In this document: one piece after another, positions 1 through 64,000 of the stretch
Position numbering within the stretch: position 1 is the stretch's first letter
Layout: each line of letters opens with the position of its first letter
Origin: Thiohalospira halophila DSM 15071
GTDB taxonomy: Bacteria; Pseudomonadota; Gammaproteobacteria; Thiohalospirales; Thiohalospiraceae
Assembly: GCF_900112605.1 (NCBI RefSeq)
Contig: NZ_FOMJ01000007.1
Location: 62,001 to 126,000 of the forward strand
Reading direction: 5' to 3'
Length of the DNA stretch: 64,000 bases
The notes under the pieces: generated by a model
What the model saw: only the letters and a program-made list of their open reading frames with translations
What the model was told of the DNA's origin: nothing
Databases searched by the model: none
Program-made: the position numbers and the translations under genes

Positions 1-106
1 CCGGAAGCGTCCCGTCATGAACCCGCTGTGCCAGTTCGCGGGCACCTGCCCAGCGCAGGAGCTGCATCGCCGGGTGCCCGATTAGGTTGTGAACAGGCCA
101 GTTCAT
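1..106 (-). CDS. Partial small phage protein running off the left edge
   Basis: An ATG at 106-104 overlaps the stop of the upstream gene as ATGA, and the frame stays open for 35 codons to the window edge. The visible N-terminus begins MNWPVHNLIGHP and continues with leucine- and arginine-rich residues. The tight ATGA coupling in a series of similarly coupled minus-strand genes supports a real gene. Not enough is visible to assign a function. Confidence 0.55.
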   Translation of the reverse strand, partial: MNWPVHNLIGHPAMQLLRWAGARELAQRVHDGTLP

Positions 107-606
107 GCCGTCACCTCGTCTTCGCCGGAGTGCAGGGCCTCGGTGACGGCCTCGATGTAGTGCTCGACGGTGCCGGCGCCCTGGTCGGTGTTGTAGTGGC
201 GCTTCCAGTAGTCCGCCTGGGCCTCCAGGTCGCCGGAGAGCGGCAGGGGCTCGGAGACGCGGTAGTAGTGGACGCGGGCCATTGCGGCGGCGTAGAAAAG
301 GTTACCGGTGAGCGCTCCTCCTGCTTTAGCGAGCGTCCGCCGGCCCTCCAGCCCGTCAATTGCTAACTCCAGTTCGCCACGGTATCCCAGGAAGTTGTCC
401 CAGATGTCCCTCTCGGTCGCCGGCTCCATCTGCCACAGCCCCAGCGCGGGGCCACCGCCGAGCTGCTGGAGGTACTGCAAACCGCTCTCGGTGATGGCGG
501 TGCCGAGCAGCAGCTCCTCGGCTTCTTCGGTGTGCGGGATTTCGGGGTCCAGGTGGGCCAGCGTGGGCCGGATCACCAGATCCATGAGTTGGTCGGGGCT
601 CAGCAT
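103..606 (-). CDS. Putative phage lysozyme/transglycosylase-like protein
   Basis: 167 aa. The start is the ATG at 606, which has AAGGAGG just upstream and overlaps the end of the methyltransferase gene. The segment ITESGLQYLQQLGGGPALG, followed by LWQMEP, resembles the lysozyme-fold pattern in which a catalytic Glu sits in an ES-G context and a GLxQ-type motif follows. A role in peptidoglycan degradation is therefore plausible, but I infer it from short motifs only. There is no signal peptide or membrane segment. It is part of the leftward operon and is coupled to the partial gene at 1-106. Confidence 0.5.
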   Translation of the reverse strand: MLSPDQLMDLVIRPTLAHLDPEIPHTEEAEELLLGTAITESGLQYLQQLGGGPALGLWQMEPATERDIWDNFLGYRGELELAIDGLEGRRTLAKAGGALTGNLFYAAAMARVHYYRVSEPLPLSGDLEAQADYWKRHYNTDQGAGTVEHYIEAVTEALHSGEDEVTA

Positions 607-1124
607 GCCGCCTCCTTCTGGGTGCGTTTGTCGGGGATCGCGATTACGCCGCCGGCCGGGGCCTCTACGCGCCACGGGGTCCAGATCGGCACGATGGAGC
701 CCTTGGGGTTGCCCTCCTGGGGCTGGCCGTTGGCGTCCAGGAATGCGATCCGGCGGGTGGTGATGTAGATGGCGCTCGCGTTGGGGTGGACCGCGTTCTG
801 ATACCACTCGGTGCTGCGGTCGTCCGGCAGCAGGCCGATGACGATGGAGCCGTGGGAGGCCTCATGGGCGGCCTTACGGCACCAGGCGCCGGGGTCGCTG
901 TAGGGCGGGTTCATCCAGCAGACCTCGTTCTTCGGCCACGGCCGCGCCAGGGCGTCGTCCTCGGCCGTCCAGTAGTTCGGCGCCTTGGCGGTCTCGGGTT
1001 CGGCGCAGACGTCCAGCGTCGGCTCCACGCCCAGCTCGGTGCAGATGGCGTGGTAGACCGGCCAGGGCGTGCCGCGGCGGTCGCGCTCCTCCTTGGGGGT
1101 GCGGCTTCGGGCGTAGGCGTCCAT
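600..1124 (-). CDS. Phage N-6-adenine DNA methyltransferase (Dam-like)
   Basis: 174 aa. The N-terminal region has the RSRTPKEERDRRGTPWPVYH pattern of phage N6-adenine methyltransferases. It is followed by a DVCAEPETAKAP segment and the catalytic NPPY motif (CWMNPPYSD, near residue 90). These proteins methylate adenine in phage DNA and often serve to evade host restriction. The start shares one base with the preceding stop (TGATG), so the gene is translationally coupled to the second methyltransferase-like gene. The target sequence cannot be read from the gene. Confidence 0.8.
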   Translation of the reverse strand: MDAYARSRTPKEERDRRGTPWPVYHAICTELGVEPTLDVCAEPETAKAPNYWTAEDDALARPWPKNEVCWMNPPYSDPGAWCRKAAHEASHGSIVIGLLPDDRSTEWYQNAVHPNASAIYITTRRIAFLDANGQPQEGNPKGSIVPIWTPWRVEAPAGGVIAIPDKRTQKEAAC

Positions 1125-1642
1125 CAGGAAACCCCTTTCATAAATACGAGCCAGTGGGTCTTCCCGGCGCGGCCCGCCTGCTGGCCGAACAGCGGCTTTC
1201 CGGGGGCGAGCGGCAGGACCTCACGTAGCGGCACCTGGGTTTCGTTCCACTTGAAGACGAGCGTCCCTTCGGGCTTGAGGACTCGCCAGCACTCAGAGAA
1301 GCCCTGGCGGAGGTCCGATCGCCAGTCATCGCCGAGCTTCCCGTAACGGGCCGCCATCCAGCTGCGGTCGCCGGCCCGCTCCAGGTGCGGCGGGTCGAAG
1401 GCGACCAGCGGGAACGACGCATCGGCGTACGGGAGCGCCCGGAAGTCGAGCTCCACGTCCGGCTCGATCTTCAGGACCCGGCGACCGTCCTCGCGGCCGT
1501 GGGAGCGGTCGGTTACCTCCCGGGTCTCCGTGCGGCAGTCACCGAAGACGGCGGCCGGGTTTGTCGGGTCGAACCACATGGAGCGCGGCCCACAGCAGGC
1601 GTCCAGGATGCGCGGCCCGGAGGCCTCGTTCGGGGCGTTCAT
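1124..1642 (-). CDS. SAM-dependent methyltransferase, phage type
   Basis: 172 aa. The N-terminus has a motif-I-like ILDACCGPRSMWF stretch, and the middle has LVAFDPPHLERAG, a DPPH variant of the amino-methyltransferase DPPY motif. The C-terminal VLKPEGTLVFKWNE strand pattern is typical of class I Rossmann methyltransferases. The substrate is probably DNA, given the family and the neighbouring Dam-like gene, but this is inferred. The gene is coupled at both ends within the leftward operon. Confidence 0.72.
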   Translation of the reverse strand: MNAPNEASGPRILDACCGPRSMWFDPTNPAAVFGDCRTETREVTDRSHGREDGRRVLKIEPDVELDFRALPYADASFPLVAFDPPHLERAGDRSWMAARYGKLGDDWRSDLRQGFSECWRVLKPEGTLVFKWNETQVPLREVLPLAPGKPLFGQQAGRAGKTHWLVFMKGVS

Positions 1643-1740
1643 CCCGCCACCTCAACCAGGAACCGCAGGCCTTCCAAGAACAGAGTCCCCAGGACGAAGC
1701 CAGCGAGAGCAACCAAAAAACGGATCGTGTAGCTATTCAT
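1639..1740 (-). CDS. 33-aa single-pass membrane peptide
   Basis: This short gene begins at the ATG at 1740 behind a GGGAGGGGG ribosome-binding site. It overlaps its upstream neighbour by ATGA and its downstream neighbour by ATGA. The product, which starts MNSYTIRFLVALAGFVLG, is almost entirely one hydrophobic helix. Coupling at both ends and the strong ribosome-binding site support it as a gene. Possible roles are a holin-like or membrane accessory peptide, but no function can be assigned. Confidence 0.6.
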   Translation of the reverse strand: MNSYTIRFLVALAGFVLGTLFLEGLRFLVEVAG

Positions 1741-2009
1741 GCCACCCCCTCCCGGTCCTGCCGCATCGCGTCCAGCGCGAGGGCGTCCACGGTGTCGGCC
1801 AGGTAGGTGAGCCAGGCGCGCTCGTCGCCCTGGCTCACGTCCGCCGCTCCCCGCAGGCGGGCGCCGAAGCGCTCCACCATCAGCGGGAGGTCGGCGGGCA
1901 GAAACTCGATGGAGTTGCGAAGGTCCTGGATGGCGATGTACCACAGGACCGCGGCGCGGGCGGCGGTCGATAGGCTTACGGCCCCGGGCATGGATGCGGG
2001 CTCGCTCAT
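1737..2009 (-). CDS. Hypothetical phage protein
   Basis: 90 aa, soluble, with a helical and acidic C-terminal half (VDALALDAMRQDREG). I do not recognise a family. It overlaps the next upstream gene by 4 bp and is coupled to the 33-aa membrane peptide downstream. It belongs to the leftward operon controlled by the operator-bearing promoter at 2877-2905. Confidence 0.6.
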   Translation of the reverse strand: MSEPASMPGAVSLSTAARAAVLWYIAIQDLRNSIEFLPADLPLMVERFGARLRGAADVSQGDERAWLTYLADTVDALALDAMRQDREGVA

Positions 2010-2335
2010 GCCACACCCCCGTCCGGCCCCGGGCCGTCCTCCAGCTGGGCGCCGACGTACTGCCGGCGCCGCCGGGGCATGGGGACCACCTGCCCGTTAC
2101 CGGCCCGGGCGCGCCCGCCGGTGACGGTGCCCAGGAGCCGCCCGCCGCTCTCGGTGACGGTGCGCTGCAGCTCGGTCATGCGGTGGTCGTGGGGCGCCTG
2201 CAGGCTGAGGGTGTACCGGTGGCAGCCGCCCCCGGCGGCGCGGGCGCTGACGGCCTCCACGCGCACGCCGCTTTCCTCCAGCGCGCCGATGATCTCGCCG
2301 GCCGGGCGCTTGGTGACGACGTCGACGCGGGTCAT
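2006..2335 (-). CDS. Hypothetical phage protein
   Basis: 109 aa. The first 75 residues alternate strand and helix (TRVDVVTKRPAGEIIGALEE), and a basic PMPRRRRQ patch follows near residue 85. That is compatible with a small nucleic-acid-associated protein, but no family is recognised. It overlaps both neighbours by 4 bp in the leftward operon. Confidence 0.6.
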   Translation of the reverse strand: MTRVDVVTKRPAGEIIGALEESGVRVEAVSARAAGGGCHRYTLSLQAPHDHRMTELQRTVTESGGRLLGTVTGGRARAGNGQVVPMPRRRRQYVGAQLEDGPGPDGGVA

Positions 2336-2598
2336 GCCGCCACCTCGGCGCCGGCGACGAAGTTGCGCCAGTCGTGGAGCGTGCCGACCAGGCGGGCGCG
2401 CTCCGGCTTCTCGCCGAACAGGAATCGCCCGGTGCGCGCGTCCCGGTGGATGCGACCGTGCCGCCAGAGTGCGCGGACCACGAAGGCGACCTGATCCAGG
2501 CTGTTGCCCATCTCGTTGCTCAGCGCCGCGACGGTGATGCCGCCCTCGGGGCTGCGGTCCCGGATCGTCTTCAGTGCTTCAGCGATGGATGCGCTCAT
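2332..2598 (-). CDS. Small winged-helix-like phage protein
   Basis: 88 aa. The segment GGITVAALSNEMGNSLDQVA, followed by a short basic stretch and the hairpin GRIHRDARTGRFLF, has the layout of a winged-helix domain: recognition helix, then beta wing. It is likely a DNA-binding regulator, and this is inferred from the pattern only. It follows another winged-helix-like gene with a 4-bp overlap. Confidence 0.55.
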   Translation of the reverse strand: MSASIAEALKTIRDRSPEGGITVAALSNEMGNSLDQVAFVVRALWRHGRIHRDARTGRFLFGEKPERARLVGTLHDWRNFVAGAEVAA

Positions 2599-2843
2599 GC
2601 CGTTACCCCCTCTTCCTGCGCGGCCTGCTCGGCCGGCGCCTCTTCGATGAGCCGATACCGGGCGACGCGGGAGGCGCCCCGGCGGGTGCGGACCTCGACG
2701 GTCTCGGTGATCACGGTGTGGCCACGCTCGCGCAGCTCGAAGACGCGGGTCGCGGGCATGCCAATGCCCAGCTCGGCCCGGATCTCGCCGGTGGTCAGCG
2801 GGCCCTCCTGGAGGGCGTGGAGCAGGTCGGTCGTCTGGGTCAT
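2595..2843 (-). CDS. Helix-turn-helix phage protein, first gene of the leftward operon
   Basis: 82 aa. LLHALQEGPLTTGEIRAELG begins a helix-turn-helix. VFELRERGHTVITETVEVRTRRGASRVARYRL supplies the recognition helix and a two-strand wing with ITE and RYRL, as in phage winged-helix proteins that act on early regions. It is the promoter-proximal gene of the leftward operon, about 35 bp from the -10 box of the promoter with repressor operators. Confidence 0.65.
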   Translation of the reverse strand: MTQTTDLLHALQEGPLTTGEIRAELGIGMPATRVFELRERGHTVITETVEVRTRRGASRVARYRLIEEAPAEQAAQEEGVTA

Positions 2844-2876
2844 CGCTCTGGCCTCTGTGTCGGTGGCGATGATTGG

Positions 2877-2905
2877 AGTTTAGAGAGGTAAACCGATCTG
2901 GTCAA
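2877..2905 (-). promoter_or_regulatory. Leftward early promoter (PL-like)
   Basis: Read on the minus strand, TTGACC (2905-2900) and TAAACT (2882-2877) are separated by exactly 17 bp, a good sigma-70 promoter. Each box overlaps one of the two repressor-operator-like sites, so repressor binding would block RNA polymerase. It would drive the minus-strand genes from 2843 leftwards. Confidence 0.7.
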
Positions 2906-2916
2906 TCCCCGTAAAC
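2878..2916. promoter_or_regulatory. Two operator-like sites (OL1, OL2)
   Basis: Site one is GTTTA-GAGAGG-TAAAC (2878-2893), a perfect 5-6-5 dyad. Site two is GTCAA-TCCCCG-TAAAC (2901-2916). Their centres are 23 bp apart, about two helical turns. The same geometry and half-sites occur twice between the repressor and Cro-like genes, which identifies them as probable CI/Cro binding sites. Confidence 0.68.
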
Positions 2917-2961
2917 CTCGTGGTCGATACGATTGAACTTTGGCCAACGCAGGAGGCGAAT

Positions 2962-3576
2962 ATGTCAGTCGAGGCGGTTCTGTGGAGGGGAGAGAAGCGG
3001 CTCCAGTTCGATTACCTGACCGCGGGCGGCGAGCGAACCCGCCGCGATCTCATTGCCGGGAAGGTGGTACGAAAGGCGGGCGGCCAGGTGACGCTCCAGG
3101 GCTATTCGCTCAAGCGGGCGGCCCCGCGCGCGCTCAAGCCGGAGCGGATCGTGGGCGACGTCCTGGACGCGGATACCGGGGAGGTCGGCGAGCTGTGGGA
3201 TCTGCTGGGGATTGATGCGGAGCCGGCGCCGCCACCACCGCCGGCCGGGGACGCGCACCAGCGCCACGAGGCCGTGGCGGATGCCGACGTGGAGGAGCTA
3301 CTGGACTACCTGGAGCCGATGGCGAGGAAGGCGGAGGCGCACGGGTGGGTGATCCACCGGAAGCCGGAGGAGCTGTCAGTCCATGGGGTGTTCAAGAATG
3401 GGCGGGTGAAGAAGGGCGCGGTCGCGGCGGTCCGCTACTTCCCTGAGAAGAGCCGGCCGCTCCGGGTGGAGGCGAGGCATTCGGTCGCGGCCGGGGTCTA
3501 TTCCAGGCCGGAGGCGGCGGCCGGCAAGTTCGAGGCGGTCTTGGAGAACCTTCTCAGAACTGGCGCTGGTGGCTGA
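2962..3576 (+). CDS. Hypothetical phage protein with a WYL-like N-terminal segment
   Basis: 204 aa, starting at the ATG at 2962, which has AGGAGG five bases upstream. The N-terminal 60 residues (LQFDYLTAGGERTRRDLIAG and the following basic strands) loosely resemble a WYL-type ligand-sensing beta-barrel, but the match is weak. A PAPPPPP linker near residue 90 separates a basic C-terminal domain rich in Lys and Arg. It lies between the two operator regions, and its 3' end overlaps the repressor's 3' end by 23 bp in convergent orientation. Function unknown. Confidence 0.6.
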   Translation: MSVEAVLWRGEKRLQFDYLTAGGERTRRDLIAGKVVRKAGGQVTLQGYSLKRAAPRALKPERIVGDVLDADTGEVGELWDLLGIDAEPAPPPPPAGDAHQRHEAVADADVEELLDYLEPMARKAEAHGWVIHRKPEELSVHGVFKNGRVKKGAVAAVRYFPEKSRPLRVEARHSVAAGVYSRPEAAAGKFEAVLENLLRTGAGG

Positions 3577-4234
3577 TGACCTTGCCGACGATCTCGGCCG
3601 GGTTGTCGGCGTCCACTGAGATGGTGGCGTAGTTGTCGTTCAGCGGGACTAGCTCGTAGACCGGGGCGCCGTCTCGGTCGTGGCCTCGGTCCCGGTACTT
3701 CTTGAAGGTGACCTCGCCGGAGTCCACCCGGGCCACGACGTAGTCGCCAGGGCGGACGCAGGCGTCGGGGTCGACGATGATCGACTCCCCTTCCCGGAAC
3801 TCCGGCTCCATGGAGTCGCCTTCGATCTCCAGGGCGAAGGCGTACCGCCCCAGCTTGTAAGCCATGGTCCCGGAGACCGGGACCTCGTCGAATCCATCCC
3901 CCTCGGCGTAGATGTCCACCGCTTCCTTTGGCCTCCCCGCCTGCACCCAGCTGATGACGGGGATCATCCGCGTCGCGCCGGGTTCCCTGACTCCCGACCA
4001 TCCGGTGGCGTGCTTGCCGCCCTCTCCGTAGAGCAGCCAGTCCGGGCTCACTCCCAGGGTATGCGCGACCGGGACGATGCTGGAGTAGCGCGGCTCGATG
4101 CCGCCACTCATCCACTGGCTGATCGTCGCCTTGCTGAGCCCTACGCGCGCAGCCAGCTCCGACCCGTGGGCGAGATCGGATTCCTGCAGGGCCTGCCGTA
4201 GCCGCTCATTCCAGTCGGGGGTGGGCCGTTTCAT
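3554..4234 (-). CDS. CI/LexA-like phage repressor (XRE HTH plus S24 peptidase)
   Basis: 226 aa from the ATG at 4234. An N-terminal XRE helix-turn-helix (about residues 26-45, ELAARVGLSKATISQWMSGG) is followed by an S24/LexA-type domain. The domain has an Ala-Gly cleavage site (A99-G100 in WVQAG), the nucleophile Ser141 in EGDSMEP and the general-base Lys near 178 in TFKKY. It should bind the four GTTTA-N6-TAAAC-type sites, keep lysogeny and self-cleave upon SOS induction. It is divergent from the Cro-like gene. No strong Shine-Dalgarno sequence precedes this start, and an in-frame ATG 15 codons upstream is the alternative. Confidence 0.88.
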   Translation of the reverse strand: MKRPTPDWNERLRQALQESDLAHGSELAARVGLSKATISQWMSGGIEPRYSSIVPVAHTLGVSPDWLLYGEGGKHATGWSGVREPGATRMIPVISWVQAGRPKEAVDIYAEGDGFDEVPVSGTMAYKLGRYAFALEIEGDSMEPEFREGESIIVDPDACVRPGDYVVARVDSGEVTFKKYRDRGHDRDGAPVYELVPLNDNYATISVDADNPAEIVGKVISHQRQF

Positions 4235-4258
4235 GGCGTGCAGAGTAATGAACTCGGA

Positions 4259-4296
4259 GTTTAGCGGGGTTGACTGCATGGTTGACGCCTCTAAAC
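4259..4296. promoter_or_regulatory. Two operator-like sites (OR1, OR2)
   Basis: GTTTA-GCGGGG-TTGAC (4259-4274) and GTTGA-CGCCTC-TAAAC (4281-4296) share the 5-6-5 layout of the left pair, with centres 22 bp apart. The reverse complement of the first (GTCAA-N6-TAAAC) is nearly the same as the second left site. They overlap the -35 and -10 of the rightward promoter. Confidence 0.68.
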
Positions 4297-4297
4297 T
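4270..4297 (+). promoter_or_regulatory. Rightward early promoter (PR-like)
   Basis: TTGACT (4270-4275) is followed after 16 bp by TAAACT (4292-4297). Transcription would begin near 4304, two bases from the Cro-like ATG at 4306, so the first message may be nearly leaderless. The operator sites cover both boxes. Confidence 0.62.
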
Positions 4298-4305
4298 GTC
4301 CAGCC

Positions 4306-4506
4306 ATGGACAAGGATCGAGCACCTACAAAAGCCGAAGTTATGGATTTGCTCGGCATCAGCCTGGAGCGCGAGCTCGCGGAGCTATTCGGGGTCACCAA
4401 AAGTGCGGTCTCGCAATGGCCCAAGAATGCTCCTATCCCGCCTGCGCGCTACCTGGAGCTGCGGTACGTGATCCGTCCTGACCTGTTTAGCGCCGGCGCC
4501 GCATGA
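4306..4506 (+). CDS. Cro-like small HTH regulator
   Basis: 66 aa. The sequence AEVMDLLGISLERELAELFGVTKSAVSQWPKNAPIPPARYLEL has the Cro/YdaS pattern. A helix-turn-helix (about residues 18-36) with a SAVSQW recognition helix precedes a short IPxxR dimerisation tail. It sits opposite the repressor over shared operators, the usual place for Cro. No Shine-Dalgarno sequence precedes the ATG, which fits a leaderless transcript from the promoter at 4270-4297. Confidence 0.8.
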   Translation: MDKDRAPTKAEVMDLLGISLERELAELFGVTKSAVSQWPKNAPIPPARYLELRYVIRPDLFSAGAA

Positions 4507-4542
4507 CGCCGCCGCTCCGTCATCACACCCGGAGGATGATCC

Positions 4543-5190
4543 ATGGCTGATCCCAGCGCCACGTCCGACCAAGGACCCACACCCGCCCCGACCCGTCAGG
4601 CGGCGCTCGTCGCCTGGGCGCAGCAGATGATCCAGCGCACCGGCAGCAGCGAGCGCGATTTCGCCCTGCGGGTGGGCGAGCAGTACCGGGCCACGGTGCC
4701 GCCGGATCAGCAGTCGCTCCCCTGGCCGGACCCGGACCAGGCGGAGTCGGCGGATGAGTACAGCCGGCTGGTGGACTCGGCCCGCAAGCGGGTGGAGCGG
4801 TATCTTCGCGGCGATAACGCGCTGCCGGTGGAGCTGGAGGAGGCCTGGGTATCGGCCCTGGGCGGGGAGTGGTCCACCGGCTGCCGGCGGGAGCTGGCGC
4901 GGCGGATGGGGCTGCTCGGCGCTCGGCTGCCGGAGGAGGGCGCGGAGGCGACGGTGACCGACGCGGGCGCGCTGCTCCGCACGGCCGGGGCGGCGGTGGA
5001 GGCGCTGGCGCCCATCGTGGCGGACGGTGTGGTGGACGAGCACGACCGGCCGCACGTCGGCCGGGCGCTGAGCCAGATCGCGAACGCCCAGGCGGAGCTC
5101 ACCACCTGGATCCAGCGCCTCTCGGCCGTCCTGGACGACGAGGAGACGGTGCATCTCTACGCGGTGGAGGGCGGCCGGGATGCCGGATAG
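4543..5190 (+). CDS. Early phage protein, possibly regulatory (CII position)
   Basis: 215 aa from the ATG at 4543, with GGAGGATGATCC upstream. It is predicted helical, with a central arginine-rich stretch (SARKRVERYLRGDNALPVELEEAW, then CRRELARRMGLLG) and a C-terminal helical pair near residues 155-205. Its place directly after the Cro-like gene is that of lambda CII or P2/P22 regulatory proteins, but I do not see a clear family motif. It overlaps the next gene by 11 bp. Confidence 0.6.
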   Translation: MADPSATSDQGPTPAPTRQAALVAWAQQMIQRTGSSERDFALRVGEQYRATVPPDQQSLPWPDPDQAESADEYSRLVDSARKRVERYLRGDNALPVELEEAWVSALGGEWSTGCRRELARRMGLLGARLPEEGAEATVTDAGALLRTAGAAVEALAPIVADGVVDEHDRPHVGRALSQIANAQAELTTWIQRLSAVLDDEETVHLYAVEGGRDAG

Positions 5191-5392
5191 CACCGACCAC
5201 TCCCAGGAACGGGAGGCCCAGGTGACCGCGGAGGCGATGCGGCAGCGGGCGGAGTCGGCGCCGGCCGGGGAGTCGGCGCTGGAGTGCGCCGAGCCGATCC
5301 CGGACGACCGCCGCGCCGCGATCCCGGGCTGCCAGGTCTGTATCGACTGTGCCGAGCGTCTGGAAAGGGAGGCGCGGGTCTATGGGCAGTAG
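5180..5392 (+). CDS. Short TraR/DksA-family zinc-finger protein
   Basis: 70 aa. The C-terminal half, CAEPIPDDRRAAIPGCQVC followed by IDC, matches the TraR/DksA zinc finger consensus (C-x2-C-G-x-x-I-x-x-x-R ... C-x2-C). The first Cys of the first CxxC pair is missing (LEC instead of CxxC), while PGCQVCIDC offers extra cysteines. Such short proteins bind the RNA polymerase secondary channel and mimic DksA/ppGpp. The altered first pair may change zinc binding. It overlaps both neighbours in the early rightward operon. Confidence 0.75.
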   Translation: MPDSTDHSQEREAQVTAEAMRQRAESAPAGESALECAEPIPDDRRAAIPGCQVCIDCAERLEREARVYGQ

Positions 5393-5591
5393 GCGGACCA
5401 GCAAGGATGCCTCCTATGCCGGCCCGGATCCGTGGATCGCGGGGTACTGGGCGGAGGTGTGGGGATGCGACCGCGAGCCGCCGAGCCATCACCCAGAGTC
5501 CGGCAACCCGGAGTGGCGGGAGCGCTGGCTGGCCGGATACCGGGAGGCGGAGAGCCGCCGCGGGGCCGTGCGGGAGTCCGCCCATGCGTGA
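5382..5591 (+). CDS. Small Rmf/CrpP-like protein
   Basis: 69 aa, starting at the ATG at 5382 and overlapping the previous stop. The pattern DPWIAGYWAEVWG, followed by NPEWRERWLAGYREAE, resembles the ribosome modulation factor/CrpP-type fold found in phage small proteins (AY-x-GY-x-A, then W-x-x-GW-x-x-A). If correct, it would bind rRNA or another RNA target. This is a motif-level guess. It follows the TraR-like gene, so two putative host-transcription/translation modulators are adjacent. Confidence 0.5.
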   Translation: MGSRRTSKDASYAGPDPWIAGYWAEVWGCDREPPSHHPESGNPEWRERWLAGYREAESRRGAVRESAHA

Positions 5592-5656
5592 TCTAGGCGG
5601 CGCACCTTTCCCTCGGTCCGTCCTCTCTCTCATAGGAGACGATAAAGGAGGACCCC

Positions 5657-6586
5657 ATGCCGGCTGATATGCGCATCACCGCCGCCGAGCTGGAGGCGCT
5701 GAGCGGGCTGCCTTATCCGGCTCAGGTGCTGTACCTGACCGCGCTCCGGCCGCATATGGACTACGCCTCCGGGACCGTTGGCATCCGGCGGCGGGTGTCC
5801 TGGCAGTCGCTGGGCGAGGCGCTATACGTGGAGCCTCACCAGGGCCTGAAGGGGTCTGGGGCGCCTAGCAAAGAGCAGGTGCGGCGGTACGCCGGATGGC
5901 TGGAGCGCGCCGGCCTGGTCTCGATGGAGAGTGCCGGGCTGCGCCTCGTTTTCCGCTGCCTGATGGCGCAGACGGACGACTCCGCGCAGAAAAAACCCGA
6001 CACTATCCCGACACAATCCCGACACCCCCATCCCGACACGCCAGAGCCCGCACCACTCGGCGAATCTGGCGAAGAAGCCGACACAATCCCGCACACCCCC
6101 GAGAACCCAAAAGCCGACACACCTCCGGGATCCGGGATCCGATCCCCCCGCTCCCCCTCGGGCGCGGGCGCGCGTAGCAGCGAGCATGCCAGTGAGTCGG
6201 CCGGGAGCGTAGCAGCCCTGGGTGGCGCCAAGGTCGTGATCGAGGAGCTATCGCGCACCGGCCGGTGGGGACTACAGCGTCTCCAATCCACCCGAGTCGT
6301 CCGTATGGCGGCCTCACTGGCTGGCGAGGGAGTCACACCAGGGGACGTGCAGACCGCCATAGCGGCCGTGGATGCCCGGGGTATGAGCGACTACGGCCCG
6401 GAGTATCTGGCGGGACCCATCCGTGACGCGATGCAGACCAGGCAGCAGGAGCAGAGCAATGCAGGAAGTGGATCAGTCGGCCGAGCAGGTGGCGGAGGTG
6501 CTGGAGCGCGCCGCCGAAGTCAGTCCGACGAGCGAGAGGACTACCTCGACGAGATCGCCGAACTCGAGCGGCGCGGGGAGCTGTGA
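5657..6586 (+). CDS. Phage replication initiation protein (O-like)
   Basis: 309 aa, with AAAGGAGG before the ATG at 5657. The N-terminal 110 residues (TALRPHMDYASGTVGIRRRVSWQSLGEAL, then a GWLERAGLVSMES turn) match the winged-helix of phage replication proteins. A long low-complexity Pro/Ser/Thr linker (about residues 110-180) and a C-terminal basic, acidic-tailed region follow. It would bind the phage origin and recruit helicase via the next gene. An origin may lie within the repeat-like stretch 6000-6120, but no clear iterons are visible. Confidence 0.7.
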   Translation: MPADMRITAAELEALSGLPYPAQVLYLTALRPHMDYASGTVGIRRRVSWQSLGEALYVEPHQGLKGSGAPSKEQVRRYAGWLERAGLVSMESAGLRLVFRCLMAQTDDSAQKKPDTIPTQSRHPHPDTPEPAPLGESGEEADTIPHTPENPKADTPPGSGIRSPRSPSGAGARSSEHASESAGSVAALGGAKVVIEELSRTGRWGLQRLQSTRVVRMAASLAGEGVTPGDVQTAIAAVDARGMSDYGPEYLAGPIRDAMQTRQQEQSNAGSGSVGRAGGGGAGARRRSQSDEREDYLDEIAELERRGEL

Positions 6587-7235
6587 GGACGAGCAGCCGC
6601 GCCTATCGGTCCCGTGGGTCGCCCGGGTCTGGGCCCGGATGGGCGATATATACGGGCCGAAGTGGACGTCCGACAAAGGGCAGCGCCCGACCCGTAGTGA
6701 CGACAAGACCCGGCTGACCTCCACCGGCGACACCTGGGCCCGCGCACTGGCCGACCTCGATGGCGCTGCGATCTCCGGCGCGATCACGGCCTGCGCCACC
6801 GGGGCGACCGGCGAGTGGCCGCCATCCCTGCCTGAGTTCCGCCGCCTCGCCCTGGAGGCGGTCGGCGATGGTCTGCCGACGGTGGATGCCGCCTACCGCG
6901 AGGCCTGCGAGGGCAGTTACCACCCGTCCCGCCATCAGTGGAGCCACCCGACGGTTATCGACGCCGCCCGGGCCGTCGGCTTCCGGGCGCTCAGCCACGA
7001 GCAGCCCCGCACCACCTGGCCTGCCTACCGGCGCGCGTATGAGGACGCCTGCCGCCGCTACCGCGCCGGCGAGCCCCTGGCCGACGCCGTCCCCGAGGGC
7101 CTGCCCCAGTCCCCCGGCGCCGCCCAGCCGGCCGACCGGCAAACCGCCCGCCGCCACCTGGATTCGATCCGCGTCCAGCTGCGCCGGCGGCCCAACAACG
7201 ACTGCGCCCAGGTAGGCGAGGAGGCCCGGGCATGA
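6459..7235 (+). CDS. Phage replication protein P-like (helicase loader)
   Basis: 258 aa. The start chosen is the ATG at 6459 with AGGAG upstream, and the gene overlaps the preceding replication gene by 128 bp. After an acidic N-terminus the sequence VPWVARVWARMGDIYGPKW and the following helical WPAYRRAYEDACRRY region resemble lambda P/replication P-family proteins that load DnaB at the origin. It ends with ATGA coupling into the next gene. Confidence 0.7.
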   Translation: MQEVDQSAEQVAEVLERAAEVSPTSERTTSTRSPNSSGAGSCEDEQPRLSVPWVARVWARMGDIYGPKWTSDKGQRPTRSDDKTRLTSTGDTWARALADLDGAAISGAITACATGATGEWPPSLPEFRRLALEAVGDGLPTVDAAYREACEGSYHPSRHQWSHPTVIDAARAVGFRALSHEQPRTTWPAYRRAYEDACRRYRAGEPLADAVPEGLPQSPGAAQPADRQTARRHLDSIRVQLRRRPNNDCAQVGEEARA

Positions 7236-7519
7236 GTTACCGCGCGAGGGGCAGCGAGAGACTGAATGACGATCTGGAGAGATTCCGGGCGGCCGTGATG
7301 AGGGCGGGCCTCCGTGTCGAGGCGGCCTTCGGAGACGGCCCAAGGAAGAGAGCTGCCGCCGCCGCCGTGGCTACTTTTCAATCCTCCCGGAAGCGGTTGC
7401 TGGTTGCCCGCCTTCTCGGCCGCCGGACGGACTTCTTCGAGGGCCAAAGGACGATCAAGGCCGTCACGTTTCGCGGGGTCGAGTACATGCTTTCTTGGAG
7501 CGAAGGGAGCGAAGAATGA
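7232..7519 (+). CDS. Hypothetical phage protein
   Basis: 95 aa behind a GAGGAGG ribosome-binding site, coupled to the replication P-like gene by ATGA. It is strongly basic (ERFRAAVMRAGLRVEAAFGD, then RKRLLVARLLGRRTDFFEG) and probably helical. No family recognised. The start of the next gene again overlaps the stop. Confidence 0.6.
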   Translation: MSYRARGSERLNDDLERFRAAVMRAGLRVEAAFGDGPRKRAAAAAVATFQSSRKRLLVARLLGRRTDFFEGQRTIKAVTFRGVEYMLSWSEGSEE

Positions 7520-7875
7520 TCCTCTCCATCTACTGCCTGGCGGCCGCCGCCGTCTCGGCCGCATTCCTCGCCATGGCCCTGTACGGAGCCTGGCTTTCCT
7601 GGAGGGAGTGCCGGGCCGAGGCCGATGCCGGAGCGGTCGGCCCGATGGGCGGGCGGATCGGCACCATGCCCGGCACCACGACCGGCAGCAATCCGCGCCA
7701 CGACGCCGACCAGCAGCCCGCCGCCGACTCCGAAACGATGAGCGCGGAGGGGTGGGAGGGCTGCCGCGGCTACCTCGACGGCGAGTGGGCGCGAGCCCTG
7801 CGCGGCACCCGCCCGCGCCACCGGGAGTGGTCGAGCCTTCGGCGGCCAGAGCCCGGACCGCGCGGCGAGGAGTAG
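7516..7875 (+). CDS. Membrane-anchored hypothetical phage protein
   Basis: 119 aa from the ATG at 7516 (ATGA overlap). Residues 3-24 (LSIYCLAAAAVSAAFLAMAL) form one hydrophobic segment, probably a signal anchor. The C-terminal part is a Gly/Pro-rich soluble tail with WxxC residues (EGWEGCRGYLDGEWARAL). A superinfection or lysis accessory role is possible but not shown. Confidence 0.55.
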   Translation: MILSIYCLAAAAVSAAFLAMALYGAWLSWRECRAEADAGAVGPMGGRIGTMPGTTTGSNPRHDADQQPAADSETMSAEGWEGCRGYLDGEWARALRGTRPRHREWSSLRRPEPGPRGEE

Positions 7876-7882
7876 CCCAGCG

Positions 7883-9100
7883 ATGCTGACCCGAGCGCAG
7901 ATCGAAGAGGCCCGCCCCCGGTCTAGTATTTACGAGCTGTACGACTCCGAGGGCCTGGTCCTCCGCGTCCTGCCCTCCGGGACGCGGAGCTGGGCGGTCT
8001 ACTACCACGAGCGCGGAAGGAAGAGGCGGGAGACGGTGGGCCGCTGGCCCGATATGGGGCTGCGAGAGGCGCGGCGCCAGCGGGACCAGGTCCGCGCCCG
8101 GGCGGCCGGGGCCGACGCGGTCACCGTGGAGGCCTTCGCCCGGGAGTACCTGTCGGCGTGGGCGCGTCCCGCCAAGCGCTCCTGGCGCGAGGATGCGCGG
8201 ATCCTGGAGCGCGAGATCGTGCCGGCCATCGGCGACCGCCCCGTCGCCACCCTCACCCGCCGGGACTGCGTGGCCGCCGTCGACGCCGTACGGGAGCGCG
8301 GCGCCCCGGCGATGGCGTCCAAGACCCACGCGGTCCTCCGTCGACTCCTCCAGGTCGCCGTGGAGCGCGGCGTCAGGGATGACAACCCGGCCGCCCGGAT
8401 CCGCCTCCCGGCCGCCCAGAGCCGTGACCGCGTGCTGACCATGGACGAGGTCGCCGCCCTGCGCGCCGAGCTGGCCACCTCCACCGCCCTGCCCCGCATC
8501 GCCCTGGAGCTGATCCTCGCCACCGGCCAGCGCGGCGGGGAGGTCCTGGAGATGGCCGCCTCCGATCTGCAGCTGGGTGATGGCCTTTGGGAGATCCCGG
8601 CGGCGAAAGCCAAGAACGGCCACGCCCACGTCGTGCCCCTGACGGCCTGGGCGGTGGAGCTCATCCGCGAGGCGAGGCGGATCCGGTGCAGCGAGCGGGT
8701 GATCCCCATCTCCGGCGACACCCTGCGCCACGCCATGCGCCAGGCCGTGGAGGCGGCGAACCTGGAGCGGTCAACGCCCCACGACCTCCGGCGCACCGTG
8801 GCCACCCACCTGGGCCGACTCGGCCACGGCCGCGCCGTCCAGGACCGCATCTTGAACCACGTCGACCAGTCGGTGGGCGGGATCTACGACCGCTACGACT
8901 ACCTCCCGGAGCAGCGCGCGGCCCTGGAGGCATGGGAGGCCGAGGTCACCGGGGCAGGCAATCGCGATCACCAGGGGGAGGGGGTTGTTCCACAGGGAGT
9001 CACGGCGGCACCAGAGCGGCACCACGAGGCACCGGCCGATCCGCAGAGCGGCGCGGCCTGCATGACAGAAGCGGCAGTCATAGGGGATGAGGACGAATGA
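7883..9100 (+). CDS. int: Tyrosine-family integrase (DUF4102 type)
   Basis: 405 aa. The N-terminal arm-binding domain (SIYELYDSEGLVLRVLPSGT) is of the DUF4102 type used by P4-like and many phage integrases. The catalytic domain (about 185-345) has Arg217 (TGQRGGEV), His300 and Arg303 (HDLRRTVATHLG), a second His326 (NHVDQS) and the nucleophile Tyr335 in GGIYDRYDY. It should mediate site-specific integration. It sits between replication and packaging genes rather than at a visible end of the prophage. Its stop overlaps the Mor-like gene by ATGA. Confidence 0.92.
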   Translation: MLTRAQIEEARPRSSIYELYDSEGLVLRVLPSGTRSWAVYYHERGRKRRETVGRWPDMGLREARRQRDQVRARAAGADAVTVEAFAREYLSAWARPAKRSWREDARILEREIVPAIGDRPVATLTRRDCVAAVDAVRERGAPAMASKTHAVLRRLLQVAVERGVRDDNPAARIRLPAAQSRDRVLTMDEVAALRAELATSTALPRIALELILATGQRGGEVLEMAASDLQLGDGLWEIPAAKAKNGHAHVVPLTAWAVELIREARRIRCSERVIPISGDTLRHAMRQAVEAANLERSTPHDLRRTVATHLGRLGHGRAVQDRILNHVDQSVGGIYDRYDYLPEQRAALEAWEAEVTGAGNRDHQGEGVVPQGVTAAPERHHEAPADPQSGAACMTEAAVIGDEDE

Positions 9101-9519
9101 AAGGAGAAGAGTACACCCGAGACGGGGCTATGGAGGCGGTCGCGGAGGTCGTTGGCTGGTACTCGGCGGCCCGATTGGCGGCGCGGCTGGGCGGGAAGAC
9201 GCTCCACGTCCCCGAGCGCATGGATGAGGGGCATCTCATCGCGCTGATTGTCGGTCCAGATAAGGCCAAGGAAATCAGTGACATGATGGGAGGCGAGAAT
9301 ATCGAACTCCCGAGCACCTGCGAGATCCAGCAAGAGATGGAGCGCAGCCGCCTGCATGACAACATCTGCGAGATGGCCGCACGCGGAGTTGAAACCAAAA
9401 CCATCGCTCGATGGCTCCATATGAGCCGTAAGACTGTGCAAAAGGTGCTGGATCAGCAGCAGGCTATCGTGGATGCGTACAAGGCAAAGCATCCGCGCCG
9501 CCAGGAGGTCCAGAAGTGA
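9097..9519 (+). CDS. Mor-like transcription activator
   Basis: 140 aa. The central segment GGENIELPSTCEIQQEMERS, followed by a C-terminal helix-turn-helix (GVETKTIARWLHMSRKTVQKVL), matches the Mu Mor/C family, in which a GG-x-x-I-y-I-P dimerisation strand precedes a DNA-binding helix pair. In Mu, Mor and C activate middle and late promoters. Here the gene is directly upstream of the terminase genes, so it is a good candidate to switch on the late region. It is translationally coupled to the integrase gene. Confidence 0.75.
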   Translation: MKGEEYTRDGAMEAVAEVVGWYSAARLAARLGGKTLHVPERMDEGHLIALIVGPDKAKEISDMMGGENIELPSTCEIQQEMERSRLHDNICEMAARGVETKTIARWLHMSRKTVQKVLDQQQAIVDAYKAKHPRRQEVQK

Positions 9520-9678
9520 CGGGGTCCCTGGGGGTGTGGCTACCTACCACGGGGAACGAAGCGCGCGGTTTTCGACAATTTTTTCAGTCTCGTCAGGTCG
9601 TCGCCAGCAGTTCTCGTGGAACGCCCGGCCTGCTTGAGATCGGGGGGTGACGAACCCGGCATGCGTGGAGTCTAGCTA
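9520..9678. other. Intergenic region before terminase genes; possible cos/pac and late promoter
   Basis: 159 bp between the Mor-like gene and the small terminase gene. It holds an A/T-rich patch (GACAATTTTTTCAG, 9580s), a GGGGGGTGACGAACCC stretch near 9643-9660 and a CTAGCTAG palindrome at 9672. The position is where packaging sites and Mor-activated promoters usually lie. I see no decisive consensus for either. Confidence 0.35.
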
Positions 9679-10197
9679 GTGTCATCGGTGGCATCCATTT
9701 CTGAGGCTTCGCTGTACTCGATAAGCCGACTCGCCAGAGAGACCGGTTTGGCGCGGGATACCGTCCGCAAGCGACTGGCTTCCGTGCAGCCGTCGGCGAC
9801 CCGCAAAGGGCACCCGGTTTACACCCTGGGGGATGCCTGCCCGGCCCTGTTCGGCGCCCAGGGCGGCGGCGAGCCCGGCGATGGCCCGGCCGACCCCGAC
9901 CAGATGGACCCTTCTGACCGGGATCGCTGGTACGCCTCCGAGATCAGGAGGCTCGATTACGAGAGCAAGGTCGGCCAGCTCATCCCCCACGAGGACGTGG
10001 CGCGGACCTTCGCGGCGGCTTTCAAGCGGGTGAGCAGCGCCCTGGACACACTCACCGACGTGGTGGAGCGGGAGGCGGGGCTTAGCGGTCACCAGGTCGC
10101 GGAGGTCCAGCGGGTGGTCGACGGGATCCGGTCGGATCTATACGCCCAGCTAGGCGACGAGGAAGCGGATGATCCCGAGGAGGCCGTCGGTGAGTAG
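9679..10197 (+). CDS. Terminase small subunit (Nu1/DUF1441-like)
   Basis: 172 aa from the GTG at 9679. Near the N-terminus ISRLARETGLARDTVRKRL is a helix-turn-helix of the Nu1/DUF1441 type, followed by an acidic linker and helices (PHEDVARTFAAAFKRVSSAL). This subunit recognises the packaging site and recruits the large subunit. An alternative GTG lies nine bases downstream. Its end overlaps the start of the large subunit gene. Confidence 0.82.
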   Translation: MSSVASISEASLYSISRLARETGLARDTVRKRLASVQPSATRKGHPVYTLGDACPALFGAQGGGEPGDGPADPDQMDPSDRDRWYASEIRRLDYESKVGQLIPHEDVARTFAAAFKRVSSALDTLTDVVEREAGLSGHQVAEVQRVVDGIRSDLYAQLGDEEADDPEEAVGE

Positions 10198-12250
10198 CTA
10201 CGGGAGCGCGGCGGCCGTATTGCGGGACACTGCCGAGATCCTGCGGCCCCCGCGCCGGCTCACGGTGCCGGAGGCGGCGGAGCAGTACGTCTATCTCGAC
10301 GTGCCGGGCGGATATTCCGGGTGGTGGAGCAACGAACTGCCGCACTACATGATGGAGCCGGCCGAGTGCCTGACCGCCCGGGAGTACGAGGCCGTGATCT
10401 TCGTCGGCCCGGCGCAGAGCGGCAAGACGCAGATGCTTGTCGACAACTGGGTAGCGCACACCGCCACCTGCGACCCGGCCGACCAGATGGTCGTCCAGAC
10501 CGCCCAGGATACGGCCCGTGATTTCAGCCGGCGCCGCATCGACCGCCTCATCACGCATTCGCCGGATCTCCGGGATAAGGCCCTACCGGGCCACGCGGAT
10601 AACACCTACGACAAGACCTGGCGGAACGGCGCGATCCTCTCCATCGGCTGGCCCAGCAAGAACCAGCTCGCCGGCCGCGCCATCGGCCGCATGGCCCTGA
10701 CCGACTACGACCGCATGCCGGAGGACGTCGGTGGCGAGGGGTCGCCGTTCGAGCTGGCGAAGAAGCGGACGACCACCTTCCTCTCCCGCGGCATGACCAT
10801 GGCCGAGTCCTCGCCCTCCCGCCCCGTCCTGGATCCCCGCTGGCGTCCGTCGACTCCGCACGAGGCGCCGCCCAGTCGCGGGATCCTGGGCCTCTACAAC
10901 ACCGGCGACCGCCGCATGCTCTACGGCCGATGCCCGGAGTGCGGCGAGTATTTCGCCCCGGCCCCCGGCCCCGAGGCGGTCTGGATCCCCGATGAGGGAA
11001 CCATCGACGATCGCGCCCAGGGCGCCGGCCTCATCTGCACCGAGTGCGGCGCCGTGATCGGCCAGGAGCGCGAGCGGGACTTCAAGCGCTCGGCCCGCTG
11101 GCTGCGCGAGGGGCAGCACATCACGCCGGCCGGCGAGGTCTACGGCGAGCCGCGCACCAACCGCCGGGCGAGCTTCTGGATGGCCGGCTGGTTCGCGGCC
11201 TTCGCCAGCTGGGAGGGGATCGTCTACGCCTACCTGACGGCCGAGGACACCTACCAGCGCACCGGCGACGAGGAAGCGCTCAAGAACGCCCACAACGTGG
11301 ACATGGCGGCGCCCTACATCCCCCGAGCCCAGCTCGCCGAGCGCGGCGGCAGCGAGTGGCTGGAAGAGCGGCGCGAACCGCTGGAGCGCTACGTGGTCCC
11401 GGACGAGGCCGCCTTCGTGACCGCGGCCGTCGACGTCCAGGGCGGCGAGATCCCCCGCTTCATCGTCGAGGTCTACGCCCACGGCGCCGGGCATGAGCAG
11501 TGGCCCATCGACCGCCGCGAGATCCGGCAGTCCGACCGCCAGGGCCCCGACGGCGACCCCGCGCCCATCGACCCGGCCGGCCACCCCGAGGACTGGGACG
11601 TCCTCACCCGCGAAGTGGTGGAGGCGACCTACCGGACCAGCGATCCGGAGACCGAGATCCGCCCCCGCCTGGTGGCCGTGGACTCCGGCGGCGAGGCCGG
11701 CGTCACCGAGCGGGCCTACGACTGGTGGCGCCGCCTGCGCCGAGCTGGCCAGCAGAACCGCGTGGTCCTGGTGAAGGGGGCGAGCCAGCGCACCGCCCCG
11801 CGCCTGCGGAAGAGCTACCCCGACTCCACCGGCCGGAAAGATCGCGGCGCCGGCTCCCGCGGCGACGTGCCGGTCTGGAGCCTCAATACCGACCAGCTCA
11901 AGGATGCCGTCTGGTCGAGCCTGCAGCGCCCCGAGCCCGGCCCCGGCTACCTCCACATCCCGGAATGGCTCGGCGGATGGTGGCTGGACGAGCTCCTGGC
12001 CGAGCGGCGGACCGAGAAAGGCTGGCAGCAGGTGCGCAAGCGCAACGAGGCCCTGGACTTGAGCGTATACAACCGCGCCGCCGCGATCATCCTGGGCGCC
12101 GAAAAGGTCGACTGGAGCAACCCCCCGCCCTGGGCGAACCGCGACACCAGCCCGGACGTCGTCAGCCGCGACCGCCGCCGCCAGGACCAGGCCGAGCAGC
12201 AGCGCCCTCGGCATCCGCGCGGCCGCCGCACGCGCATGCGGATGCGGTAG
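10190..12250 (+). CDS. Terminase large subunit, GpA family
   Basis: 686 aa from the GTG at 10190, which has GAGGAGG seven bases upstream; an in-frame ATG at 10169 is an alternative. The N-terminal ATPase has Walker A VGPAQSGKTQM. A zinc-binding insert (CPECGEYF ... CTECGAVIG) sits near residues 250-290, and an RNase H-like nuclease follows with acidic residues in AAVDVQGGE and VAVDSGGEAG. It packages phage DNA into the prohead, as in lambda gpA. The C-terminus is basic (RRTRMRMR). Confidence 0.93.
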   Translation: MSSYGSAAAVLRDTAEILRPPRRLTVPEAAEQYVYLDVPGGYSGWWSNELPHYMMEPAECLTAREYEAVIFVGPAQSGKTQMLVDNWVAHTATCDPADQMVVQTAQDTARDFSRRRIDRLITHSPDLRDKALPGHADNTYDKTWRNGAILSIGWPSKNQLAGRAIGRMALTDYDRMPEDVGGEGSPFELAKKRTTTFLSRGMTMAESSPSRPVLDPRWRPSTPHEAPPSRGILGLYNTGDRRMLYGRCPECGEYFAPAPGPEAVWIPDEGTIDDRAQGAGLICTECGAVIGQERERDFKRSARWLREGQHITPAGEVYGEPRTNRRASFWMAGWFAAFASWEGIVYAYLTAEDTYQRTGDEEALKNAHNVDMAAPYIPRAQLAERGGSEWLEERREPLERYVVPDEAAFVTAAVDVQGGEIPRFIVEVYAHGAGHEQWPIDRREIRQSDRQGPDGDPAPIDPAGHPEDWDVLTREVVEATYRTSDPETEIRPRLVAVDSGGEAGVTERAYDWWRRLRRAGQQNRVVLVKGASQRTAPRLRKSYPDSTGRKDRGAGSRGDVPVWSLNTDQLKDAVWSSLQRPEPGPGYLHIPEWLGGWWLDELLAERRTEKGWQQVRKRNEALDLSVYNRAAAIILGAEKVDWSNPPPWANRDTSPDVVSRDRRRQDQAEQQRPRHPRGRRTRMRMR

Positions 12251-12252
12251 CA

Positions 12253-12299
12253 CCTGACCCCCGCCCCCCGGACTCCCTCCCGGCCCGCTCCCCATCATC
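12253..12299 (+). repeat. Late-region element A (copy 1 of 3)
   Basis: The core TGACCCCCGCCCCCCGGAC (12255-12273) is followed by TCCCT, 8 bp, then GCTCCCCATCATC (12287-12299). The same arrangement with identical spacing is found at 26520-26566, and the core alone at 17966-17986. Each lies just after a stop codon and upstream of the next gene. A promoter or an RNA-level signal is possible. The function is not known to me. Confidence 0.6.
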
Positions 12300-12327
12300 C
12301 CGGGCAGCATAGGGATCGAGGGGCCGC

Positions 12328-12693
12328 ATGAGCGACCAGCCGCAGACCGCCGACAGCCCGATTCACGCCCAGGTAGCGGAGCTACGGGCGCGGATGGATG
12401 GACAGGCCGCAGACCATGACCGCATCCGCGAGGAGATTGCCCGGGAGCGTGAGACCCGGGAGAGCGAGGTCGGCGCCCTTCGCACCGAGATCAGCGAAGA
12501 GGCGCGGGGCCGCCAGGACGACTACCGGGGACTGATGAGCCACATCCAGGGCCTGGAGAGCCGATTCGGCACCCTGGAGGGCAAGATCAACCGGATGATC
12601 TGGGCGGTCGGCCTGGTCGGCGCGACCATCGCCGTCATCGGCGGCCTCATCCTCTGGGTCATCCAGGTCGGCAACGGTGTGGGGATCCTCTGA
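12328..12693 (+). CDS. Coiled-coil protein with C-terminal membrane segment (XhlA-like)
   Basis: 121 aa. Residues 10-85 are highly charged with heptad spacing (IREEIARERETRESEVGAL), giving a coiled coil. Residues 92-114 (AVGLVGATIAVIGGLILWVI) are one membrane helix. The layout resembles XhlA/hemolysin-type holin accessory proteins. It is placed between terminase and gpW, just after element A, an unusual location for a lysis gene. It could also be a head-assembly anchor. Confidence 0.6.
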   Translation: MSDQPQTADSPIHAQVAELRARMDGQAADHDRIREEIARERETRESEVGALRTEISEEARGRQDDYRGLMSHIQGLESRFGTLEGKINRMIWAVGLVGATIAVIGGLILWVIQVGNGVGIL

Positions 12694-12920
12694 TGGCCAC
12701 TCAGGCAGACCTCGACGCCATCGACGCGGCCATCACCCGGATCATCACCGGCGAACAGGTGACCCAGGTGAGCTATGAGGGGTATACCGCTCAGTTCACC
12801 AGCGCGTCCCTGCCGCAGCTGCGCGCCGAGCGCGCCCGCGTGGCCCAGCTGGTCGCCGCCGAGGACGGCACCCGCCGCCGGCCCCGCGTCCTGCGTAGTC
12901 GCTACCGGAGCGGTCTATGA
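12693..12920 (+). CDS. Head-tail joining protein gpW
   Basis: 75 aa. The pattern DLDAIDAAITRIITGEQVTQ, then a strand (VSYEGYTAQFTSAS) and LPQLRAERARVAQL, is that of lambda gpW, which fills the portal after DNA packaging and provides the tail attachment surface. It overlaps the stop of the membrane protein by one base and the portal start by 4 bp, and it has the lambda gene order. Confidence 0.88.
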   Translation: MATQADLDAIDAAITRIITGEQVTQVSYEGYTAQFTSASLPQLRAERARVAQLVAAEDGTRRRPRVLRSRYRSGL

Positions 12921-14356
12921 CGCGGCTCGCTACCGTCCGCGCCCCCCGGCGGCCCCAGGCTGCCGCCGCCGACTGGCTGCCGCAGGCGCGGATCTATGAC
13001 GCCAGCGCCACCGGCCGCCGCCTCGGCGGGTGGGACGCCCCGGCCGCCTCCCCGCGCCGCGCCGCGATTGCGGAGATCGACCGCATCCGCCGCCGCTCCC
13101 GCGCGGCCGCCCGCAATTCCCCCTGGATCCGCCGGGGGCTCGACGCTGCGGTGGCCGACGAGATCGGCACCGGCATCGTCCCCCGCTTCCGCGCCCCGGA
13201 TGGCTATGGCGAGGCCATGCGGCAGCTGTACCGGCAGTGGCTGCCGCATGCGGACGCCGACGGCGCGCTCGACTTCTACGGCCTCATGGCCCTGGCGGTC
13301 CGGTCCCGCCGCGAGTCCGGCGAGGTCTTCGCTCGCATCCGCCGCCGCCGGCAGAGCGACGGCCTGCCCGTCCCGCTCCAGATCCAGCTCCTGGAGGCCG
13401 ACTACTGCCCCGCCCACTACCACCGGGACCTGGGCGGCGGGCGCGAGATCGTAAGCGGAATCGAGCTGGACGTCATCGGCCGCCGGGTCGCCTACTGGAT
13501 GCACCGCCGGCACCCCGACGACGGCGGCCACCTGGCCGACCTGGTGCGCGTACCGGCCGACGAGGTGATCCACCTCTACCGCCCCCTGCGCCCCGGGCAG
13601 CTGCGCGGCGAGCCGGAGACCACCCAGGCCCTGGTCCGCGCCTACCAGTACGACCAGTACGACGACGCGGAGCTGGAGCGGAAGAAGACCCGCGCCGCGT
13701 ACACCGGGACCATCGAGCGCCCCGACCCCGGCGAGAACGACTGGCAGTACGACCCGATCACCGGCGAGGAGCTGGGCTACGACGCCGCCGGCGACCCGGT
13801 TACCGAGACGCAGCCGGGGCAGTTCACCGCCCTGCTGCCGGGCGAAAAGATCAATCTCTTTGAGGGCGACAACACCGGCAGCGGATACAAAGATTTCAGC
13901 CGCCACCAGCTCTTGGGCATCGCCGCCGGCCTCGGCATGCCGGTGGAGGTCATCAGCCAGGACTACAGCAACATCAACGACCGCACTTGGCGCGCGACGG
14001 TGCAGCAGTACCGGCGCGAGCTGGAGCAGGTGCGCGAGCAGCAGACCATCCACCAGTTCTGCCGCCCCATCATCCAGGCCTGGATCGACCGCGCCGTCCT
14101 CTCCGGCGCCCTGCGCGTGCCGGACTACGGCGAGCGCCGGGCCCAGTACCAGCGCGTGGAGTGGCGCCCGCAGGCCTGGCCGCACATCCACCCGCTGCAG
14201 GACGTCCAGGCCGACAAGAAGGCCGTGGATGCCGGCTTCGACAGCCGTCAGTCGGTGGTGGCCCGGCGCGGCCGGGACGCCGAAGACGTAGACCAGGAGC
14301 GCGCTGAGGATCTGGCGCGCGAGGAATCCCTCGGACTCGGAGAAAACGATGAGTGA
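12917..14356 (+). CDS. Portal protein, lambda gpB family
   Basis: 479 aa. SRRAAIAEIDRIRRRSRAAARNSPWIRRGLDA near the N-terminus and IRQ-like helices, the central VIHLYRPLRPGQLRGEP (lambda-type portal signature region) and the C-terminal WRATVQQYRRELEQVREQQT helices match lambda gpB portals. It forms the dodecameric ring through which DNA enters. It overlaps the S49 protease gene by 8 bp. Confidence 0.92.
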   Translation: MTRLATVRAPRRPQAAAADWLPQARIYDASATGRRLGGWDAPAASPRRAAIAEIDRIRRRSRAAARNSPWIRRGLDAAVADEIGTGIVPRFRAPDGYGEAMRQLYRQWLPHADADGALDFYGLMALAVRSRRESGEVFARIRRRRQSDGLPVPLQIQLLEADYCPAHYHRDLGGGREIVSGIELDVIGRRVAYWMHRRHPDDGGHLADLVRVPADEVIHLYRPLRPGQLRGEPETTQALVRAYQYDQYDDAELERKKTRAAYTGTIERPDPGENDWQYDPITGEELGYDAAGDPVTETQPGQFTALLPGEKINLFEGDNTGSGYKDFSRHQLLGIAAGLGMPVEVISQDYSNINDRTWRATVQQYRRELEQVREQQTIHQFCRPIIQAWIDRAVLSGALRVPDYGERRAQYQRVEWRPQAWPHIHPLQDVQADKKAVDAGFDSRQSVVARRGRDAEDVDQERAEDLAREESLGLGENDE

Positions 14357-15638
14357 ATCGACCAGCCTACTCGCCCGGCTGTTCCGCCGGGGCCGTGGCG
14401 GCGACCTGGTGGGCGAGCTGTACAGCCGCGCCATGGGGCAGCCGCTGCTCGTGGACCCGGAGAGCGGCCAGGCCCTGCTCTCCGCCTACCTGCGCGGGCC
14501 CTCGCCCACGCCGGACCGGGAGGACTCCGACCTCCTCCAGCGCCACGGTCAGATCGGCGTCATCGACGTCTCCGGCCCGCTGGTCCACCGCGCCCCGGCG
14601 CAGAAGTTCTGCGCCCCGCCGAGCTACGAAGAGATCGCCGACGCGGTGGACTCCGCCGTCGACGACGCGGAACTGGCGACCGTGGTCCTCCGGCTGGACA
14701 CCCCCGGCGGCGAAGCGGCCGGCACCTTCGACCTGGCGGACCGCATCCGCGCCCGCCGGGACGACAAGCGGATCATCGCCGTCATCGACGACCGCGCCCT
14801 CTCCGCCGGGTACGCCATCGCCTCCGCCGCCTCCGAGGTCTGGATCAGCCGCACCGGCCGGGCCGGCTCCATCGGCGTGGTGACCTACCACGTCGACCAG
14901 TCCGGGTTGAATGAAGCCCTCGGGGTGCGGGTGGAGTACATCTACGCCGGCGAGCGCAAGGTCGACGGCAATCCCCATCAGCCCCTGGGTGACGAGGCCC
15001 GCAGCCAGATCCAGGGCGAGATCGACCGCCTCTACGACCTCTTCGTCGAGACCGTAGCCGCCGGCCGGCCCGCCCTGGGCGCCGACGGCGCCCGGGCCAC
15101 CCAGGCGGCCGTCTACGGCGGCCAGCGCGCCGTGGACGCCGGCCTCGCCGACCGGGTCGGCACCCTGCGCGAGCTGCTGGAGGAGTACACCGCCTCCACC
15201 GCCGACGGCCCCTCCGTCACCCGGATGGAGGCGGCCGCCGAGCCGGCCCCGGATGCCGAGCCCGCGCCCGCCGCCGCTCAGCCGGACCAGCCTGCCCCGC
15301 CGACCCTGGAGGGCACCGGCGAGGGCGAGCCCCTGGCCGAGCTCCCCGATCAGCCGGCCGCGCCGGCGACCGAGGCAGACCCGACCGCCCCGGCCCTGAC
15401 CGACAGCCAGACCGCCGAGATCCGCGCCGTCTGTGCCGCCGCCGGCCTGGCCGACGTGGCCGACGACTACATCCAGGCCGGGACCGACCCCGAGCGCGTC
15501 CGCGCCGACCTGCTGGCCGCCACCGCCGACACCGGCCCGGAGGTCCGCAGCGCCCGCAGCGCCGAGGGCGACACCGGCCACACCGAGCAGTACCGAGAGA
15601 GCACCGGGCTCTCCCGTGCCGCCTACGACAACGTCTAA
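14349..15638 (+). CDS. Prohead protease/scaffold, S49 family (lambda gpC-like)
   Basis: 429 aa. The N-terminal 280 residues contain the S49 ClpP/SppA core: VVLRLDTPGGEAAGTFDLAD, a Ser nucleophile in ALSAGYAIASAA and Lys in the AGERKVDGNP loop. An Ala/Pro/Glu-rich C-terminal tail (about 290-400) corresponds to the internal scaffold (lambda Nu3-like). It assembles and matures the prohead. It is followed by decoration protein D. Confidence 0.9.
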   Translation: MSESTSLLARLFRRGRGGDLVGELYSRAMGQPLLVDPESGQALLSAYLRGPSPTPDREDSDLLQRHGQIGVIDVSGPLVHRAPAQKFCAPPSYEEIADAVDSAVDDAELATVVLRLDTPGGEAAGTFDLADRIRARRDDKRIIAVIDDRALSAGYAIASAASEVWISRTGRAGSIGVVTYHVDQSGLNEALGVRVEYIYAGERKVDGNPHQPLGDEARSQIQGEIDRLYDLFVETVAAGRPALGADGARATQAAVYGGQRAVDAGLADRVGTLRELLEEYTASTADGPSVTRMEAAAEPAPDAEPAPAAAQPDQPAPPTLEGTGEGEPLAELPDQPAAPATEADPTAPALTDSQTAEIRAVCAAAGLADVADDYIQAGTDPERVRADLLAATADTGPEVRSARSAEGDTGHTEQYRESTGLSRAAYDNV

Positions 15639-15653
15639 CGAGGAGACAAGACG

Positions 15654-15989
15654 ATGCTCGAAGAAGCCATCCGCAACGGCGAGATGATCATCAGCGAGGG
15701 CCCGGGCGCGATCAGCCGGGACACCGTCACCATCGGAACCGGTAACCTCCCGGCCGGCCAGGTCCTGGGCAAGGTCACCGCCACCGGCAACTACGTCGCC
15801 TACAGCTCCGGCGCCACCGACGGCTCCGAAGTGGCGGCCGCCATCCTCTACGCCCCGGCCGACGCCAGCGGCGGCGCCGTGGACGCCGTGGCCGTGACCC
15901 GGCTCGCTGAGATCGACAGCAACGTGCTGACCGGCCTGGACGACAGCGCCACCGATCAGCTCGCCGACAACTACATCATCGTCCGGTAA
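15654..15989 (+). CDS. Head decoration protein D
   Basis: 111 aa. The pattern GTGNLPAGQVLGKVTATGNY ... SDGSEVAAAILYAP ... AEIDSNVLTGLD is that of lambda gpD, which trimerises on the expanded capsid. An AGGAGACA ribosome-binding site precedes the ATG. It is followed at once by the capsid gene, as in lambda. Confidence 0.9.
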   Translation: MLEEAIRNGEMIISEGPGAISRDTVTIGTGNLPAGQVLGKVTATGNYVAYSSGATDGSEVAAAILYAPADASGGAVDAVAVTRLAEIDSNVLTGLDDSATDQLADNYIIVR

Positions 15990-16001
15990 CGAGGAGGCCC
16001 C

Positions 16002-16997
16002 ATGGCGACTCTCGACGTATTCAACTCCGACGCCTTCAGCGTTCGCAGCCTGACCGCGAGCGTGAACGAGACCCCGGCCGTCCCTGGCCGGATCGGCGCC
16101 CTCGGCCTCTTCGAGTCCGACGGCATCACCACCACCACCGCCCAGGTGGAGAAGCGGAAGGACGGCCTCGGCCTGGTCCCCGCCGGCCAGCGCGGCAGTG
16201 CCGCCACCCACGGCTCTGCCCCCAAGCGCCAGATGATCCCGGTTAACACCACCCACCTTCCCCAGCGCGATACCATCATGGCGGACGAGATCGCCAACAT
16301 GCGCGCCTTCGGCGAGGAGTCGGAGGAGGAGATGGTCGAGCGCTACGTGCGCAGCCGTCAGGCCAGCCTCCGCCGGAATTTGGACGCTACTATCGAGTAC
16401 CAGCGCGCCTCCGCTATCCAGGGCAAGATCCTGGACTCCGACGGCGCTGTCCTGGTGGACCTCCTCTCCGATTTCGACGTGGAACAGACCACGCAGGACA
16501 TCAAGCTCAGCGACTCCACCACCAAGGTCCGCACCAAGGTGCTGGAGGCGAAGCGCAAGGCGGAGAAGGTCCTCGGTGGATCCCCGATCTCCGGTTGGCG
16601 AGTCCTGTGCGGGTACGAGTTCTTCGATGCCTTCATCTCCCACTCCGACGTAGAGAGCGCCTACGAGCGCTGGAACCAGGGCGAGATGCTGCGGAACGAC
16701 CCCCGCAACGCCTTCCCCTTCGGCGGCGTCCAGTGGGAGGAGTACAACCACACCGTCGGCGAACGGTCCTATGTCCCCAAGGGGGAGGCCTACCTCGTCC
16801 CCGAGGGTGTCCCGGGCATGTTCATCACCCGGTTTGCCCCCGCTGACTATGTCGACTCCGTGGGTACCGTGGGCCTGCCCATGTACTCGAGCATCGAGCG
16901 CCTTCCCCACGGCAAGGGCGTCGACCTCGAGGTGCAGTCCAACCCGATCTCTCTCTGCACCCGGCCCGACGCGGTGGTGAAGATCACCAAGAGCTAG
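16002..16997 (+). CDS. Major capsid protein, lambda gpE family
   Basis: 331 aa. FNSDAFSVRSLTASVNETPAVPGRIGALGLFE at the N-terminus, a central charged helix with an ADEIANMRAFGEE segment, and a C-terminal WEEYNHTVGERSYVPKGEAY and FAPADYVDSVGTVGLPMYSS are hallmarks of lambda gpE-like HK97-fold capsid proteins. It forms the shell that decoration protein D binds. A 24-bp palindrome follows its stop. Confidence 0.93.
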   Translation: MATLDVFNSDAFSVRSLTASVNETPAVPGRIGALGLFESDGITTTTAQVEKRKDGLGLVPAGQRGSAATHGSAPKRQMIPVNTTHLPQRDTIMADEIANMRAFGEESEEEMVERYVRSRQASLRRNLDATIEYQRASAIQGKILDSDGAVLVDLLSDFDVEQTTQDIKLSDSTTKVRTKVLEAKRKAEKVLGGSPISGWRVLCGYEFFDAFISHSDVESAYERWNQGEMLRNDPRNAFPFGGVQWEEYNHTVGERSYVPKGEAYLVPEGVPGMFITRFAPADYVDSVGTVGLPMYSSIERLPHGKGVDLEVQSNPISLCTRPDAVVKITKS

Positions 16998-17011
16998 TAG
17001 CCCGCAGGGCT

Positions 17012-17035
17012 GATGGGCGGCCGCGGCCGCCCATC
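17012..17035. repeat. 24-bp perfect GC palindrome after the capsid gene
   Basis: Two complementary 12-bp arms, the left being GATGGGCGGCCG, meet with no spacer. The transcript would fold into a strong hairpin. No T-run follows, so it is more likely an mRNA stabiliser, a partial attenuator for the tail genes or a protein-binding site than a classical terminator. Confidence 0.6.
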
Positions 17036-17061
17036 GCCGTGCGCGCTACCTGGAGCCGACC

Positions 17062-17418
17062 GTGATCACCGCCGCCCTCAACGCCGCCGAAGAGGCCATC
17101 ATCCGCCGCCTCAGCCGCCCCGCCACCGTCGGCGGCGCGGAGGTCAGCGCGATCCTGGTCCGGGGCGACGAGGCCGGCCGGATCAGCCGCACCGGCTCCC
17201 GCGCCACCGACCACGGCCTCGCCGACGGCCCCCGGGCCACCCACATCGTCGTCCCGGCCGCCGACGGCGACGACGTCCCCGTGGGCACCGCGGTCACCGT
17301 GGACGGCGAGGACTACCTCACCGCCAAGCCGGCCACCCGCCGGGGCCAGGGCCTGGCGGTCCTCGTCCTGGAGCCGGCGGCCGAGACCGACGACCCCAGC
17401 GGCACCGTCTGGAGGTAA
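17062..17418 (+). CDS. Head-tail adaptor, lambda gpFII-like
   Basis: 118 aa from the GTG at 17062 with GGAG upstream. Beta-rich, with SAILVRGDEAGRISRTGSRA and a DGEDYLTAKPATRRGQGLAV strand pair. Position and size match the head-tail connector that follows the capsid gene in lambda-like heads, but sequence similarity is weak by eye. It is followed closely by a minor tail protein. Confidence 0.6.
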   Translation: MITAALNAAEEAIIRRLSRPATVGGAEVSAILVRGDEAGRISRTGSRATDHGLADGPRATHIVVPAADGDDVPVGTAVTVDGEDYLTAKPATRRGQGLAVLVLEPAAETDDPSGTVWR

Positions 17419-17421
17419 CCC

Positions 17422-17964
17422 GTGGCCCGCCCCATGGAGATCCGCGCCGACTGGACCGAGCGCAGCCGCAAGCAGGTGGAGGCGCTGGGCGGACAATCCA
17501 GCAGGGCAGTAGAGGCCGCCGCCGCCAGAGCGGCGTCCAAGACTGCCCGCTGGCTGCGGGGCCAAATCTCTCGGAGCGTGGCCAAGGAGTTCAACGTCAG
17601 CTCCCGAGCAATCGGGAAAAACCGCATCGTTACCAGCCAGGATCGAAAGCGGGGGGAGGCGAAGCTCTGGATCGGCACCATCGACGTCCCGGTCCATCAC
17701 CTGGGCCGCGTCGAGTGGTCTCGCCGCATGCGTGGTGCCCGGGTCGGCCGCCGCCAGTTCCGGGGCTCGTTCGCGCCATGGGGTGACGGCTACCCGGTAT
17801 TCCGCCGCTCCTCGAAGAAGAGGCTGCCGATCAACGTCGAGACGATCAGCATTCACGAGGCCGCGCAGGAAACCGTGGACCGCCTCACTGCCCGTGCGAG
17901 CCGTAGGTTTGGCGTACTACTGCAGCAGGAGCTCAACTACGAGATGGCCAAGGCCTTCGACTGA
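17422..17964 (+). CDS. Phage minor tail protein Z-like
   Basis: 180 aa from the GTG at 17422. A basic helical N-terminus (RSRKQVEALGGQSSRAVEAA), the central KTARWLRGQISRSVAKEFNVS and IGKNRIVTSQDRKRGEAKLWIGT, and a strand-rich middle fit the lambda gpZ/tail completion family. It probably connects tail tube to head. A copy of the late-region element (17966-17986) starts at its stop codon. Confidence 0.65.
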   Translation: MARPMEIRADWTERSRKQVEALGGQSSRAVEAAAARAASKTARWLRGQISRSVAKEFNVSSRAIGKNRIVTSQDRKRGEAKLWIGTIDVPVHHLGRVEWSRRMRGARVGRRQFRGSFAPWGDGYPVFRRSSKKRLPINVETISIHEAAQETVDRLTARASRRFGVLLQQELNYEMAKAFD

Positions 17965-17965
17965 C

Positions 17966-17986
17966 CCTGACCCCCGCCCCCCGGAC
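17966..17986 (+). repeat. Late-region element B (copy 2 of 3, core only)
   Basis: The 21-bp core containing TGACCCCCGCCCCCCGGAC is identical to copies 1 and 3. The downstream GCTCCCCAT box is not preserved (CGCGCCTACCGTC lies at the equivalent place). The next gene starts at 18019. Confidence 0.55.
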
Positions 17987-18018
17987 CCATTGCCCGCCCC
18001 GCGCCTACCGTCGCGGGC

Positions 18019-18516
18019 ATGACGACCCTGGCCGAGCAGCATGACGCGATCCTGAAGACCCTCCGCGATGGCCTCCCCCAGCTGGCCACGGTGGAGGCCT
18101 ACAGCCCGGGCGATGCCATCGACACCCCGGCCGCCCTCCTGGAGCTGGAGGTCATCGAAGAGGACCCCGGCGAGAACGACGGCAGCGACCGCGTGCCGCT
18201 GCGCTGCACATGGACCGTCCACTGTGTGCTCTCCACCCGCACGCCGAACGTCCAGCGCGAGATCCGCGCCATGGCCGCGCAGATCCTCGGGATGATCCGG
18301 CGCCAGCGCTGGGGCGGCCTGCCCGTGCGCCCGCCGGAGCAGATCCAGGGCGGCCCGGGCGAGATCAGCCAGGGCCCGCACGGCTACGAGAGCTGGTATC
18401 TCACCTGGGAACAGGTCCTGTACCTGGGTGACGACGTCTGGCTAGGCGACCCGCCGGAGATCGACACCGTCTACATCTCCGCCCAGGGCGACGAATACGA
18501 GGAAAACGACGTATGA
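18019..18516 (+). CDS. Tail terminator/tail completion protein (gpU-position)
   Basis: 165 aa. LAEQHDAILKTLRDGLPQL, then VEAYSP, matches the start of phage tail terminator-like proteins, and a strand-rich centre (CTWTVHCVLSTRTPNVQREIRAMAAQILGMI) follows. The acidic C-terminus overlaps the baseplate V gene by 4 bp. A tail terminator role fits the place between the connector and baseplate genes, but the assignment is by position and pattern. Confidence 0.55.
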   Translation: MTTLAEQHDAILKTLRDGLPQLATVEAYSPGDAIDTPAALLELEVIEEDPGENDGSDRVPLRCTWTVHCVLSTRTPNVQREIRAMAAQILGMIRRQRWGGLPVRPPEQIQGGPGEISQGPHGYESWYLTWEQVLYLGDDVWLGDPPEIDTVYISAQGDEYEENDV

Positions 18517-19139
18517 CGGGCGAGCGGGAGCTGATCGACCTCGCCCGCCGCCTCTCCCGGATCGTCATGGTGGGCACGGTGGAGGAAGTCACCGCGAAGC
18601 CCCCGCGCGCCCGGGTGCGCATCGGCGACGCCGTGACCGCCCCCCTCCTGTGGGTGAATGCCCGGGCCGGCGACACCCGAACATGGGACCCGCCGAGCAT
18701 CGGTGAGCAGGTGCTCCTCCTCTCCCCCTCCGGCCGCACCGAGCAGGGCGTCGTCGTAGCCGGCATCTACGGCCCGGACGGCGAGGCCAACGGCTCCAGC
18801 CTGACCGAGGCGCGCACCGACTACCCCGACGGCTCCTGGGAGACCCACGACGAAGAGGCCGGCGACCGGGGGCTCAAGATCACCGGCAACGCCACCATCT
18901 CGGTCGACGGCGACGTGACCGTCATCACCAAGGGCAACGCCACCGTCCAGGCCGACGGCAACGTCGAGGCCGAGGCCGGCGGCGACGTCCTGGCCACCGC
19001 CGGCGGCAAGGCGGTGGTCGACGCGCCCGCGATCGAGCTGGGCGGCACCGACGGGGAGGTCGTCACCACCGCGCACCCGTGCGCCTACACCGGGTCTAGC
19101 CACATGAAGGGATCCAGCATCGTGAAGGCGGGAGGCTGA
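18513..19139 (+). CDS. Baseplate spike protein, gpV family
   Basis: 208 aa. The N-terminal OB-fold (about 10-90) has MVGTVEEVTAKPPRARVRIGD, VNARAGDTRTWDPPSIGEQV and LLLSPSG, the gpV/gp45 pattern. The C-terminal portion is a repeated DG-G-beta-helix (ISVDGDVTVITKGNATVQAD), consistent with a trimeric spike tip that pierces the outer membrane. It is followed by a 63-aa protein and the baseplate W gene. Confidence 0.9.
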   Translation: MTGERELIDLARRLSRIVMVGTVEEVTAKPPRARVRIGDAVTAPLLWVNARAGDTRTWDPPSIGEQVLLLSPSGRTEQGVVVAGIYGPDGEANGSSLTEARTDYPDGSWETHDEEAGDRGLKITGNATISVDGDVTVITKGNATVQADGNVEAEAGGDVLATAGGKAVVDAPAIELGGTDGEVVTTAHPCAYTGSSHMKGSSIVKAGG

Positions 19140-19140
19140 T

Positions 19141-19332
19141 ATGGCGCTCGATGAATCGTCCCTGCAATCCGCCATTGAGACCAAGCTGGAGGCCGCTGGC
19201 TTCAATCTCGACGTCGGCGAAGCCAGCGCCATGGCCCAGGCCGTGGCCGAGGCCACGGTCGAGCACATCACTGCAAACGCCGAGGTCGTGATCCCCTCTG
19301 GGTCCTCGGCCGGCACCTACTCGGTGAGCTGA
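19141..19332 (+). CDS. Small tail protein between V and W
   Basis: 63 aa. The helical LQSAIETKLEAAGFNL and MAQAVAEATVEHITANAEVV are followed by a short polar tail. It starts 1 bp after the baseplate V stop. Small proteins at this place in other contractile-tail phages act as spike-associated caps, but I do not recognise this one. Confidence 0.6.
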   Translation: MALDESSLQSAIETKLEAAGFNLDVGEASAMAQAVAEATVEHITANAEVVIPSGSSAGTYSVS

Positions 19333-19334
19333 CC

Positions 19335-19670
19335 ATGGCCCTGGACCGACACACCGGCAAGGCGATCACGACCGAGGAGGAGCGGATCCGGCAGTCCATC
19401 GCCGACATCCTCACCACCCGGCGCGGCACCCGGGTCATGCGCCGCGAGTACGGCAGCGACCTCCCGGCCCTCATCGACGGCCCCATCAGCCCGGAGACGG
19501 AACTGGACCTCTACGCCGCCGCCGTGGACGCCATCGAGCGCTGGGAGCCCGCCGTCAAGGTCAGCAACGTGCAGCTCCGCTATGAAGAGGGCGGAGCCGT
19601 CCTGGAGTGCGACTTGCGGCGCCGTGACACCGGTGCGGCCCTGGTCGTCGGCGTGGAGGCCCGGCAGTGA
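19335..19670 (+). CDS. Baseplate wedge protein, gpW/gp25 family
   Basis: 111 aa. The IADILTTRRGTRVMRREYGSDL segment, then LPALIDGPIS, is the signature of T4 gp25/P2 gpW lysozyme-like baseplate wedge proteins. It connects the sheath to the baseplate. It is followed by baseplate J with a 4-bp overlap. Confidence 0.92.
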   Translation: MALDRHTGKAITTEEERIRQSIADILTTRRGTRVMRREYGSDLPALIDGPISPETELDLYAAAVDAIERWEPAVKVSNVQLRYEEGGAVLECDLRRRDTGAALVVGVEARQ

Positions 19671-20587
19671 GCGTGATCGACCTCTCCCAGCTGCCCGCGC
19701 CCGACGTCGTCGAGGATCTGAGCTATGAGGAGATCCTGGAGCAGCGGAAGGGGAAGTTCCTGGCTCTCGTCCTGGAGACCAACGGCGAGGACGCGCGGGA
19801 CAGCTGGGCCCGCGCCCTGGAGCGAGATTCGGAGCCGATTACCAAGCTCCTCCAGGAGAACGCCTACCGCGAGCTGAACTTGCGCCAGCGCGTGAACGAT
19901 TCCGCCCGCGCCCGGATGCTGGCCTACGCCACCGACGACGACCTGGATCACATAGCCGCCGACTACAACGTCGAGCGCCAGGTGATCGACGAGGGAGACG
20001 AGGACGCGACCCCCCCTGTACCGCCGACCTACGAGTCCGACGACTCCCTGCGCCTTCGCGCCCAGCAGGCCTGGGAGGGCCTGAGTGTGGCCGGCCCGCG
20101 CCAGTCCTACGAGTACCACGCCCGCTCGGCGGACGGCCGGGTCGCGGACGTCTCGGCCACCTCGCCGGCCGGCGCCGAGGTGGTGGTCACCGTCCTCTCC
20201 ACCGAGGGAGACGGCACCGCCTCCGCCGACCTGCTCACCGCCGTCGACGACGCTCTCTCTCCGGACGACGTGCGGCCCCTGGCCGACCTGCTCACGGTGC
20301 AGTCGGCCACGATCGTCGAGTACGCCGTGGACGCCACCCTCTACGTCTACCCCGGCCCCGAGCAGGACCCGATCCTGGAGGCCGCCGAGGCCTCGCTGCA
20401 GGAGTACGTAAGCCAGCAGCAGCGGCTCGGCCGCGATATTCGGATCTCCGCCCTCCACGCCGCCCTCCACGTCGAGGGCGTGCAGCGCGTGGAGCTGGCC
20501 AGCCCCGCCGCCGACGTGGTCCTGGACAACACCCAGGCCGCGTACTGCACGGGCACGACGGTAGCGATCGGCGGCAGCGATGAGTGA
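19667..20587 (+). CDS. Baseplate protein J
   Basis: 306 aa from the GTG at 19667. The N-terminus has IDLSQLPAPDVVEDLSYEEIL, a well-known P2 gpJ/Mu gp47 beginning. The middle has LAYATDDDLDHIAADYNVER, and a C-terminal AELASPAADVVLDNTQAAYC region follows. It forms the outer baseplate ring. It overlaps tail protein I by 8 bp. Confidence 0.93.
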   Translation: MSVIDLSQLPAPDVVEDLSYEEILEQRKGKFLALVLETNGEDARDSWARALERDSEPITKLLQENAYRELNLRQRVNDSARARMLAYATDDDLDHIAADYNVERQVIDEGDEDATPPVPPTYESDDSLRLRAQQAWEGLSVAGPRQSYEYHARSADGRVADVSATSPAGAEVVVTVLSTEGDGTASADLLTAVDDALSPDDVRPLADLLTVQSATIVEYAVDATLYVYPGPEQDPILEAAEASLQEYVSQQQRLGRDIRISALHAALHVEGVQRVELASPAADVVLDNTQAAYCTGTTVAIGGSDE

Positions 20588-21206
20588 CGACCGCGCCCCC
20601 ATTCTGCCGAGCAACGCCACCCCGCTGGAGCGCGCGGCGGCCGAGGCCCTGGCGGAGATCCAGCGCGTGCCCATCCCGCTGCGGGACATCTGCACCCCCG
20701 AGGGCTGCCCCGAGCGCCTGCTCCCCTACCTCGCCTGGGCCGTCAGCGTCGACCGGTGGGACCCGACCTGGAGCGAGGCCACCAAGCGGGGCGTGATCCG
20801 CGCGAGTTGGGACGTCCACCGCCACAAGGGGACGATCTCGGCGCTGCGCCGCGTCGTCGAGCCGCTGGGCTACCTCCTGGAGGTGATCGAGTGGTTCGAG
20901 ACCGACCCGCCCGGACCGCGCGGCACCGCGGCCCTCAAGATCGGCGTCCGCGACACCGGCATCACCCCGACGATGTATGAAGAGCTGGAGCGGCTGATCG
21001 ACGACGCCCGCCCGGTCAGCCGCCACATCACCGGCCTGGACCTCGCCGGCGAGACCCGGGGCACCCACTACTACGCCGCGGCCGTCTACGACGGCGACGT
21101 GACCGCCGTCATGCCGTATCAGCCCCAGACCGTGACCGTGAGCGGCGCCCACCACTACGGGGCGGCGCTGGACGGCGAGGACTCCGCGACCGTCTACCCC
21201 GCATAG
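20580..21206 (+). CDS. Tail protein I
   Basis: 208 aa. ILPSNATPLERAAAEALAEI, then LPYLAWAVSVDRWDPTWSEA and HKGTISALRRVVEPLGY, is the P2 gpI family pattern. It connects tail fibres to the baseplate. The order J-I-fibre is conserved with P2. Confidence 0.93.
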   Translation: MSDDRAPILPSNATPLERAAAEALAEIQRVPIPLRDICTPEGCPERLLPYLAWAVSVDRWDPTWSEATKRGVIRASWDVHRHKGTISALRRVVEPLGYLLEVIEWFETDPPGPRGTAALKIGVRDTGITPTMYEELERLIDDARPVSRHITGLDLAGETRGTHYYAAAVYDGDVTAVMPYQPQTVTVSGAHHYGAALDGEDSATVYPA

Positions 21207-21215
21207 GAGCAGATC

Positions 21216-22277
21216 ATGGCCACCTTCTACACCATCCTGACCGACGTCGGGCAGAACAAGATCGCCAACGCCATCGCCGTGGGCGAGACCATCGAGATCA
21301 CCGACCTGGCCGTGGGCGACGGCGACGGATCCCTGCCGACGCCCGACTCCAGCTTCGAGTCCCTGGTCAACGAGGTCCGCCGGGCGAGCATCAACTCCAG
21401 CCAGACCGACCCGGATAACCCGAGCTGGATCGTGGTCGAGCAGGTCCTGCCGCCGGACGTCGGCGGCTGGACGATCCGCGAGGTGGGGATCTTCGACGTC
21501 GACGGCGATCTGATTGCCTACGGCAACTACCCGGAGACCTACAAGCCGGTCCTCGACGAGGGCAGCAGCCGCACTCAGACGGTCCGGTTCATCACCGAGG
21601 TCTCGGACACCAGCGCCGTCACCCTCAAGGTCGACGCCTCCGTGGTCCTGGCCACCCGCGAGCTCGTCCAGCGCGAGGCCCGGGCCGACTACATCACCGA
21701 CGCCACCCTCGCCTCCGGCGTCAGTACCGGCGACGCCGTCTACTGGGACCACGACGCCGGCGAGTACAAGCGCGCCATCGCCGACGGCTCGGCCGCCTCC
21801 CACCCCGTCGGACTGGCCGATGCCGTGAACGGCCGCGTCTACTCCGGCGGGCTGGCCGAGGGCCTGCTTACCGGCCTCACCGCCGGCGCCACCTACTACC
21901 TCAGCGGATCCGACGCCGGCGCGCTGATCACGGACCGGCCGGCGTACCCGGTAGAGGTGGGCGTGGCCCACGGCGCCGAGAGCCTGCGGATCGGCATCCA
22001 CGCCGACACCCTGCGCCGCGAGAGCACCGGCGACCCCAACGGCAACCTCGCCGCCGATCGCCTCTACGAGGCCGCCTGGGACACCTCCACCGCCACCCCG
22101 GTCCTCTACCTCTCCACCGAGGCCGACGGCACCGTGGACGGCACCACCTGGACCCCGGCCGCGGACCTCTGGGCCGCGCTCTCGGCGTCCGGCGCCGGGT
22201 CTGCCCTGGCCACGTTCAGCGACGCCAAGCGCTTCACCCGGGACGCCGACGGTCAAATCTACCTGGAGGACTACTGA
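21216..22277 (+). CDS. Tail fibre protein (phage tail-collar/DUF3751-like)
   Basis: 353 aa. The N-terminal 160 residues (FYTILTDVGQNKIANAIAVG, EITDLAVGDGDG, WTIREVGIFDVDGDLIAYGNYP) are the baseplate-attachment domain of P2/Mu-type fibres. The rest is strand-rich with repeated Thr/Gly/Ala turns. It ends without a lectin domain, and the separate DGR variable protein two genes downstream probably supplies the receptor-binding part. Confidence 0.85.
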   Translation: MATFYTILTDVGQNKIANAIAVGETIEITDLAVGDGDGSLPTPDSSFESLVNEVRRASINSSQTDPDNPSWIVVEQVLPPDVGGWTIREVGIFDVDGDLIAYGNYPETYKPVLDEGSSRTQTVRFITEVSDTSAVTLKVDASVVLATRELVQREARADYITDATLASGVSTGDAVYWDHDAGEYKRAIADGSAASHPVGLADAVNGRVYSGGLAEGLLTGLTAGATYYLSGSDAGALITDRPAYPVEVGVAHGAESLRIGIHADTLRRESTGDPNGNLAADRLYEAAWDTSTATPVLYLSTEADGTVDGTTWTPAADLWAALSASGAGSALATFSDAKRFTRDADGQIYLEDY

Positions 22278-22278
22278 G

Positions 22279-22599
22279 ATGATTGGGAATCCCCGACACC
22301 GCCGTACCCTGCATGACTGGCAGGTCGCCCACTCCATGGCCCTCTCCGGCGAGATGCCCACGGCGAAGATGGCCGAGGAGTGGCGCCGCCTCCGAGATGG
22401 ACGATTCGCCTACTTCTTCGACCGCGAGCTGGGGGCCGACGAGAACCCGGACGGCGACCCACCGGAGTACATCGTCCTGACCGACGAGGACGGCGCCCGC
22501 CGTCAGCAGCGTCGGCAGGAGGATCCGAACAGCGAACTATCCCGCCTGGGCCTGACGGCCGCAGACGTGGACGCCTACATCGCCGAACTGGAGGCCTGA
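22279..22599 (+). CDS. Small protein between fibre and DGR variable protein
   Basis: 106 aa. Residues 5-60 (RRTLHDWQVAHSMALSGEMP) are followed by an acidic, Arg-containing helical C-terminus (SRLGLTAADVDAYIAELEA). Position after the fibre is that of fibre chaperones, but it shows no recognised family. It starts 1 bp after the fibre stop and ends 3 bp before the variable protein. Confidence 0.6.
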   Translation: MIGNPRHRRTLHDWQVAHSMALSGEMPTAKMAEEWRRLRDGRFAYFFDRELGADENPDGDPPEYIVLTDEDGARRQQRRQEDPNSELSRLGLTAADVDAYIAELEA

Positions 22600-22602
22600 C
22601 CC

Positions 22603-23655
22603 ATGCGCATGATCACCGCAGACGGCCCGGCCGCCCTGGAGCAGGCTGGGCACGTCGAAAAGAGCGACAACGGCGACCTTCTCAACACCCCGGAGGCCGC
22701 GATCAACATCGGCGGACTGGCTGGCCAGGGTTACCGGCTGGACGCGGTCACCGACCTAGACCCCACGACCGAGGAAGACGGCACCGTTACCAGCCTGGCA
22801 GTGGGCGACGACGTGTACTTCTACGCCGTCCCCTCCGGCGTCGGGGACGGCCGCGCCAACCTGGTCGCATCGAAGAACGCCACCACGCCCGACGGGTTCA
22901 CGGCGGCCACGAGCCGGAAGTTCAGCGGCTTCCACTTCGGCCGAACCCGCCCCCTGGACGACGCCCACGCCCACGTGAAGACCTACACCCCCGCCGAGGA
23001 GATCGTCTGGAACTCGGTCTGGGACCTTCTCAACCGCCCCTCCGCACCACCGGAGGGGATGGTCCGGCTGCCGTCCGGGTGGTGGGTCACCATCTACCTG
23101 CTCTCGGTGGGCTCCGGAAGCGGCGCGAACGTCGTGCCCGTGAGCCGGTACAACGCCACCCCGATCAAGGACGACGTCTACGCCCGCCGGGATCTCGGCA
23201 TCATCGCCGGCCGGGGCGGTTATGTCCTCCCGTGGGCGGGTCTCTTCGACGAGTACGCCGAGGGCGCCCCCGAGGGAGAGGACGCTGCCAACGACACGGC
23301 CTGGGCCGATACCAGCAATTCTGGGCCCGCGACTACCGGCGCCGTCGCCAAGGCCGTCAGCTCCCACAACGTGGTCGACGCCGTCGGCAACCTCTGGGAC
23401 TGGCTGGACAACCAGCACAACACGGGGACGAACTACTCCGACGACCGGACCGTGGTCGAAGTCGGCATGTACTCCGCCGACCTGCGCGGCGAGGTTTACC
23501 ACGACAACTGGCGCTCCGCCATCGGCGGCGGCGACTTCGACGACGGCTCCCGCGGCGGGGCCGGCTGCGTGTACTGGAATGCGAAACCGTGGGTCGCGAA
23601 TGGCTATGTCGGGGTGCGTGGCGCCAGTGGCCCCCTGAGGGCACGCAGTGCCTGA
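22603..23655 (+). CDS. DGR variable protein (C-type-lectin-fold tail tip)
   Basis: 350 aa. The N-terminal part is probably the attachment domain, and SRKFSGFHFGR (104-114) is a motif seen in DGR variable proteins. The C-terminal lectin-like/FGE-like domain has VGNLWDWLD (261-269) and WRSAIGGG, with variable residues 311, 314, 324, 327, 331 and 335 plus 343-345. Variable codons correspond to TR AAC/AAT/ACG triplets. The protein should display an adaptable ligand-binding face at the tail tip. Its last 8 bases overlap the GTG start of avd. It likely partners with the fibre gene two positions upstream. Confidence 0.93.
   Translation: MRMITADGPAALEQAGHVEKSDNGDLLNTPEAAINIGGLAGQGYRLDAVTDLDPTTEEDGTVTSLAVGDDVYFYAVPSGVGDGRANLVASKNATTPDGFTAATSRKFSGFHFGRTRPLDDAHAHVKTYTPAEEIVWNSVWDLLNRPSAPPEGMVRLPSGWWVTIYLLSVGSGSGANVVPVSRYNATPIKDDVYARRDLGIIAGRGGYVLPWAGLFDEYAEGAPEGEDAANDTAWADTSNSGPATTGAVAKAVSSHNVVDAVGNLWDWLDNQHNTGTNYSDDRTVVEVGMYSADLRGEVYHDNWRSAIGGGDFDDGSRGGAGCVYWNAKPWVANGYVGVRGASGPLRARSA
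23510..23635 (+). repeat. Variable repeat (VR)
   Basis: 126 bp matching the template repeat at offset 543. There are nine substitutions, all opposite TR adenines (VR positions 23533, 23542, 23572, 23581, 23593, 23594, 23605, 23630, 23633). A GC-rich 24-base identical tract (23606-23629) near its 3' end is the likely initiation-of-mutagenic-homing (IMH) region. The repeat encodes the last 47 residues of the variable protein's lectin domain. Confidence 0.95.
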
Positions 23656-24043
23656 GCCGGCCGCCCGGCAGGGCGGCCTTGAACTCCAGGCGCGGGCCGA
23701 GGAGCTGTGGCACGAGCTGGCGGGGCCAATTCAGCGCATCCCCAGATCCCACCGCTACCGCACCGGCGCCGACCTGGAGGACCAGCTCCGCCATCTGGTG
23801 GACCTGGTCATCGAGGCCGCGAGCTCCGGGCAGCCTAGCCGGGTCTACCGTCTACACGAGCAGACCCGAAAGGTGGAGTGGCGGCTCGCGGCGGCGGCAA
23901 AGCAGGGGCTATTGCGCCCCGCCGCCGTCGGCCGCGTCTCCCGCCCTCCAGTAGAAGACGACCCGCGAGACCGTGGCGGCACCCTCTATCAGATCAAGGC
24001 GATGGTCGGTGCCTGGCGGGAGCGGGTCAAAAGCAAGGGCTGA
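23648..24043 (+). CDS. avd: Avd-like DGR accessory protein
   Basis: 131 aa from the GTG at 23648, which overlaps the end of the variable protein by 8 bp. Predicted four helices (residues 11-30, 40-60, 64-88, 112-128), strongly basic, with QRIPRSHRYRTGADLEDQL and the LVDLVIEAAS helix. These match the Avd/S23 four-helix-bundle family that forms a positively charged barrel binding the RT and template RNA. It is essential for cDNA synthesis in BPP-1. Its first codons lie over the VR-associated hairpin. Confidence 0.82.
   Translation: MPEPAARQGGLELQARAEELWHELAGPIQRIPRSHRYRTGADLEDQLRHLVDLVIEAASSGQPSRVYRLHEQTRKVEWRLAAAAKQGLLRPAAVGRVSRPPVEDDPRDRGGTLYQIKAMVGAWRERVKSKG
23659..23678. promoter_or_regulatory. 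DGR hairpin/cruciform after VR
   Basis: GGCCGCCC (23659-23666), loop GGCA, GGGCGGCC (23671-23678) gives a perfect 8-bp stem with a 4-base loop, 23 bp after the end of VR. In BPP-1 a hairpin/cruciform of the same dimensions follows the IMH and promotes homing. The GGCA loop fits the G-R-N-A tetraloop type reported there. It lies in the start of the avd gene. Confidence 0.72.
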
Positions 24044-24052
24044 GAGGGTTTC

Positions 24053-24178
24053 GGCGCTCCGCCATCGGCGGCGGCAACTTCGACAACGGCTCCCGCGGCG
24101 GGGCCGGCTGCGTGAACTGGAATACGAAACCGTGGAACGCGAATGGCAATGTCGGGGTGCGTGGCGCCAGTGACCACC
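24053..24178 (+). ncRNA. Template repeat (TR) of the DGR
   Basis: 126 bp, identical to VR except at nine adenines. It contains the AAC/AAT triplets expected for a DGR template (AAC at codon-equivalents 311, 314, 324 and 331; AAT at 326, 333 and 335; ACG at 327). It is transcribed as part of a structured RNA that the RT-Avd complex copies with adenine misincorporation. It starts 9 bp after the avd stop. Confidence 0.94.
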
Positions 24179-24187
24179 ATTTGAGAG

Positions 24188-24207
24188 GGCGCCGAACGGT
24201 CGGCGTC
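24188..24207 (+). ncRNA. Stem-loop in TR-RT spacer
   Basis: CGCCGA (24190-24195), loop ACGG, TCGGCG (24200-24205) forms a 6-bp stem, extended by a G-T and a G-C pair to 24188/24207. It lies 10 bases after TR, in the spacer that in BPP-1 RNA is needed for self-priming cDNA synthesis. Confidence 0.55.
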
Positions 24208-24272
24208 ACCCAGAATCCCTCAGGGGGTCAGCTTCTCAGTCCCGGTGCCCGCAGGGCGCCAAACCGATCCGG

Positions 24273-24319
24273 GCGGGCCGGCGCGAGTAGGGAGACCGAA
24301 AGCCCCGGCCCGCTTTTTT
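24273..24319 (+). terminator. Intrinsic-terminator-like hairpin between TR and RT
   Basis: GCGGGCCGG (24273-24281) and CCGGCCCGC (24305-24313) pair perfectly, followed by TTTTTT (24314-24319). The 23-base loop is long for a terminator. It could define the 3' end of the template RNA or tune RT expression, since the RT ribosome-binding site (GAGGAGGAG) follows at once. Confidence 0.68.
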
Positions 24320-24333
24320 GAGGAGGAGAACGC

Positions 24334-25374
24334 ATGGGCAGGAAGGCCAAGAACCTCATCGAAGAGATCGCGCACTGGGACAACCTCGTCGCAGCTCATC
24401 GGCTATGCCGGCGCGGAAAGAGCGGGAGCCAGGAGGTAGCCCGATTCGACGCCGACCTGTGGACCCACCTCGGAGCCCTTCAGAACGAAATGCTCTGGAG
24501 CATGTATCGGGTGGGTGATTACCGGCATTTCCGCGTCTACGACCCCAAGCGGAGAGACATTGCCGCCGCCCCGTACCGCGACCGGGTTGCCATGCAGGCG
24601 GTCTGCCGAGTTTGTGAGCCCATCTGGACCCGAGCGCTCATTGCCGATACCTACGCCTGTGTTCGCGGGCGCGGCGCCTATCAGGCCGTCTTCCGGCTTC
24701 AGCAGTGGATGCGCCGTTATCGGCGCCGGGGCGAATCGGCCTGGGCCCTGCACATCGACGTTTCCAAGTTCTTCGACAGCGTCCCGCACTCGGTCGCCAA
24801 GCGCGTCATCCGCAAGCGCATCGCATGCCGCCGCACGCTCGCCGTACTGGACGAGGTCATAGATAGCGCGGAGCCAGGCGGCCCGGCCGTCGGCCTTGGG
24901 ACCGGGAACCTGCCCAGCCAATGGATCGGCAACCTGGTGCTGAATGAGGTCGACCAGAAGGCCAAGCGCGAGATGGGCGTGCGCCATTACATGCGGTACA
25001 TGGACGACATCCTGGTCCTGAGCAGCGACCGCGCCCAGCTCCGGGCCTGGCGCGACCAGATAGAACAAGAGCTGGCGGCCCTGGGCCTGCGCGCCGGGAA
25101 AGTGAACATCAGCCGAGCCGAGGGCGTGACCTACGTCGGCTATCGAGTCTGGCCGCACGCATTCCGGGTAAAAGGCCAGACTCTTCGCCGCATCCGCCGA
25201 CAGATGCGCGGCCTGAGGAACAGCCGGGAGGAGGGACGAGTAAGCCCGGCCGCCGCGCGGGACACCCTCCAATCCTGGAGGGCGCACCTCATCCAGGGTC
25301 AGTGCCGGGGATTCTGGCTGCGGCGGGTGGGTGAGTGGCGCCGGGCCTCTGCCCGAGACACCCCCTCCGAGTAA
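24334..25374 (+). CDS. DGR reverse transcriptase
   Basis: 346 aa, ATG at 24334 behind GAGGAGGAGAACGC. The palm has HIDVSKFFDSV (residues 140-150, catalytic Asp142) and YMDD (222-225, second and third catalytic Asp). Between them GTGNLPSQ (189-196) carries the SQ ending characteristic of DGR and group-II-related RTs, in place of the retroviral SP. PYRDRVAMQAV (80-90) is RT motif 2. The C-terminal basic thumb ends at residue 346. There is no maturase, RNase H or integrase domain, as expected for a DGR RT. It copies TR into mutated cDNA together with Avd. Confidence 0.96.
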   Translation: MGRKAKNLIEEIAHWDNLVAAHRLCRRGKSGSQEVARFDADLWTHLGALQNEMLWSMYRVGDYRHFRVYDPKRRDIAAAPYRDRVAMQAVCRVCEPIWTRALIADTYACVRGRGAYQAVFRLQQWMRRYRRRGESAWALHIDVSKFFDSVPHSVAKRVIRKRIACRRTLAVLDEVIDSAEPGGPAVGLGTGNLPSQWIGNLVLNEVDQKAKREMGVRHYMRYMDDILVLSSDRAQLRAWRDQIEQELAALGLRAGKVNISRAEGVTYVGYRVWPHAFRVKGQTLRRIRRQMRGLRNSREEGRVSPAAARDTLQSWRAHLIQGQCRGFWLRRVGEWRRASARDTPSE

Positions 25375-25427
25375 CCGCCGCCCCTACTCCGCCCGGCGGG
25401 CGCGTGCGCCCGCTGCGAGGATTTACC

Positions 25428-25670
25428 CTATTCGTATTGCGCAGAGATAGTGGATGGCCCGATGCTTATGCGCGGCGCTCCTTGCATCCACGGCTTACCC
25501 AAGTCGCTTCTGGCGACATCGTCAATCAGCCTCTCTGGCGAGTATCCCGGTCTTGCCCCGCCGGAAGTATGTAGCACCAGAAGATGATCACCCGATCCAT
25601 CGTCTGTCGTCTTCCCCCGAATCTTCGCCGGCCCTTTGTCCATGTACGTTACTTTAAGCTCGTATGGCAT
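25428..25670 (-). CDS. Hypothetical 80-aa protein, lower-GC, divergent from a membrane protein gene
   Basis: The ATG at 25670 follows GGAGGG with good spacing (minus strand). The product begins MPYELKVTYMDKGPAKIRGK and has a basic and glycine-rich middle. No family recognised. It is the only minus-strand gene in the late region and starts 76 bp from a divergent gene. Base composition of this segment is more AT-rich than the surroundings, suggesting separate acquisition. Confidence 0.65.
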   Translation of the reverse strand: MPYELKVTYMDKGPAKIRGKTTDDGSGDHLLVLHTSGGARPGYSPERLIDDVARSDLGKPWMQGAPRISIGPSTISAQYE

Positions 25671-25746
25671 AATCCCTCCAGCAAGTTGGCGTTATGATGA
25701 TAACATCACTAAACGACCGCGTTTTCCCGGAGAAGGGGTTGCAGCA

Positions 25747-26466
25747 GTGGAAGACCACAACCTCCAAGCCAAGCGTCGAAACCTGATCGTCTCGTCGGTA
25801 CTTCTGACCATCTTTCACCTTGGTGGTGGCCACCCGGCCGATGACAAAACCGGGACCCTTGGCCTTATGTTCGTCTCCCTAGAGTATCCGACCGTCGCCA
25901 TTGTTGGAGCCTGGGTCGCGTGGATCTACTTCGTGTGGCGCTTCTTGTCTGATGTAAGAGTGAGGTCAATCGGAGGTAATGATTCTACATCTTTCAGGAT
26001 AGATCTAGCGAGGCGAATATTTACAAGCGGTGAAGATGACCAGTTGTTGTACAAGGTAGATGGATTTGAAAGGGGCAACAATCACCCGCCTTTCTTTTAT
26101 GGCAATGGGGTATCATTCAAGGATGGAGAGAGAGTGCTGGATGAATCAAAAAATGGCCGCCCTCTGCCGACGCAAGGCGGAAATCAAGAGTTTGCCAAAA
26201 AGCTAAAAATAAAATACGGCCTTTTTGGAATAAAGGTGCAGGCCCGTCAGCCTAAATATCAAGGCGATGGAAGCATGAGCGAGCCATTCGTTGTCCCTTA
26301 CACAAAGATCATCGCGAGAAGCGAAGAGGGGTCGCGCATACCGCCACGGATATTCCACGACGCGATCGTAAGAGACCCGGGATTTTCAGAGACAGAGATT
26401 CCGAAGGCAGTAATGTTTATGCCAGTAGGCGCACTTGTCTTCTGGGTCCTGCTCTACTGCCTGTAG
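25747..26466 (+). CDS. Membrane protein of unknown function, lower-GC cargo gene
   Basis: 239 aa from the GTG at 25747 (GGAGAAGG upstream). An N-terminal segment (LIVSSVLLTIFHLGGG), a second near residue 50 (YPTVAIVGAWVAWIYFVW) and a C-terminal one (MFMPVGALVFWVLLYCL) are likely membrane helices flanking a polar domain. Codon use and base composition are distinct from neighbouring genes. It could be a superinfection-exclusion or other lysogenic conversion gene, but this is a guess. It is paired divergently with the 80-aa gene. Confidence 0.65.
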   Translation: MEDHNLQAKRRNLIVSSVLLTIFHLGGGHPADDKTGTLGLMFVSLEYPTVAIVGAWVAWIYFVWRFLSDVRVRSIGGNDSTSFRIDLARRIFTSGEDDQLLYKVDGFERGNNHPPFFYGNGVSFKDGERVLDESKNGRPLPTQGGNQEFAKKLKIKYGLFGIKVQARQPKYQGDGSMSEPFVVPYTKIIARSEEGSRIPPRIFHDAIVRDPGFSETEIPKAVMFMPVGALVFWVLLYCL

Positions 26467-26519
26467 GCGCAGTGCCTGGCGCGCAGGACATCTGAGGTGG
26501 TAACGCTTTAGAGCCACCA

Positions 26520-26566
26520 CCTGACCCCCGCCCCCCGGACTCCCTAGCGCAGCGCTCCCCATTATC
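26520..26566 (+). repeat. Late-region element C (copy 3 of 3)
   Basis: It has the same 21-bp core as copies A and B. As in copy A, TCCCT, an 8-bp gap and GCTCCCCATTATC (26554-26566) follow. It lies between the cargo membrane gene and the sheath gene, so it could provide expression of the distal tail genes after the DGR/cargo insertion. Confidence 0.62.
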
Positions 26567-26596
26567 GCGTCAGGCTCAGCAACGAGGTGACGCGAG

Positions 26597-27814
26597 ATGG
26601 CGGAGTCCTATCTCCACGGTGTAGAGGTCGTCGAGATCGACGGCGGCACTCGCCCGATCCGCACAGTCCGCTCGTCTACCATCGGGATCGTCGGCACCGC
26701 GCCCGACGCCGATGCGGAGGCGTTCCCCCTAGATACTCCGGTTCTGGTGGCGGGCAGCCCCACCGAGGCGGCGAAGCTCGACACCGTGGGCGATGGCGCC
26801 GGCACCCTGCCGGCGGCCATGGACCTGATCCTGGAGCAGACCGGCGCCCTGGTGGTCGTGGTCCGCGTCACCGAAGGGGCGGACGACGCCGAGACGGTGA
26901 GCAACATCATCGGCGGGACCGACTCCAGCGGCAACCGCCAGGGCGTCGAGGCCCTGCTCGATGCGCAGAGCGAGGTCGGATTTACCCCGCGCATCCTCGC
27001 GGCCCCCGGCGGCGTCGGGACCGGCTACGTCGATCGGGACGACACCACCGATGACATTACCGGCGCCCCGGTGACCACCGCCCTGGAGTCCAAGGCGCAG
27101 CAGCTGGCCGCCATGGTCTACGCCGACGGCCCGAACACCACTGATTCCGATGCGCAGACCTACCGGGACCTGTTCGGCTCCGCCCGGGTCATGGTCTGTG
27201 ACCCGATGGTCCGCGTGTGGGACACCGAGGCCAGCGCCTACGTCTCCCGCTCCCTCTCCTCGGCGGCCGTTGGCCTCCGCGCCCGCGTGGACGCTGACCG
27301 GGGCTTCTGGGTGTCGATCTCCAATAACTTGATCTACGGCATCTCCGGGACCGACCGCCCGATCGATTTCACCCTGGGCGACCCGAACAGCCGCGCGAAC
27401 CTCCTCAACGAGAAAGAGGTCAGCACGGTCATTCAGCAGGAGGGGTTCCGCTTCTGGGGTGGCCGCACCACCTCCAGCGATGCCAAGTGGGCGTTCGAGC
27501 CCGTCCGCCGCACGGCGGACATGGTCAACGACTCCATCCTCCGCGCCCACATGTGGGCCGTGGACCGGGGCATCACCAAGACCTTCGTCGAGGACGTGGT
27601 CGAGGGCGTGAACGAATACCTCCGCTCGCTCAAGGCGCGCGGCGCGATCCTCGGCGGCGAGGCCTGGGCCGACCCGGCGCTGAACACCGAGGACGCGCTC
27701 AAATCGGGCCACCTCTACATCGACTTCGACTTCACTCCGGTCTACCCGGCCGAGCGGATCACCTTCCGCTCCCACCTGGTGGACGGCTACCTCTCCGAAG
27801 TAATCGAGGGCTAA
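26597..27814 (+). CDS. Tail sheath protein (P2 FI family)
   Basis: 405 aa. ESYLHGVEVVEIDGGTRPIR at the N-terminus, TAPDADAEAFPLDTPVLVAG, and the C-terminal YIDFDFTPVYPAERITFRSHL are P2 gpFI/contractile sheath hallmarks. The sheath contracts to drive the tube through the host envelope. It is followed by the tube protein, the usual order. Confidence 0.94.
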   Translation: MAESYLHGVEVVEIDGGTRPIRTVRSSTIGIVGTAPDADAEAFPLDTPVLVAGSPTEAAKLDTVGDGAGTLPAAMDLILEQTGALVVVVRVTEGADDAETVSNIIGGTDSSGNRQGVEALLDAQSEVGFTPRILAAPGGVGTGYVDRDDTTDDITGAPVTTALESKAQQLAAMVYADGPNTTDSDAQTYRDLFGSARVMVCDPMVRVWDTEASAYVSRSLSSAAVGLRARVDADRGFWVSISNNLIYGISGTDRPIDFTLGDPNSRANLLNEKEVSTVIQQEGFRFWGGRTTSSDAKWAFEPVRRTADMVNDSILRAHMWAVDRGITKTFVEDVVEGVNEYLRSLKARGAILGGEAWADPALNTEDALKSGHLYIDFDFTPVYPAERITFRSHLVDGYLSEVIEG

Positions 27815-27817
27815 ATC

Positions 27818-28324
27818 ATGGCCGGAATGCCTCAGTACCTGCGCAACTGCAACGTCTGGGTGGACGGCCGCGGCTTCGCCGGCCAGTTCGACTCCCTGAC
27901 GCTCCCCAAGCTCGCCATCCAGACCGAGGAATACCGGGGCGGCGGCATGGACGCCGCGGTGGAGCTGGACGTCGGCATGGAGAAGCTGGAGGCCAGCCTC
28001 TCCGTCAACCAGTACGACCCGGCCACCTTCGCGCTTCTCGGTCTCGTGCCCGGCAACATCGTGAACATCACCGCCCGCGCGGCCCTGGACCAGGACGGCG
28101 AGATCACCCCGGCCGTAGTGACGATGAACGGCGCATGGAAGGAGGTAGATTTCGGCGACTGGAAGCCCGGCGAGAAGGCGGCCAACACGTTCTCCGTCGC
28201 CTGCCGCTACTTCGCTCTGAGCATCGGCGGCACGCCGACCGTCGAGATCGACGTCCCCAACATGGTGCGGAAGCTCCAGGGCGTGGACCAGCTCGCCGAA
28301 GTCCGCAAAGCCATCGGCATGTAA
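27818..28324 (+). CDS. Major tail tube protein (P2 FII family)
   Basis: 168 aa. Matches P2 gpFII: MPQYLRNCNVWVDGRGFAGQ, then DSLTLPKLAIQTEEYRGGGM, and ARAALDQDGEITPAVVTMNG. It forms the inner tube. The C-terminal RKLQGVDQLAEVRKAIGM is typical. Confidence 0.94.
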   Translation: MAGMPQYLRNCNVWVDGRGFAGQFDSLTLPKLAIQTEEYRGGGMDAAVELDVGMEKLEASLSVNQYDPATFALLGLVPGNIVNITARAALDQDGEITPAVVTMNGAWKEVDFGDWKPGEKAANTFSVACRYFALSIGGTPTVEIDVPNMVRKLQGVDQLAEVRKAIGM

Positions 28325-28337
28325 CTGGAGACCATCA

Positions 28338-28586
28338 ATGGCCGACATGAACGACAAGCGCAACCAGCCCCAGACCTACATCGCCCTGCGCCCGTTCCGC
28401 GACAAGCGGACCGGCGAGGTCGTCCCCAAGGACGCCGAGGTCCAGATGAGCCGGCGCGAGGCCGCCCACCTGGAGGGCTCCCGCCTCCAGCTCAAGGGCA
28501 AGGGCGGCGGCAACAAGTCCGCCACCAAGACGGCCAAGACCGCCGAGGCCCCGACGGAGAAGGCCGAGGGGTCCACCGATGAGTAA
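28338..28586 (+). CDS. Small Lys-rich tail protein
   Basis: 82 aa. The first part (QTYIALRPFRDKRTGEVVPK) is strand-like, and the C-terminal third is a Lys/Thr/Ala tail (KTAKTAEAPTEKAEGS). Position between the tube and the tail assembly chaperone. Not recognised. Confidence 0.6.
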   Translation: MADMNDKRNQPQTYIALRPFRDKRTGEVVPKDAEVQMSRREAAHLEGSRLQLKGKGGGNKSATKTAKTAEAPTEKAEGSTDE

Positions 28587-28821
28587 CCGCGTCACCCTGA
28601 ACGACCCCATCACCGTGGACGGCCAGCAGGTCACCGAGATCGAGCTGCGCCGGCCCAAGGTCCGCGACCAGCTCCTGGCCGAGAAGTCGGGCGGCGGCCC
28701 TGGTGAGCAGGAGGTCTCCATCTTCTCCAACCTCTCCGGCCTCCCCCAGGAGGCCATCCAGGACCTGGACCTGGCCGACTACCTCCAGCTCCAGGAGGTC
28801 TACCGGGGTTTTTTCGACTAG
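28579..28821 (+). CDS. Tail assembly chaperone, short form (gpE-like)
   Basis: 80 aa. Strand-rich N-terminus (LNDPITVDGQQVTEIELRRP) followed by KVRDQLLAEKSGG and a helical end; this is the P2 gpE-like/DUF tail chaperone pattern. It ends in a run of six T before the stop, where frameshifting to a longer form is likely. It overlaps the previous gene by 8 bp. Confidence 0.78.
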   Translation: MSNRVTLNDPITVDGQQVTEIELRRPKVRDQLLAEKSGGGPGEQEVSIFSNLSGLPQEAIQDLDLADYLQLQEVYRGFFD

Positions 28822-28967
28822 GCGCCGGGGAGCTGAGGAAGGCCTGCGCCGAGCTGGCCAGCTATACCGGCTGGGGGCTCGGCGACCTGCTCGCCCTGGA
28901 GTGTGACGACCTGACCGAGTGGCTGGACGCCGCCCGCGCCATCCAGCCCGACCCACCGAGCCAGTAG
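28579..28967 (+). CDS. Tail assembly chaperone, frameshifted form (E+E'-like)
   Basis: A -1 shift at GGGTTTT (28806-28812) continues in a second frame to a stop at 28965-28967. The extension includes ELRKACAELASYTGWGLGDL and LALECDDLTEWLDAARAIQ, a helical C-terminal domain matching E' (gpG/T-type) chaperones that bind the tape measure. The fusion is about 129 residues. The tape measure gene starts 9 bp downstream. The shift is a prediction from sequence. Confidence 0.78.
28806..28812 (+). other. Slippery heptamer for -1 frameshift
   Basis: G GGT TTT in the zero frame (28806-28812) meets the X-XXY-YYZ rule, and six Ts run to 28814. It is placed just before the zero-frame stop (TAG at 28819). 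The downstream GC-rich sequence could form a stimulatory structure. Confidence 0.75.
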
Positions 28968-28976
28968 GAGCCCACT

Positions 28977-31349
28977 GTGGCCGATACCTCCATCGGGATC
29001 CGCATCGGCGCCAGCCTCGCCCCCTCCCTGGGCAACGCCATGCGCTCGGTGGAGGAGCGGACCAGCCGCGTGGGCTCCGCTCTGCGCCAGACCTGGAACG
29101 CCCGGGACGTCGCCGGCGGCGTCATCCGCTACCGCGACCAGCTCCAGGCCCTGCGCCGAAAGCAGGCCCAGACCGGGGACACCTCCGCCCGCATGCAGCA
29201 GGGCATCGCCGACCTGGAGCGGCGGTACTCCGAAGCCAAGGCGGCGGCGAAGTCCTACGGCATGAGCATCGCGGGGATCGACCGCGAGTACCAGCGCCTC
29301 TCCGACTCCGCCGCCACCGCCGAGCGGCAGATGCAGCGCCTGCAGACGCTGCAGAACAACAGCCAGCGGCGGCAGCAGCTCCACGGCGAGGTAATGGGCA
29401 CCGTCGGGGCCGCCATCGCGGCGGCCGCGCCCATCCGCGCGGCCGTGCAGTTCGAGTCGGCCATGGCGGACGTCCGCAAGGTGGTCGACTTCGACACCCC
29501 CGAGCAGTTCGAGGCGATGGGGAACGAGATCCGCCGGCTCTCCACCCAGATGCCGATGGCGGCCGAGGGGATCGCGGACGTCGTCGCCGCGGCCGGGCAG
29601 TCCGGGATCGCCCGGGACCAGCTCACGGCGTTCGCCGAGTCGGCGGTCCGCATGGGCACCGCGTTCGACCTCTCCGGCGCCCAGGCCGGGAAGATGATGG
29701 CCTCCTGGCGGGCCGGCATGGGCCTGACCCAGCAGCAGACCAACGGCCTGGCGGACGCGGTCAACCACCTCTCGAACAACCTCAACGCCGAGGCCGGCGA
29801 GCTGGCCAAAGTGGTCCAGCGCGAAGGCGCCACCGCCCAGGCCGCGGGCCTGGCGGCCACCGAGACGGCGTCCCTCGGTGCCGCCCTGCTCTCGTCCGGC
29901 ACCTCCGCCGAGCGTGCTTCGACGGCGCTGAAGAAGATCACCGGCAGCCTCACCGCCGGCGAGGCGGCCACCGCCCGGCAGAAGGAAGGCCTCGCCGCCC
30001 TGGGCATGGAGGCCGGCACCCTCGCAAAGCGGATGCAGACCGACGCCCAGGGCGCCATCGAGGACGTCTTCGCCAAGATCCGGGAGCTGGACGGCGAGCG
30101 CCAGGGGGCGATCACCAAGCAGATATTCGGCGAGGAGTCGAAATCGGCGATCATGCCGCTCATCGGCCAGCTGGAGAATCTGCGCCAGGCCAACCAGCTT
30201 ACCGCCGACGAGACGCAGTACCTCGGATCGACCCAGGCCGAGTACGAGGAGCGGAGCAAGACCACCGCCAACGCGCTGCAGCTCATGGGCAACCGCGTGA
30301 CCAGCCTCGGGATCACCCTGGGGTCGGTCCTGCTGCCGCCGCTGAATCAGGCCCTCTCGGTCATCGGCGCCGGCGTGACCTGGATCACCCAGATGGCCGA
30401 GGCCTACCCGGGCGTGACCACCGCCGTCGTCGGCCTCGCCGTGGGACTGGTCGGGCTGAAGGTTGCCATGCTCGGCGCGCGGTACGCCGGGACCCTGTTC
30501 AGCGACGCAATCACCGTGGGGCGAATGGCCGTGGACCTCCTGCGCCCGTCCACATGGCGACTGGTGGCGGCCAAGGTGGCGTATGTCGGCGCCTCCCTGC
30601 GCGCCCGCTTCGCCGCCCTCAGCTTTGGCGGAGCCCTCAAGGCCGTGGCCGTGGGCGCCTGGGCCACGAGTAAGGCTCTCATCGGCGGCGTGGTCACCGC
30701 GATCAAGGCCGTGGGCCTGGCGCTGCTGACTAACCCCATCGGCCTAATCATCACCGGCCTGGTCGTCGGCGCCACCCTGATCTGGCGGTACTGGGAGCCC
30801 ATCAGCGGCTTCTTCGGCCGGATCTGGGGCGGGATCACCAACGCCATCAGCTCCGGCATGGGCTGGATCAAGAATGCCCTCGCCTGGTCCCCGCTCGGCC
30901 TCCTGATGCAGTACTGGGACCCGATAACGGAGTGGATCGGGGGGCTGTTCGGCGGGATCAAGAAGGTCGTCAGCGGCGCAATGGAATGGCTGGACCCCTT
31001 CATCCAGCCGCTGAAAGACGTCGCCGGCTGGATCGGGGACGCGGCCAGCGCCGTGGGCGGCTGGTTCGGCGGCGACGACGAGGGCGGCGAGGCCGCGAAG
31101 CCGGACACCGGCGGGGACTCCTCCCCCACCGTCCGCCGTGGCGGCCGCGGGGGCGCGCCCGCCTCCACCCCGGCCGCCTCCACCGGTGGAGGCGGAAGCG
31201 GGGGCGGCGGCGTGGTCGTCCACCAGCGCGTGGACCGCGTCGAGATCCAGGTCTCCGGCGCCGAGGGCATGAGCGTCGAGGACCTGGCGGAAGCCGTCCG
31301 CGCCCAGTTCGACAGCCAGAGCCGACAGCTCGCGGAGGACCATGCCTAG
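28977..31349 (+). CDS. Tail tape measure protein
   Basis: 790 aa from the GTG at 28977. Long coiled-coil N-terminus (DLERRYSEAKAAAKSYGMSI), a TMP-type AGQSGIARDQLTAFAESAVR motif and central membrane-like stretches (VTTAVVGLAVGLVGLKVAML; IGLIITGLVVGATLI) typical of tape measures. A Gly/Ser-rich linker is found near the end. It sets tail length and may help the DNA cross the inner membrane. It follows the E/E' genes as expected. Confidence 0.92.
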   Translation: MADTSIGIRIGASLAPSLGNAMRSVEERTSRVGSALRQTWNARDVAGGVIRYRDQLQALRRKQAQTGDTSARMQQGIADLERRYSEAKAAAKSYGMSIAGIDREYQRLSDSAATAERQMQRLQTLQNNSQRRQQLHGEVMGTVGAAIAAAAPIRAAVQFESAMADVRKVVDFDTPEQFEAMGNEIRRLSTQMPMAAEGIADVVAAAGQSGIARDQLTAFAESAVRMGTAFDLSGAQAGKMMASWRAGMGLTQQQTNGLADAVNHLSNNLNAEAGELAKVVQREGATAQAAGLAATETASLGAALLSSGTSAERASTALKKITGSLTAGEAATARQKEGLAALGMEAGTLAKRMQTDAQGAIEDVFAKIRELDGERQGAITKQIFGEESKSAIMPLIGQLENLRQANQLTADETQYLGSTQAEYEERSKTTANALQLMGNRVTSLGITLGSVLLPPLNQALSVIGAGVTWITQMAEAYPGVTTAVVGLAVGLVGLKVAMLGARYAGTLFSDAITVGRMAVDLLRPSTWRLVAAKVAYVGASLRARFAALSFGGALKAVAVGAWATSKALIGGVVTAIKAVGLALLTNPIGLIITGLVVGATLIWRYWEPISGFFGRIWGGITNAISSGMGWIKNALAWSPLGLLMQYWDPITEWIGGLFGGIKKVVSGAMEWLDPFIQPLKDVAGWIGDAASAVGGWFGGDDEGGEAAKPDTGGDSSPTVRRGGRGGAPASTPAASTGGGGSGGGGVVVHQRVDRVEIQVSGAEGMSVEDLAEAVRAQFDSQSRQLAEDHA

Positions 31350-31740
31350 CCTCATCGCCCTGGGGGAGTTCCGATTCCGCACCGGTGGAGTGGCGCCGGA
31401 CAGCGTGAGCCGGTCCACCGACTACCGCTGGTCCTCGGAGGACCGCATCGGCAACCACCCTGCCCTGGCCTTCCTCGGCCCCGGCCGTGACCAGATCCAG
31501 CTATCCGCCCAGCTCTACCCCGGCTCCGGCATGACCGCCGGGCGGGAGGCGGTAGAGGAACTGCGCGCCGCCGGCGCGGCCGGCCGGCCGCTGCGCCTGG
31601 TAATGGGATCCGGCCGGGCGCTCGGCCTGTGGGTGATCCAGTCCGTCCAGGAAGACGCCCAGCGGCTGGCCACCAACGGCGAGGCCCGCGCCATCGGCGT
31701 GCGCCTGCGCCTGAACTACTACGGGGAGCGTGAGGGATGA
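31342..31740 (+). CDS. Tail protein gpU
   Basis: 132 aa. ALGEFRFRTGGVAPDSVSRS, then YRWSSEDRIGN and QLYPGSGMTAGREAVEELRA, matches P2 gpU, which acts in the tail tube/baseplate junction. Overlaps the tape measure by 8 bp and gpX by 4 bp. Confidence 0.9.
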   Translation: MPSLIALGEFRFRTGGVAPDSVSRSTDYRWSSEDRIGNHPALAFLGPGRDQIQLSAQLYPGSGMTAGREAVEELRAAGAAGRPLRLVMGSGRALGLWVIQSVQEDAQRLATNGEARAIGVRLRLNYYGEREG

Positions 31741-31946
31741 GCGCGACCTACCGCACCGTGGACGGCGACCTGCTCGACGCCATCTGCTACCGACACTACG
31801 GCCGGGAGTCCGCCGTGGTGGCCGTCATGGAGTCCAATCCGGGGCTGGCGGATCTTGGCCCCGTCCTCGAGGCCGGCACCGTGATCACCCTGCCGGACCT
31901 CCCCGACGCCGAGGAGGGCCCGGGCGCGCCCCGGCTCTGGGACTGA
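31737..31946 (+). CDS. Tail protein gpX (LysM-like)
   Basis: 69 aa. TYRTVDGDLLDAICYRHYG, then VMESNPGLADLGPVLEAGTV and ITLPDL, is the P2 gpX pattern, a LysM-like fold in the baseplate hub. Its stop shares one base with the next start (TGATG). Confidence 0.9.
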   Translation: MSATYRTVDGDLLDAICYRHYGRESAVVAVMESNPGLADLGPVLEAGTVITLPDLPDAEEGPGAPRLWD

Positions 31947-32941
31947 TGAAGCCGCAGATCGCCCTTACCATCGACGGCGAGCCCGCGAGCGACGAGCTGC
32001 AGCGCCGCCTCCGCCGCGCCTCCGCCTCCCAGGAGGCGGGCGACCGCGCCGGCTCGCTGGATCTGGCCTTCCACAACGACCCGCCGCTGGAACTGCCGCG
32101 CGTGGGCGTGGAGATCGGCGTGCGCATGGGGTATCACGGCCGGGAGCTCCACCGCGTCGGCGCCTACGTGGTCGACAGCGTGGAGGCCGGCGGCCCCCGG
32201 CCGGAGATCAGCCTGCGCGCCAGCGCCATCAACTGGACCGACTCCGCCACCGCCGGCGGCGCCGGCCCGGGTATGCGCGAGCCGCGCACCCGCGTGTGGG
32301 AGGGGCTTACGCTCGCCGGCATCGCCGAGACCATCGCCGGCGAGCACGGGCTGACGCCGAAGATCCACCCCGACCTGGCCAGCGTCGAGATCCCGCACCT
32401 GGACCAGATCGACCAGTCCGATCAGTCCATCCTCACGGAGCTGGGGCGGCGCTACAATGCCGTGGCCACCGTCCTGGCCGGCCGTCTTATGATGACCCCG
32501 CGCGGGTCCGGCCAGGGCGCCGACGGCTCCAGCCTGCCGGCCGTGGAGATCGACGTTACCGAGGCCAGCCGCTGGAGCATCAGCCAGGACAGCCGCGCCG
32601 AGCTGCAGAGCGTCACCGCCCATTATCACGACTTCGCCACCGCCGTGCGCATGGCGGTCACCGTGGGCAGCGGCGAGCCGGCCACCGTCCTGCGCGACGT
32701 CTACCCCACCGAGGTGGAGGCCCGCGCCGCCGCCCGGGCGCGCCTGGCCGAGTCTCGCCGGCAGGCCATGAAGCTATCCCTCTCGCTGCCGGCCCGCCCG
32801 GATCTCTTCCTCGAGTCTCCCATCACCCTCCCCGGCGTTCCGCCCGGCTACGCCGACGGCGAGTGGGTAATCAACTCCGTGAGCCACGAGATCGGCCGCG
32901 GGGGCACTACCCGGCTCAAGGCCGAGCCCCGAGCCACCTAG
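31946..32941 (+). CDS. Late control/baseplate hub protein gpD
   Basis: 331 aa. Starts MKPQIALTIDGEPAS and has LRASAINWTDSATAGGAGPG, EPRTRVWEGLTLAGIAETIA and a C-terminal YADGEWVINSVSHEIGRGGT, all typical of P2 gpD. It is a baseplate hub protein, named for effects on late control. It completes the U-X-D cluster. Confidence 0.9.
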   Translation: MKPQIALTIDGEPASDELQRRLRRASASQEAGDRAGSLDLAFHNDPPLELPRVGVEIGVRMGYHGRELHRVGAYVVDSVEAGGPRPEISLRASAINWTDSATAGGAGPGMREPRTRVWEGLTLAGIAETIAGEHGLTPKIHPDLASVEIPHLDQIDQSDQSILTELGRRYNAVATVLAGRLMMTPRGSGQGADGSSLPAVEIDVTEASRWSISQDSRAELQSVTAHYHDFATAVRMAVTVGSGEPATVLRDVYPTEVEARAAARARLAESRRQAMKLSLSLPARPDLFLESPITLPGVPPGYADGEWVINSVSHEIGRGGTTRLKAEPRAT

Positions 32942-33003
32942 CCCGGTTGCGCCCCGCGCCAGCCCCGGGCAGGGTAGCGCCAGGCACACAAGGAGACCCC
33001 GCC

Positions 33004-33714
33004 ATGGATATAATCTGGATGATCCTCGGCTACGGCCTCGCGCTGTTCGCCGTCCTCATGTTCATCGTGGCCGTCGTCGGCCTGGTGCGCCCCAGCGCCC
33101 TGGCCAACGACCGCGACCCCAACCCGACCCGGCGGGGCACCGTCGGCCCCGCCCTGGGCGTCGCCGTGGGCGCCCTCATCATCGGCCGCGCCCTGATGCC
33201 CGAGCCCGACGCCGGGACCAGCGCTGAGAGCGCGAACCCGGCCGACCCGGAGGCCGCCGCCGAGGCCGCCCTGCGCGATGCCGGCGGCTGGGGCGCGAGC
33301 TACGAGATCGGCGAAGTCCGCTCCACTCTCCAGGTGGGCGACGAGATGCTGGGAGAGGTCTTCGTGGACCTGGGCCCGACCGGCAGCCAGGCCGACGCCG
33401 TGCGCACCTGGGGCCAGGCCGCCCGCGACATTCTCACCGAGGCGGGCGAACCGGCCCTCGAACACTACGACCGGGTGCTGTTCTACCTGCGCCAAGAGAC
33501 CCAGGGCGGCGGCCACCACCTCGCCGCCAAGGCGCGCTGGACGACCGACGACGCCCGGGACCTGATCGATGAGCAGCACACCCAGCCCTATCAGCGCTGG
33601 ATCGACCAGGTCCACGAGCTGGAACTCAAGCCCATGGGCGGCCGCGCGGTCGCCGCCTGGTGCTCCGAGAATCGCCAGGACGCGCCGGGATTCTGCCGCT
33701 CGGCCGGGCTCTAG
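33004..33714 (+). CDS. Membrane protein at the right end of the prophage
   Basis: 236 aa, with AAGGAGACC before the ATG. Two N-terminal membrane helices (about 2-25, IIWMILGYGLALFAVLMFIV; and 46-60, VGPALGVAVGALIIG) are followed by a periplasmic or cytoplasmic acidic domain containing CRSAGL and WCSENRQ cysteines. Terminal prophage genes of this kind are often lysogenic-conversion genes. No family recognised. Confidence 0.6.
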   Translation: MDIIWMILGYGLALFAVLMFIVAVVGLVRPSALANDRDPNPTRRGTVGPALGVAVGALIIGRALMPEPDAGTSAESANPADPEAAAEAALRDAGGWGASYEIGEVRSTLQVGDEMLGEVFVDLGPTGSQADAVRTWGQAARDILTEAGEPALEHYDRVLFYLRQETQGGGHHLAAKARWTTDDARDLIDEQHTQPYQRWIDQVHELELKPMGGRAVAAWCSENRQDAPGFCRSAGL

Positions 33715-33884
33715 GCTGTATACAAGCCCCTATAGGGCGGGCGAATATATGCGGGCTGCGAGGCGGGAATCGGGGAATGGTTTGTATACCAGAAAACTAT
33801 ATATTTCCTTCCAAGTCATGCAGTTAACCAACGCATGCCTCCCAATAGCCCACTGTGCCGGGAAAGTTTAGACTAATTCTAAAT
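33715..33884. other. AT-rich prophage-pyrD junction (possible attR)
   Basis: 170 bp of sharply lower GC. It holds two copies of GTATAC context (TGTATACAA at 33717-33725; TTGTATACC at 33782-33790), a CCCTATAGGG palindrome and a TTTAGA-N5-TCTAAA dyad (33867-33883) just before pyrD. The host gene begins here, so the attachment site or its arms are probably inside. No core repeat can be confirmed because the left end is out of view. Confidence 0.45.
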
Positions 33885-34898
33885 ATGTTCGACGCCTACC
33901 GCCTCCTCCGCCCCCTGCTCTTCGCCCTCCCCGCCGAGACCGCCCACGGCGCCACCCTGGCCGGGCTGGACGCCGCCCACCGCCTGGGGCTCCTGCGAGC
34001 CCGGCCGGCGGGGCGCCCCGTGCGCTGCCTGGGGCTGGAGCTGGCCAACGGCGTCGGCCTGGCCGCCGGCCTCGACAAGAATGCCGACCACGTGGATGCC
34101 CTGGGCGCCCTGGGCTTCGGCAGCATCGAGGTGGGCACGGTAACCCCCCGGCCCCAGCCGGGCAGCCCCCGGCCGCGCCTCTTCCGGCTGCCGCCGGCGG
34201 AGGCCCTCATCAACCGCATGGGCTTCAACAACAAGGGGGTGGACCACCTGGTCCGCCAGCTGGAGCGGCGCCGCTATACCGGCCACGTGGGGGTGAACAT
34301 CGGCCGCAACGCCGACACGCCGCCCGAGCAGGCGGTGGAGGACTACCGCACCGGGCTGAAACGCGCCCACGGCGTGGCCGACTGGATCACGGTGAACATC
34401 TCCTCGCCCAACACCACCGGCCTGCGCGACCTCCAGGGGGCCGACCGGATCGGCCGCCTGCTGGGGGAGCTGCGCGAGACCGCGGAGGGGCTGGACGGCG
34501 CCGGGCGGCGGGTACCGCTGGTGGTGAAGATCGCCCCGGACCTGGACCGGGACGAGGTCGCCGCCATCGCGACCGGGGTCCGGGAGGCCGGCATCGACGG
34601 CGTCATCGCCACCAACACCACCATCGACCGCACCAGCGTCCGCAACCTCCCCCACGGCGAGGAGAGCGGCGGCCTCTCGGGGGCGCCGGTGGCCCCGGCG
34701 GCGCGCCAGGTCCTGGCGTGGCTGGCCGAGGAGCTGGACGGGGGCGTCGACCTCATCGCCGCCGGCGGGATCCTCGACGGCGAGGAGGCCGCCGACCGAA
34801 TCACCGCCGGCGCCTGCCTGGTCCAGCTCTACACCGGCCTCATCTACCGCGGCCCCGGCCTGGTCCGCGAGGTGGCGGAGGCCGTGGCCCGGGCCTGA
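33885..34898 (+). CDS. pyrD: Dihydroorotate dehydrogenase (quinone), class 2
   Basis: 337 aa from the ATG at 33885. It catalyses dihydroorotate oxidation to orotate at the membrane, in pyrimidine synthesis. Visible: GLAAGLDKNADHV (58-70, FMN Lys65), MGFNNKG (112-118), the catalytic Ser174 in NISSPNT (class 2 uses Ser), KIAPDL and GLSGAPVAP phosphate-binding residues. Starts with the amphipathic helix FDAYRLLRPLLFALP, which class 2 enzymes use for quinone access. It is the first host gene right of the prophage, and the prophage end supplies its upstream region. Confidence 0.96.
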   Translation: MFDAYRLLRPLLFALPAETAHGATLAGLDAAHRLGLLRARPAGRPVRCLGLELANGVGLAAGLDKNADHVDALGALGFGSIEVGTVTPRPQPGSPRPRLFRLPPAEALINRMGFNNKGVDHLVRQLERRRYTGHVGVNIGRNADTPPEQAVEDYRTGLKRAHGVADWITVNISSPNTTGLRDLQGADRIGRLLGELRETAEGLDGAGRRVPLVVKIAPDLDRDEVAAIATGVREAGIDGVIATNTTIDRTSVRNLPHGEESGGLSGAPVAPAARQVLAWLAEELDGGVDLIAAGGILDGEEAADRITAGACLVQLYTGLIYRGPGLVREVAEAVARA

Positions 34899-34921
34899 CG
34901 GGGCCCAGGGCCTGATGGGAT

Positions 34922-35758
34922 TTAGATCTCCAGGAAGTGGAGGATGGCGTCGAGCCCGGCATAGTGGAGGACCACGTCGGCCTCGGCACGCACCTTGGGC
35001 TTGGCCCGGAAGGCGACACCCAGCCCGGCCCGCTCCAGCATGGGCAGGTCGTTGGCGCCGTCGCCGGCGGCGATGACCTGCTCCGGGACGATACCCAGGC
35101 GCTGGCAGAGCTCCTCCAGGAAGGCGCGCTTGCGGGCGGCACCGACGATGGCGCCCTGCACCTGGCCGGTTAGCCGGCCGTCATCCATCTCCAGGGCGTT
35201 GGCCAGGGCGTACTCGATGCCGTAGTCCTGCTGCAGGCCATCGGTAAAGTAGGTGAAACCGCCGGAGACCACGGCGCGCAGGATGGCCCGCTCCGCCAGA
35301 CCGGCCAGCAGCGCCTCCGCTCCCGGGTTGAGCCGCAGCCGGTCGCGATAGATCTGCGCCAGGACACCCTCGTCCAGACCGGTGAGCGCCTCCACTCGCT
35401 GGGTGAGCGACTCCTCGAAGCCGATCTCCCCGCGCATGGCCGCCTCGGTCACCGCCGCCACCTCCGGCTTGCGGCCGGCGAAGTCGGCGATCTCGTCCAC
35501 GCACTCGATGTTGATGAGGGTGGAGTCCATGTCGGAGATAAAGAGCGCCACCCGCCCGGGGTCGAAGCCCTCGGGGACCGGGTTGAGGTCGAAGGGGACC
35601 TGTTCACGCAGGCCCTCCAGTTCCGCCACATCCGGGCGCCGCTGCAGCGGCAGGCGCCAGTGGCCGGTGCGCTGTTCAGCGGGGCCGGCGGCGACCGCGG
35701 CCAGCGCGGGATGGTTCGGGGCCTCGGGATCGGGGGTGTGCAGGAGGAGCTGGGACAT
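34922..35758 (-). CDS. serB: Phosphoserine phosphatase
   Basis: 278 aa. HAD-superfamily enzyme making serine from phosphoserine. Nucleophile motif ISDMDSTLI (Asp76, Asp78) is at residues 74-82, and GDGANDLPML near residue 245 binds Mg2+. Short N-terminal domain (1-60) in place of the full ACT domains of some SerBs. The minus strand has a TATAAT box at 35793-35788, 30 bp upstream of the start, as a likely -10. Divergent from the pentapeptide gene. Confidence 0.93.
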   Translation of the reverse strand: MSQLLLHTPDPEAPNHPALAAVAAGPAEQRTGHWRLPLQRRPDVAELEGLREQVPFDLNPVPEGFDPGRVALFISDMDSTLINIECVDEIADFAGRKPEVAAVTEAAMRGEIGFEESLTQRVEALTGLDEGVLAQIYRDRLRLNPGAEALLAGLAERAILRAVVSGGFTYFTDGLQQDYGIEYALANALEMDDGRLTGQVQGAIVGAARKRAFLEELCQRLGIVPEQVIAAGDGANDLPMLERAGLGVAFRAKPKVRAEADVVLHYAGLDAILHFLEI

Positions 35759-35873
35759 GGTGGCTCGCGATTCTGGGTCAGCCGGACATTATACGTCCCC
35801 CACCCGACCCGTTGCCACGCTTGGCCTCGGCCCCCCGGCGTGCAAGACTGGCCAGCCCAGTCGGAGGTTGTCC

Positions 35874-36614
35874 ATGCTGCGTGTCCTCGTCGTCGCCTTC
35901 CTGCTCGCTGCCGCGCCGGTGGCCCTGGCCGGCTGTGACGATCCCCCGGCGCCCCGGGTGATCTGGTCGGGCTGCGACAAGGCCGGGGCCGATCTGGCCG
36001 GGGTCGACCTCACCGGCGCGACCCTGAGCCGGACCAATCTCCGCGGGGCCGATCTTACCGGCGCCAGGCTGGAGAAGGCCGACCTGGACTACGTCGACCT
36101 GCGCGAGGCCGATCTCCGGGATGCCATGCTGGCGGACGCCTACCTCATGGGGATGAAGGCGGCCCATGCCGACTTCCGCCGGGCCGACCTGCGCCGCATC
36201 GCCGCCGACCGTGCCGACTTCACGGAGACCCGGTTCAACGGCGCCCGGCTGGACGGGGCCAGCCTGGTACAGGCCACCCTCGCCCGGGCCGACCTCACCG
36301 GGGCCCGGCTGGATGGCGCCAACCTCGACCAGGCCGACCTCACCGGCGCCATCCTGGTGGACGCCGGCCTGCGCGAGGCCACCCTCACCGAGGCCGACCT
36401 CACCGATGCCGACCTGCGCCGGGCCGATGCCGAGCGCGCCAACTTCGGCGAGGCGCGGCTGCGCCGGGTGGACCTGCGCGAGGCCATCCTGCGCCACGCC
36501 GACCTGGCCCGGGCGGAGCTCTCCGGCGAACGGCTGGAGGGGGCCATCCTGGAATACGCCACCTGGCCCGACCATCGCCGCTGCAGCGGCGGCTCGGTGG
36601 GGCGCTGCGAGTAG
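35874..36614 (+). CDS. Pentapeptide-repeat lipoprotein
   Basis: 246 aa with GGAGG upstream of the ATG. Signal peptide MLRVLVVAFLLAAAPVALAG with a lipobox LAGC at Cys21 followed by Asp, so a lipoprotein probably kept in the inner membrane (Asp at +2). From residue 35 to 225 there are A(D/N)LxxA-type pentapeptide repeats (ADLAGVDLTGATLSRTNLRG) expected to fold as a right-handed beta helix. Roles vary and the target here is unknown. It is followed by an ABC exporter. Confidence 0.85.
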   Translation: MLRVLVVAFLLAAAPVALAGCDDPPAPRVIWSGCDKAGADLAGVDLTGATLSRTNLRGADLTGARLEKADLDYVDLREADLRDAMLADAYLMGMKAAHADFRRADLRRIAADRADFTETRFNGARLDGASLVQATLARADLTGARLDGANLDQADLTGAILVDAGLREATLTEADLTDADLRRADAERANFGEARLRRVDLREAILRHADLARAELSGERLEGAILEYATWPDHRRCSGGSVGRCE

Positions 36615-36622
36615 GGGGCGAC

Positions 36623-37516
36623 GTGGAGACACCCATCCTGGCGGTGGAGGGCCTGGTCAAGCGCTACCCCGGCGGCGTCACCGCCGTGGACGGCGTCGAC
36701 CTCGCCGTGCCGGAGGGGATCTGCTTCGGCCTGCTGGGGCCCAACGGCGCCGGCAAGACCTCCACGGTGGAGATCCTCGAGGGGATCCACGAGCCCACCG
36801 CCGGCACCGTCCGCTACCGCGGTCGGCCCCGGGACCGGCGCTTTCGCGACGAGGTGGGGGTCCAGTTCCAGAGCACCGTCCTCCAGGACTTCCTCACCGT
36901 CCGCGAGATCCTCACCCTGTTCCGCCGCCTCTATCCCGCCGGCCGGGACGTGGACGAGCTGCTGGCCGAGGTGGCGCTCACCGAGTTCGCCGGCCGCGAC
37001 AACCGCCACCTCTCCGGCGGCCAGCGCCAGCGGCTGCTGCTGGCCTGCGCCCTGGTCAACGACCCGGCCCTGGTCTTCCTGGACGAGCCCACCACCGGTC
37101 TGGATCCCCAGGCCCGGCGCAACTTCTGGGCGCTGGTGGAGCGGATCCGCGAACGCGGCACCACCGTGATCCTGACCACCCACTACATGGAGGAGGCCTA
37201 CGTCCTCTGCGACACCATCGCCATCATGGATCGCGGCCAGGTCATCGCCGAGGGCCCGCCCCGGGAACTGCTGGACCGCCACTTCCGCGAGGCCGTGATG
37301 GAGCTGCCCCGGCTGGACCTGCCCACCGTCCCCGCCCTGAGCCGGGCCCGGGTGGAGATGGGGCGGGACGTGGTCACCCTGCTCACCGACGAGGTCAACA
37401 CCACCCTCGCCGAACTCACCGCCGCCGGCGTGGACCTGCAGAACCTGCGCATCCGCGAGCGCAGCCTGGAGGACCTCTTCCTCCATCTCACCGGCGAGGG
37501 GCTACGGGGGGGATGA
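36623..37516 (+). CDS. ABC-2 exporter ATP-binding protein
   Basis: 297 aa from the GTG at 36623. Walker A GPNGAGKTS (39-47), signature LSGGQRQRLL, Walker B LVFLDEPTTGLD and the H-loop TTHYMEEA are present. It powers a membrane exporter together with the permease 4 bp downstream. Substrate unknown; family members (CcmA/NodI-like) export drugs or polysaccharides. Confidence 0.92.
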   Translation: METPILAVEGLVKRYPGGVTAVDGVDLAVPEGICFGLLGPNGAGKTSTVEILEGIHEPTAGTVRYRGRPRDRRFRDEVGVQFQSTVLQDFLTVREILTLFRRLYPAGRDVDELLAEVALTEFAGRDNRHLSGGQRQRLLLACALVNDPALVFLDEPTTGLDPQARRNFWALVERIRERGTTVILTTHYMEEAYVLCDTIAIMDRGQVIAEGPPRELLDRHFREAVMELPRLDLPTVPALSRARVEMGRDVVTLLTDEVNTTLAELTAAGVDLQNLRIRERSLEDLFLHLTGEGLRGG

Positions 37517-37520
37517 GGCG

Positions 37521-38510
37521 ATGATCGACTTCTCGCCCCGCCGCTTCCGGGCCACCTTCGCCGCGCGCAACCGGGAGTTCCTGCGCGACCGCGCGGCGCT
37601 GACCTGGAACCTGCTGCTGCCGGCGCTCATCGTCCTGGGCTTCGCCTTCGCCTTCGGCGGCGTGGGCAAGGTGGACCTCACCGCCGGGGTCATCGGCGAC
37701 CCGGCGGCGCTGGACGAGGCCAGTCCCCTGGCTCTGGAGCCGGTGGGGCGCGAGGCGGGGCTGGAGCGGCTGCGCCACCAGCGCCTGGATCTGCTGGTGG
37801 ACCCGGCGGCGCGGACCTACTGGGTGAATCCCGACAGCGACCGGGGCCGGCTGGCCGCCCGGGCGCTCACCCCCGCCGAGGGCTGGGAGGCTCAACCGGT
37901 ACCCGGGGAGCCGCTGCGCTACGTGGACTGGCTGGTACCGGGGATCCTGGCCATGAACATGATGTTCTCCGCCCTCTACGGCGTGGGCTACGTCATCGTC
38001 CGCTACCGCAAGAACGGCGTCCTCAAGCGGCTCTCCGCGACGCCGCTCACCGCCTTCGAGTTCCTGGCGGCCCAGGTGGCCTCGCGCTGGTGGCTGCTGC
38101 TGGCCATGACCGCCGCCGTCTACCTGGGGACCTGGTCCCTGGTGGGCTTCCCCCTGCGGGGCTCACCGCTGGCCCTGGTGCTCACCTTCGCCTGCGGGGG
38201 GCTGGCGCTCATCAGCCTGGGGCTGCTCGCCTCGGTGCGGCTGGCCAGCGAGGAGATGGCGGAGGGGGTGCTGAACCTCCTGGCCTGGCCCATGATGTTC
38301 CTGTCGGGGGTCTGGTTCGCCACCGACCGCCTCCACCCGTGGCTGGAGGAGGCGGCCTGGGTCCTGCCGCTGACCCACGTCACCCACGCCGCCCGGGCCG
38401 TGATGCTCGACGGCGCCGGCGTGGCCGACATCGCCGGTCACCTCCTGATCCTCCTGGCCATGGCGCTGGTGCTGCTGGTGGTGGGCGCCCGCCTCTTCCG
38501 CTGGGAATAG
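37521..38510 (+). CDS. ABC-2 type permease
   Basis: 329 aa. An N-terminal helix (LTWNLLLPALIVLGFAFAFG), a large periplasmic loop (70-140), then five hydrophobic helices (LVPGILAMNMMFSALYGVGY ... LILLAMALVLLVVGARLF). Typical of ABC-2 transporters whose loop lies in the periplasm. Coupled to the ATPase above, and likely a dimer with it. Confidence 0.9.
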   Translation: MIDFSPRRFRATFAARNREFLRDRAALTWNLLLPALIVLGFAFAFGGVGKVDLTAGVIGDPAALDEASPLALEPVGREAGLERLRHQRLDLLVDPAARTYWVNPDSDRGRLAARALTPAEGWEAQPVPGEPLRYVDWLVPGILAMNMMFSALYGVGYVIVRYRKNGVLKRLSATPLTAFEFLAAQVASRWWLLLAMTAAVYLGTWSLVGFPLRGSPLALVLTFACGGLALISLGLLASVRLASEEMAEGVLNLLAWPMMFLSGVWFATDRLHPWLEEAAWVLPLTHVTHAARAVMLDGAGVADIAGHLLILLAMALVLLVVGARLFRWE

Positions 38511-38514
38511 TCCG

Positions 38515-39000
38515 ATGACGGAGTCGGCCCCGCAGGACCCCCTCGACCACCCGCTGGCCCGCCTGGTAGCGGGAGAGGCCCCCGGCGCCGTGCTCGCCAT
38601 CGCCCCGCCGGACCACCCGGGGCTGGTCGCCGCCCAGGCGGCGGCGCCGGGCGCCGAATGGACCCTCCTGCCGCCAGGGAGCCAGGTGGCAGACCTGCCG
38701 CAGACCCGGTTCGACCTCGCCCTGCTCCTCCACGCCGTGGAGCCGCTGGAATCCACCGCCGGCGAGCAGCTCATCGGCCGGGTCCGGGACCTGCTGGCCC
38801 CTCGGCTCATCCTGGCCGTGGCGGCCGGCACCCGGTCGGCCAACGCCCTGCGCGGCCTGGGCCTGGTCCACGCCGGCGACAGCGACGACGGCGCCGTGGC
38901 GCTATGGACCTGGGACATCGCCACCTACAAGCTCACCCCCGACTGGCTCAACAGCCGCTTCTGGGCCAACCCGGAGCTCTTCGACGTCTACTGGTGGTAG
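38515..39000 (+). CDS. Hypothetical protein (DUF6231-like)
   Basis: 161 aa. Alpha/beta sequence with DLALLLHAVEPLESTAGEQL and a repeated LILAVAAG strand suggest a Rossmann-like fold without clear SAM motifs. It may belong to the DUF6231 family found beside such exporters in related genomes, but this is a memory-level guess. It starts 4 bp after the permease stop. Confidence 0.5.
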   Translation: MTESAPQDPLDHPLARLVAGEAPGAVLAIAPPDHPGLVAAQAAAPGAEWTLLPPGSQVADLPQTRFDLALLLHAVEPLESTAGEQLIGRVRDLLAPRLILAVAAGTRSANALRGLGLVHAGDSDDGAVALWTWDIATYKLTPDWLNSRFWANPELFDVYWW

Positions 39001-39009
39001 CGGCGGGCG

Positions 39010-39924
39010 TCAGCCGCGAGGGTGGTGCTGCTGGTGGAGCTGCTCCAGGCGCGCCTGGGCGACGTGGGTGTAGATCTGGGTGGTGGAGAGGTCGGCGTGG
39101 CCCAGGAGCATCTGTACCGCCCGCAGGTCGGCGCCGTGATCCAGCAGGTGGGTGGCGAAGGCGTGGCGCAGGGTATGCGGCGAGAGGTGCTTCTCGATCC
39201 CGGCGAGGCCGGCGTAGCGGCGGATGAGCTGCCAGAAGGCCTGCCGGGTCATGGCCCCGCCCCGCCGGGTGACGAACAGCGCATCGCTGGCCCCACGCCC
39301 CTCGGCCAGGGCCGGCCGCCCCTCCCGGAGATACCGGCGCAGCCAGGCCGCCGCCTCGTCCCCCAGGGGCACCAGCCGCTCGCGGCCGCCCTTGCCCACC
39401 ACGTGGACCACCCCCTGCTGCAGGCTCACCCGCCCGGCCTCCAGGGTCACCAGCTCGGAGACGCGCAGCCCGGTGGCGTAGAGGACCTCCAGCATGGCGC
39501 GATCGCGCAGACCCCGGGGCTCGTCGGTGTCCGGCGCGGCCAGCAGGGCCTCCACCTCCCCCTCGGTGAGGGTCGCCGGTAGCGGACGGCCGAGCTGCGG
39601 CGGGTCGATGCGGGCGGTGGGATCGTCGGAGCGCCGCCCCTCGCGGACCTGGTAGCGGTAGAAGCGGCGCAGGGCCGAGAGCAGGCGGCGCACGGACCGC
39701 GGCCGCGCCCCCTGCTGCTCCCCCAGCCAGTCCAGGAGGTCGGCGCGACCGGCGGCGAGCAGGGGGGAGCGCCCCTGCTCACCCAGCCAGTAGGCCAGGC
39801 GCGCCAGGTCGTTGCGGTAGCCGGCCAGGGTGTTGGCCGCCAGCCCGTGCTCCATCCACAGGGCATCCAGGAAGGCCTCGATGGCCCGGCGATCGTCCTC
39901 GCGGATGCGGTCAATCCACGCCAC
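39010..39924 (-). CDS. xerD: Site-specific tyrosine recombinase (XerD-type)
   Basis: 304 aa from the GTG at 39924. The core-binding domain (FLDALWMEHGLAANTLAGYR) and catalytic residues Arg (YATGLRVSELV), His and Arg (HTLRHAFATHLL), second His (LGHADLSTTQ) and Tyr (IYTHV) are present. The XerD motif GHADLSTTQIYTHV and the length agree with the chromosome dimer-resolution recombinase. Overlaps the ogt stop by 14 bp. Confidence 0.9.
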   Translation of the reverse strand: MAWIDRIREDDRRAIEAFLDALWMEHGLAANTLAGYRNDLARLAYWLGEQGRSPLLAAGRADLLDWLGEQQGARPRSVRRLLSALRRFYRYQVREGRRSDDPTARIDPPQLGRPLPATLTEGEVEALLAAPDTDEPRGLRDRAMLEVLYATGLRVSELVTLEAGRVSLQQGVVHVVGKGGRERLVPLGDEAAAWLRRYLREGRPALAEGRGASDALFVTRRGGAMTRQAFWQLIRRYAGLAGIEKHLSPHTLRHAFATHLLDHGADLRAVQMLLGHADLSTTQIYTHVAQARLEQLHQQHHPRG

Positions 39925-40405
39925 GGGCGGCCTCCTCTTCCAGCAGCCACGCCTTGAAGGCGGCCAGGGGGCCCTCGCTGGCCCCGGCATACCCCCCCGG
40001 CCCATCCACCGCGACGACGCGGTGGCAGGGGACGATGAGGGGGAAGGGATTCGCCCGCGCCGCCATGGCCACCGCCCGGGGCGCGCTGCCGAGGGTGGTG
40101 GCCAGGTCGCGGTAGCTCACCGTCTGCCCGGGGTGCAGGGCCTGCAGCGTCGCCCGCAGCCGGCCCTGAAAGGGGGTCCGGGGCGGGGCCAGCGGCCAGT
40201 CGGGGAATCCCCGCCCGGCACCGCCCGGGTCGGCGACCAGCCGGTCCCCGACCTCGGCGGCGAGCCCCGTCCCGGCCTCCTCCGCTTCGGCCCCCTCGGC
40301 CGGGAGCAATCGGACCCGCTCCAGCTGCCCGCCCCGGGCCTCAATGGTGAGCCGGAGCCGGGCGTGGGCGGGACCGACAAGGCGACTCGCCGACTCACTC
40401 CCCAC
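39911..40405 (-). CDS. ogt: Methylated-DNA-protein cysteine methyltransferase
   Basis: 164 aa from the GTG at 40405, whose first codons overlap the preceding stop. The motif PCHRVV carries the alkyl-accepting Cys, with the RAVAMAARANPFPL helix-turn-helix and GGYAGA loop following the Ogt/Ada-C pattern. Repairs O6-methylguanine. N-terminal part is short and poorly conserved. Coupled to the TPR gene and xerD. Confidence 0.87.
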   Translation of the reverse strand: MGSESASRLVGPAHARLRLTIEARGGQLERVRLLPAEGAEAEEAGTGLAAEVGDRLVADPGGAGRGFPDWPLAPPRTPFQGRLRATLQALHPGQTVSYRDLATTLGSAPRAVAMAARANPFPLIVPCHRVVAVDGPGGYAGASEGPLAAFKAWLLEEEAARGVD

Positions 40406-42176
40406 GGCCGGGCCCCTCCTGGCGCTGGCCCTGCCGGTGCTCACCCTCCTGGCCGAGGCGGCGGAGCTCGTTGCGCAGCAGCGCCTCTCGCCGGCTCCCC
40501 TCGGTGGCCTGGAGCAGCCGCTGATAGAGGGCCCGGGCATCATCGGTAAAACCGCCCCGGGCCAGGCTGCGGGCCGCCCGGTAGTAGGCGGTCTCTACCC
40601 AGGGGTCGTCCAGATCGTCGGGGATGTGGCGCGCGGCCCGGAGATAGGCCGCCGCCGCCGCCGCGTGATCCCCCCGCTCGCGGTGGGACTCCCCCATCCA
40701 GAAGCGGATCTCGCGCTCGGTCCGGGGCTGGCGGGCCCGGCGGTAGAGGCGGTCGAAGAGAATCAGCGCCTCGGCATGGGCGCCCGCCCCCTGGAGGTCG
40801 AAGGCGATCTGCAGGGCGCGGTCCAGGGTCTGCTGCTCCAGGCTCGCGGCCTCGTCCAGCAGGGCGTGGAGGGCCTCGGCCCCGGCATCGGCCTCCCCGG
40901 CGAGGACCAGCACCCGCGCCTGGCGCAGCCGCCAGGTGGTGGCATCCCCCCGGGACGGGGGCTCCAGGCCGATAAAGAGGCGACCGGCCTCCTCCAGGCG
41001 CCCGGCATCGACGAAGCGATCCGCCAGGGTGTAGCGGATGGGGCGCGGGATGGCGTCGGCATCGCCGAAGGCAGCGGCCTCGGTGTAGAGGCGCTCCAGC
41101 AGACGGCCGTCGTTGGCCTCCAGCAGGGTGATGGCCAGGCGGCGGTGGGCCTCCGAACGGGCCTCCGGATCACTGGCCTCCCGGGCCAGGGTCGCCAGCA
41201 GGGCCCGCTTCTCCCGGGCCGGGGACTCCGCCGCGGCGGCCAGCCAGGCGTCGTGGTCGCCGAAGAGCAGCCCCCGCCGGTTGGCGACCACCCGCCCCTG
41301 CTCCCGCCAGGCGGCCCAGAGGTCGTCGGCGGTGGCCGCCGGAATTCCGGGCAGCGAGACATCGGGCCCCAGCGCCAGGAGGCGGGCGAGGGCGGCGGCG
41401 CGCTGGGCGGGATCGGTCGTGACATGGGCGAGCAGACGACGCAGGCGCGCGGCCTCCCGCGATTCGGCCTCGGCCGCGGCGGAGCGGGCGGCGCCGGCCA
41501 CCTCCGCCGCCTCCCGTCGGCCGGCGCGCAGCTCGGCCAGCAGGCGCAGGGCGGGAGTGGCCGTCTCCGCCTCGTCAATGGCCCGGAGGGCCGCCTCGGG
41601 CTGATCCAGCTCCAGGAGCAGGGCGGCACGCTGATCGGGCCCCGAGGTGGGCGGCATCCGCAGTCGCTGCAGGGTCGCCAGGGCGGCGGCGGGGCGGTCC
41701 GACAGGCGCCAGGCGGTCACCAGTCGACGCTGCCAGATAGTGACCTCGTCGGCCGCCGGCGGTTCACCCAGCCACAGGCGCCGGAAGGCAAGCGCTGCCA
41801 GCGCCTCGCCCCGCTCCAGCCGCGTCAGGGCGCGGGCCAGATGGTCATCCGCCTGACGGCGGAAATCGGGGTCGAGCCCGGTCCGGGGGTAGGTATCGAT
41901 CCGGGCGACCAGGTCGGTCCAGGCCTCGCGCCGCTCCAGCAGCGCCAGGCGGCGGCCCTCCCAGCGGCGCCAGGCACCGGGAGCGTTCTCCCGGGCGGGC
42001 TGATGGCGCTGGATGAGGGCAGTGGCCAGCTCCAGGGCCCCCTCGCCGGCCAGGGCCTCCACCTGGTCGAGATCGGTGGCCGCTGCCGGGGTACCCACAA
42101 AAAGGGCGGCGACCAGTATGGCCGCCGCCCCTCGCGGGCGGGCCCCGACGGGCTGGTTGGCCCGACGCTGCCCCAT
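40395..42176 (-). CDS. Secreted TPR-containing protein
   Basis: 593 aa. Hydrophobic signal peptide near residues 15-34 (GAAAILVAALFVGTPAAATD). The rest is almost entirely tandem alpha-helical repeats rich in Ala/Leu (for example AALATLQRLR, EALILFDRLYRRAR), consistent with TPR. Probably a periplasmic scaffold. No partner is visible. Followed by ogt and xerD with overlaps. Confidence 0.82.
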   Translation of the reverse strand: MGQRRANQPVGARPRGAAAILVAALFVGTPAAATDLDQVEALAGEGALELATALIQRHQPARENAPGAWRRWEGRRLALLERREAWTDLVARIDTYPRTGLDPDFRRQADDHLARALTRLERGEALAALAFRRLWLGEPPAADEVTIWQRRLVTAWRLSDRPAAALATLQRLRMPPTSGPDQRAALLLELDQPEAALRAIDEAETATPALRLLAELRAGRREAAEVAGAARSAAAEAESREAARLRRLLAHVTTDPAQRAAALARLLALGPDVSLPGIPAATADDLWAAWREQGRVVANRRGLLFGDHDAWLAAAAESPAREKRALLATLAREASDPEARSEAHRRLAITLLEANDGRLLERLYTEAAAFGDADAIPRPIRYTLADRFVDAGRLEEAGRLFIGLEPPSRGDATTWRLRQARVLVLAGEADAGAEALHALLDEAASLEQQTLDRALQIAFDLQGAGAHAEALILFDRLYRRARQPRTEREIRFWMGESHRERGDHAAAAAAYLRAARHIPDDLDDPWVETAYYRAARSLARGGFTDDARALYQRLLQATEGSRREALLRNELRRLGQEGEHRQGQRQEGPGRGE

Positions 42177-42202
42177 CGTCCCGTTTCCGCGTCCGGACTC
42201 CG

Positions 42203-42550
42203 CTAGCGGACCTTCTCCTTGATCCGGGCCGCCTTGCCGGAGAGCTGGCGCAGGTAGTAGAGCTTGGCCTGGCGGACGTCGCCCCGGCGCTTGACCTTGA
42301 TGTCGGCCAGGATGGGGCTGTGGGTCTGGAAGACGCGCTCGACGCCCTCACCGCTGGTGGTCTTGCGCAGGGTGAAGGCCGAGTGCAGGCCGCGGTTGCG
42401 CTTGGCGATGCAGACCCCCTCGAAGGGCTGGAGCCGCTCGCGGCCGCCCTCACGCACCCGCACCTGAACCAGCACGGTGTCCCCCGGACCGAATTCCGGG
42501 ATGTCGGACTTCATCTGCTCGGCCTCGAGCTCGTCGATGATGTTGCTCAT
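42203..42550 (-). CDS. rplS: 50S ribosomal protein L19
   Basis: 115 aa, starting [12 protein letters not shown]; matches bacterial L19 ([40 protein letters not shown]). Located at the 30S-50S interface. The gene ends the rpsP-rimM-trmD-rplS operon. The longer upstream ATG (42571) is less likely. Confidence 0.96.
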
Positions 42551-42586
42551 GGTCTTGGTCTCCCGCGACAACCGCTTGCGTAATCG

Positions 42587-43333
42587 CTACTCGTGTTCGC
42601 CCTGCTCACGCCGGTATTCGGCGAGCAGGGCCCGTTCTTCTTCACTCAGGCCGCGGCGCTCCAGCAATTCCGGGCGCCGCCGCCAGGTCCGTCCCAGCGC
42701 CTGCTTGAGGCGCCAGCGCTCGATGGCGGCGTGGTCCCCGGAGCGCAGCACCGCCGGCACCTCCCGTCCCAGCGCCTGCTCGGGCCGGGTGTAGTGGGGA
42801 TGATCCAGCAGGCCGGCGGTAAAGGAATCCTGTACCGCCGACTCCGTGTGGCCCAGCGCCCCCGGCAGCAGCCGGGTCACGCCGTCGATGACCACCATCG
42901 CCCCCAGCTCGCCGCCGCTGATCACGTAGTCCCCCAGGGACCACTCCTCATCCACCTCGGCCTCGATGAGGCGCTCGTCCACCCCCTCGTAGCGGGTGGC
43001 GAGCAGGATGAGCCGCGGCTCTGCCGCGAAGCGCTCCAGCGCCGCCTGATCCAGTACCTGCCCCTGGGGGCTCAGGTGGACGACCTTCGCCGGCCGCGGG
43101 TCGGCGGCCCGGGCATCCGCCAGGATCGCCGCCAGGGGGCCGGTCTGCATCACCATGCCCGGCCCGCCGCCGTAGGGGCGGTCATCCACCGTGCGGTGGC
43201 GGTCCGTGGTCCGCTCCCGCGGGTCCCAGGCCACCACCTCGGCCAGGCCGGCTTCCATGGCCCGGCTGGTGACGCCGTAATCGGTCACCGCCGCCAGCAT
43301 GGACGGGAACAGGGTCACGACGTCGAAACGCAC
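42587..43333 (-). CDS. trmD: tRNA (guanine-37-N1)-methyltransferase
   Basis: 248 aa. SPOUT trefoil-knot enzyme; [51 protein letters not shown] and DEEWSLGD are TrmD signatures. It methylates G37 to prevent frameshifting. Lies between rimM and rplS. Confidence 0.96.
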
Positions 43334-43337
43334 GGCG

Positions 43338-43859
43338 TCAGAATTCCGGGTCCCAGTCCACCACGACGCGACCGGCCTCGGGCTCCACCGAGCGGACCAC
43401 CTCGCCCTGGACGAAGGGGATCAGCCGCTCGCGTTCGCCAGCGACCACCATGACGTCGTTGGCGCCGGTCTCCATCATCGTCTGGACGCGGCCGAGCTCC
43501 TCGTCGGCGGTAGTCACCACCGCCAGCCCTTCCAGGTCGGCCCAGTACCACTCGCCGTCAGGCGGCTCCGGCAGGGCCGAACGCGGCACGAGGATGACGC
43601 TGTGCGTCAGGGCCGCCGCACCTTCACGGTCGGCAACCCCGTCCAGCCGGGCCAGCGGCCCCTTGCCGCCGATCCGGCTCTCCGCGATGGTTACCGGCCG
43701 GGCCTCCGCCCCCTGGTGTCCGGCTCGCAGATACCAGGGGGTGTAGGCCAGGATGTTCTCTTCCGGCCGGGTCTCGGACTGGATCCGGACCCAGCCACGG
43801 ACGCCGTGGGGGGCGCCGATCCGCCCCATGGGCACCAGGCTCTCCCCCACGGTCGCCAC
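43338..43859 (-). CDS. rimM: 16S rRNA processing/30S maturation factor RimM
   Basis: 173 aa. [20 protein letters not shown] starts the RimM N-terminal domain, and [20 protein letters not shown] starts the PRC barrel. It helps S19 assembly. 4 bp from trmD. Confidence 0.95.
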
Positions 43860-43868
43860 GTCGGCTCG

Positions 43869-44120
43869 TTACGAAGCCGCCTTGGCCTGCTTGCGGATCA
43901 GGCGGTCCACGCTCTCGCTGGCCTTGGCGCCGTTGTCCAGCCAGTGCTGCACACGGTCCATGTCCAGCCGCACCGCCTCTTCGTTACCGGTGGCCACGGG
44001 GTTGTAGAAACCCACGCGCTCGATGAAGCTGCCGTCACGCGGATTGGCGTGCTCGGTAACGACGATGTTGTAGAAGGGCCGACGCTTGGCGCCCTTGCGG
44101 GCCATGCGGATGGTGACCAT
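43869..44120 (-). CDS. rpsP: 30S ribosomal protein S16
   Basis: 83 aa from [18 protein letters not shown], with a conserved [18 protein letters not shown]. First gene of the operon. A TATAAT box at 44199-44194 on the minus strand lies 74 bp upstream and is a plausible -10. Confidence 0.96.
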
Positions 44121-44193
44121 AGGGCTCTTTCTCTCCGATTCGCTGCCGGGCCGCCGCGGCGGCCGCAAGATTCAGTACGCGATTAAACCGGCA

Positions 44194-44199
44194 ATTATA
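44194..44199 (-). promoter_or_regulatory. -10 box for rpsP operon
   Basis: TATAAT on the minus strand in an otherwise GC-rich gap between ffh and rpsP. No good -35 is visible, so the promoter may depend on an activator or an alternative upstream element. Confidence 0.45.
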
Positions 44200-44208
44200 G
44201 GGCAATGG

Positions 44209-44233
44209 CGCCCCGGCCGAAAGGGCCGGGGCG
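44209..44233. terminator. GC-rich hairpin between ffh and rpsP
   Basis: CGCCCCGGCC (44209-44218), loop GAAAG, GGCCGGGGCG (44224-44233). It lies just downstream of the ffh stop and could end that transcript. There is no T-run on the minus-strand side, so it is only a candidate. Confidence 0.45.
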
Positions 44234-44270
44234 AATACCATTCGGGGATGGCGCCGATTTTCCGGGGGAG

Positions 44271-45623
44271 CTACATGCCGGGCGGCATCTGCCCCTGCAT
44301 CTGCTTCATGAGCTTCTGCATGCCGCCACCCTTCATCTTCTTCATCATCTTCTGCATCTGCTGGAACTGCTTGAGCAGGCGGTTCACGTCCTGGACCTGG
44401 GTCCCGGAACCGGCGGCGATGCGGCGCTTGCGGGAGCCCTTGATGATGTCGGGCCGCTGGCGCTCGCCCGGAGTCATGGAGTTGATGATGGCCTCCATGC
44501 GCCGGAACTGGCTGTCGTCCACCTGGCCCTTGACGTGGTCGGGAAGCTGGCCCGCGCCGGGGAGCTTGTCCATGAGGCTGTTGACGCCGCCCATGCTCTG
44601 CATCTGCTGGAGCTGCTCGCGGAAGTCGGCGAGGTCGAAGCCCTTGCCCTTCTTGAGCTTGCGGGCGACCTTCTCGGCCTTCTGCTGGTCGACCTTGTTC
44701 TCGGCCTCCTCGATGAGGGAGAGCATGTCCCCCATGCCGAGGATGCGCTGGGCGATCCGGTCCGGGTGGAAGGGCTCCAGGGCGTCGTCCTTCTCGCCGG
44801 TGCCCAGGAACTTGATGGGGCGACCCGTGGTATGGCGCACGGAGAGCGCCGCACCGCCCCGGGCGTCGCCGTCGGTCTTGGTGAGCACCACCCCGGTGAG
44901 CGGCAGGGCATCGGCAAAGGCACGGGCGGTGTTGGCGGCGTCCTGGCCGGTCATGCTGTCGACGACGAAGAGGGTCTCCACCGGCTCCGCCACCTCGTGG
45001 AGCCGGCGGACCTCGTCCATCATCCCCTCGTCCACGTGGAGGCGGCCGGCGGTGTCGATGATGAGGACGTCCTTGTGGCCGGTGCGCGCCGCCTGCAGGG
45101 CCCCGGCGGCGATGTCGGCCGGGTCCTGATCCGAGGAGCTGGGATGGAAGGCCGCGCCGGCCTTCTCCGCCACGGTCTCCAGCTGGTCGATGGCGGCGGG
45201 GCGGTAGATGTCGGTGGAGACCACCATCACCGACTTCTTCTCCCGCTCCTGGAGCCAGCGCGCCAGCTTGCCGGTGGAGGTGGTCTTGCCGGAGCCCTGG
45301 AGGCCGGCCATGAGGATCACCGCCGGCGGACGGGTGTTGAGGTTGAGCCCCTCGCCGTCGTCGCCCATGAGCCGGACCAGCTCCTCGCGGACGATCTTGA
45401 TGAGCGCCTGGCCGGGAGTGAGGCTGGTGGAGACCTCCTCACCCAGGGCGCGGCTGCGGACGTGCTCGATGAAGTCCTTGACCACCGGGAGGGCGACATC
45501 CGCCTCCAGCAGCGCCATGCGCACCTCGCGCAGGGTGTCGCGGATGTTGTCCTCGGTGAGTCGACCCTGGCCGCGCAGGTCCTTGAGGGTCTTGTTGAGC
45601 CGTTCGGTAAGGCTGTCGAACAT
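44271..45623 (-). CDS. ffh: Signal recognition particle protein Ffh
   Basis: 450 aa. N-domain (1-85), G-domain with GLQGSGKTTSTGKLA (P-loop), DTAGRLHVDEGMM and TKTDGDARGGAALS, and a C-terminal Met-rich M domain (QKMMKKMKGGGMQKLMKQMQ) that binds signal peptides and 4.5S RNA. TATAAT at 45655-45650 on the minus strand, overlapping the upstream metallo-hydrolase stop, may be its -10. Confidence 0.96.
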   Translation of the reverse strand: MFDSLTERLNKTLKDLRGQGRLTEDNIRDTLREVRMALLEADVALPVVKDFIEHVRSRALGEEVSTSLTPGQALIKIVREELVRLMGDDGEGLNLNTRPPAVILMAGLQGSGKTTSTGKLARWLQEREKKSVMVVSTDIYRPAAIDQLETVAEKAGAAFHPSSSDQDPADIAAGALQAARTGHKDVLIIDTAGRLHVDEGMMDEVRRLHEVAEPVETLFVVDSMTGQDAANTARAFADALPLTGVVLTKTDGDARGGAALSVRHTTGRPIKFLGTGEKDDALEPFHPDRIAQRILGMGDMLSLIEEAENKVDQQKAEKVARKLKKGKGFDLADFREQLQQMQSMGGVNSLMDKLPGAGQLPDHVKGQVDDSQFRRMEAIINSMTPGERQRPDIIKGSRKRRIAAGSGTQVQDVNRLLKQFQQMQKMMKKMKGGGMQKLMKQMQGQMPPGM

Positions 45624-45650
45624 GCCGCCTCCGTGGGGTTGCGACTCGTA

Positions 45651-46412
45651 TTATAGCGTCAGGCGGGTGCCGCTCGACAGGCCGTGCACCGTCCGATCCG
45701 GCAGGGCGGCCCGACACTCGGCGAGGATGCGGTCCTCGTCCCCGGGCTTGCGGTGGGAGATGTAGACCGGCGGGTGGTGCTCCAGGGCCGCCATGTCCGC
45801 CGCCAGCAGCCGGGGACAGTAGTGGCGGGCCAGTTCGCACAGCCCGGCATCCTCGTCGGCGAAGGCCGCTTCCACCAGCAGGGCATCGAGGCGCGGCCGG
45901 GCGTTCAGGGCCTCCCACAACCCGCCGTTCGTGGTGGTATCGCCGCTGAAGGCGAAGGCGCGCTCGCCGTCGTCCACCCAGTAGCCCTGGGTGGGCACCA
46001 CGTGGTTCACGCCGATGGCCCTGACCTCGAGGCCGGCGATGGTCCGGCTCTCGCCCGGCTCCAGCGGCTCCAGGGAGAAGACGGGGCGCTCCGGCGGCAG
46101 GCGCGTGAAGTCGGGCCAGAGCACACCGTTGAAGAGGTGGTCGCGCAGGCCCTGGAGGGTCTCGCTGCGCCCGTAGACCGGGATGGTGCGCTGGATGCGG
46201 CCGTGGAGGCTGTCGGCCAGATAGGCGAGGTAGGCGGTGTGGTCCAGGTGGGTATGGGTGACGACGATGGCCTCGATGGCCTCCATGTCGGCCAACGTCA
46301 GCGCCTCCACGCCGGTGCCGGCATCGATGAGCAGGCGCCCGTTTACCCGGAAGGCGGTGGTCCGCTCCCCCGTGCCGATCCCGCCACCACAGCCCAGAAC
46401 ATCCAGCTCCAT
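45651..46412 (-). CDS. Metallo-beta-lactamase-fold hydrolase
   Basis: 253 aa with GGAAGGGG before the ATG at 46412. The metal-binding HTHLDHTAYL motif, a later His/Asp set (FSGDTTTNGG) and PVYISHRKPGDE match MBL-fold enzymes of the cyclic-nucleotide phosphodiesterase class II/RNase Z type. The substrate cannot be told from sequence. Divergent from ypjD. Confidence 0.78.
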   Translation of the reverse strand: MELDVLGCGGGIGTGERTTAFRVNGRLLIDAGTGVEALTLADMEAIEAIVVTHTHLDHTAYLAYLADSLHGRIQRTIPVYGRSETLQGLRDHLFNGVLWPDFTRLPPERPVFSLEPLEPGESRTIAGLEVRAIGVNHVVPTQGYWVDDGERAFAFSGDTTTNGGLWEALNARPRLDALLVEAAFADEDAGLCELARHYCPRLLAADMAALEHHPPVYISHRKPGDEDRILAECRAALPDRTVHGLSSGTRLTL

Positions 46413-46574
46413 GTGCCCCTTCCCGGTTCTTGTTCCGACCTTTCGCGCAAGCATACTAGACCCCCGCCGCCCGGGGCCACGATCCCCGTTCCTCCCGGAC
46501 GCAGGGGGCACTCTACCGCTTCAACACCCCACAAGGATGTGCGACCATCCGCGTTTTCAGGCATTGGAAGGCCC

Positions 46575-47375
46575 ATGTTCACCACCGTCACCGGCCTGCT
46601 GGCCGTGGTGCTCTACCTGGCCACCGCCGTACTGCTCGTCCGCCGCCTGATCCGTGCCACCGGCGAACGGCTGGCCCTGCTGGCCCTGGGGCTCGCCGCG
46701 GTCGCCCTGCACGGCGCCGTCCTCGGGCAGGATCTCCTGGGCAGCGGGGCCCTCGACCTCTCCTTCTTTACCACCGTTTCTCTGGTGACCTGGCTCATGG
46801 CGGCGCTCATCCTGCTGGGCGCGCTCCGGGCGCCGCTGGAGAACCTGGGCGTGGGGGCGCTCCCCCTGGCGGCCCTGGGGCTGGGGCTGGAGCTCTCGCC
46901 GCTGGCGGACCAGCGCACCATGCCGGCGATGGACAGCGCCATGCAGGCGCACATCGTCCTCTCCCTGCTCGCCTTCAGCCTCCTGGCCATCGCGGCCTTC
47001 CAGGCGGCCCTGCTGGCCATCCAGGATCACTACCTGCGCGAGCGCCGGCCCGGGGGCTTCGTCCGGGCCCTGCCGCCGCTGGAGACCATGGAGCGCCTGC
47101 TCTTCCGGATCATCGCCCTGGGCTTCATCTTCCTCACCGCCGCCCTGCTGCTGGGCTGGGTGGCGCTGGACGATCTCTTCGCCCAGCACCTGGTCCACAA
47201 GACCGCGCTCTCCCTGGTGGCCTGGGCCGTCTTCGGCATCCTCCTCTGGGGTCGCTGGTACTTCGGCTGGCGGGGGCGCACGGCGGTGCGCTGGACCACC
47301 GGCGGGCTGACGGTGCTGCTGCTGGCCTACTTCGGCAGCAAGCTGGTACTCGAACTCATCCTCGGTATCGCCTGA
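46575..47375 (+). CDS. ypjD: YpjD/CcsA-family cytochrome c assembly-like membrane protein
   Basis: 266 aa with about eight hydrophobic helices (GLLAVVLYLATAVLLVRRLI ... VLLLAYFGSKLVLEL), His-containing segments (AMQAHIVLSLLAFSL; HLVHKTALSLVAW) and the tryptophan-rich GILLWGRWYFGWRGR, all in the CcsA/YpjD pattern. In Escherichia coli the orthologue sits between ffh and the CorB-like gene, as here; a role linked to the magnesium/cobalt transport partner has been suggested for that pair. Confidence 0.87.
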   Translation: MFTTVTGLLAVVLYLATAVLLVRRLIRATGERLALLALGLAAVALHGAVLGQDLLGSGALDLSFFTTVSLVTWLMAALILLGALRAPLENLGVGALPLAALGLGLELSPLADQRTMPAMDSAMQAHIVLSLLAFSLLAIAAFQAALLAIQDHYLRERRPGGFVRALPPLETMERLLFRIIALGFIFLTAALLLGWVALDDLFAQHLVHKTALSLVAWAVFGILLWGRWYFGWRGRTAVRWTTGGLTVLLLAYFGSKLVLELILGIA

Positions 47376-47378
47376 CTC

Positions 47379-48650
47379 GTGGACTCCATACCGACCTGGT
47401 TGCTCTTCGCCTCCCTGGGGCTGCTCATCGTCCTCTCGGGCTTCTTCTCCAGCTCCGAGACGGGGCTGATCAGCCTCAACCGCTACCGCCTGCGCCACCT
47501 GGCCGACGAGGGCCACGCCGGGGCCCGGCGGGCGAACCGTCTGCTCCAGCGTCCGGATCGTCTCATCGGCGTCATCCTCCTGGGCAACAACTTCGTCAAT
47601 ATCCTCGCCTCGTCGGTGGCGACCATCATCGCCATGCGGCTCATGGGCCAGGCGGGGATCGCCGTGGCCACCGGCCTGCTCACGCTGGTGATCCTCATAT
47701 TCGCCGAGGTGACCCCCAAGACCCTGGCCGCGCTGCATCCCGAACGTATCGCCTTCCCGGCGAGCTGGGTCCTGGGCCCGCTGCTCCGGGTGCTCTACCC
47801 GCTGGTCTGGGTGGTCAATGCCATCTCCAACAACCTGCTGCGGCTGCTGGGCGTCTCCCCGGAGTCCAGCGGCGACCAGCCCCTCTCCCGGGAAGAGCTG
47901 CGCACGGTGGTGAACGAGGCCGGGGCCATGATCCCGCAGCGCCACCAGCGCATGCTGCTCTCCATCCTCGACCTGGAGAAGGTCACAGTGGAGGACATCA
48001 TGATCCCCCGCAACGAGATGGTGGGCATCGACCTGGAAGAATCCTGGGAGGCCATCCTCGAACGGATCAGCCGCAGCCACCATACGCGGCTGCCGGTCTC
48101 GGAGGGGGGCGCGGAGAACATCATCGGCATCCTCCACCTGCGCAACCTCGCCCATCGCCTGGCGGCCGGCGACCTGGACCCGGAGAGCCTGCGCAAGCTG
48201 GTCCGGGCCCCCTACTTCGTCCCCGAGGCGACCCCGCTGCACACCCAGATGCTGAACTTCCAGCGCGAGCGCCGCCGCATCGGCCTGGTGGTGGACGAAT
48301 ACGGCGATATCCGCGGGCTGGTGACGCTGGAGGACATCCTCGAGGAGATCGTCGGCGAGTTCACCACCGACCCCGGCGAGACCATGCAGGAGGTCCATCC
48401 GCAGGAGGATGGCTCCTTCCTGGTGGAGGGCAGTGCCTACGTGCGGGACCTCAACCGGCTCATGCAGTGGGAACTGCCCACCGACGGACCCAAGACCCTC
48501 AACGGGCTCATCCTGGAACACATGGAGACCATCCCCGAGCCCGGCACCAGCTTCCGACTGGCCGGCTACCCGGTGGAGATCGTCCATGTGGGCACCAGCG
48601 CCGTGCGGACGGTGAAGATCATGCCCGACCTGCGGCGGCCGCCGGAGTGA
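47379..48650 (+). CDS. corB: CorB-like DUF21/CBS/CorC_HlyC membrane protein
   Basis: 423 aa from the GTG at 47379. N-terminal DUF21 membrane domain (about 1-185), two CBS domains (about 200-320, TVEDIMIPRNEMVGI; IIGILHLRNLAHRL) and a C-terminal CorC_HlyC domain ending DGPKTLNGLILEHMETIPEP. Family members act in Mg2+/Co2+ efflux. It follows ypjD by 3 bp as in E. coli. Confidence 0.9.
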   Translation: MDSIPTWLLFASLGLLIVLSGFFSSSETGLISLNRYRLRHLADEGHAGARRANRLLQRPDRLIGVILLGNNFVNILASSVATIIAMRLMGQAGIAVATGLLTLVILIFAEVTPKTLAALHPERIAFPASWVLGPLLRVLYPLVWVVNAISNNLLRLLGVSPESSGDQPLSREELRTVVNEAGAMIPQRHQRMLLSILDLEKVTVEDIMIPRNEMVGIDLEESWEAILERISRSHHTRLPVSEGGAENIIGILHLRNLAHRLAAGDLDPESLRKLVRAPYFVPEATPLHTQMLNFQRERRRIGLVVDEYGDIRGLVTLEDILEEIVGEFTTDPGETMQEVHPQEDGSFLVEGSAYVRDLNRLMQWELPTDGPKTLNGLILEHMETIPEPGTSFRLAGYPVEIVHVGTSAVRTVKIMPDLRRPPE

Positions 48651-48733
48651 GCGGACAGGGCCCGGCCCGCGTTCTCGCATCACCGGCCGGGTTGCTATGA
48701 TGAGGGGGAGAGGATGACCAGCGGAAGGCGCCA

Positions 48734-49174
48734 ATGACCAGCAACGACGACTCCAGCCAGACCGGGACCCCGGATCCCTCCGAGGGTTCCGGGCACGAAA
48801 AGCGCCACTTCACGCGTATCACCTTCGGTGGTCAGGCCACGGTGGACTGCCCCGGCGGCCCCTGCACCGGCCAGGTGGCCGACATCTCCCTCAAGGGTGC
48901 CCTGGTGCGCCGCCCCGGGGGCTGGCCCGGCCTGGTCGATCGCACGACCCCGGCGGAGCTGGACATCGAGCTGGAGAGCGGCCTGAGGCTCACGGCCTCT
49001 GCCCGGGTCTCCCATGTCCAGGGCGAACTCGCCGGCTTCGAGTTCGTCCAGCTCCCGCTGGAGACCGCCAGCGAGCTCCGGCGGCTGGTCGAATTCAACC
49101 TCGGGGACGAGGCGCTCCTGGAACGGGAACTCGCGGCCCTCGTCGAGAACCACGAGGCGGCGGACCGATCCTAG
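48734..49174 (+). CDS. PilZ-domain protein
   Basis: 146 aa. EKRHFTRITFGGQATVDCPG carries the RxxxR c-di-GMP motif (HFTRI region, R23/R27) and DISLKGALVRRP the D/NxSxxG motif. A regulator of motility or surface behaviour through c-di-GMP. Its stop overlaps the convergent radA stop at CTAG. Confidence 0.88.
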   Translation: MTSNDDSSQTGTPDPSEGSGHEKRHFTRITFGGQATVDCPGGPCTGQVADISLKGALVRRPGGWPGLVDRTTPAELDIELESGLRLTASARVSHVQGELAGFEFVQLPLETASELRRLVEFNLGDEALLERELAALVENHEAADRS

Positions 49175-50523
49175 AGGGCGTCCAGCGCCTCGTGGAGGCG
49201 ATCGACCCCCACCACCTCCAGCCCCGCCGGCGCCTGCTTCGGTGCATTGCCACGCGGCACGATGGCGCGGGTGAAGCCGTGGCGGGCCGCCTCCCGCAGT
49301 CGGTCGGGGCCGTTGGGCACCGGCCGGATCTCGCCGGCCAGACCCACCTCGCCGAAGGCCGCCAGGTCCGCCGGCAGGGCGCGGTCCCGCAGGCTGGAGA
49401 GCACGGCGAGGAGCACTGGCAGGTCCGCCGCCGTCTCGGTGACCCGCACCCCGCCGACCACATTCACGAACACATCCTGATCCCCGGTCATCACCCCGCC
49501 GTGGCGATGGAGCACCGCCAGGAGCATGGCCAGGCGATTGCCGTCCAGGCCCAGGGTCACGCGGCGCGGGTTGCCCAGCTGGCTCTCGTCCACCAGCGCC
49601 TGGACCTCCACCAGCAGCGGGCGGGTCCCCTCGCGGGTAACCAGGATGAGGCTGCCGGGGATGGGATCGCCGTGGCGGGAGAGGAAGATGGCCGACGGAT
49701 TGCTGACCTCGCGCAGCCCGTGCTCGGTCATGGCGAAGATCCCCAGCTCGTTGGCGGCGCCGAAGCGGTTCTTCATGGCGCGGATCACGCGATAGGGGCC
49801 GGAGCCATCCCCCTCGAAGTAGAGTACTGCGTCCACCATGTGTTCCAGCACCCGGGGCCCGGCGAGCTGCCCCTCCTTGGTAACGTGGCCCACCAGGAAG
49901 AGCGCGGCCCCGGTCTCCTTGGCGAAGCGGACCAGGGCGGCAGCCGCCTCCCGCACCTGGGCCACGGAGCCGGGGGCCGAGGTCAGCGCCTCGGTGAAGA
50001 TGGTCTGGATGGAGTCCACCACCAGGACCCCCGGGCGCTCGCCGCGCGCCGTCTCGGTGATGGCCTCCACCCGGGTCTCGGCCAGCAGCCGCACCGCATC
50101 GGCCTCCAGTCCCAGCCGCCGGGCACGGAGCCCCACCTGCTGCGGCGACTCCTCGCCGGTGACGTAGAGCACGGACTGCTCCCGGGCCAGGGAGGCCACG
50201 GTCTGAAGTAGGAGGGTGGACTTGCCGATCCCCGGATCACCGCCCAGCAGCGTCACCGAGCCGGGGACGAGCCCGCCGCCGAGGACATGGTCCAGCTCCG
50301 CCGAGCCGGTGGCCCAGCGCGGATTCTCCGCCCCCACCGCGACCTCCCCCAGGGCGGTGACCTGACCGTCGGCGCCGCCGGTCATCCCGCCGGTGCGGGT
50401 ATCCCGGGTCTCCACCGTGGCGCTCAGGGTGTTCCAGGCCCCGCAGGCGGGGCACTGGCCGGCCCACTTGGGCGTCTGCCCGCCGCACTCGTTGCAGACG
50501 TAGAGGGTGCGGTTCTTCGCCAT
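49171..50523 (-). CDS. radA: DNA repair protein RadA
   Basis: 450 aa from the ATG at 50523. N-terminal C4 zinc finger CNECGGQTPKWAGQCPACG, Walker A GGDPGIGKSTLLL, the RadA-specific KNRFG motif (MKNRFGAANELGIF) and a C-terminal Lon protease-like domain (EVGLAGEIRPVPNGPDRLRE). It extends D-loops in recombination. Convergent with pilZ and sharing the CTAG at 49171-49174. Confidence 0.95.
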   Translation of the reverse strand: MAKNRTLYVCNECGGQTPKWAGQCPACGAWNTLSATVETRDTRTGGMTGGADGQVTALGEVAVGAENPRWATGSAELDHVLGGGLVPGSVTLLGGDPGIGKSTLLLQTVASLAREQSVLYVTGEESPQQVGLRARRLGLEADAVRLLAETRVEAITETARGERPGVLVVDSIQTIFTEALTSAPGSVAQVREAAAALVRFAKETGAALFLVGHVTKEGQLAGPRVLEHMVDAVLYFEGDGSGPYRVIRAMKNRFGAANELGIFAMTEHGLREVSNPSAIFLSRHGDPIPGSLILVTREGTRPLLVEVQALVDESQLGNPRRVTLGLDGNRLAMLLAVLHRHGGVMTGDQDVFVNVVGGVRVTETAADLPVLLAVLSSLRDRALPADLAAFGEVGLAGEIRPVPNGPDRLREAARHGFTRAIVPRGNAPKQAPAGLEVVGVDRLHEALDAL

Positions 50524-50616
50524 TCCATTTGCTCCGTGGGTGAACTTTCCGGCCCTTGTGGCATCCGAGAAGGGAATTACTACTCCAAGAACTCGGCAAG
50601 ACCACTCCGGACTACC

Positions 50617-51048
50617 ATGCAACTGACGCGCTACACCGACTACGCCGTGCGGGTCCTCATCCACCTCGCCCTCCACCGGGACCGGCTGGTCACCATCACC
50701 GAGGTGGCCGACGCCTACGACATCTCCCGCAACCACCTGGTCAAGGTGGTCCACGCCCTGGGTCAGCACGGTTTCGTGGCCACCTTCCGCGGCAAGCGGG
50801 GCGGCCTGAGGCTCGCCCTGGAGCCGGAGGCCATCGCCCTGAACGAGGTGGTCACGCAGCTGGAGGAGCGCCTCACCCCTGTCGATTGCCAGCACTGCCC
50901 CATCCAGGGTCAATGCGTCTTCGAAACGGCGCTGGAACGCGCCATGGCGGCCTTTATGGACACGCTGGCCGACTACACCCTCGCCGACCTGGTGGAGGGT
51001 CGGGCGGAGGATCTACGCCGGGCTCTGGAGCCGAAAGCGGCCAGCTAG
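50617..51048 (+). CDS. nsrR: Rrf2-family regulator, NsrR-type
   Basis: 143 aa. N-terminal winged helix (VTITEVADAYDISRNHLVKV) and three conserved Cys (C91, C94, C100: CQHCPIQGQC) that would bind a [2Fe-2S] or [4Fe-4S] cluster sensing nitric oxide. Classic NsrR start MQLTRYTDYAVRVLIHLAL. Its operators would be elsewhere; none is seen in this window. Divergent from radA. Confidence 0.87.
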   Translation: MQLTRYTDYAVRVLIHLALHRDRLVTITEVADAYDISRNHLVKVVHALGQHGFVATFRGKRGGLRLALEPEAIALNEVVTQLEERLTPVDCQHCPIQGQCVFETALERAMAAFMDTLADYTLADLVEGRAEDLRRALEPKAAS

Positions 51049-51851
51049 GCCGCGGTGAACCCCTGGCGGCGCAGGATCCGCCGGGTCTCCCCGTCCACCG
51101 GCAGGTCGGCCAGCTCGGCCGGCGTGACCCAGCGAGCCTCGGCGGCGTCCGAGGCCGCCACGACCTCACCCTCGAGGTAATCGGCCGTGAGATCCACCAC
51201 GACGTAGTGGAAACGAAGCCGACCCTGGTCGTCCCGCTCCATGAGGTCGAACGCGTGCACCGGGGCGCCGGCGCGGATGGTCAGCCCGGTCTCCTCGTGG
51301 ATCTCGCGCTCCGCCGCCTCCTGCAGGCTCTCCCCCGCCTTGACCATGCCGCCGGGGATGGCCCAGAGGCCGGCCCGGGGCGGATGGGCGCGCCGCACCA
51401 GCAGTACCGACCCCTGATGCACCACCACGGCCGCGGCCGCCACTCGCGGCGCCTCCACCTCGGGCGCGGGGGAGGCGGCAGGGGCCGCTTCCGGCTCGGC
51501 GTCCACCGCACGCCCCTCCTCACGGACGTCCACGAGGGAGGGCGGCTCGGGCCGGGCCTCCGGGATCTCGAGCCCCTGCTCGCGCGCCCGCTCGAGGAGC
51601 GTGTGGGCGCTGCCATGGACGGCCCGGACCTCGACGTAGTCGTAGTAGCCCAGGCGGGTGCTCTCGTCGCGCCGGGGCTCGCCGACGTCGAGGAAGCCAT
51701 CGTCTCCCAGCTGGCAGAGAGTCTCCACGATGGGCTGGAAGGCACCCAGCGCCTCCAGGGAATCGTCCGCCGGCCGGAACTCCCGCTCCCCGGCGATGGC
51801 CCGGGAGAGGGCCTCGATCACGGGATCCGGCTGCTCGCCCACCCCGCTCAT
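51045..51851 (-). CDS. Nudix hydrolase with N-terminal extension
   Basis: 268 aa. The Nudix box GGMVKAGESLQEAAEREIHE, then ETG, sits in the C-terminal half, preceded by RVAAAAVVVHQGSVLLVRRA. The N-terminal 135 residues (WTLETLCQ-like DGFLDVGEPRRDESTRLGYY and an acidic, Ala-rich linker) are not a recognised domain. It may hydrolyse a nucleoside diphosphate derivative. Coupled to bolA by ATGA. Confidence 0.82.
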   Translation of the reverse strand: MSGVGEQPDPVIEALSRAIAGEREFRPADDSLEALGAFQPIVETLCQLGDDGFLDVGEPRRDESTRLGYYDYVEVRAVHGSAHTLLERAREQGLEIPEARPEPPSLVDVREEGRAVDAEPEAAPAASPAPEVEAPRVAAAAVVVHQGSVLLVRRAHPPRAGLWAIPGGMVKAGESLQEAAEREIHEETGLTIRAGAPVHAFDLMERDDQGRLRFHYVVVDLTADYLEGEVVAASDAAEARWVTPAELADLPVDGETRRILRRQGFTAA

Positions 51852-52156
51852 GCCTTGCCGCCCCCCAGGCAGGGCGGCGAGGCGGGATCGGCCTCACCGC
51901 TCCATTCGGAGGGGGCGTGGGTGTGCAAGGCCAGGGCATGGAGCCCCTGCTCGAATTCCGCCGCCAGGGCGCGGTTCACGGCGCGGTGGCGCCCCACCCG
52001 GGACTCCCCTTCGAAACTCGGGGTCACGAGGGTCACCCGGAAGTGGGACTCCGCCCCCTCCGGTACGTTGTGCATATGGCTCTCGTCCTCCACCGCCAGG
52101 TACTCGGGCGCGAGTTCCTCGGTGAGGCGCTGTTCGATGCGCTGCTTGCGCGACAT
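51848..52156 (-). CDS. BolA-family protein
   Basis: 102 aa. RIEQRLTEELAPEYLAVEDE, then HMHNVPEGAESHFRVTLVTP and RHRAVNRALAAEFEQGLHAL, give the BolA helix-strand pattern with a conserved His (H61/H75 region). BolA proteins partner with monothiol glutaredoxins in Fe-S trafficking. Just downstream of the Nudix gene on the minus strand. Confidence 0.86.
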   Translation of the reverse strand: MSRKQRIEQRLTEELAPEYLAVEDESHMHNVPEGAESHFRVTLVTPSFEGESRVGRHRAVNRALAAEFEQGLHALALHTHAPSEWSGEADPASPPCLGGGKA

Positions 52157-52237
52157 GGATGGTCCTCCCTTGCGTTAACCGGCGGGGCAAAAGATACGCG
52201 GCGCCGCAATCGAGGCACAAGCGTACCCTGCGTGGGG

Positions 52238-53313
<1,076 letters not shown>

Positions 53314-53317
<4 letters not shown>

Positions 53318-54699
53318 CCCCAGCCGTCGCCGCCGTCGCGGACGTAGTTGCGAAAGCGCGTGAACTCGCCCTGGAAGACCAGCATGTCCTGGCCGGTGGG
53401 GCCGTTACGCTGCTTGCCGGTGATCACCTCGGCCAGCCCCTTGTATTCGCTGTCCTCGTTGTAGACCTCGTCGCGATAGATGAACAGGATGACGTCGGCA
53501 TCCTGCTCGATGGCGCCGGACTCGCGCAGGTCGGACATTATCGGCCGCTTGTTGGTCCGCTGCTCCAGGGAGCGATTGAGCTGGGACAGCGCCATCACCG
53601 GCACGTTGAGCTCCCGCGCCAGCGCCTTGAGGCCACGACTGATCTCGGAGATCTCGTTGGTCCGGTTCTCGCGCGCGCCGTTGGGGGACTGCATGAGCTG
53701 GAGGTAGTCCACCACCACCAGCCCGAGGTCGCCCTTCTCCCGTTTCAGGCGGCGGCAGCGGGCGCGGAGGTCGGTGGGGGTCAGCGCCGGGGTGTCGTCG
53801 ACGAAGATCGGCGCGCCCTGGAGCAGGCTCACGGCAGAGCTCAGGCGCGACCAGTCGGTATCGTCCAGCCGGCCGTTGCGCAGCCGGCCCTGCTCGATCT
53901 GCCCCAGGGAGGAGAGCAGGCGCATGGTGAGCTGGTCGGCGGACATCTCCATGGAGAAGACCGCCACCGGCCGCTGGTGCTTGATGGCCGCGGTCTCCGC
54001 GATGTTCATGGCGAAGGTGGTCTTGCCCATGGAGGGGCGGGCCGCGACGATGACCAGGTCCGACGCCTGAAGGCCGCCGGTCTTGTTGTCCAGGTCGGTA
54101 AAGCCGGTGGGCAGGCCGGTGTATTCGTCGTCCTGATCGATGAGCCGCTCGATGCGGTCCACCGTCTCCGACAGTAGCTCCGGCATGCCCCGGAAACCCT
54201 GGCGCCCCCGTGCACCGCGCTCGGCGATCTCGAAGACGTAACTCTCCGCCTCGTCCAGCAGGGTCTCGGTGGTACGACCTTCGGGATTGTAGGCGCTATC
54301 GGCGACCTGGGTGCCCACGTGGACCAGCTCCCGGAGGATGGAGCGGTCCCGGACGATCCGGGCGTAGGTCTGGATATTGGCCGCGCTGGGGGTATTGCGC
54401 GCCAGGGTACTGAGGTAGGCAAGGCCGCCCACCTCCTCGAGCTGGGCGCGGCGGTCCAGGGATTCGGAGACCGTGACCACGTCGAAGGGGGAATTCATTT
54501 CCGCCAGGTCCCGCACCGCCGAGAAGATCAGCTGGTGGTTGCGGCGGTAGAAGTCCCCCTCCGAGACCCGGTCGGCCACCTGGTCCCAGGCGTCGTTGTC
54601 CAGCATGAGGCCGCCGAGGACGGCCTGCTCCGCCTCATCGGAGTGGGGCGGGATGCGCAGGTCCCCGGCGTCGCGGTCGGCTGCGACGAGCTCGGCCAT
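53314..54699 (-). CDS. dnaB: Replicative DNA helicase DnaB
   Basis: 461 aa. N-terminal domain and linker followed by the RecA-like core with Walker A ARPSMGKTTFAMN, Walker B LGLVVVDYLQLM and the C-terminal signature VMALSQLNRSLEQRTNKRP. Host helicase that the prophage P-like protein would load. In the conserved rpsR-rplI-dnaB-alr cluster. Confidence 0.96.
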
Positions 54700-54717
54700 G
54701 TCGCCGACCCCGAGGCG

Positions 54718-55167
54718 TTACTCGGCCTCCACCACCAGGGTGACGGGCTGGACCACGTCGAAGTGCAGGTGGATCTCCACCTGGTACTCGCCGGTCTGGC
54801 GGATGGCACCCTCGGGGAAGACAACCTCCTTGCGCTCCACGTCGGCACCGGCCTCGGACAGGGCCTCAGCGACATCGGTGGCGGCGATGGAGCCGAAGAG
54901 CCTGCCCTCGTCGGCGGACTTGCGCCGCAGGGTGATGGGGCCCACCCCGGCAATGGCATCGGCCCGCTTCTGCGCCGCCTGACGGGCCTCCGCAGCCTGC
55001 CGCTCCAGCTCGGCGCGGCGCTCCTCGAACGCCTTGATATTATCCGGCGTGGCGCGGACCGCCTTGCCCTGCGGCACGAGGTAATTACGGCCGTAGCCGG
55101 GCTTGACCTTCACCTGGTCACCCAGGGTGCCCAGATTGCGGACATTATCGAGCAGGATCACTTCCAT
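54718..55167 (-). CDS. rplI: 50S ribosomal protein L9
   Basis: 149 aa from MEVILLDNVRNLGTLGDQVK. Conserved N-terminal GYGRNYLVPQGKA (rRNA contact) and C-terminal domain joined by a charged long helix (EERRAELERQAAEARQAAQK). Between a DUF2232 gene and dnaB. Confidence 0.95.
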   Translation of the reverse strand: MEVILLDNVRNLGTLGDQVKVKPGYGRNYLVPQGKAVRATPDNIKAFEERRAELERQAAEARQAAQKRADAIAGVGPITLRRKSADEGRLFGSIAATDVAEALSEAGADVERKEVVFPEGAIRQTGEYQVEIHLHFDVVQPVTLVVEAE

Positions 55168-55201
55168 CGTTGCAACCTCCGATTCGGCGCGGACTCCGCG
55201 C

Positions 55202-56122
55202 TCAACCATCTTGAGGGCCGTCGCCCGACGGCGCCAGTCGCCGACGGACATCCAGCCACGTATCCAGAAAACCCAGCGCCGCCACCACCGGAATGGTGTA
55301 CGGCACCAGGAGCAGCAGGGCATAGAGCAGGGCCAGCCACTGCCAGCCCAGCCCCCGCGCACCCGCCGTGCCATGGACCACTGCGATCCCCTGGAGCAGG
55401 TAGAGGACCACCAGCACCAGGGTGAGGTGGCCGGCGACCACACCGGCCCCGCCGGGCGCCACCGCGCCCCCCACCGCGATCGCCAGGGCCACCCAGGCCA
55501 GCCGATCGTCCAGCCGCAGGGAGTGGAACTCGGCCCGGAACCCCCCCGGCTTCTGCAGCATCGCCTGCAACCAGCGCGCCAGGAACAGCGTCAGTGCCAG
55601 ACTCAGCGCGACCCCGGCACCCAGGGCCCCGGTCATCACCCCGGCCAGGGCCCGCATCGCCTCCTCGGCACTGGGGTCGAGGCCGCCGCCCTGCTGTTCC
55701 AGGGCGGAAAAGACCTGCTGTAGCTGCCCCTCCCACAGGGCCGCCGGATCGGCGACGAACGCATGAATGCCGAGGATGAGCAGCACCCCCAGACCCGCAG
55801 CGGTCATCACCGCCATGGGGAGGGAGACCGTTTGCCGCAGCACGCTGGCCACCAGCCAGGCCGGCAGCCAGATGGCGACGGCGAAGCCGACACCGATGGC
55901 GATCTCGCCAACCGCCGCCAGCCCCACCAGCATGGTCACGCCCGCAGCAATCGCGACCACTACCAGGCCGCTGGTCGGGCCGGCCACCAGGGTCATCAGG
56001 GCCACGGCGGCCCCGCTGACATAGCCCAGCGGGGCAAAGAAGAGCGCCGCGGCGGCCGCCGCCACCGCTACCAGGGCGGCCGAGAGATGGCCGCGCGTGA
56101 TGTAGGCGGCGAGGGCCTTCAC
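55202..56122 (-). CDS. DUF2232-family membrane protein
   Basis: 306 aa with about eight hydrophobic segments (LSAALVAVAAAAAALFFAPL ... LVPYTIPVVAALGFLD). DUF2232 proteins lie between rpsR and rplI in many gammaproteobacteria. Function unknown. Confidence 0.75.
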   Translation of the reverse strand: MKALAAYITRGHLSAALVAVAAAAAALFFAPLGYVSGAAVALMTLVAGPTSGLVVVAIAAGVTMLVGLAAVGEIAIGVGFAVAIWLPAWLVASVLRQTVSLPMAVMTAAGLGVLLILGIHAFVADPAALWEGQLQQVFSALEQQGGGLDPSAEEAMRALAGVMTGALGAGVALSLALTLFLARWLQAMLQKPGGFRAEFHSLRLDDRLAWVALAIAVGGAVAPGGAGVVAGHLTLVLVVLYLLQGIAVVHGTAGARGLGWQWLALLYALLLLVPYTIPVVAALGFLDTWLDVRRRLAPSGDGPQDG

Positions 56123-56128
56123 CGGTCC

Positions 56129-56359
56129 TCAGCCCTCGTGGTGGTCCGAGTAGGGCAGCAGCGCCAGGAAGCGGGCCCGCTTGATGGCGCGGGCGAGCTG
56201 GCGCTGGTACTTGGCGCTGGTGCCGGTGATCCGGCTGGGCACGATCTTGCCGGTCTCGGTGACGTAATTCTTCAGGGTGTTCACGTCCTTGTAGTCGATC
56301 TCCTTCACCCCCTCGGCGGTGAAGCGGCAATACTTGCGACGACGGAAGAACTGGGCCAT
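56129..56359 (-). CDS. rpsR: 30S ribosomal protein S18
   Basis: 76 aa. [40 protein letters not shown] and [20 protein letters not shown] are typical. Follows priB. Confidence 0.96.
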
Positions 56360-56375
56360 GTCGAAACTCCTCGTT

Positions 56376-56735
56376 TCAGTTTTCCGGCGGCCCGCCGGTC
56401 TCGGCGGGGGCCGCCTGAATATCGATGGTGCGAGCGTGGAGGACCAGGCGGTAATCCCCCTGGCGGTATCCGGCGCGGCTCACAAAGCCCGTGACCCGCG
56501 CCTCGCCCCCCTCCTCCAGCTGGTCCACCGCCGCCTGGATCGCTTCGCCGGCGGCGATGACCTGGATGCGGAAGCGGACCTCGCGGGGCCGGTCGCCCTC
56601 TTCCTGAACGGAGTAGTGCTCCAGGCGGAAGCGGGCGATGGGGATGCCGGCGGGGTTGTACCGCCGCTCGGGGGCCTGAATGACCCGCCCCCCCACGCTC
56701 AGGTGGTTGTCGGGTGGCGGCGCGGCCGCGACCAC
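56376..56735 (-). CDS. priB: Primosomal replication protein N (PriB)
   Basis: 119 aa from a GTG. Single OB fold ([39 protein letters not shown]). Binds ssDNA in replication restart. Located between rpsF and rpsR, as in E. coli. Confidence 0.9.
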
Positions 56736-56738
56736 GTC

Positions 56739-57110
56739 CTAGGCGTTCTCGCCCTCGCTGCTCCGCTCCCGGTCCTTCTCCTTCTCCTTTTCCTTCTCCT
56801 TGGCCATGGGGGAGGCCTCGGTAACGGCCTCGTCCCGGGAGAGGACCATGTGCCGGATCACGGCATCGTTGAAGCGGAAGGCGCCATAGAGCTCGTCGAG
56901 GGCGTCATTGCTGCACTCGATGTTGAGCAGGACGTAGTGGGCCTTGTGGATCTTGTTGATGGGATAGGCGAGCTGGCGCCGGCCCCAGTCCTCGTGGCGG
57001 TGAATGGCACCGCCGTCGGACTCGATGATGGACCGGTAGCGGTCCACCATGGCGGGGACCTGCTCGCTCTGGTCCGGGTGGACCAGGAAGACGACTTCGT
57101 AGTGACGCAT
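56739..57110 (-). CDS. rpsF: 30S ribosomal protein S6
   Basis: 123 aa. [20 protein letters not shown], then [20 protein letters not shown] and a long charged [12 protein letters not shown] tail, which varies among species. First gene of its operon. A TAGAAT-like -10 lies in the 57120-57215 gap, without a firm -35. Confidence 0.96.
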
Positions 57111-57215
57111 GGGACCTCCTTACGGTTTGCGACAGCCGCGCCCGAAGGCGGCGGCAAGGGGTCTGGAAAAGCGCACCATTCTATGGGGTCAACGCCCCCT
57201 TGCCAAGGGCGAACT

Positions 57216-57932
57216 TCAGCGACGCTGGCGCACCGCCTCGAACAGGGCGACCCCGGCGGCCACGGAGACGTTGAGGCTCTCGGCCGCCCCCGCCATGGGG
57301 AGGTGCGCGACGGTATCGCAGGCCCGGCGAGTGAGGCGACGCAGCCCCTTCTCCTCGGCACCGAGGACGAGGACCAGGGGGCCCCGCAGGTCCACGTCCC
57401 ACAGGGTGGACGCCCCCTCTCCGGCAAGGCCCACGGAGAAGAGCCCCATCTCCCCCAGCGCCTCCAGGCTCCGGGCGAGGTTGGTCACGGTATAGAAGGG
57501 GAGGCGCTCGGCGGCGCCCACGGCGACCTTGCGGACGGTGGGGGTCAGGCGGGCGGCGCGGTCGGCGGGGACGATGACCCCCTCGCAACCGGCGGCCTCG
57601 GCACTGCGCAGGCAGGCGCCGAGGTTGTGGGGATCCTGCACGCCGTCCAGGGCGAGCCAGAGGCCGCCACCGGCAGCGGCGGCCTCCAGCTGGGGCCAGC
57701 TACGGGCCACGGCGGCGCCGGAGGCGACCACCCCCTGGTGGCGACCGCCGCCGGCCAGCTCATCCAGACGTCGGCGGTCCACCTCCTCCACCGCGATCCC
57801 GGCGGCCCGGGCGGCGTCGACCAGCTCCCCCAGGCGGCGGTCCTTGCGGTTATCGGCCACCCAGAGGCCATCCACGGTGCCGGCCTCCAGCGCGGCGGCG
57901 ACCGCATGGAGGCCGAACAGGCGCTCGCTCAT
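57216..57932 (-). CDS. rlmB: 23S rRNA (guanosine-2'-O)-methyltransferase (TrmH family)
   Basis: 238 aa. SPOUT enzyme with HNLGACLRSAEAAG, LVLGAEEKGLRRLTRRACD and the C-terminal NVSVAAGVALFEAVR motif. Methylates G2251 in E. coli. Coupled to rnr by ATGA. Confidence 0.94.
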   Translation of the reverse strand: MSERLFGLHAVAAALEAGTVDGLWVADNRKDRRLGELVDAARAAGIAVEEVDRRRLDELAGGGRHQGVVASGAAVARSWPQLEAAAAGGGLWLALDGVQDPHNLGACLRSAEAAGCEGVIVPADRAARLTPTVRKVAVGAAERLPFYTVTNLARSLEALGEMGLFSVGLAGEGASTLWDVDLRGPLVLVLGAEEKGLRRLTRRACDTVAHLPMAGAAESLNVSVAAGVALFEAVRQRR

Positions 57933-60217
57933 TCCTCGTTCTTCTTGCCCTGGCCGCCCTTGCCGCTCCGGCGCCGGCCGGAGGGCGTCTTGTCCGCCGC
58001 CGGCTCGGCCAGTTCGAAGTCGATCTTGCGCTCGTCCAGGTCCACGCGGACCACCTTGACCTTCACGGTATCACCGAGGGCGTAGGTGCGGCCCGTGCGC
58101 TCACCGGTAAGACGGTGATGGGCAGCCTCGAAGTGGAAGTAGTCCTTGTCCAGGGCGGAGATGTGGAGCAGCCCGGTGACGTAGATGTCCTTGAGCTCGA
58201 TGAAGAGCCCGAAGCCGGTCACGCCGGTGACCAGGCCCTCGTAGCTCTCGCCCACCTTGTCCTGGATGTACTCGCACTTCAGGGCATCCTCGGCGTCCCG
58301 GGTGGCCTCGTCCGCGCGGCGCTCGGTCATGGACGAGTGCTGACCGATGCGCTCCATGTCGGCCCGGGCATAGGGATAGTCGTTCCCGACGCCGCGCTTG
58401 AGCAGCTTGCCCAGGGCGTCGCGCACCGGCTTGCGCTGGCGCCACAGGAGATTGCGGATCCCGCGGTGGACGACCAGGTCCGGGTAGCGCCGGATGGGCG
58501 AGGTGAAGTGGGTATAGGCGTCGAAGCCGAGGCCGAAATGGCCCTGATTGTCCGGCGAATAGACCGCCTGGTTCATGCTGCGCAGGACCAGGGTCTGGAT
58601 GAGGTGGAAGTCCTCCCGCCCCGCTGCCTGCTCCAGCAGCTTCGAGACGTGGTGGGCCTCCGGCTTGTCGCCCCCCTCCAGCTTGAGGCCGCGCTCGGCG
58701 AGGACCGTACGCAGATCGTCCAGCTTCTCCTTGCGCGGGCTCTCGTGGATCCGGTAGAGGGTCGGCAGGCGGTTCTTCTCCAGGAAGTCGGCGGCGCAGG
58801 TGTTCGCGGCCAGCATGAACTCCTCGATCATGCGGTGGGCGTCGGTACGCTCCACCGGGACGATGCGATCGATCTTGCGATTGTCGCCGAAGACGATCTT
58901 GGTCTCGGTGGTATCGAAGTCGATGGCACCCCGCTGCTGCCGGGCGGCATGCAGCGCCTGGTAGAGCCGATAGAGCTCGTCGATGTCCTTGACCACGTGG
59001 CGGTACTGGTCGCGGACCACCGGGTCGTTCTGCTGCACCATGCCCGCGACCTCGGTGTAGGTCAGCCGGGCATGGGAGCGCATGACCCCCTCCAGGAAGC
59101 GGTAGTCCAGGACCTCGCCGTCGCGATCGATCTCCACGGAGACCGCCATGCAGAGCCGGTCCACCTCGGGATTCAGCGAGCAGAGGCCGTTGGAGAGGAC
59201 CTCCGGGAGCATGGGCACCACCCGATTGGGGAAATACACCGAGTTCCCGCGCTCCAGCGCCTCCGCGTCCAGAGCGGAGTCGGGCTGGACGTAGTGGGCG
59301 ACGTCGGCGATGGCCACCACCATCCGCCAGCCGTTGCGGGTAGGCTCGCAGCAGACGGCGTCGTCGAAGTCCTTGGTGTCGGAGCCGTCGATGGTCACCA
59401 GCGGCATGTCCCGCAGGTCCTCGCGCCCCTCCTTGTCGGCCTCGGCCACCTCGGTGGAGAAGTGGCCGGCCTCGGCCTCCACCTCCGCGGGCCATTCGTA
59501 GGGGATGTCGTGGGCGCGCAGGGCGACATCCACCTCCATCCCCGGCCCCATGTGCTGGCCCAGGATCTCGACGACCTTGCCCAGCGGTTTGCGGTGGCGA
59601 CTGGGCTGCTCGGTGATCTCCACGGTGACGATCTGGCCGTCGGTGGCGCCGTTCCACGACTCCGGCGCCACCAGGACCTCCTGGTTCAGCCGCCGGTTAT
59701 CCGGCTCCACGACGCCGACACCACCCTCGTCGAAGAAGCGGCCCACCACCTGCTGGGTATTGCGCTCCAGCACCTCCACCACCATGCCCTCGGGGCGCCC
59801 GCGCCGGTCGACCCCGGTGACGGAGACGACGGCGCGATCACCGTGGAGGACCGGATGCATGGCCTTGGGGGAAAGGAAGACGTCGTCGCCCCCCTCGTCG
59901 GGGATGAGGAAGCCGAAGCCGTCTGCATGCCCGACGATCCGGCCCCGTTTGAGGTCCATGCGACTCACCAGGCCGTAATCGCCCTTGCGATTGCGGATGA
60001 TCTGGCCATCGCGCTCCATGGCGCGCAGGCGGCGGCGCAGCGCCTCCAGCTGATCGTCGTCCTGGATGGACAGCGCCTCGGCGAGCTCCCCGTGGGGCAT
60101 GGGTGCCCCGTGTTTATCCAGGACCTCCAAGATGAATTCCCGACTGGGAATGGGGTTCTCGTAGCGCTCGGCCTCGCGGTCGGCCTTGGGATCGCGGGGG
60201 GAATTATTCCGCGCCAT
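57929..60217 (-). CDS. rnr: Ribonuclease R
   Basis: 762 aa. N-terminal winged helix and cold-shock domains, the RNB catalytic block with DTKDFDDAVC (Asp ligands), a YTEVAGMVQQ region and HFTSPIRRYPDLVVHR, then an S1 domain and Lys-rich tail. Degrades structured RNA 3' to 5'. The TATACT at 60300 (minus) may be a -10, without a clear -35. Confidence 0.95.
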   Translation of the reverse strand: MARNNSPRDPKADREAERYENPIPSREFILEVLDKHGAPMPHGELAEALSIQDDDQLEALRRRLRAMERDGQIIRNRKGDYGLVSRMDLKRGRIVGHADGFGFLIPDEGGDDVFLSPKAMHPVLHGDRAVVSVTGVDRRGRPEGMVVEVLERNTQQVVGRFFDEGGVGVVEPDNRRLNQEVLVAPESWNGATDGQIVTVEITEQPSRHRKPLGKVVEILGQHMGPGMEVDVALRAHDIPYEWPAEVEAEAGHFSTEVAEADKEGREDLRDMPLVTIDGSDTKDFDDAVCCEPTRNGWRMVVAIADVAHYVQPDSALDAEALERGNSVYFPNRVVPMLPEVLSNGLCSLNPEVDRLCMAVSVEIDRDGEVLDYRFLEGVMRSHARLTYTEVAGMVQQNDPVVRDQYRHVVKDIDELYRLYQALHAARQQRGAIDFDTTETKIVFGDNRKIDRIVPVERTDAHRMIEEFMLAANTCAADFLEKNRLPTLYRIHESPRKEKLDDLRTVLAERGLKLEGGDKPEAHHVSKLLEQAAGREDFHLIQTLVLRSMNQAVYSPDNQGHFGLGFDAYTHFTSPIRRYPDLVVHRGIRNLLWRQRKPVRDALGKLLKRGVGNDYPYARADMERIGQHSSMTERRADEATRDAEDALKCEYIQDKVGESYEGLVTGVTGFGLFIELKDIYVTGLLHISALDKDYFHFEAAHHRLTGERTGRTYALGDTVKVKVVRVDLDERKIDFELAEPAADKTPSGRRRSGKGGQGKKNEE

Positions 60218-60370
60218 GACGGCCTCCGTGAATGGCCGCGACAGACCGCGGGCGATGGGGGGCAGGGTTGACAGCTTGTTCGTTCATACGGGGAGTATAC
60301 CGGCTCACCCCCCGGCCTGTCCCGCCCCTCGCTCTCCCGTCGGCAAGACCGAGGACCGCCGGCACTGGCG

Positions 60371-60399
60371 TTGACAGCGCCAACCCCGTCCGCTAGATT
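60371..60399 (+). promoter_or_regulatory. tRNA-Leu promoter
   Basis: TTGACA (60371-60376), 17 bp, TAGATT (60394-60399); the tRNA begins at 60432. Consensus spacing, so a strong sigma-70 promoter. Confidence 0.75.
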
Positions 60400-60431
60400 A
60401 TTGCACTTGCAACGACGGCCCAGCCGTCCTT

Positions 60432-60518
60432 GCCGAGGTGGTGAAAGTGGTAGACACGCCAGCTTCAGGTGCTGGTGGGCGAAAGCCCGTGGAGGTTCAA
60501 GTCCTCTCCTCGGCACCA
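60432..60518 (+). tRNA. tRNA-Leu(CAG)
   Basis: 87 nt including CCA (60516-60518). Acceptor arms GCCGAGG/CCTCGGC. The anticodon stem CCAGC/GCTGG encloses TTCAGGT with anticodon CAG. The long variable arm GGGCGAAAGCCC marks a class II tRNA-Leu. Confidence 0.97.
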
Positions 60519-60526
60519 ACACCGAA

Positions 60527-60559
60527 AGGCCCCGACCCGCAAGGGTTCGGGGCCTTTTT
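60527..60559 (+). terminator. Intrinsic terminator after tRNA-Leu
   Basis: AGGCCCCGACCC, loop GCAA, GGGTTCGGGGCCT and then TTTTT (60555-60559). One bulge in a 12-bp stem. May also act for the convergent purA transcript. Confidence 0.88.
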
Positions 60560-60622
60560 CGTGGGTACGCCGGGACAACCCCGACCGGGACGCAAATGCC
60601 CCCGGTCCCGCCGATTCCGGGC

Positions 60623-61942
<1,320 letters not shown>

Positions 61943-63130
61943 CTACTCGGCGGCCACCGACTCGATTTCCCAGCCCGAATCGCGCTGGATCAGCGCACGG
62001 TCGCAGCCCATGGCAGCGGCGTCCCCGGCCTGGCCGGGCAGCTCGAACACCACGCGCTCGCCAGCGGCACGGAGCTCGGCGACGCGATGGACCAGGGCAT
62101 CATCCTCGATGGCCGGGGCGAAGATCCCGCCCAGCGCCGCCGGCGGCCCCTGCAATGCGAGCAACTCCCGCAGGTCCGCGCTGAATCCGGTCGCCGGACG
62201 TGCCCTGCCGAAGACGCGACCGATGTCGTCGTACCGGCCACCCTGGGCCACGGACCGCCCCTGCTCCGGCAGGAAGGCAGCGAAGACGACCCCGGTGTGA
62301 TAGTGGTAGCCCCGTAGCTCGCCGAGGTCGAAATGGAGGGTGACCTCGGGCAGGCGGCGTTCCAGCCCGTCAGCCACCGCTTCCAGGTGGTCGAGCGCCC
62401 CGGCGATGCCCTCACCGCCCCGTCCGAGCACCTCACGGGCACGAGCGAGGACGTCCCGGTAACCGTGGAGTTCCGGGAGCTCCAGGAACATCCGGCGTAG
62501 CTCGCCGGTCACCCCGGCCGCATCCAGGAGACCGGGCAGCTCGGGCATGGATTTGCGCTGCAAGGCGTCGAAGAGCGCCCGCTCGTCGGCCTCCGCCAGA
62601 TCCGCCTCGGCGACGAGGCCACGGTAGATGCCGACGTGGCCGACATCCAGATGGAAGTCATCGATGCCCGTGGCCCGAAGGGTCTCCGCCATGAGGCCGA
62701 TGACCTCGAGATCGCTCGCCGCCCCGGCATGCCCGAACAGCTCGGCCCCGACCTGCAGCGGCGCCCGGGAGCCGGCGAAGGACTCCGGCCGGGTCCGCAG
62801 GACCGTCCCGAGGTAGCACAACCGCTCCGGGACATCACGGCCCAGGCGGTGCGCATCCATCCGCGCCACCTGGGGCGTCATGTCGGCCCGCACCCCCATC
62901 ATCCGGCCGGAGAGCTGGTCGGTCACCTTGAAGGTGTCCAGGTCCAGGTCGTTACCGGTCCCGGTGAGCAGGGAGTCCAGGTATTCGATGAAGGGGGGCA
63001 TCACCAGGCGGTACCCCCAGCTGGCGTAGAGGTCCACCAGCTGGCGACGCATGGTTTCCAGTCGCGCCGCCTCCGGCGGCAACGCCTCTTCGATGCCCTC
63101 GGGGAGGAGCCAACGATCCGTGGGTTGCAT
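61943..63130 (-). CDS. hisZ: ATP phosphoribosyltransferase regulatory subunit HisZ
   Basis: 395 aa, class II aaRS-like fold lacking the anticodon domain. WLLPEGIEEALPPEAARLET (start), motif 2-like VRADMTPQVARMDAHRLGRD, and motif 3-like GGRYDDIGRVFGRARPATGF. Works with HisG in histidine synthesis and, in many gammaproteobacteria, sits between hflC and purA, as here. Confidence 0.93.
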   Translation of the reverse strand: MQPTDRWLLPEGIEEALPPEAARLETMRRQLVDLYASWGYRLVMPPFIEYLDSLLTGTGNDLDLDTFKVTDQLSGRMMGVRADMTPQVARMDAHRLGRDVPERLCYLGTVLRTRPESFAGSRAPLQVGAELFGHAGAASDLEVIGLMAETLRATGIDDFHLDVGHVGIYRGLVAEADLAEADERALFDALQRKSMPELPGLLDAAGVTGELRRMFLELPELHGYRDVLARAREVLGRGGEGIAGALDHLEAVADGLERRLPEVTLHFDLGELRGYHYHTGVVFAAFLPEQGRSVAQGGRYDDIGRVFGRARPATGFSADLRELLALQGPPAALGGIFAPAIEDDALVHRVAELRAAGERVVFELPGQAGDAAAMGCDRALIQRDSGWEIESVAAE

Positions 63131-63144
63131 GGGGAAATTCGCCG

Positions 63145-63333
63145 TCAGAGTCGAATGAACCAGACCAGCAGGGCGCCGACGGCCATGGCCGCCAGGCCGA
63201 CCCCGCGCAGGGTGGCATCGCTGGTCCGGGAGATGCTTTCCACCGCCTGGCGGTAATTACGCGGACTCAGCGCCGGCAACAGGCCCTCAATGACCAGGAC
63301 CAGCGCCAGCGCTGCCAGCAGATCCTCGGTCAT
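63145..63333 (-). CDS. DUF2065 membrane protein
   Basis: 62 aa with two hydrophobic helices (LLAALALVLVIEGLLPALSP; GLAAMAVGALLVWFIRL). A small family usually found after hflC. Function not known. Confidence 0.85.
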   Translation of the reverse strand: MTEDLLAALALVLVIEGLLPALSPRNYRQAVESISRTSDATLRGVGLAAMAVGALLVWFIRL

Positions 63334-63338
63334 GGACG

Positions 63339-64000
63339 CTACTGCCCGCCCCCGCTCTCGTTGAAGAAGCGGAAGAAGTCCGAACCCGGGTCGAGGACCA
63401 TGAAGTTGTTGCCCTGGCGGAAGCTGCGCTGATAGGCCTCGAGGCTGCGGTAGAGCTTGTAGAAGTCCGCATCCTGGCCATACGCCTCGGCGAAGATGCT
63501 CGCCGCCCGGGCGTCACCGCGACCGCGGATCCGCTCGGCCTCGCGGAAGGCCTCGGCGAGGATGATGGTCCGCTTGCGGTCGGCCTCGGCGCGGATCCGC
63601 TCGGCGGCCTCCGCCCCCCGGGCGCGCAGGTCCTTGGCCACCCGCGCCCGCTCGGCACGCATGCGCTCGAACACCGAGCCGCTGACCTCCGGCGGGAGGT
63701 CGATGCGGCGGACGCGGACATCCTGGATGGCCACGCCGAAGATCTCGGCCTCGTCGTTGGCCCGCTCCTGCATCACCCGCATGATCTCGGTGCGCTCGCC
63801 GGAGACCACCTCCTGGATGGTCCGCTTGGCGAACTCCGAGAGCAGGCCGTCGTTGATGACCCGCTGCAGCCGCTGGGTGGCCTGCGCCTCGACACCACCG
63901 GTGGAACGGTAGTACTGGACCGGATCCACGATCCGCCACTTCACGTAGTAGTCGACGATGACGTTCTTCTTCTCGCTGGTCAAAAACTGCTGCGGCCGCG
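63339..64000 (-). CDS. hflC: Protease modulator HflC (5' end beyond the window)
   Basis: The frame is open to the right edge, and the visible part is about 220 residues of a roughly 290-residue protein. TSEKKNVIVDYYVKWRIVDP, IRAEADRKRTIILAEAFREA, RIRGRGDARAASIFAEAYGQ and the DPGSDFFRFF end are characteristic of the HflC/SPFH family. It modulates FtsH. An apparent start at 63983 is an internal TTG, not the true start, because the reading frame continues upstream with matching HflC residues. Confidence 0.92.
   Translation of the reverse strand, partial: RPQQFLTSEKKNVIVDYYVKWRIVDPVQYYRSTGGVEAQATQRLQRVINDGLLSEFAKRTIQEVVSGERTEIMRVMQERANDEAEIFGVAIQDVRVRRIDLPPEVSGSVFERMRAERARVAKDLRARGAEAAERIRAEADRKRTIILAEAFREAERIRGRGDARAASIFAEAYGQDADFYKLYRSLEAYQRSFRQGNNFMVLDPGSDFFRFFNESGGGQ

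Follow-up and report, generated by a model that had tools for sequence, protein, structure and literature searches.

Does the tail operon of a Thiohalospira halophila DSM 15071 prophage carry a working system for diversifying one of its own tail proteins? This question was raised by the cassette at positions 22603–25374 of the window, the whole 64,000-nucleotide stretch of DNA that was analysed. The element was almost certainly a diversity-generating retroelement (DGR) of the Mtd type (BPP-1-like), complete and very probably functional, located in the tail operon of a prophage with a contractile tail. The first-pass annotation had proposed that all DGR parts were present in the order variable protein (VP), VR, Avd, TR and RT, and ORF calls and a repeat search, which gave the same ORFs and the same 126-nt repeat, bore out this order to the coordinate.

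All features of the cassette lay on the + strand. The VP gene (22603–23655) contained the VR (23510–23635) at about codons 303–344 of 350, and was followed by the gene of Avd, the accessory variability determinant (23648–24043), the TR (24053–24178), a non-coding TR–RT spacer (24179–24325) and the RT gene (24334–25374). Upstream were a P2 gpI-like gene, a tail-collar fibre gene with a P2 gpH-like N-terminus (21216–22277, +; Pfam PF12571, E=2.6e-57, and many PHROG tail-fibre families) and an ORF of 106 residues (22279–22599, +), which had no matches in Pfam, NCBIfam or PHROG and had a 118-residue ORF at the equivalent place in the related element L003. Downstream was the tail sheath gene (26597–27814, +; Pfam Phage_sheath_1C, E=5e-23; phrog_23, E=1.5e-123). 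The cassette was thus located between the tail-fibre genes and the sheath gene, with the VP two genes after the fibre, as had been claimed at first. The whole genome contained a single RT gene and a single TR/VR pair; a genome-wide search for a second RT or extra VRs found none, and the VR was the only other copy of the TR. The Rfam scan matched tRNA alone.

The gap of 1.2 kb between the RT and the sheath, absent from the first-pass annotation, contained an ORF of 276 residues (25636–26466) with a TTG start and hydrophobic stretches. Its GC content was about 50–54% against 66–72% in the surroundings. No matches were found in Pfam, NCBIfam or PHROG and no relative among the phage records, and the ORF was missing at the equivalent place in L003. 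It looks like an inserted cargo gene.

The VR and TR formed a direct repeat of 126 nt with a spacing of 543 and an identity of 93%. All nine mismatches were located at TR adenines, where the VR letter was G (5), T (3) or C (1), and this pattern placed the element in the DGR class. Nine mismatches placed at random would all hit the 23 adenines of the 126-nt TR with a probability of 5e-8, and the corresponding value for the seven mismatches within the 120-nt core was 2e-6. The other two mismatches, 23630 and 23633, were located where the TR/VR identity ended, and may represent ordinary divergence beyond the IMH (initiation of mutagenic homing). The VR was identical to the TR at every non-adenine position of the core, which indicated that no drift had accumulated since the last conversion. 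Twelve VR codons, up to 23629, contained 21 TR adenines, mostly in AAC or AAT codons, giving about 10^12 potential protein variants. Only one of the variable codons, AAA at codon 328, could reach a stop codon, and six VR codons now differed from the TR.

The prophage was recorded in IMG/VR as UViG_2595698212_000001, extending from about C7:55597 on the contig to position 33714 of the window. Its head genes were of the lambda type (GpA terminase, lambda portal, S49 protease, protein D and protein E), and its tail genes were of the P2 type (V, W, J, I, H, sheath, tube FII, U and D). Two integrase-type genes were found in the left arm, one at L080:5597–6631 (G000:C7:55596–56630, − strand) and the other at 7883–9100 of the window (+ strand). 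A flanking host gene, encoding dihydroorotate dehydrogenase, showed only 53% identity to its H. neutriphila counterpart.

These features bear on the alternative that the DGR was formerly active and is now frozen in a defective prophage, with the TR/VR differences as a relic of past retrohoming. The search for att repeats gave only chance-level matches of 12–16 nt, none of convincing length, and this, together with the two integrase genes of the left arm and the low-GC ORF of 276 residues apparently inserted between RT and sheath, is consistent with a defective element. However, the VP, Avd and RT ORFs and all cis elements were intact, the head and tail operons also looked intact, and the drift-free core of the VR argues against a long-silent element. 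We therefore consider a frozen DGR unlikely. For the copy in the window, activity is suggested by this intactness, because this exact element was represented by a single copy.

Natural variation in related elements gave a view of the process beyond this single copy. When the window element and five relatives were considered together, TR-adenine sites were changed at 65 of 148 positions (34 G, 19 T and 12 C) and non-adenine sites at 0 of 572; because the 120-nt segments had been picked for their match, the lack of change at non-adenine sites was partly selected, whereas the contrast between adenine and non-adenine sites was not. The metagenome elements L018 and L021 had identical TRs, and their VRs differed at 15 of 26 adenine sites and at 0 of 94 other sites, while their VP genes were 4.6% different outside the VR. 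This pattern is the mark of mutagenic retrohoming at work in the sister lineage, and for the lineage of the window element the process is well supported. The proposal that the tip protein is continually diversified thus applied to the sister elements, on the adenine-only VR differences of L018 and L021, and extends to the window copy by inference only. Among the loci used, L017 and L081 were one and the same prophage record in IMG/VR. At site 23630, the first TR adenine past the identical GC-rich stretch, the VR had G in the window element, L018 and L019, and A in L003, L021 and L022. At the next TR adenine, all six elements had C in the VR. The transfer of cDNA may end about here.

The VP was related to Mtd, the major tropism determinant of BPP-1, at the levels of family, sequence and structure. 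It matched Pfam mtd_2nd (PF21916) over the second domain (E=3.4e-17), the tail protein family phrog_11262 (E=6.8e-42) and, in a sequence search of the PDB, Mtd itself (E=4.9e-10), with the variable region in register with that of BPP-1 Mtd. A profile of 45 VP members found all six Mtd crystal sequences, with E-values down to 1.7e-33, over positions 54–343. An AlphaFold model from the 45-sequence alignment had a pLDDT of 92 and a pTM of 0.90, and an earlier model from nine sequences (pLDDT 43) was set aside. The best Foldseek matches of the model were five Mtd structures (E about 1e-21, TM 0.65–0.69). Weaker matches were formylglycine-generating-enzyme-fold proteins and two DGR variable proteins, TaqVP and Treponema variable protein 1, which are consistent with a C-type lectin fold. 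Both the second and the CLec domains were therefore homologous to those of Mtd, and the VR was located at the 3′ end of a target gene with a C-type lectin fold, in agreement with the lectin-fold variable protein of the first-pass annotation. Apparent in-frame stops in the VPs of three relatives were rejected as ordinary stop codons, beyond which the match had been extended.

Family, structure, phylogeny and natural variation supported the VP as an Mtd-like lectin-fold protein diversified by a complete DGR. By analogy with BPP-1, it would be a putative receptor-binding protein placed at the tail tip, with a role in receptor switching. Diversification of the VP for a non-receptor purpose, such as a structural tail subunit or an immune decoy, is very improbable, since the VP was homologous over residues 54–343, with the VR in register, to Mtd, a proven receptor-binding protein, and since its gene was located in the tail operon after the fibre gene.

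The RT contained both YMDD and the SQ-type motif 4, read as GNLPSQ in the ORF, as had been noted at first. The best PDB match of the RT was 8ub7, BPP-1 bRT (E=3.5e-44), and the RT also matched phrog_1423 (E=2.4e-103). In a tree of 60 rows, made by a quick method with no bootstrap, the RT was placed among Mtd-type DGR RTs (24 rows, SH-aLRT 99) with BPP-1 next (88), and the RTs of the window element and of all TR/VR-bearing loci were split from the non-DGR RTs of the relatives (SH-aLRT 97). The first-pass annotation had said that a position with group II introns or retrons would refute the DGR reading, and the tree did not give such a position. The alternative that the RT belongs to a group II intron or to a retron or defence system, and lies only by chance next to a duplicated stretch of the tail gene, could draw on the strongest NCBIfam match of the RT (group_II_RT_mat, E=1.8e-26, yet 93 bits against a cut-off of 300). 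It has a negligible probability and was refuted by the adenine-only TR/VR differences, by this split in the tree, by motif 4 and by the BPP-1 bRT control, which gave the same off-target matches.

The Avd was more divergent. It matched NCBIfam DivGenRetAVD with E=4.9e-9 at 36.5 bits against a cut-off of 80, and Pfam at 17.3 bits against a cut-off of 40, both below the curated thresholds, yet the match to the Avd family phrog_3206 (E=5.7e-10), the gene position and the alignment with BPP-1 Avd (26% identity) agreed in identifying it as Avd.

The cis elements of the BPP-1 system were recognisable and conserved. The probable IMH (23609–23629, +) was the GC-rich 3′ end of the VR, identical to the TR, and stopped where the identity broke at 23630/23633; its boundary was placed by analogy with BPP-1 (PMC3240598). 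In BPP-1, homing depends on a GC-rich, GRNA-looped hairpin directly after the VR (Guo et al. 2011, PMC3240598), and target sites of this type have a GC-rich hairpin of 7–10 bp with a 4-nt GRNA loop, 4–34 bp after the VR (PMC3240598). The window element contained such a hairpin or cruciform at 23659–23678 (+), GGCCGCCC-GGCA-GGGCGGCC, with a stem of 8 bp starting 24 nt past the VR end. Within the 64-kb window, no other GRNA hairpin with an 8-bp stem occurred on the + strand, and the − strand had none. Since it was located inside the 5′ end of avd, the hairpin DNA was also coding. In the relatives, the sequence and length of the stem varied and the GRNA loop was constant; in some more distant Mtd-like loci, no such hairpin was found within the 60 nt scanned.

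The TR–RT spacer was 147 nt long, non-coding and conserved, with helices at 24188–24195/24200–24207, 24221–24226/24232–24237, 24244–24250/24254–24260 and 24275–24284/24302–24312. In the consensus fold of eight related sequences, 94.7% of cells were paired and 14 of 38 pairs had double-sided changes, although the covariation rested on few independent events because five of the eight sequences were close to one another. None of 500 shuffles scored as high, and slid structures were at most 50% paired. The spacer of BPP-1 recruits bRT–Avd and supplies the priming adenine (PMC12875486), and by analogy the spacer RNA of the window element is a candidate for RT/Avd binding and priming.

If the biochemical steps follow those of BPP-1, the avd–TR–spacer transcript would fold via the spacer, which would recruit the RT–Avd complex and prime cDNA synthesis. 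The RT would copy the TR with misincorporation opposite adenines. The VR of the Mtd-like gene would then give way to the mutated cDNA, with the GC-rich 3′ end (IMH) and the GRNA-loop hairpin as guides, and the TR would stay unchanged. The product would be a tail-tip protein with a C-type lectin fold and up to 12 varied codons, or about 10^12 protein sequences, and the varied tip could let the phage population track host receptors.

In comparison with BPP-1 (mtd-avd-TR-brt), the window element shared the gene order, the Mtd-homologous target, the Avd and the DGR RT, in addition to adenine-biased TR/VR differences, a GRNA-loop hairpin after the VR and a TR–RT spacer (PMC3240598, PMC12875486). 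Identities over the best tblastn pieces were about 29% for the VP and 34% for the RT. The hairpin started 24 nt after the VR, inside avd, in the window element and about 4 nt after the VR in BPP-1. The tail operon also differed from that of BPP-1, since it was one for a contractile tail of the P2-like kind and included a sheath gene.

The mosaic of lambda-like head and P2-like tail, which the first-pass annotation had set apart from BPP-1, was real but not novel, since the Vhmlvirus phages VHML and VP58.5 were arranged alike (PMC10612066). The VHML genus has a P2-like tail and a DGR in a genome otherwise like lambda/N15 (PMC10612066). The architecture of VHML/VP58.5 (terminase, portal, protease, decoration, head, P2-like baseplate, fibre, SUMF1-annotated VP, Avd, RT and sheath) corresponded to that of the window, and 12 of their 12 TR/VR differences were at adenines. 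However, the VP58.5 VP did not come up among the tblastn relatives of the window VP, and the VP58.5 RT belonged to a different DGR branch.

The prophage element L003 of Halorhodospira neutriphila DSM 15116 was orthologous to the window element and had the same order of gpJ/gpI, fibre, small ORF, Mtd-like VP, Avd, TR, RT and sheath, with identities of 76% for the RT and 51% for the VP and with 14 of 14 TR/VR differences at adenines. It differed in the 10-bp hairpin stem and in lacking the 276-residue ORF. A literature search for DGR together with Halorhodospira returned no papers. The Chromohalobacter phage YPCBV-1 also had an Mtd-like VP (47% identity), an Avd, an RT (47%), a GGCA-loop hairpin and 14 of 14 TR/VR differences at adenines, but it is a Mu-like transposable phage, and its DGR is located at the right end instead of ahead of the sheath gene. 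DGRs were reported in two marine Vibrio phages by Benler et al., with five phage VPs structurally homologous to Mtd (PMC6199706).

When IMG/VR was searched with the VP alignment, 507 Mtd-like relatives were obtained, and of the 80 loci kept, most of those with enough flank contained both an RT and a TR/VR pair with an adenine bias. A separate set (L087, L088, L092–L096 and L099) had Mtd-like VPs with 47–50% identity to the window VP, and no RT, Avd or TR/VR was found in the available flanks. The RT was also absent from five whole records of 18–22 kb in this set, which may be fragments. L093 and L096 had a common 3′ flank and different VR-like C-termini, hinting at a remote or lost DGR.

The evidence leans slightly towards the view that the window element is one of a coherent and widespread sub-lineage within the Mtd-type DGRs, found on contractile-tailed phages of both the P2-like and the Mu-like kind. 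This sub-lineage would have an RT branch of its own, and its other marks would be a hairpin with a GGCA/GACA loop downstream of the VR and a conserved spacer RNA of several helices. It would carry tropism switching well beyond Bordetella phages and would offer natural sequence variation to define the DGR RNA. The relatives gave natural covariation for the TR–RT spacer RNA, whose role is known mostly from work on a single phage, together with natural evidence for a system active outside Bordetella. The general picture of DGRs is unchanged: the window element is a fresh example of the known Mtd-type family in a genomic setting of a known kind, in which the BPP-1 mechanism appears on a contractile tail, clean and complete, with each cis element recognisable.

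Follow-up and report, generated by a model that had tools for sequence, protein, structure and literature searches.

Organization of the locus

The window (the whole stretch of DNA analysed here, 64,000 nucleotides) contains a cassette with the order mtd-like target gene, variable repeat (VR), hairpin, avd, template repeat (TR), spacer and reverse transcriptase (RT) gene, which is summarized in Table 1 together with neighbouring genes. Domain searches identified the surroundings as a temperate, contractile-tailed phage, which encodes, in addition to the genes listed, portal, S49 protease, capsid E, baseplate J, Tail_P2_I, sheath, FII tube and tape measure proteins. According to the coordinates of an IMG/VR copy (L017), the prophage would start about 6.4 kb to the left of the window and end at position 33714, and pyrD (DHO_dh) is located just past its right end at 33855. 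The 276-aa ORF downstream of the RT gene has a GC content of 50% in a genome of 70% GC and gave no match in Pfam, NCBIfam or phage records, and the related cassette of Halorhodospira neutriphila (L003) lacks this stretch at the corresponding location. The ORF resembles a cargo gene of recent acquisition, the product of which is possibly a membrane protein.

Table 1 Features of the cassette and of the prophage around it (positions refer to the window).
Feature	Position	Strand	Evidence
CI-like repressor gene	3554-4324	minus	
Integrase gene	7883-9100		
gpA-type terminase gene	10169-12250		
Tail-collar fibre gene, upstream of the target	21216-22277	+	PF12571 2.6e-57
Mtd-like target gene, tail receptor-binding protein, 350 aa, C-type-lectin C-terminus	22603-23655	+	mtd_2nd, phrog_11262, Mtd fold
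VR, 3' end of the target	23510-23635	+	realignment with TR
IMH-like segment, 3' of the BPP-1-homologous transfer boundary, holding 23630 and 23633	23617-23635	+	BPP-1 register, relatives' columns 121-124
avd, accessory variability determinant, 131 aa from GTG (start provisional)	23648-24043	+	phrog_3206 5.7e-10
Hairpin with a GGCA loop (GRNA type) on a GC-only stem of 8 bp, 23 bp downstream of VR, within the first part of the called avd frame	23659-23678	+	
TR, 23 adenines (20 upstream of column 108)	24053-24178	+	realignment with VR
Spacer between TR and RT, 155 nt	24179-24333	+	five covarying RNA helices
DGR reverse transcriptase, 346 aa, YMDD at residues 222-225, GNLPSQ near residue 191	24334-25374	+	phrog_1423 2.4e-103
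276-aa ORF, between RT and tail sheath	25636-26466	+	

Differences between the template and variable repeats

TR and VR are 93% identical and located 543 bp apart, and no further TR-like sequence was found in the host genome, which contains these two sites only. Their realignment is gap-free over 126 bp and places all nine differences at TR adenines (9 of 23 adenines versus 0 of 103 other bases, p = 5e-8), so that the two repeats differ only in the way demanded of a diversity-generating retroelement (DGR). The differences, at VR positions 23533, 23542, 23572, 23581, 23593, 23594, 23605, 23630 and 23633, comprise five A>G, three A>T and one A>C substitutions from TR to VR. Both the restriction to adenines and this tally agree with the original prediction, and non-adenine substitutions, which in equal proportion were named there as contradicting it, were absent.

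The affected residues are 311, 314, 324, 327, 331, 335, 343 and 344, as anticipated. The list of changed codons was correct for AAC (311, 314, 324 and 331), ACG (327) and AAT (335), and it has to be extended by GAC (343) and CAC (344). The additional claim that the TR codons avoid stops does not hold, because codon 328 is AAA in both TR (24127-24129) and VR (23584-23586) and can be mutated to a stop codon; TR is therefore not stop-proof. In five close relatives, codon 328 of TR is AAT, i.e. the third base is T. For the BPP-1 system, PMC12875486 gives a calculated stop risk of about 6% for AAA.

Comparison with related cassettes

Six lineages were compared by column, namely the window, the H. 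neutriphila cassette (L003) and the metagenome phages L018, L019, L021 and L022, leaving out L020, which is cut before VR, and L017, which is identical to the window. The H. neutriphila DGR and the metagenome phages L018-L022 resemble the window in their layout, a spacing of 543-546 bp, differences restricted to adenines and the hairpin and spacer structure, and their RTs are 70-76% identical to that of the window, but their TRs differ from the window TR at 22-29 positions and their VR states differ as well. The 15 lineage pairs have 0-24 non-adenine TR differences each, and at all of these sites the VR of either member has the base of its own TR; between the window and L003, VR follows its own TR at 24 of 24 diverged non-adenine sites. 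The comparison with relatives that had been proposed as a check thus bears out the prediction. As VR equals its own TR at the diverged non-adenine sites, we conclude that the repeats have evolved in concert by copying from TR to VR. At the level of sequence comparison, this is stronger evidence for homing than the single pair of the window, and the one-way transfer of information that characterizes DGRs is thereby seen on a comparative basis.

Among L018, L019, L021 and L022, the VRs differ at 11-20 adenine sites and at 0-2 other sites, and the TRs at 0-2 positions. The non-coding TR is the best conserved part of the cassette in these four phages (98.4-100% identical); the corresponding values are 93.9-98.2% for the spacer, 79-95% for the upstream target gene and 81-94% for RT. 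The DGR of the Chromohalobacter phage YPCBV-1 (L083) is also like that of the window, with an annotated Avd and an RT that is 47% identical, and 14 of its 22 TR adenines but none of the other bases are changed. It is unlike the window in that its target is annotated as SUMF1/EgtB/PvdO family and its spacer is more diverged.

Among 23 loci, one of them BPP-1, a TR/VR pair was obtained for 22, all with an adenine bias of p ≤ 2.6e-6. The remaining locus, L031, does not enter this adenine tally, because its best repeat is an unrelated exact repeat of 96 bp. L031 also contains a weaker, TR/VR-like pair (3155-3272 and 3701-3818) with differences in both directions, some of them at non-adenine positions, which is unlike all other pairs and is perhaps a decayed or chimeric DGR. 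A different layout was observed in the related genome L064, in which the repeats (156-290 and 2539-2673) are 2383 bases apart and 20 of 42 adenines are changed.

For the family as a whole we used 81 loci, i.e. six close ones and 75 Mtd-like ones from the best 80 of 501 relatives. There were 22 loci without and 59 with a repeat, and removal of eight of the latter (three exact duplicates and five of low identity or wrong orientation) resulted in 51 pairs, among which L111 was kept despite its single mismatch and unusual spacing. Excluding the last 12 bases, 569 of 1201 TR adenines differ in these pairs, versus 12 of 4730 other bases; the adenine changes are A>G (287), A>C (144) and A>T (138). 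Eight of the nine Mtd-like viral records that were searched (L098, L099, L102, L104, L106, L136, L138 and L142) contain no related RT, and the ninth gave a weak RT match only. These records may be fragments, or the gene may be fixed or diversified from elsewhere. One of them, L106, holds other phage genes in a different organization.

Target gene and mutable residues

The target gene product matches Pfam mtd_2nd (3.4e-17) and the tail protein family phrog_11262, and phmmer aligned it with Mtd-I1 (4.9e-10). An AlphaFold2 model based on 54 family proteins reached a mean pLDDT of 92.8 and was used in place of a model from eight sequences (pLDDT 37.2), which was set aside. The former superimposes on five solved Mtd variants with Z scores of 30.5-30.9 and an rmsd of 2.4-2.5 over 291-296 residues, and the next structural match has a Z score of only 15.2. 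The target thus combines an Mtd fold with a VR lying within its C-type-lectin C-terminus, as is typical of the BPP-1/Mtd subtype.

With a shift of one base, the TRs of BPP-1 and the window form a gap-free alignment in which 75 of 125 positions are identical (shuffled sequences: mean 34, maximum 51). Residues 311, 314, 324, 326, 327, 331, 333 and 335 of the window correspond to the mutable Mtd residues 344, 347, 357, 359, 360, 364, 366 and 368, i.e. at a constant offset of 33. In the alignment of 54 proteins, residues 328, 335, 331, 326, 311, 324 and 333, which are coded by TR adenines, are all among the 12 most variable ones.

Reverse transcriptase, Avd and RNA elements

The best solved relative of the RT is PDB 8ub7 (3.5e-44), with group II intron RTs far behind, and together with phrog_1423, YMDD and LPSQ this marks the enzyme as a DGR-type RT. 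The motif SQ in place of SP is typical of DGR RTs. Group II intron, retron and DRT identities were rejected on the cutoffs of the curated NCBIfam models (TIGR04416 93.1 versus 300, St85 retron 37.4 versus 235, Drt models below their cutoffs). The accessory protein Avd is recognized by phrog_3206 and matches NF033474 of NCBIfam with E 4.9e-9 and 36.5 bits, which is under the model cutoff of 80; a Pfam search of Avd returned no match.

The hairpin reads GGCCGCCC-GGCA-GGGCGGCC in the window and GGCCACCC-GGCA-GGGTGGCC in L003, which differ by a compensated pair. For BPP-1 and other phage DGRs, PMC3240598 describes a GC-rich stem of 7-10 and a GRNA loop located 4-34 bp after VR, and the hairpin of the window agrees with this rule of the subtype in stem length, loop and distance. 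In BPP-1, both the structure of the stem and the loop matter. In 27 of the 51 family members, VR is followed by a stem of at least six that carries a GRNA loop; such a hairpin precedes VR, within a stretch of equal length, in 0 of 51, and it occurs in 5 of 2550 shuffles. Under this strict rule no hairpin was found in the other 24 members.

The helices of the spacer are located at 24184-24211, 24221-24237, 24244-24260 and 24277-24309, the last one enclosing 24290-24297. In total, 98.1% of cells pair and two-sided changes occur in 11 of 31 pairs, values favoured by the fact that the structure was derived from the same alignment as was tested. The observed number of pair types was reached by 160 of 500 shuffles and the other values by none of them; slid controls paired at 50% or less.

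It is also possible, though on balance we consider it unlikely, that this is a genuine DGR that is now inactive in the window strain, with VR as a frozen record of old homing. Such a state would be consistent with the single sequence of the prophage, i.e. the IMG/VR copy is identical in both VR and TR, and with the 9 of 23 changed adenines, which are few compared with 11-20 in most relatives. However, the RT and avd frames are open, YMDD is intact, the spacer structure is retained, and TR and VR have not accumulated any non-adenine mismatch. The last copying would therefore be more recent than any ordinary substitution at the 103 sites concerned.

The 3' end of the repeats and the homing boundary

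According to PMC3240598, coconversion in BPP-1 has its boundary between TR positions 107 and 112, and a 21-bp segment at the 3' end contains five TR mismatches; in the register of the window this boundary corresponds to TR columns 108-113, and the changes at columns 121 (23630) and 124 (23633) fall beyond it. Upstream of column 108, seven of the 20 TR adenines are changed (p = 3e-6), and these seven differences (23533-23605) are products of homing. At columns 123-124 (23632-23633), VR reads CC in all six lineages, and the corresponding TR bases are CA in two of them and AC in the other four. Since VR is CC whatever TR reads, position 23633 was evidently not copied and is, according to these alignments, not a homing product. 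At 23630, VR has G in three and A in three of the six lineages, TR being always A, and this difference is probably not a homing product either. The pair itself thus supports the claim that mutagenic homing has occurred, and the relatives do so more strongly, but as 23630 and 23633 lie past the boundary and 23633 was not copied, the claim applies to seven, perhaps eight, of the nine differences. The last 12 bases of the 51 pairs likewise reveal no adenine rule, as changes occur there at 9 of 65 adenines and 11 of 547 other bases (A>C 6, C>A 7). These counts are lower bounds on mismatch, because the repeats were delimited by local scoring, a procedure that prefers ends that match.

Co-variation between TR and VR is also seen at columns 110 and 115, at or past the BPP-1 boundary, and the boundary may therefore lie somewhat further 3' in the window lineage. 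The GC-only 14-bp IMH element, a trait of BPP-1 that is not known to define the family, is absent from the window, in which GC-only runs near the 3' end reach a length of 6 at most and the A-free run is 19. Unlike in BPP-1, the IMH of the window is thus A-free yet not GC-only, and the two TR/VR differences at this end are both located at TR adenines, compared with five differences in BPP-1. We regard it as improbable that transfer reaches further 3' than in BPP-1 without a GC-only element, with a cDNA start at column 116 or beyond and with A121 (23630) truly mutable; if it did, the rule would be an A-free stretch and not a GC-only stretch. It is far less probable that adenine mutagenesis generated all nine differences, including 23630 and 23633. 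Their location at TR adenines and the alternative VR states at 23630 opposite a constant adenine would fit this explanation, but it is contradicted by the invariant CC, by the end of BPP-1 transfer upstream of both sites and by the similar numbers of A>C and C>A changes in the last 12 bases of the family.

Discussion

A plain duplicated segment altered by ordinary mutation or gene conversion, with no retroelement, would account for two such similar and closely spaced copies but is hardly credible in view of the strict adenine bias in the window and its relatives, the genes for RT and Avd that lie between and next to the copies and the same layout in the relatives. We are highly confident that the element is, as judged from its sequence, a complete canonical BPP-1-type DGR in a contractile-tailed prophage. 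The gene order is the same as in the Bordetella phage BPP-1 DGR (mtd-avd-TR-brt, NC_005357.1), and the two are alike in the stem of 8 with a GRNA loop after VR, the target fold and the register of mutable residues. The RT is 34% identical to that of BPP-1. Unlike in BPP-1, the hairpin is located 23 bp after the repeat and overlaps avd, and the phage carries contractile-tail genes.

In BPP-1, the system of which has been reconstituted in laboratory E. coli, the RT-Avd complex is recruited by the spacer, which also primes the synthesis of cDNA (PMC12875486). By analogy, the TR-containing RNA of the window, with avd at its 5' side and the structured spacer at its 3' side, would be reverse transcribed by RT together with Avd. 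The tail receptor-binding protein would then carry altered residues on its C-type-lectin tip, with a shifted receptor range as the result. Biochemistry, priming, integration and tropism switching are thus expected to proceed as in BPP-1.

A literature search combining diversity-generating retroelement and Halorhodospira found no paper, and the global DGR catalogue PMC8144416, in parts other than those available to us, may list the element. The DGR phenomenon is long established, and the element of the window adds a new example of the BPP-1 type: a clean retroelement in a GC-rich (70%) genome, the nearest named relative of which is the cassette of H. neutriphila. It provides a comparative map of which TR information is copied into VR and which is not, and it is useful mainly as a reference for where homing ends on the 3' side.
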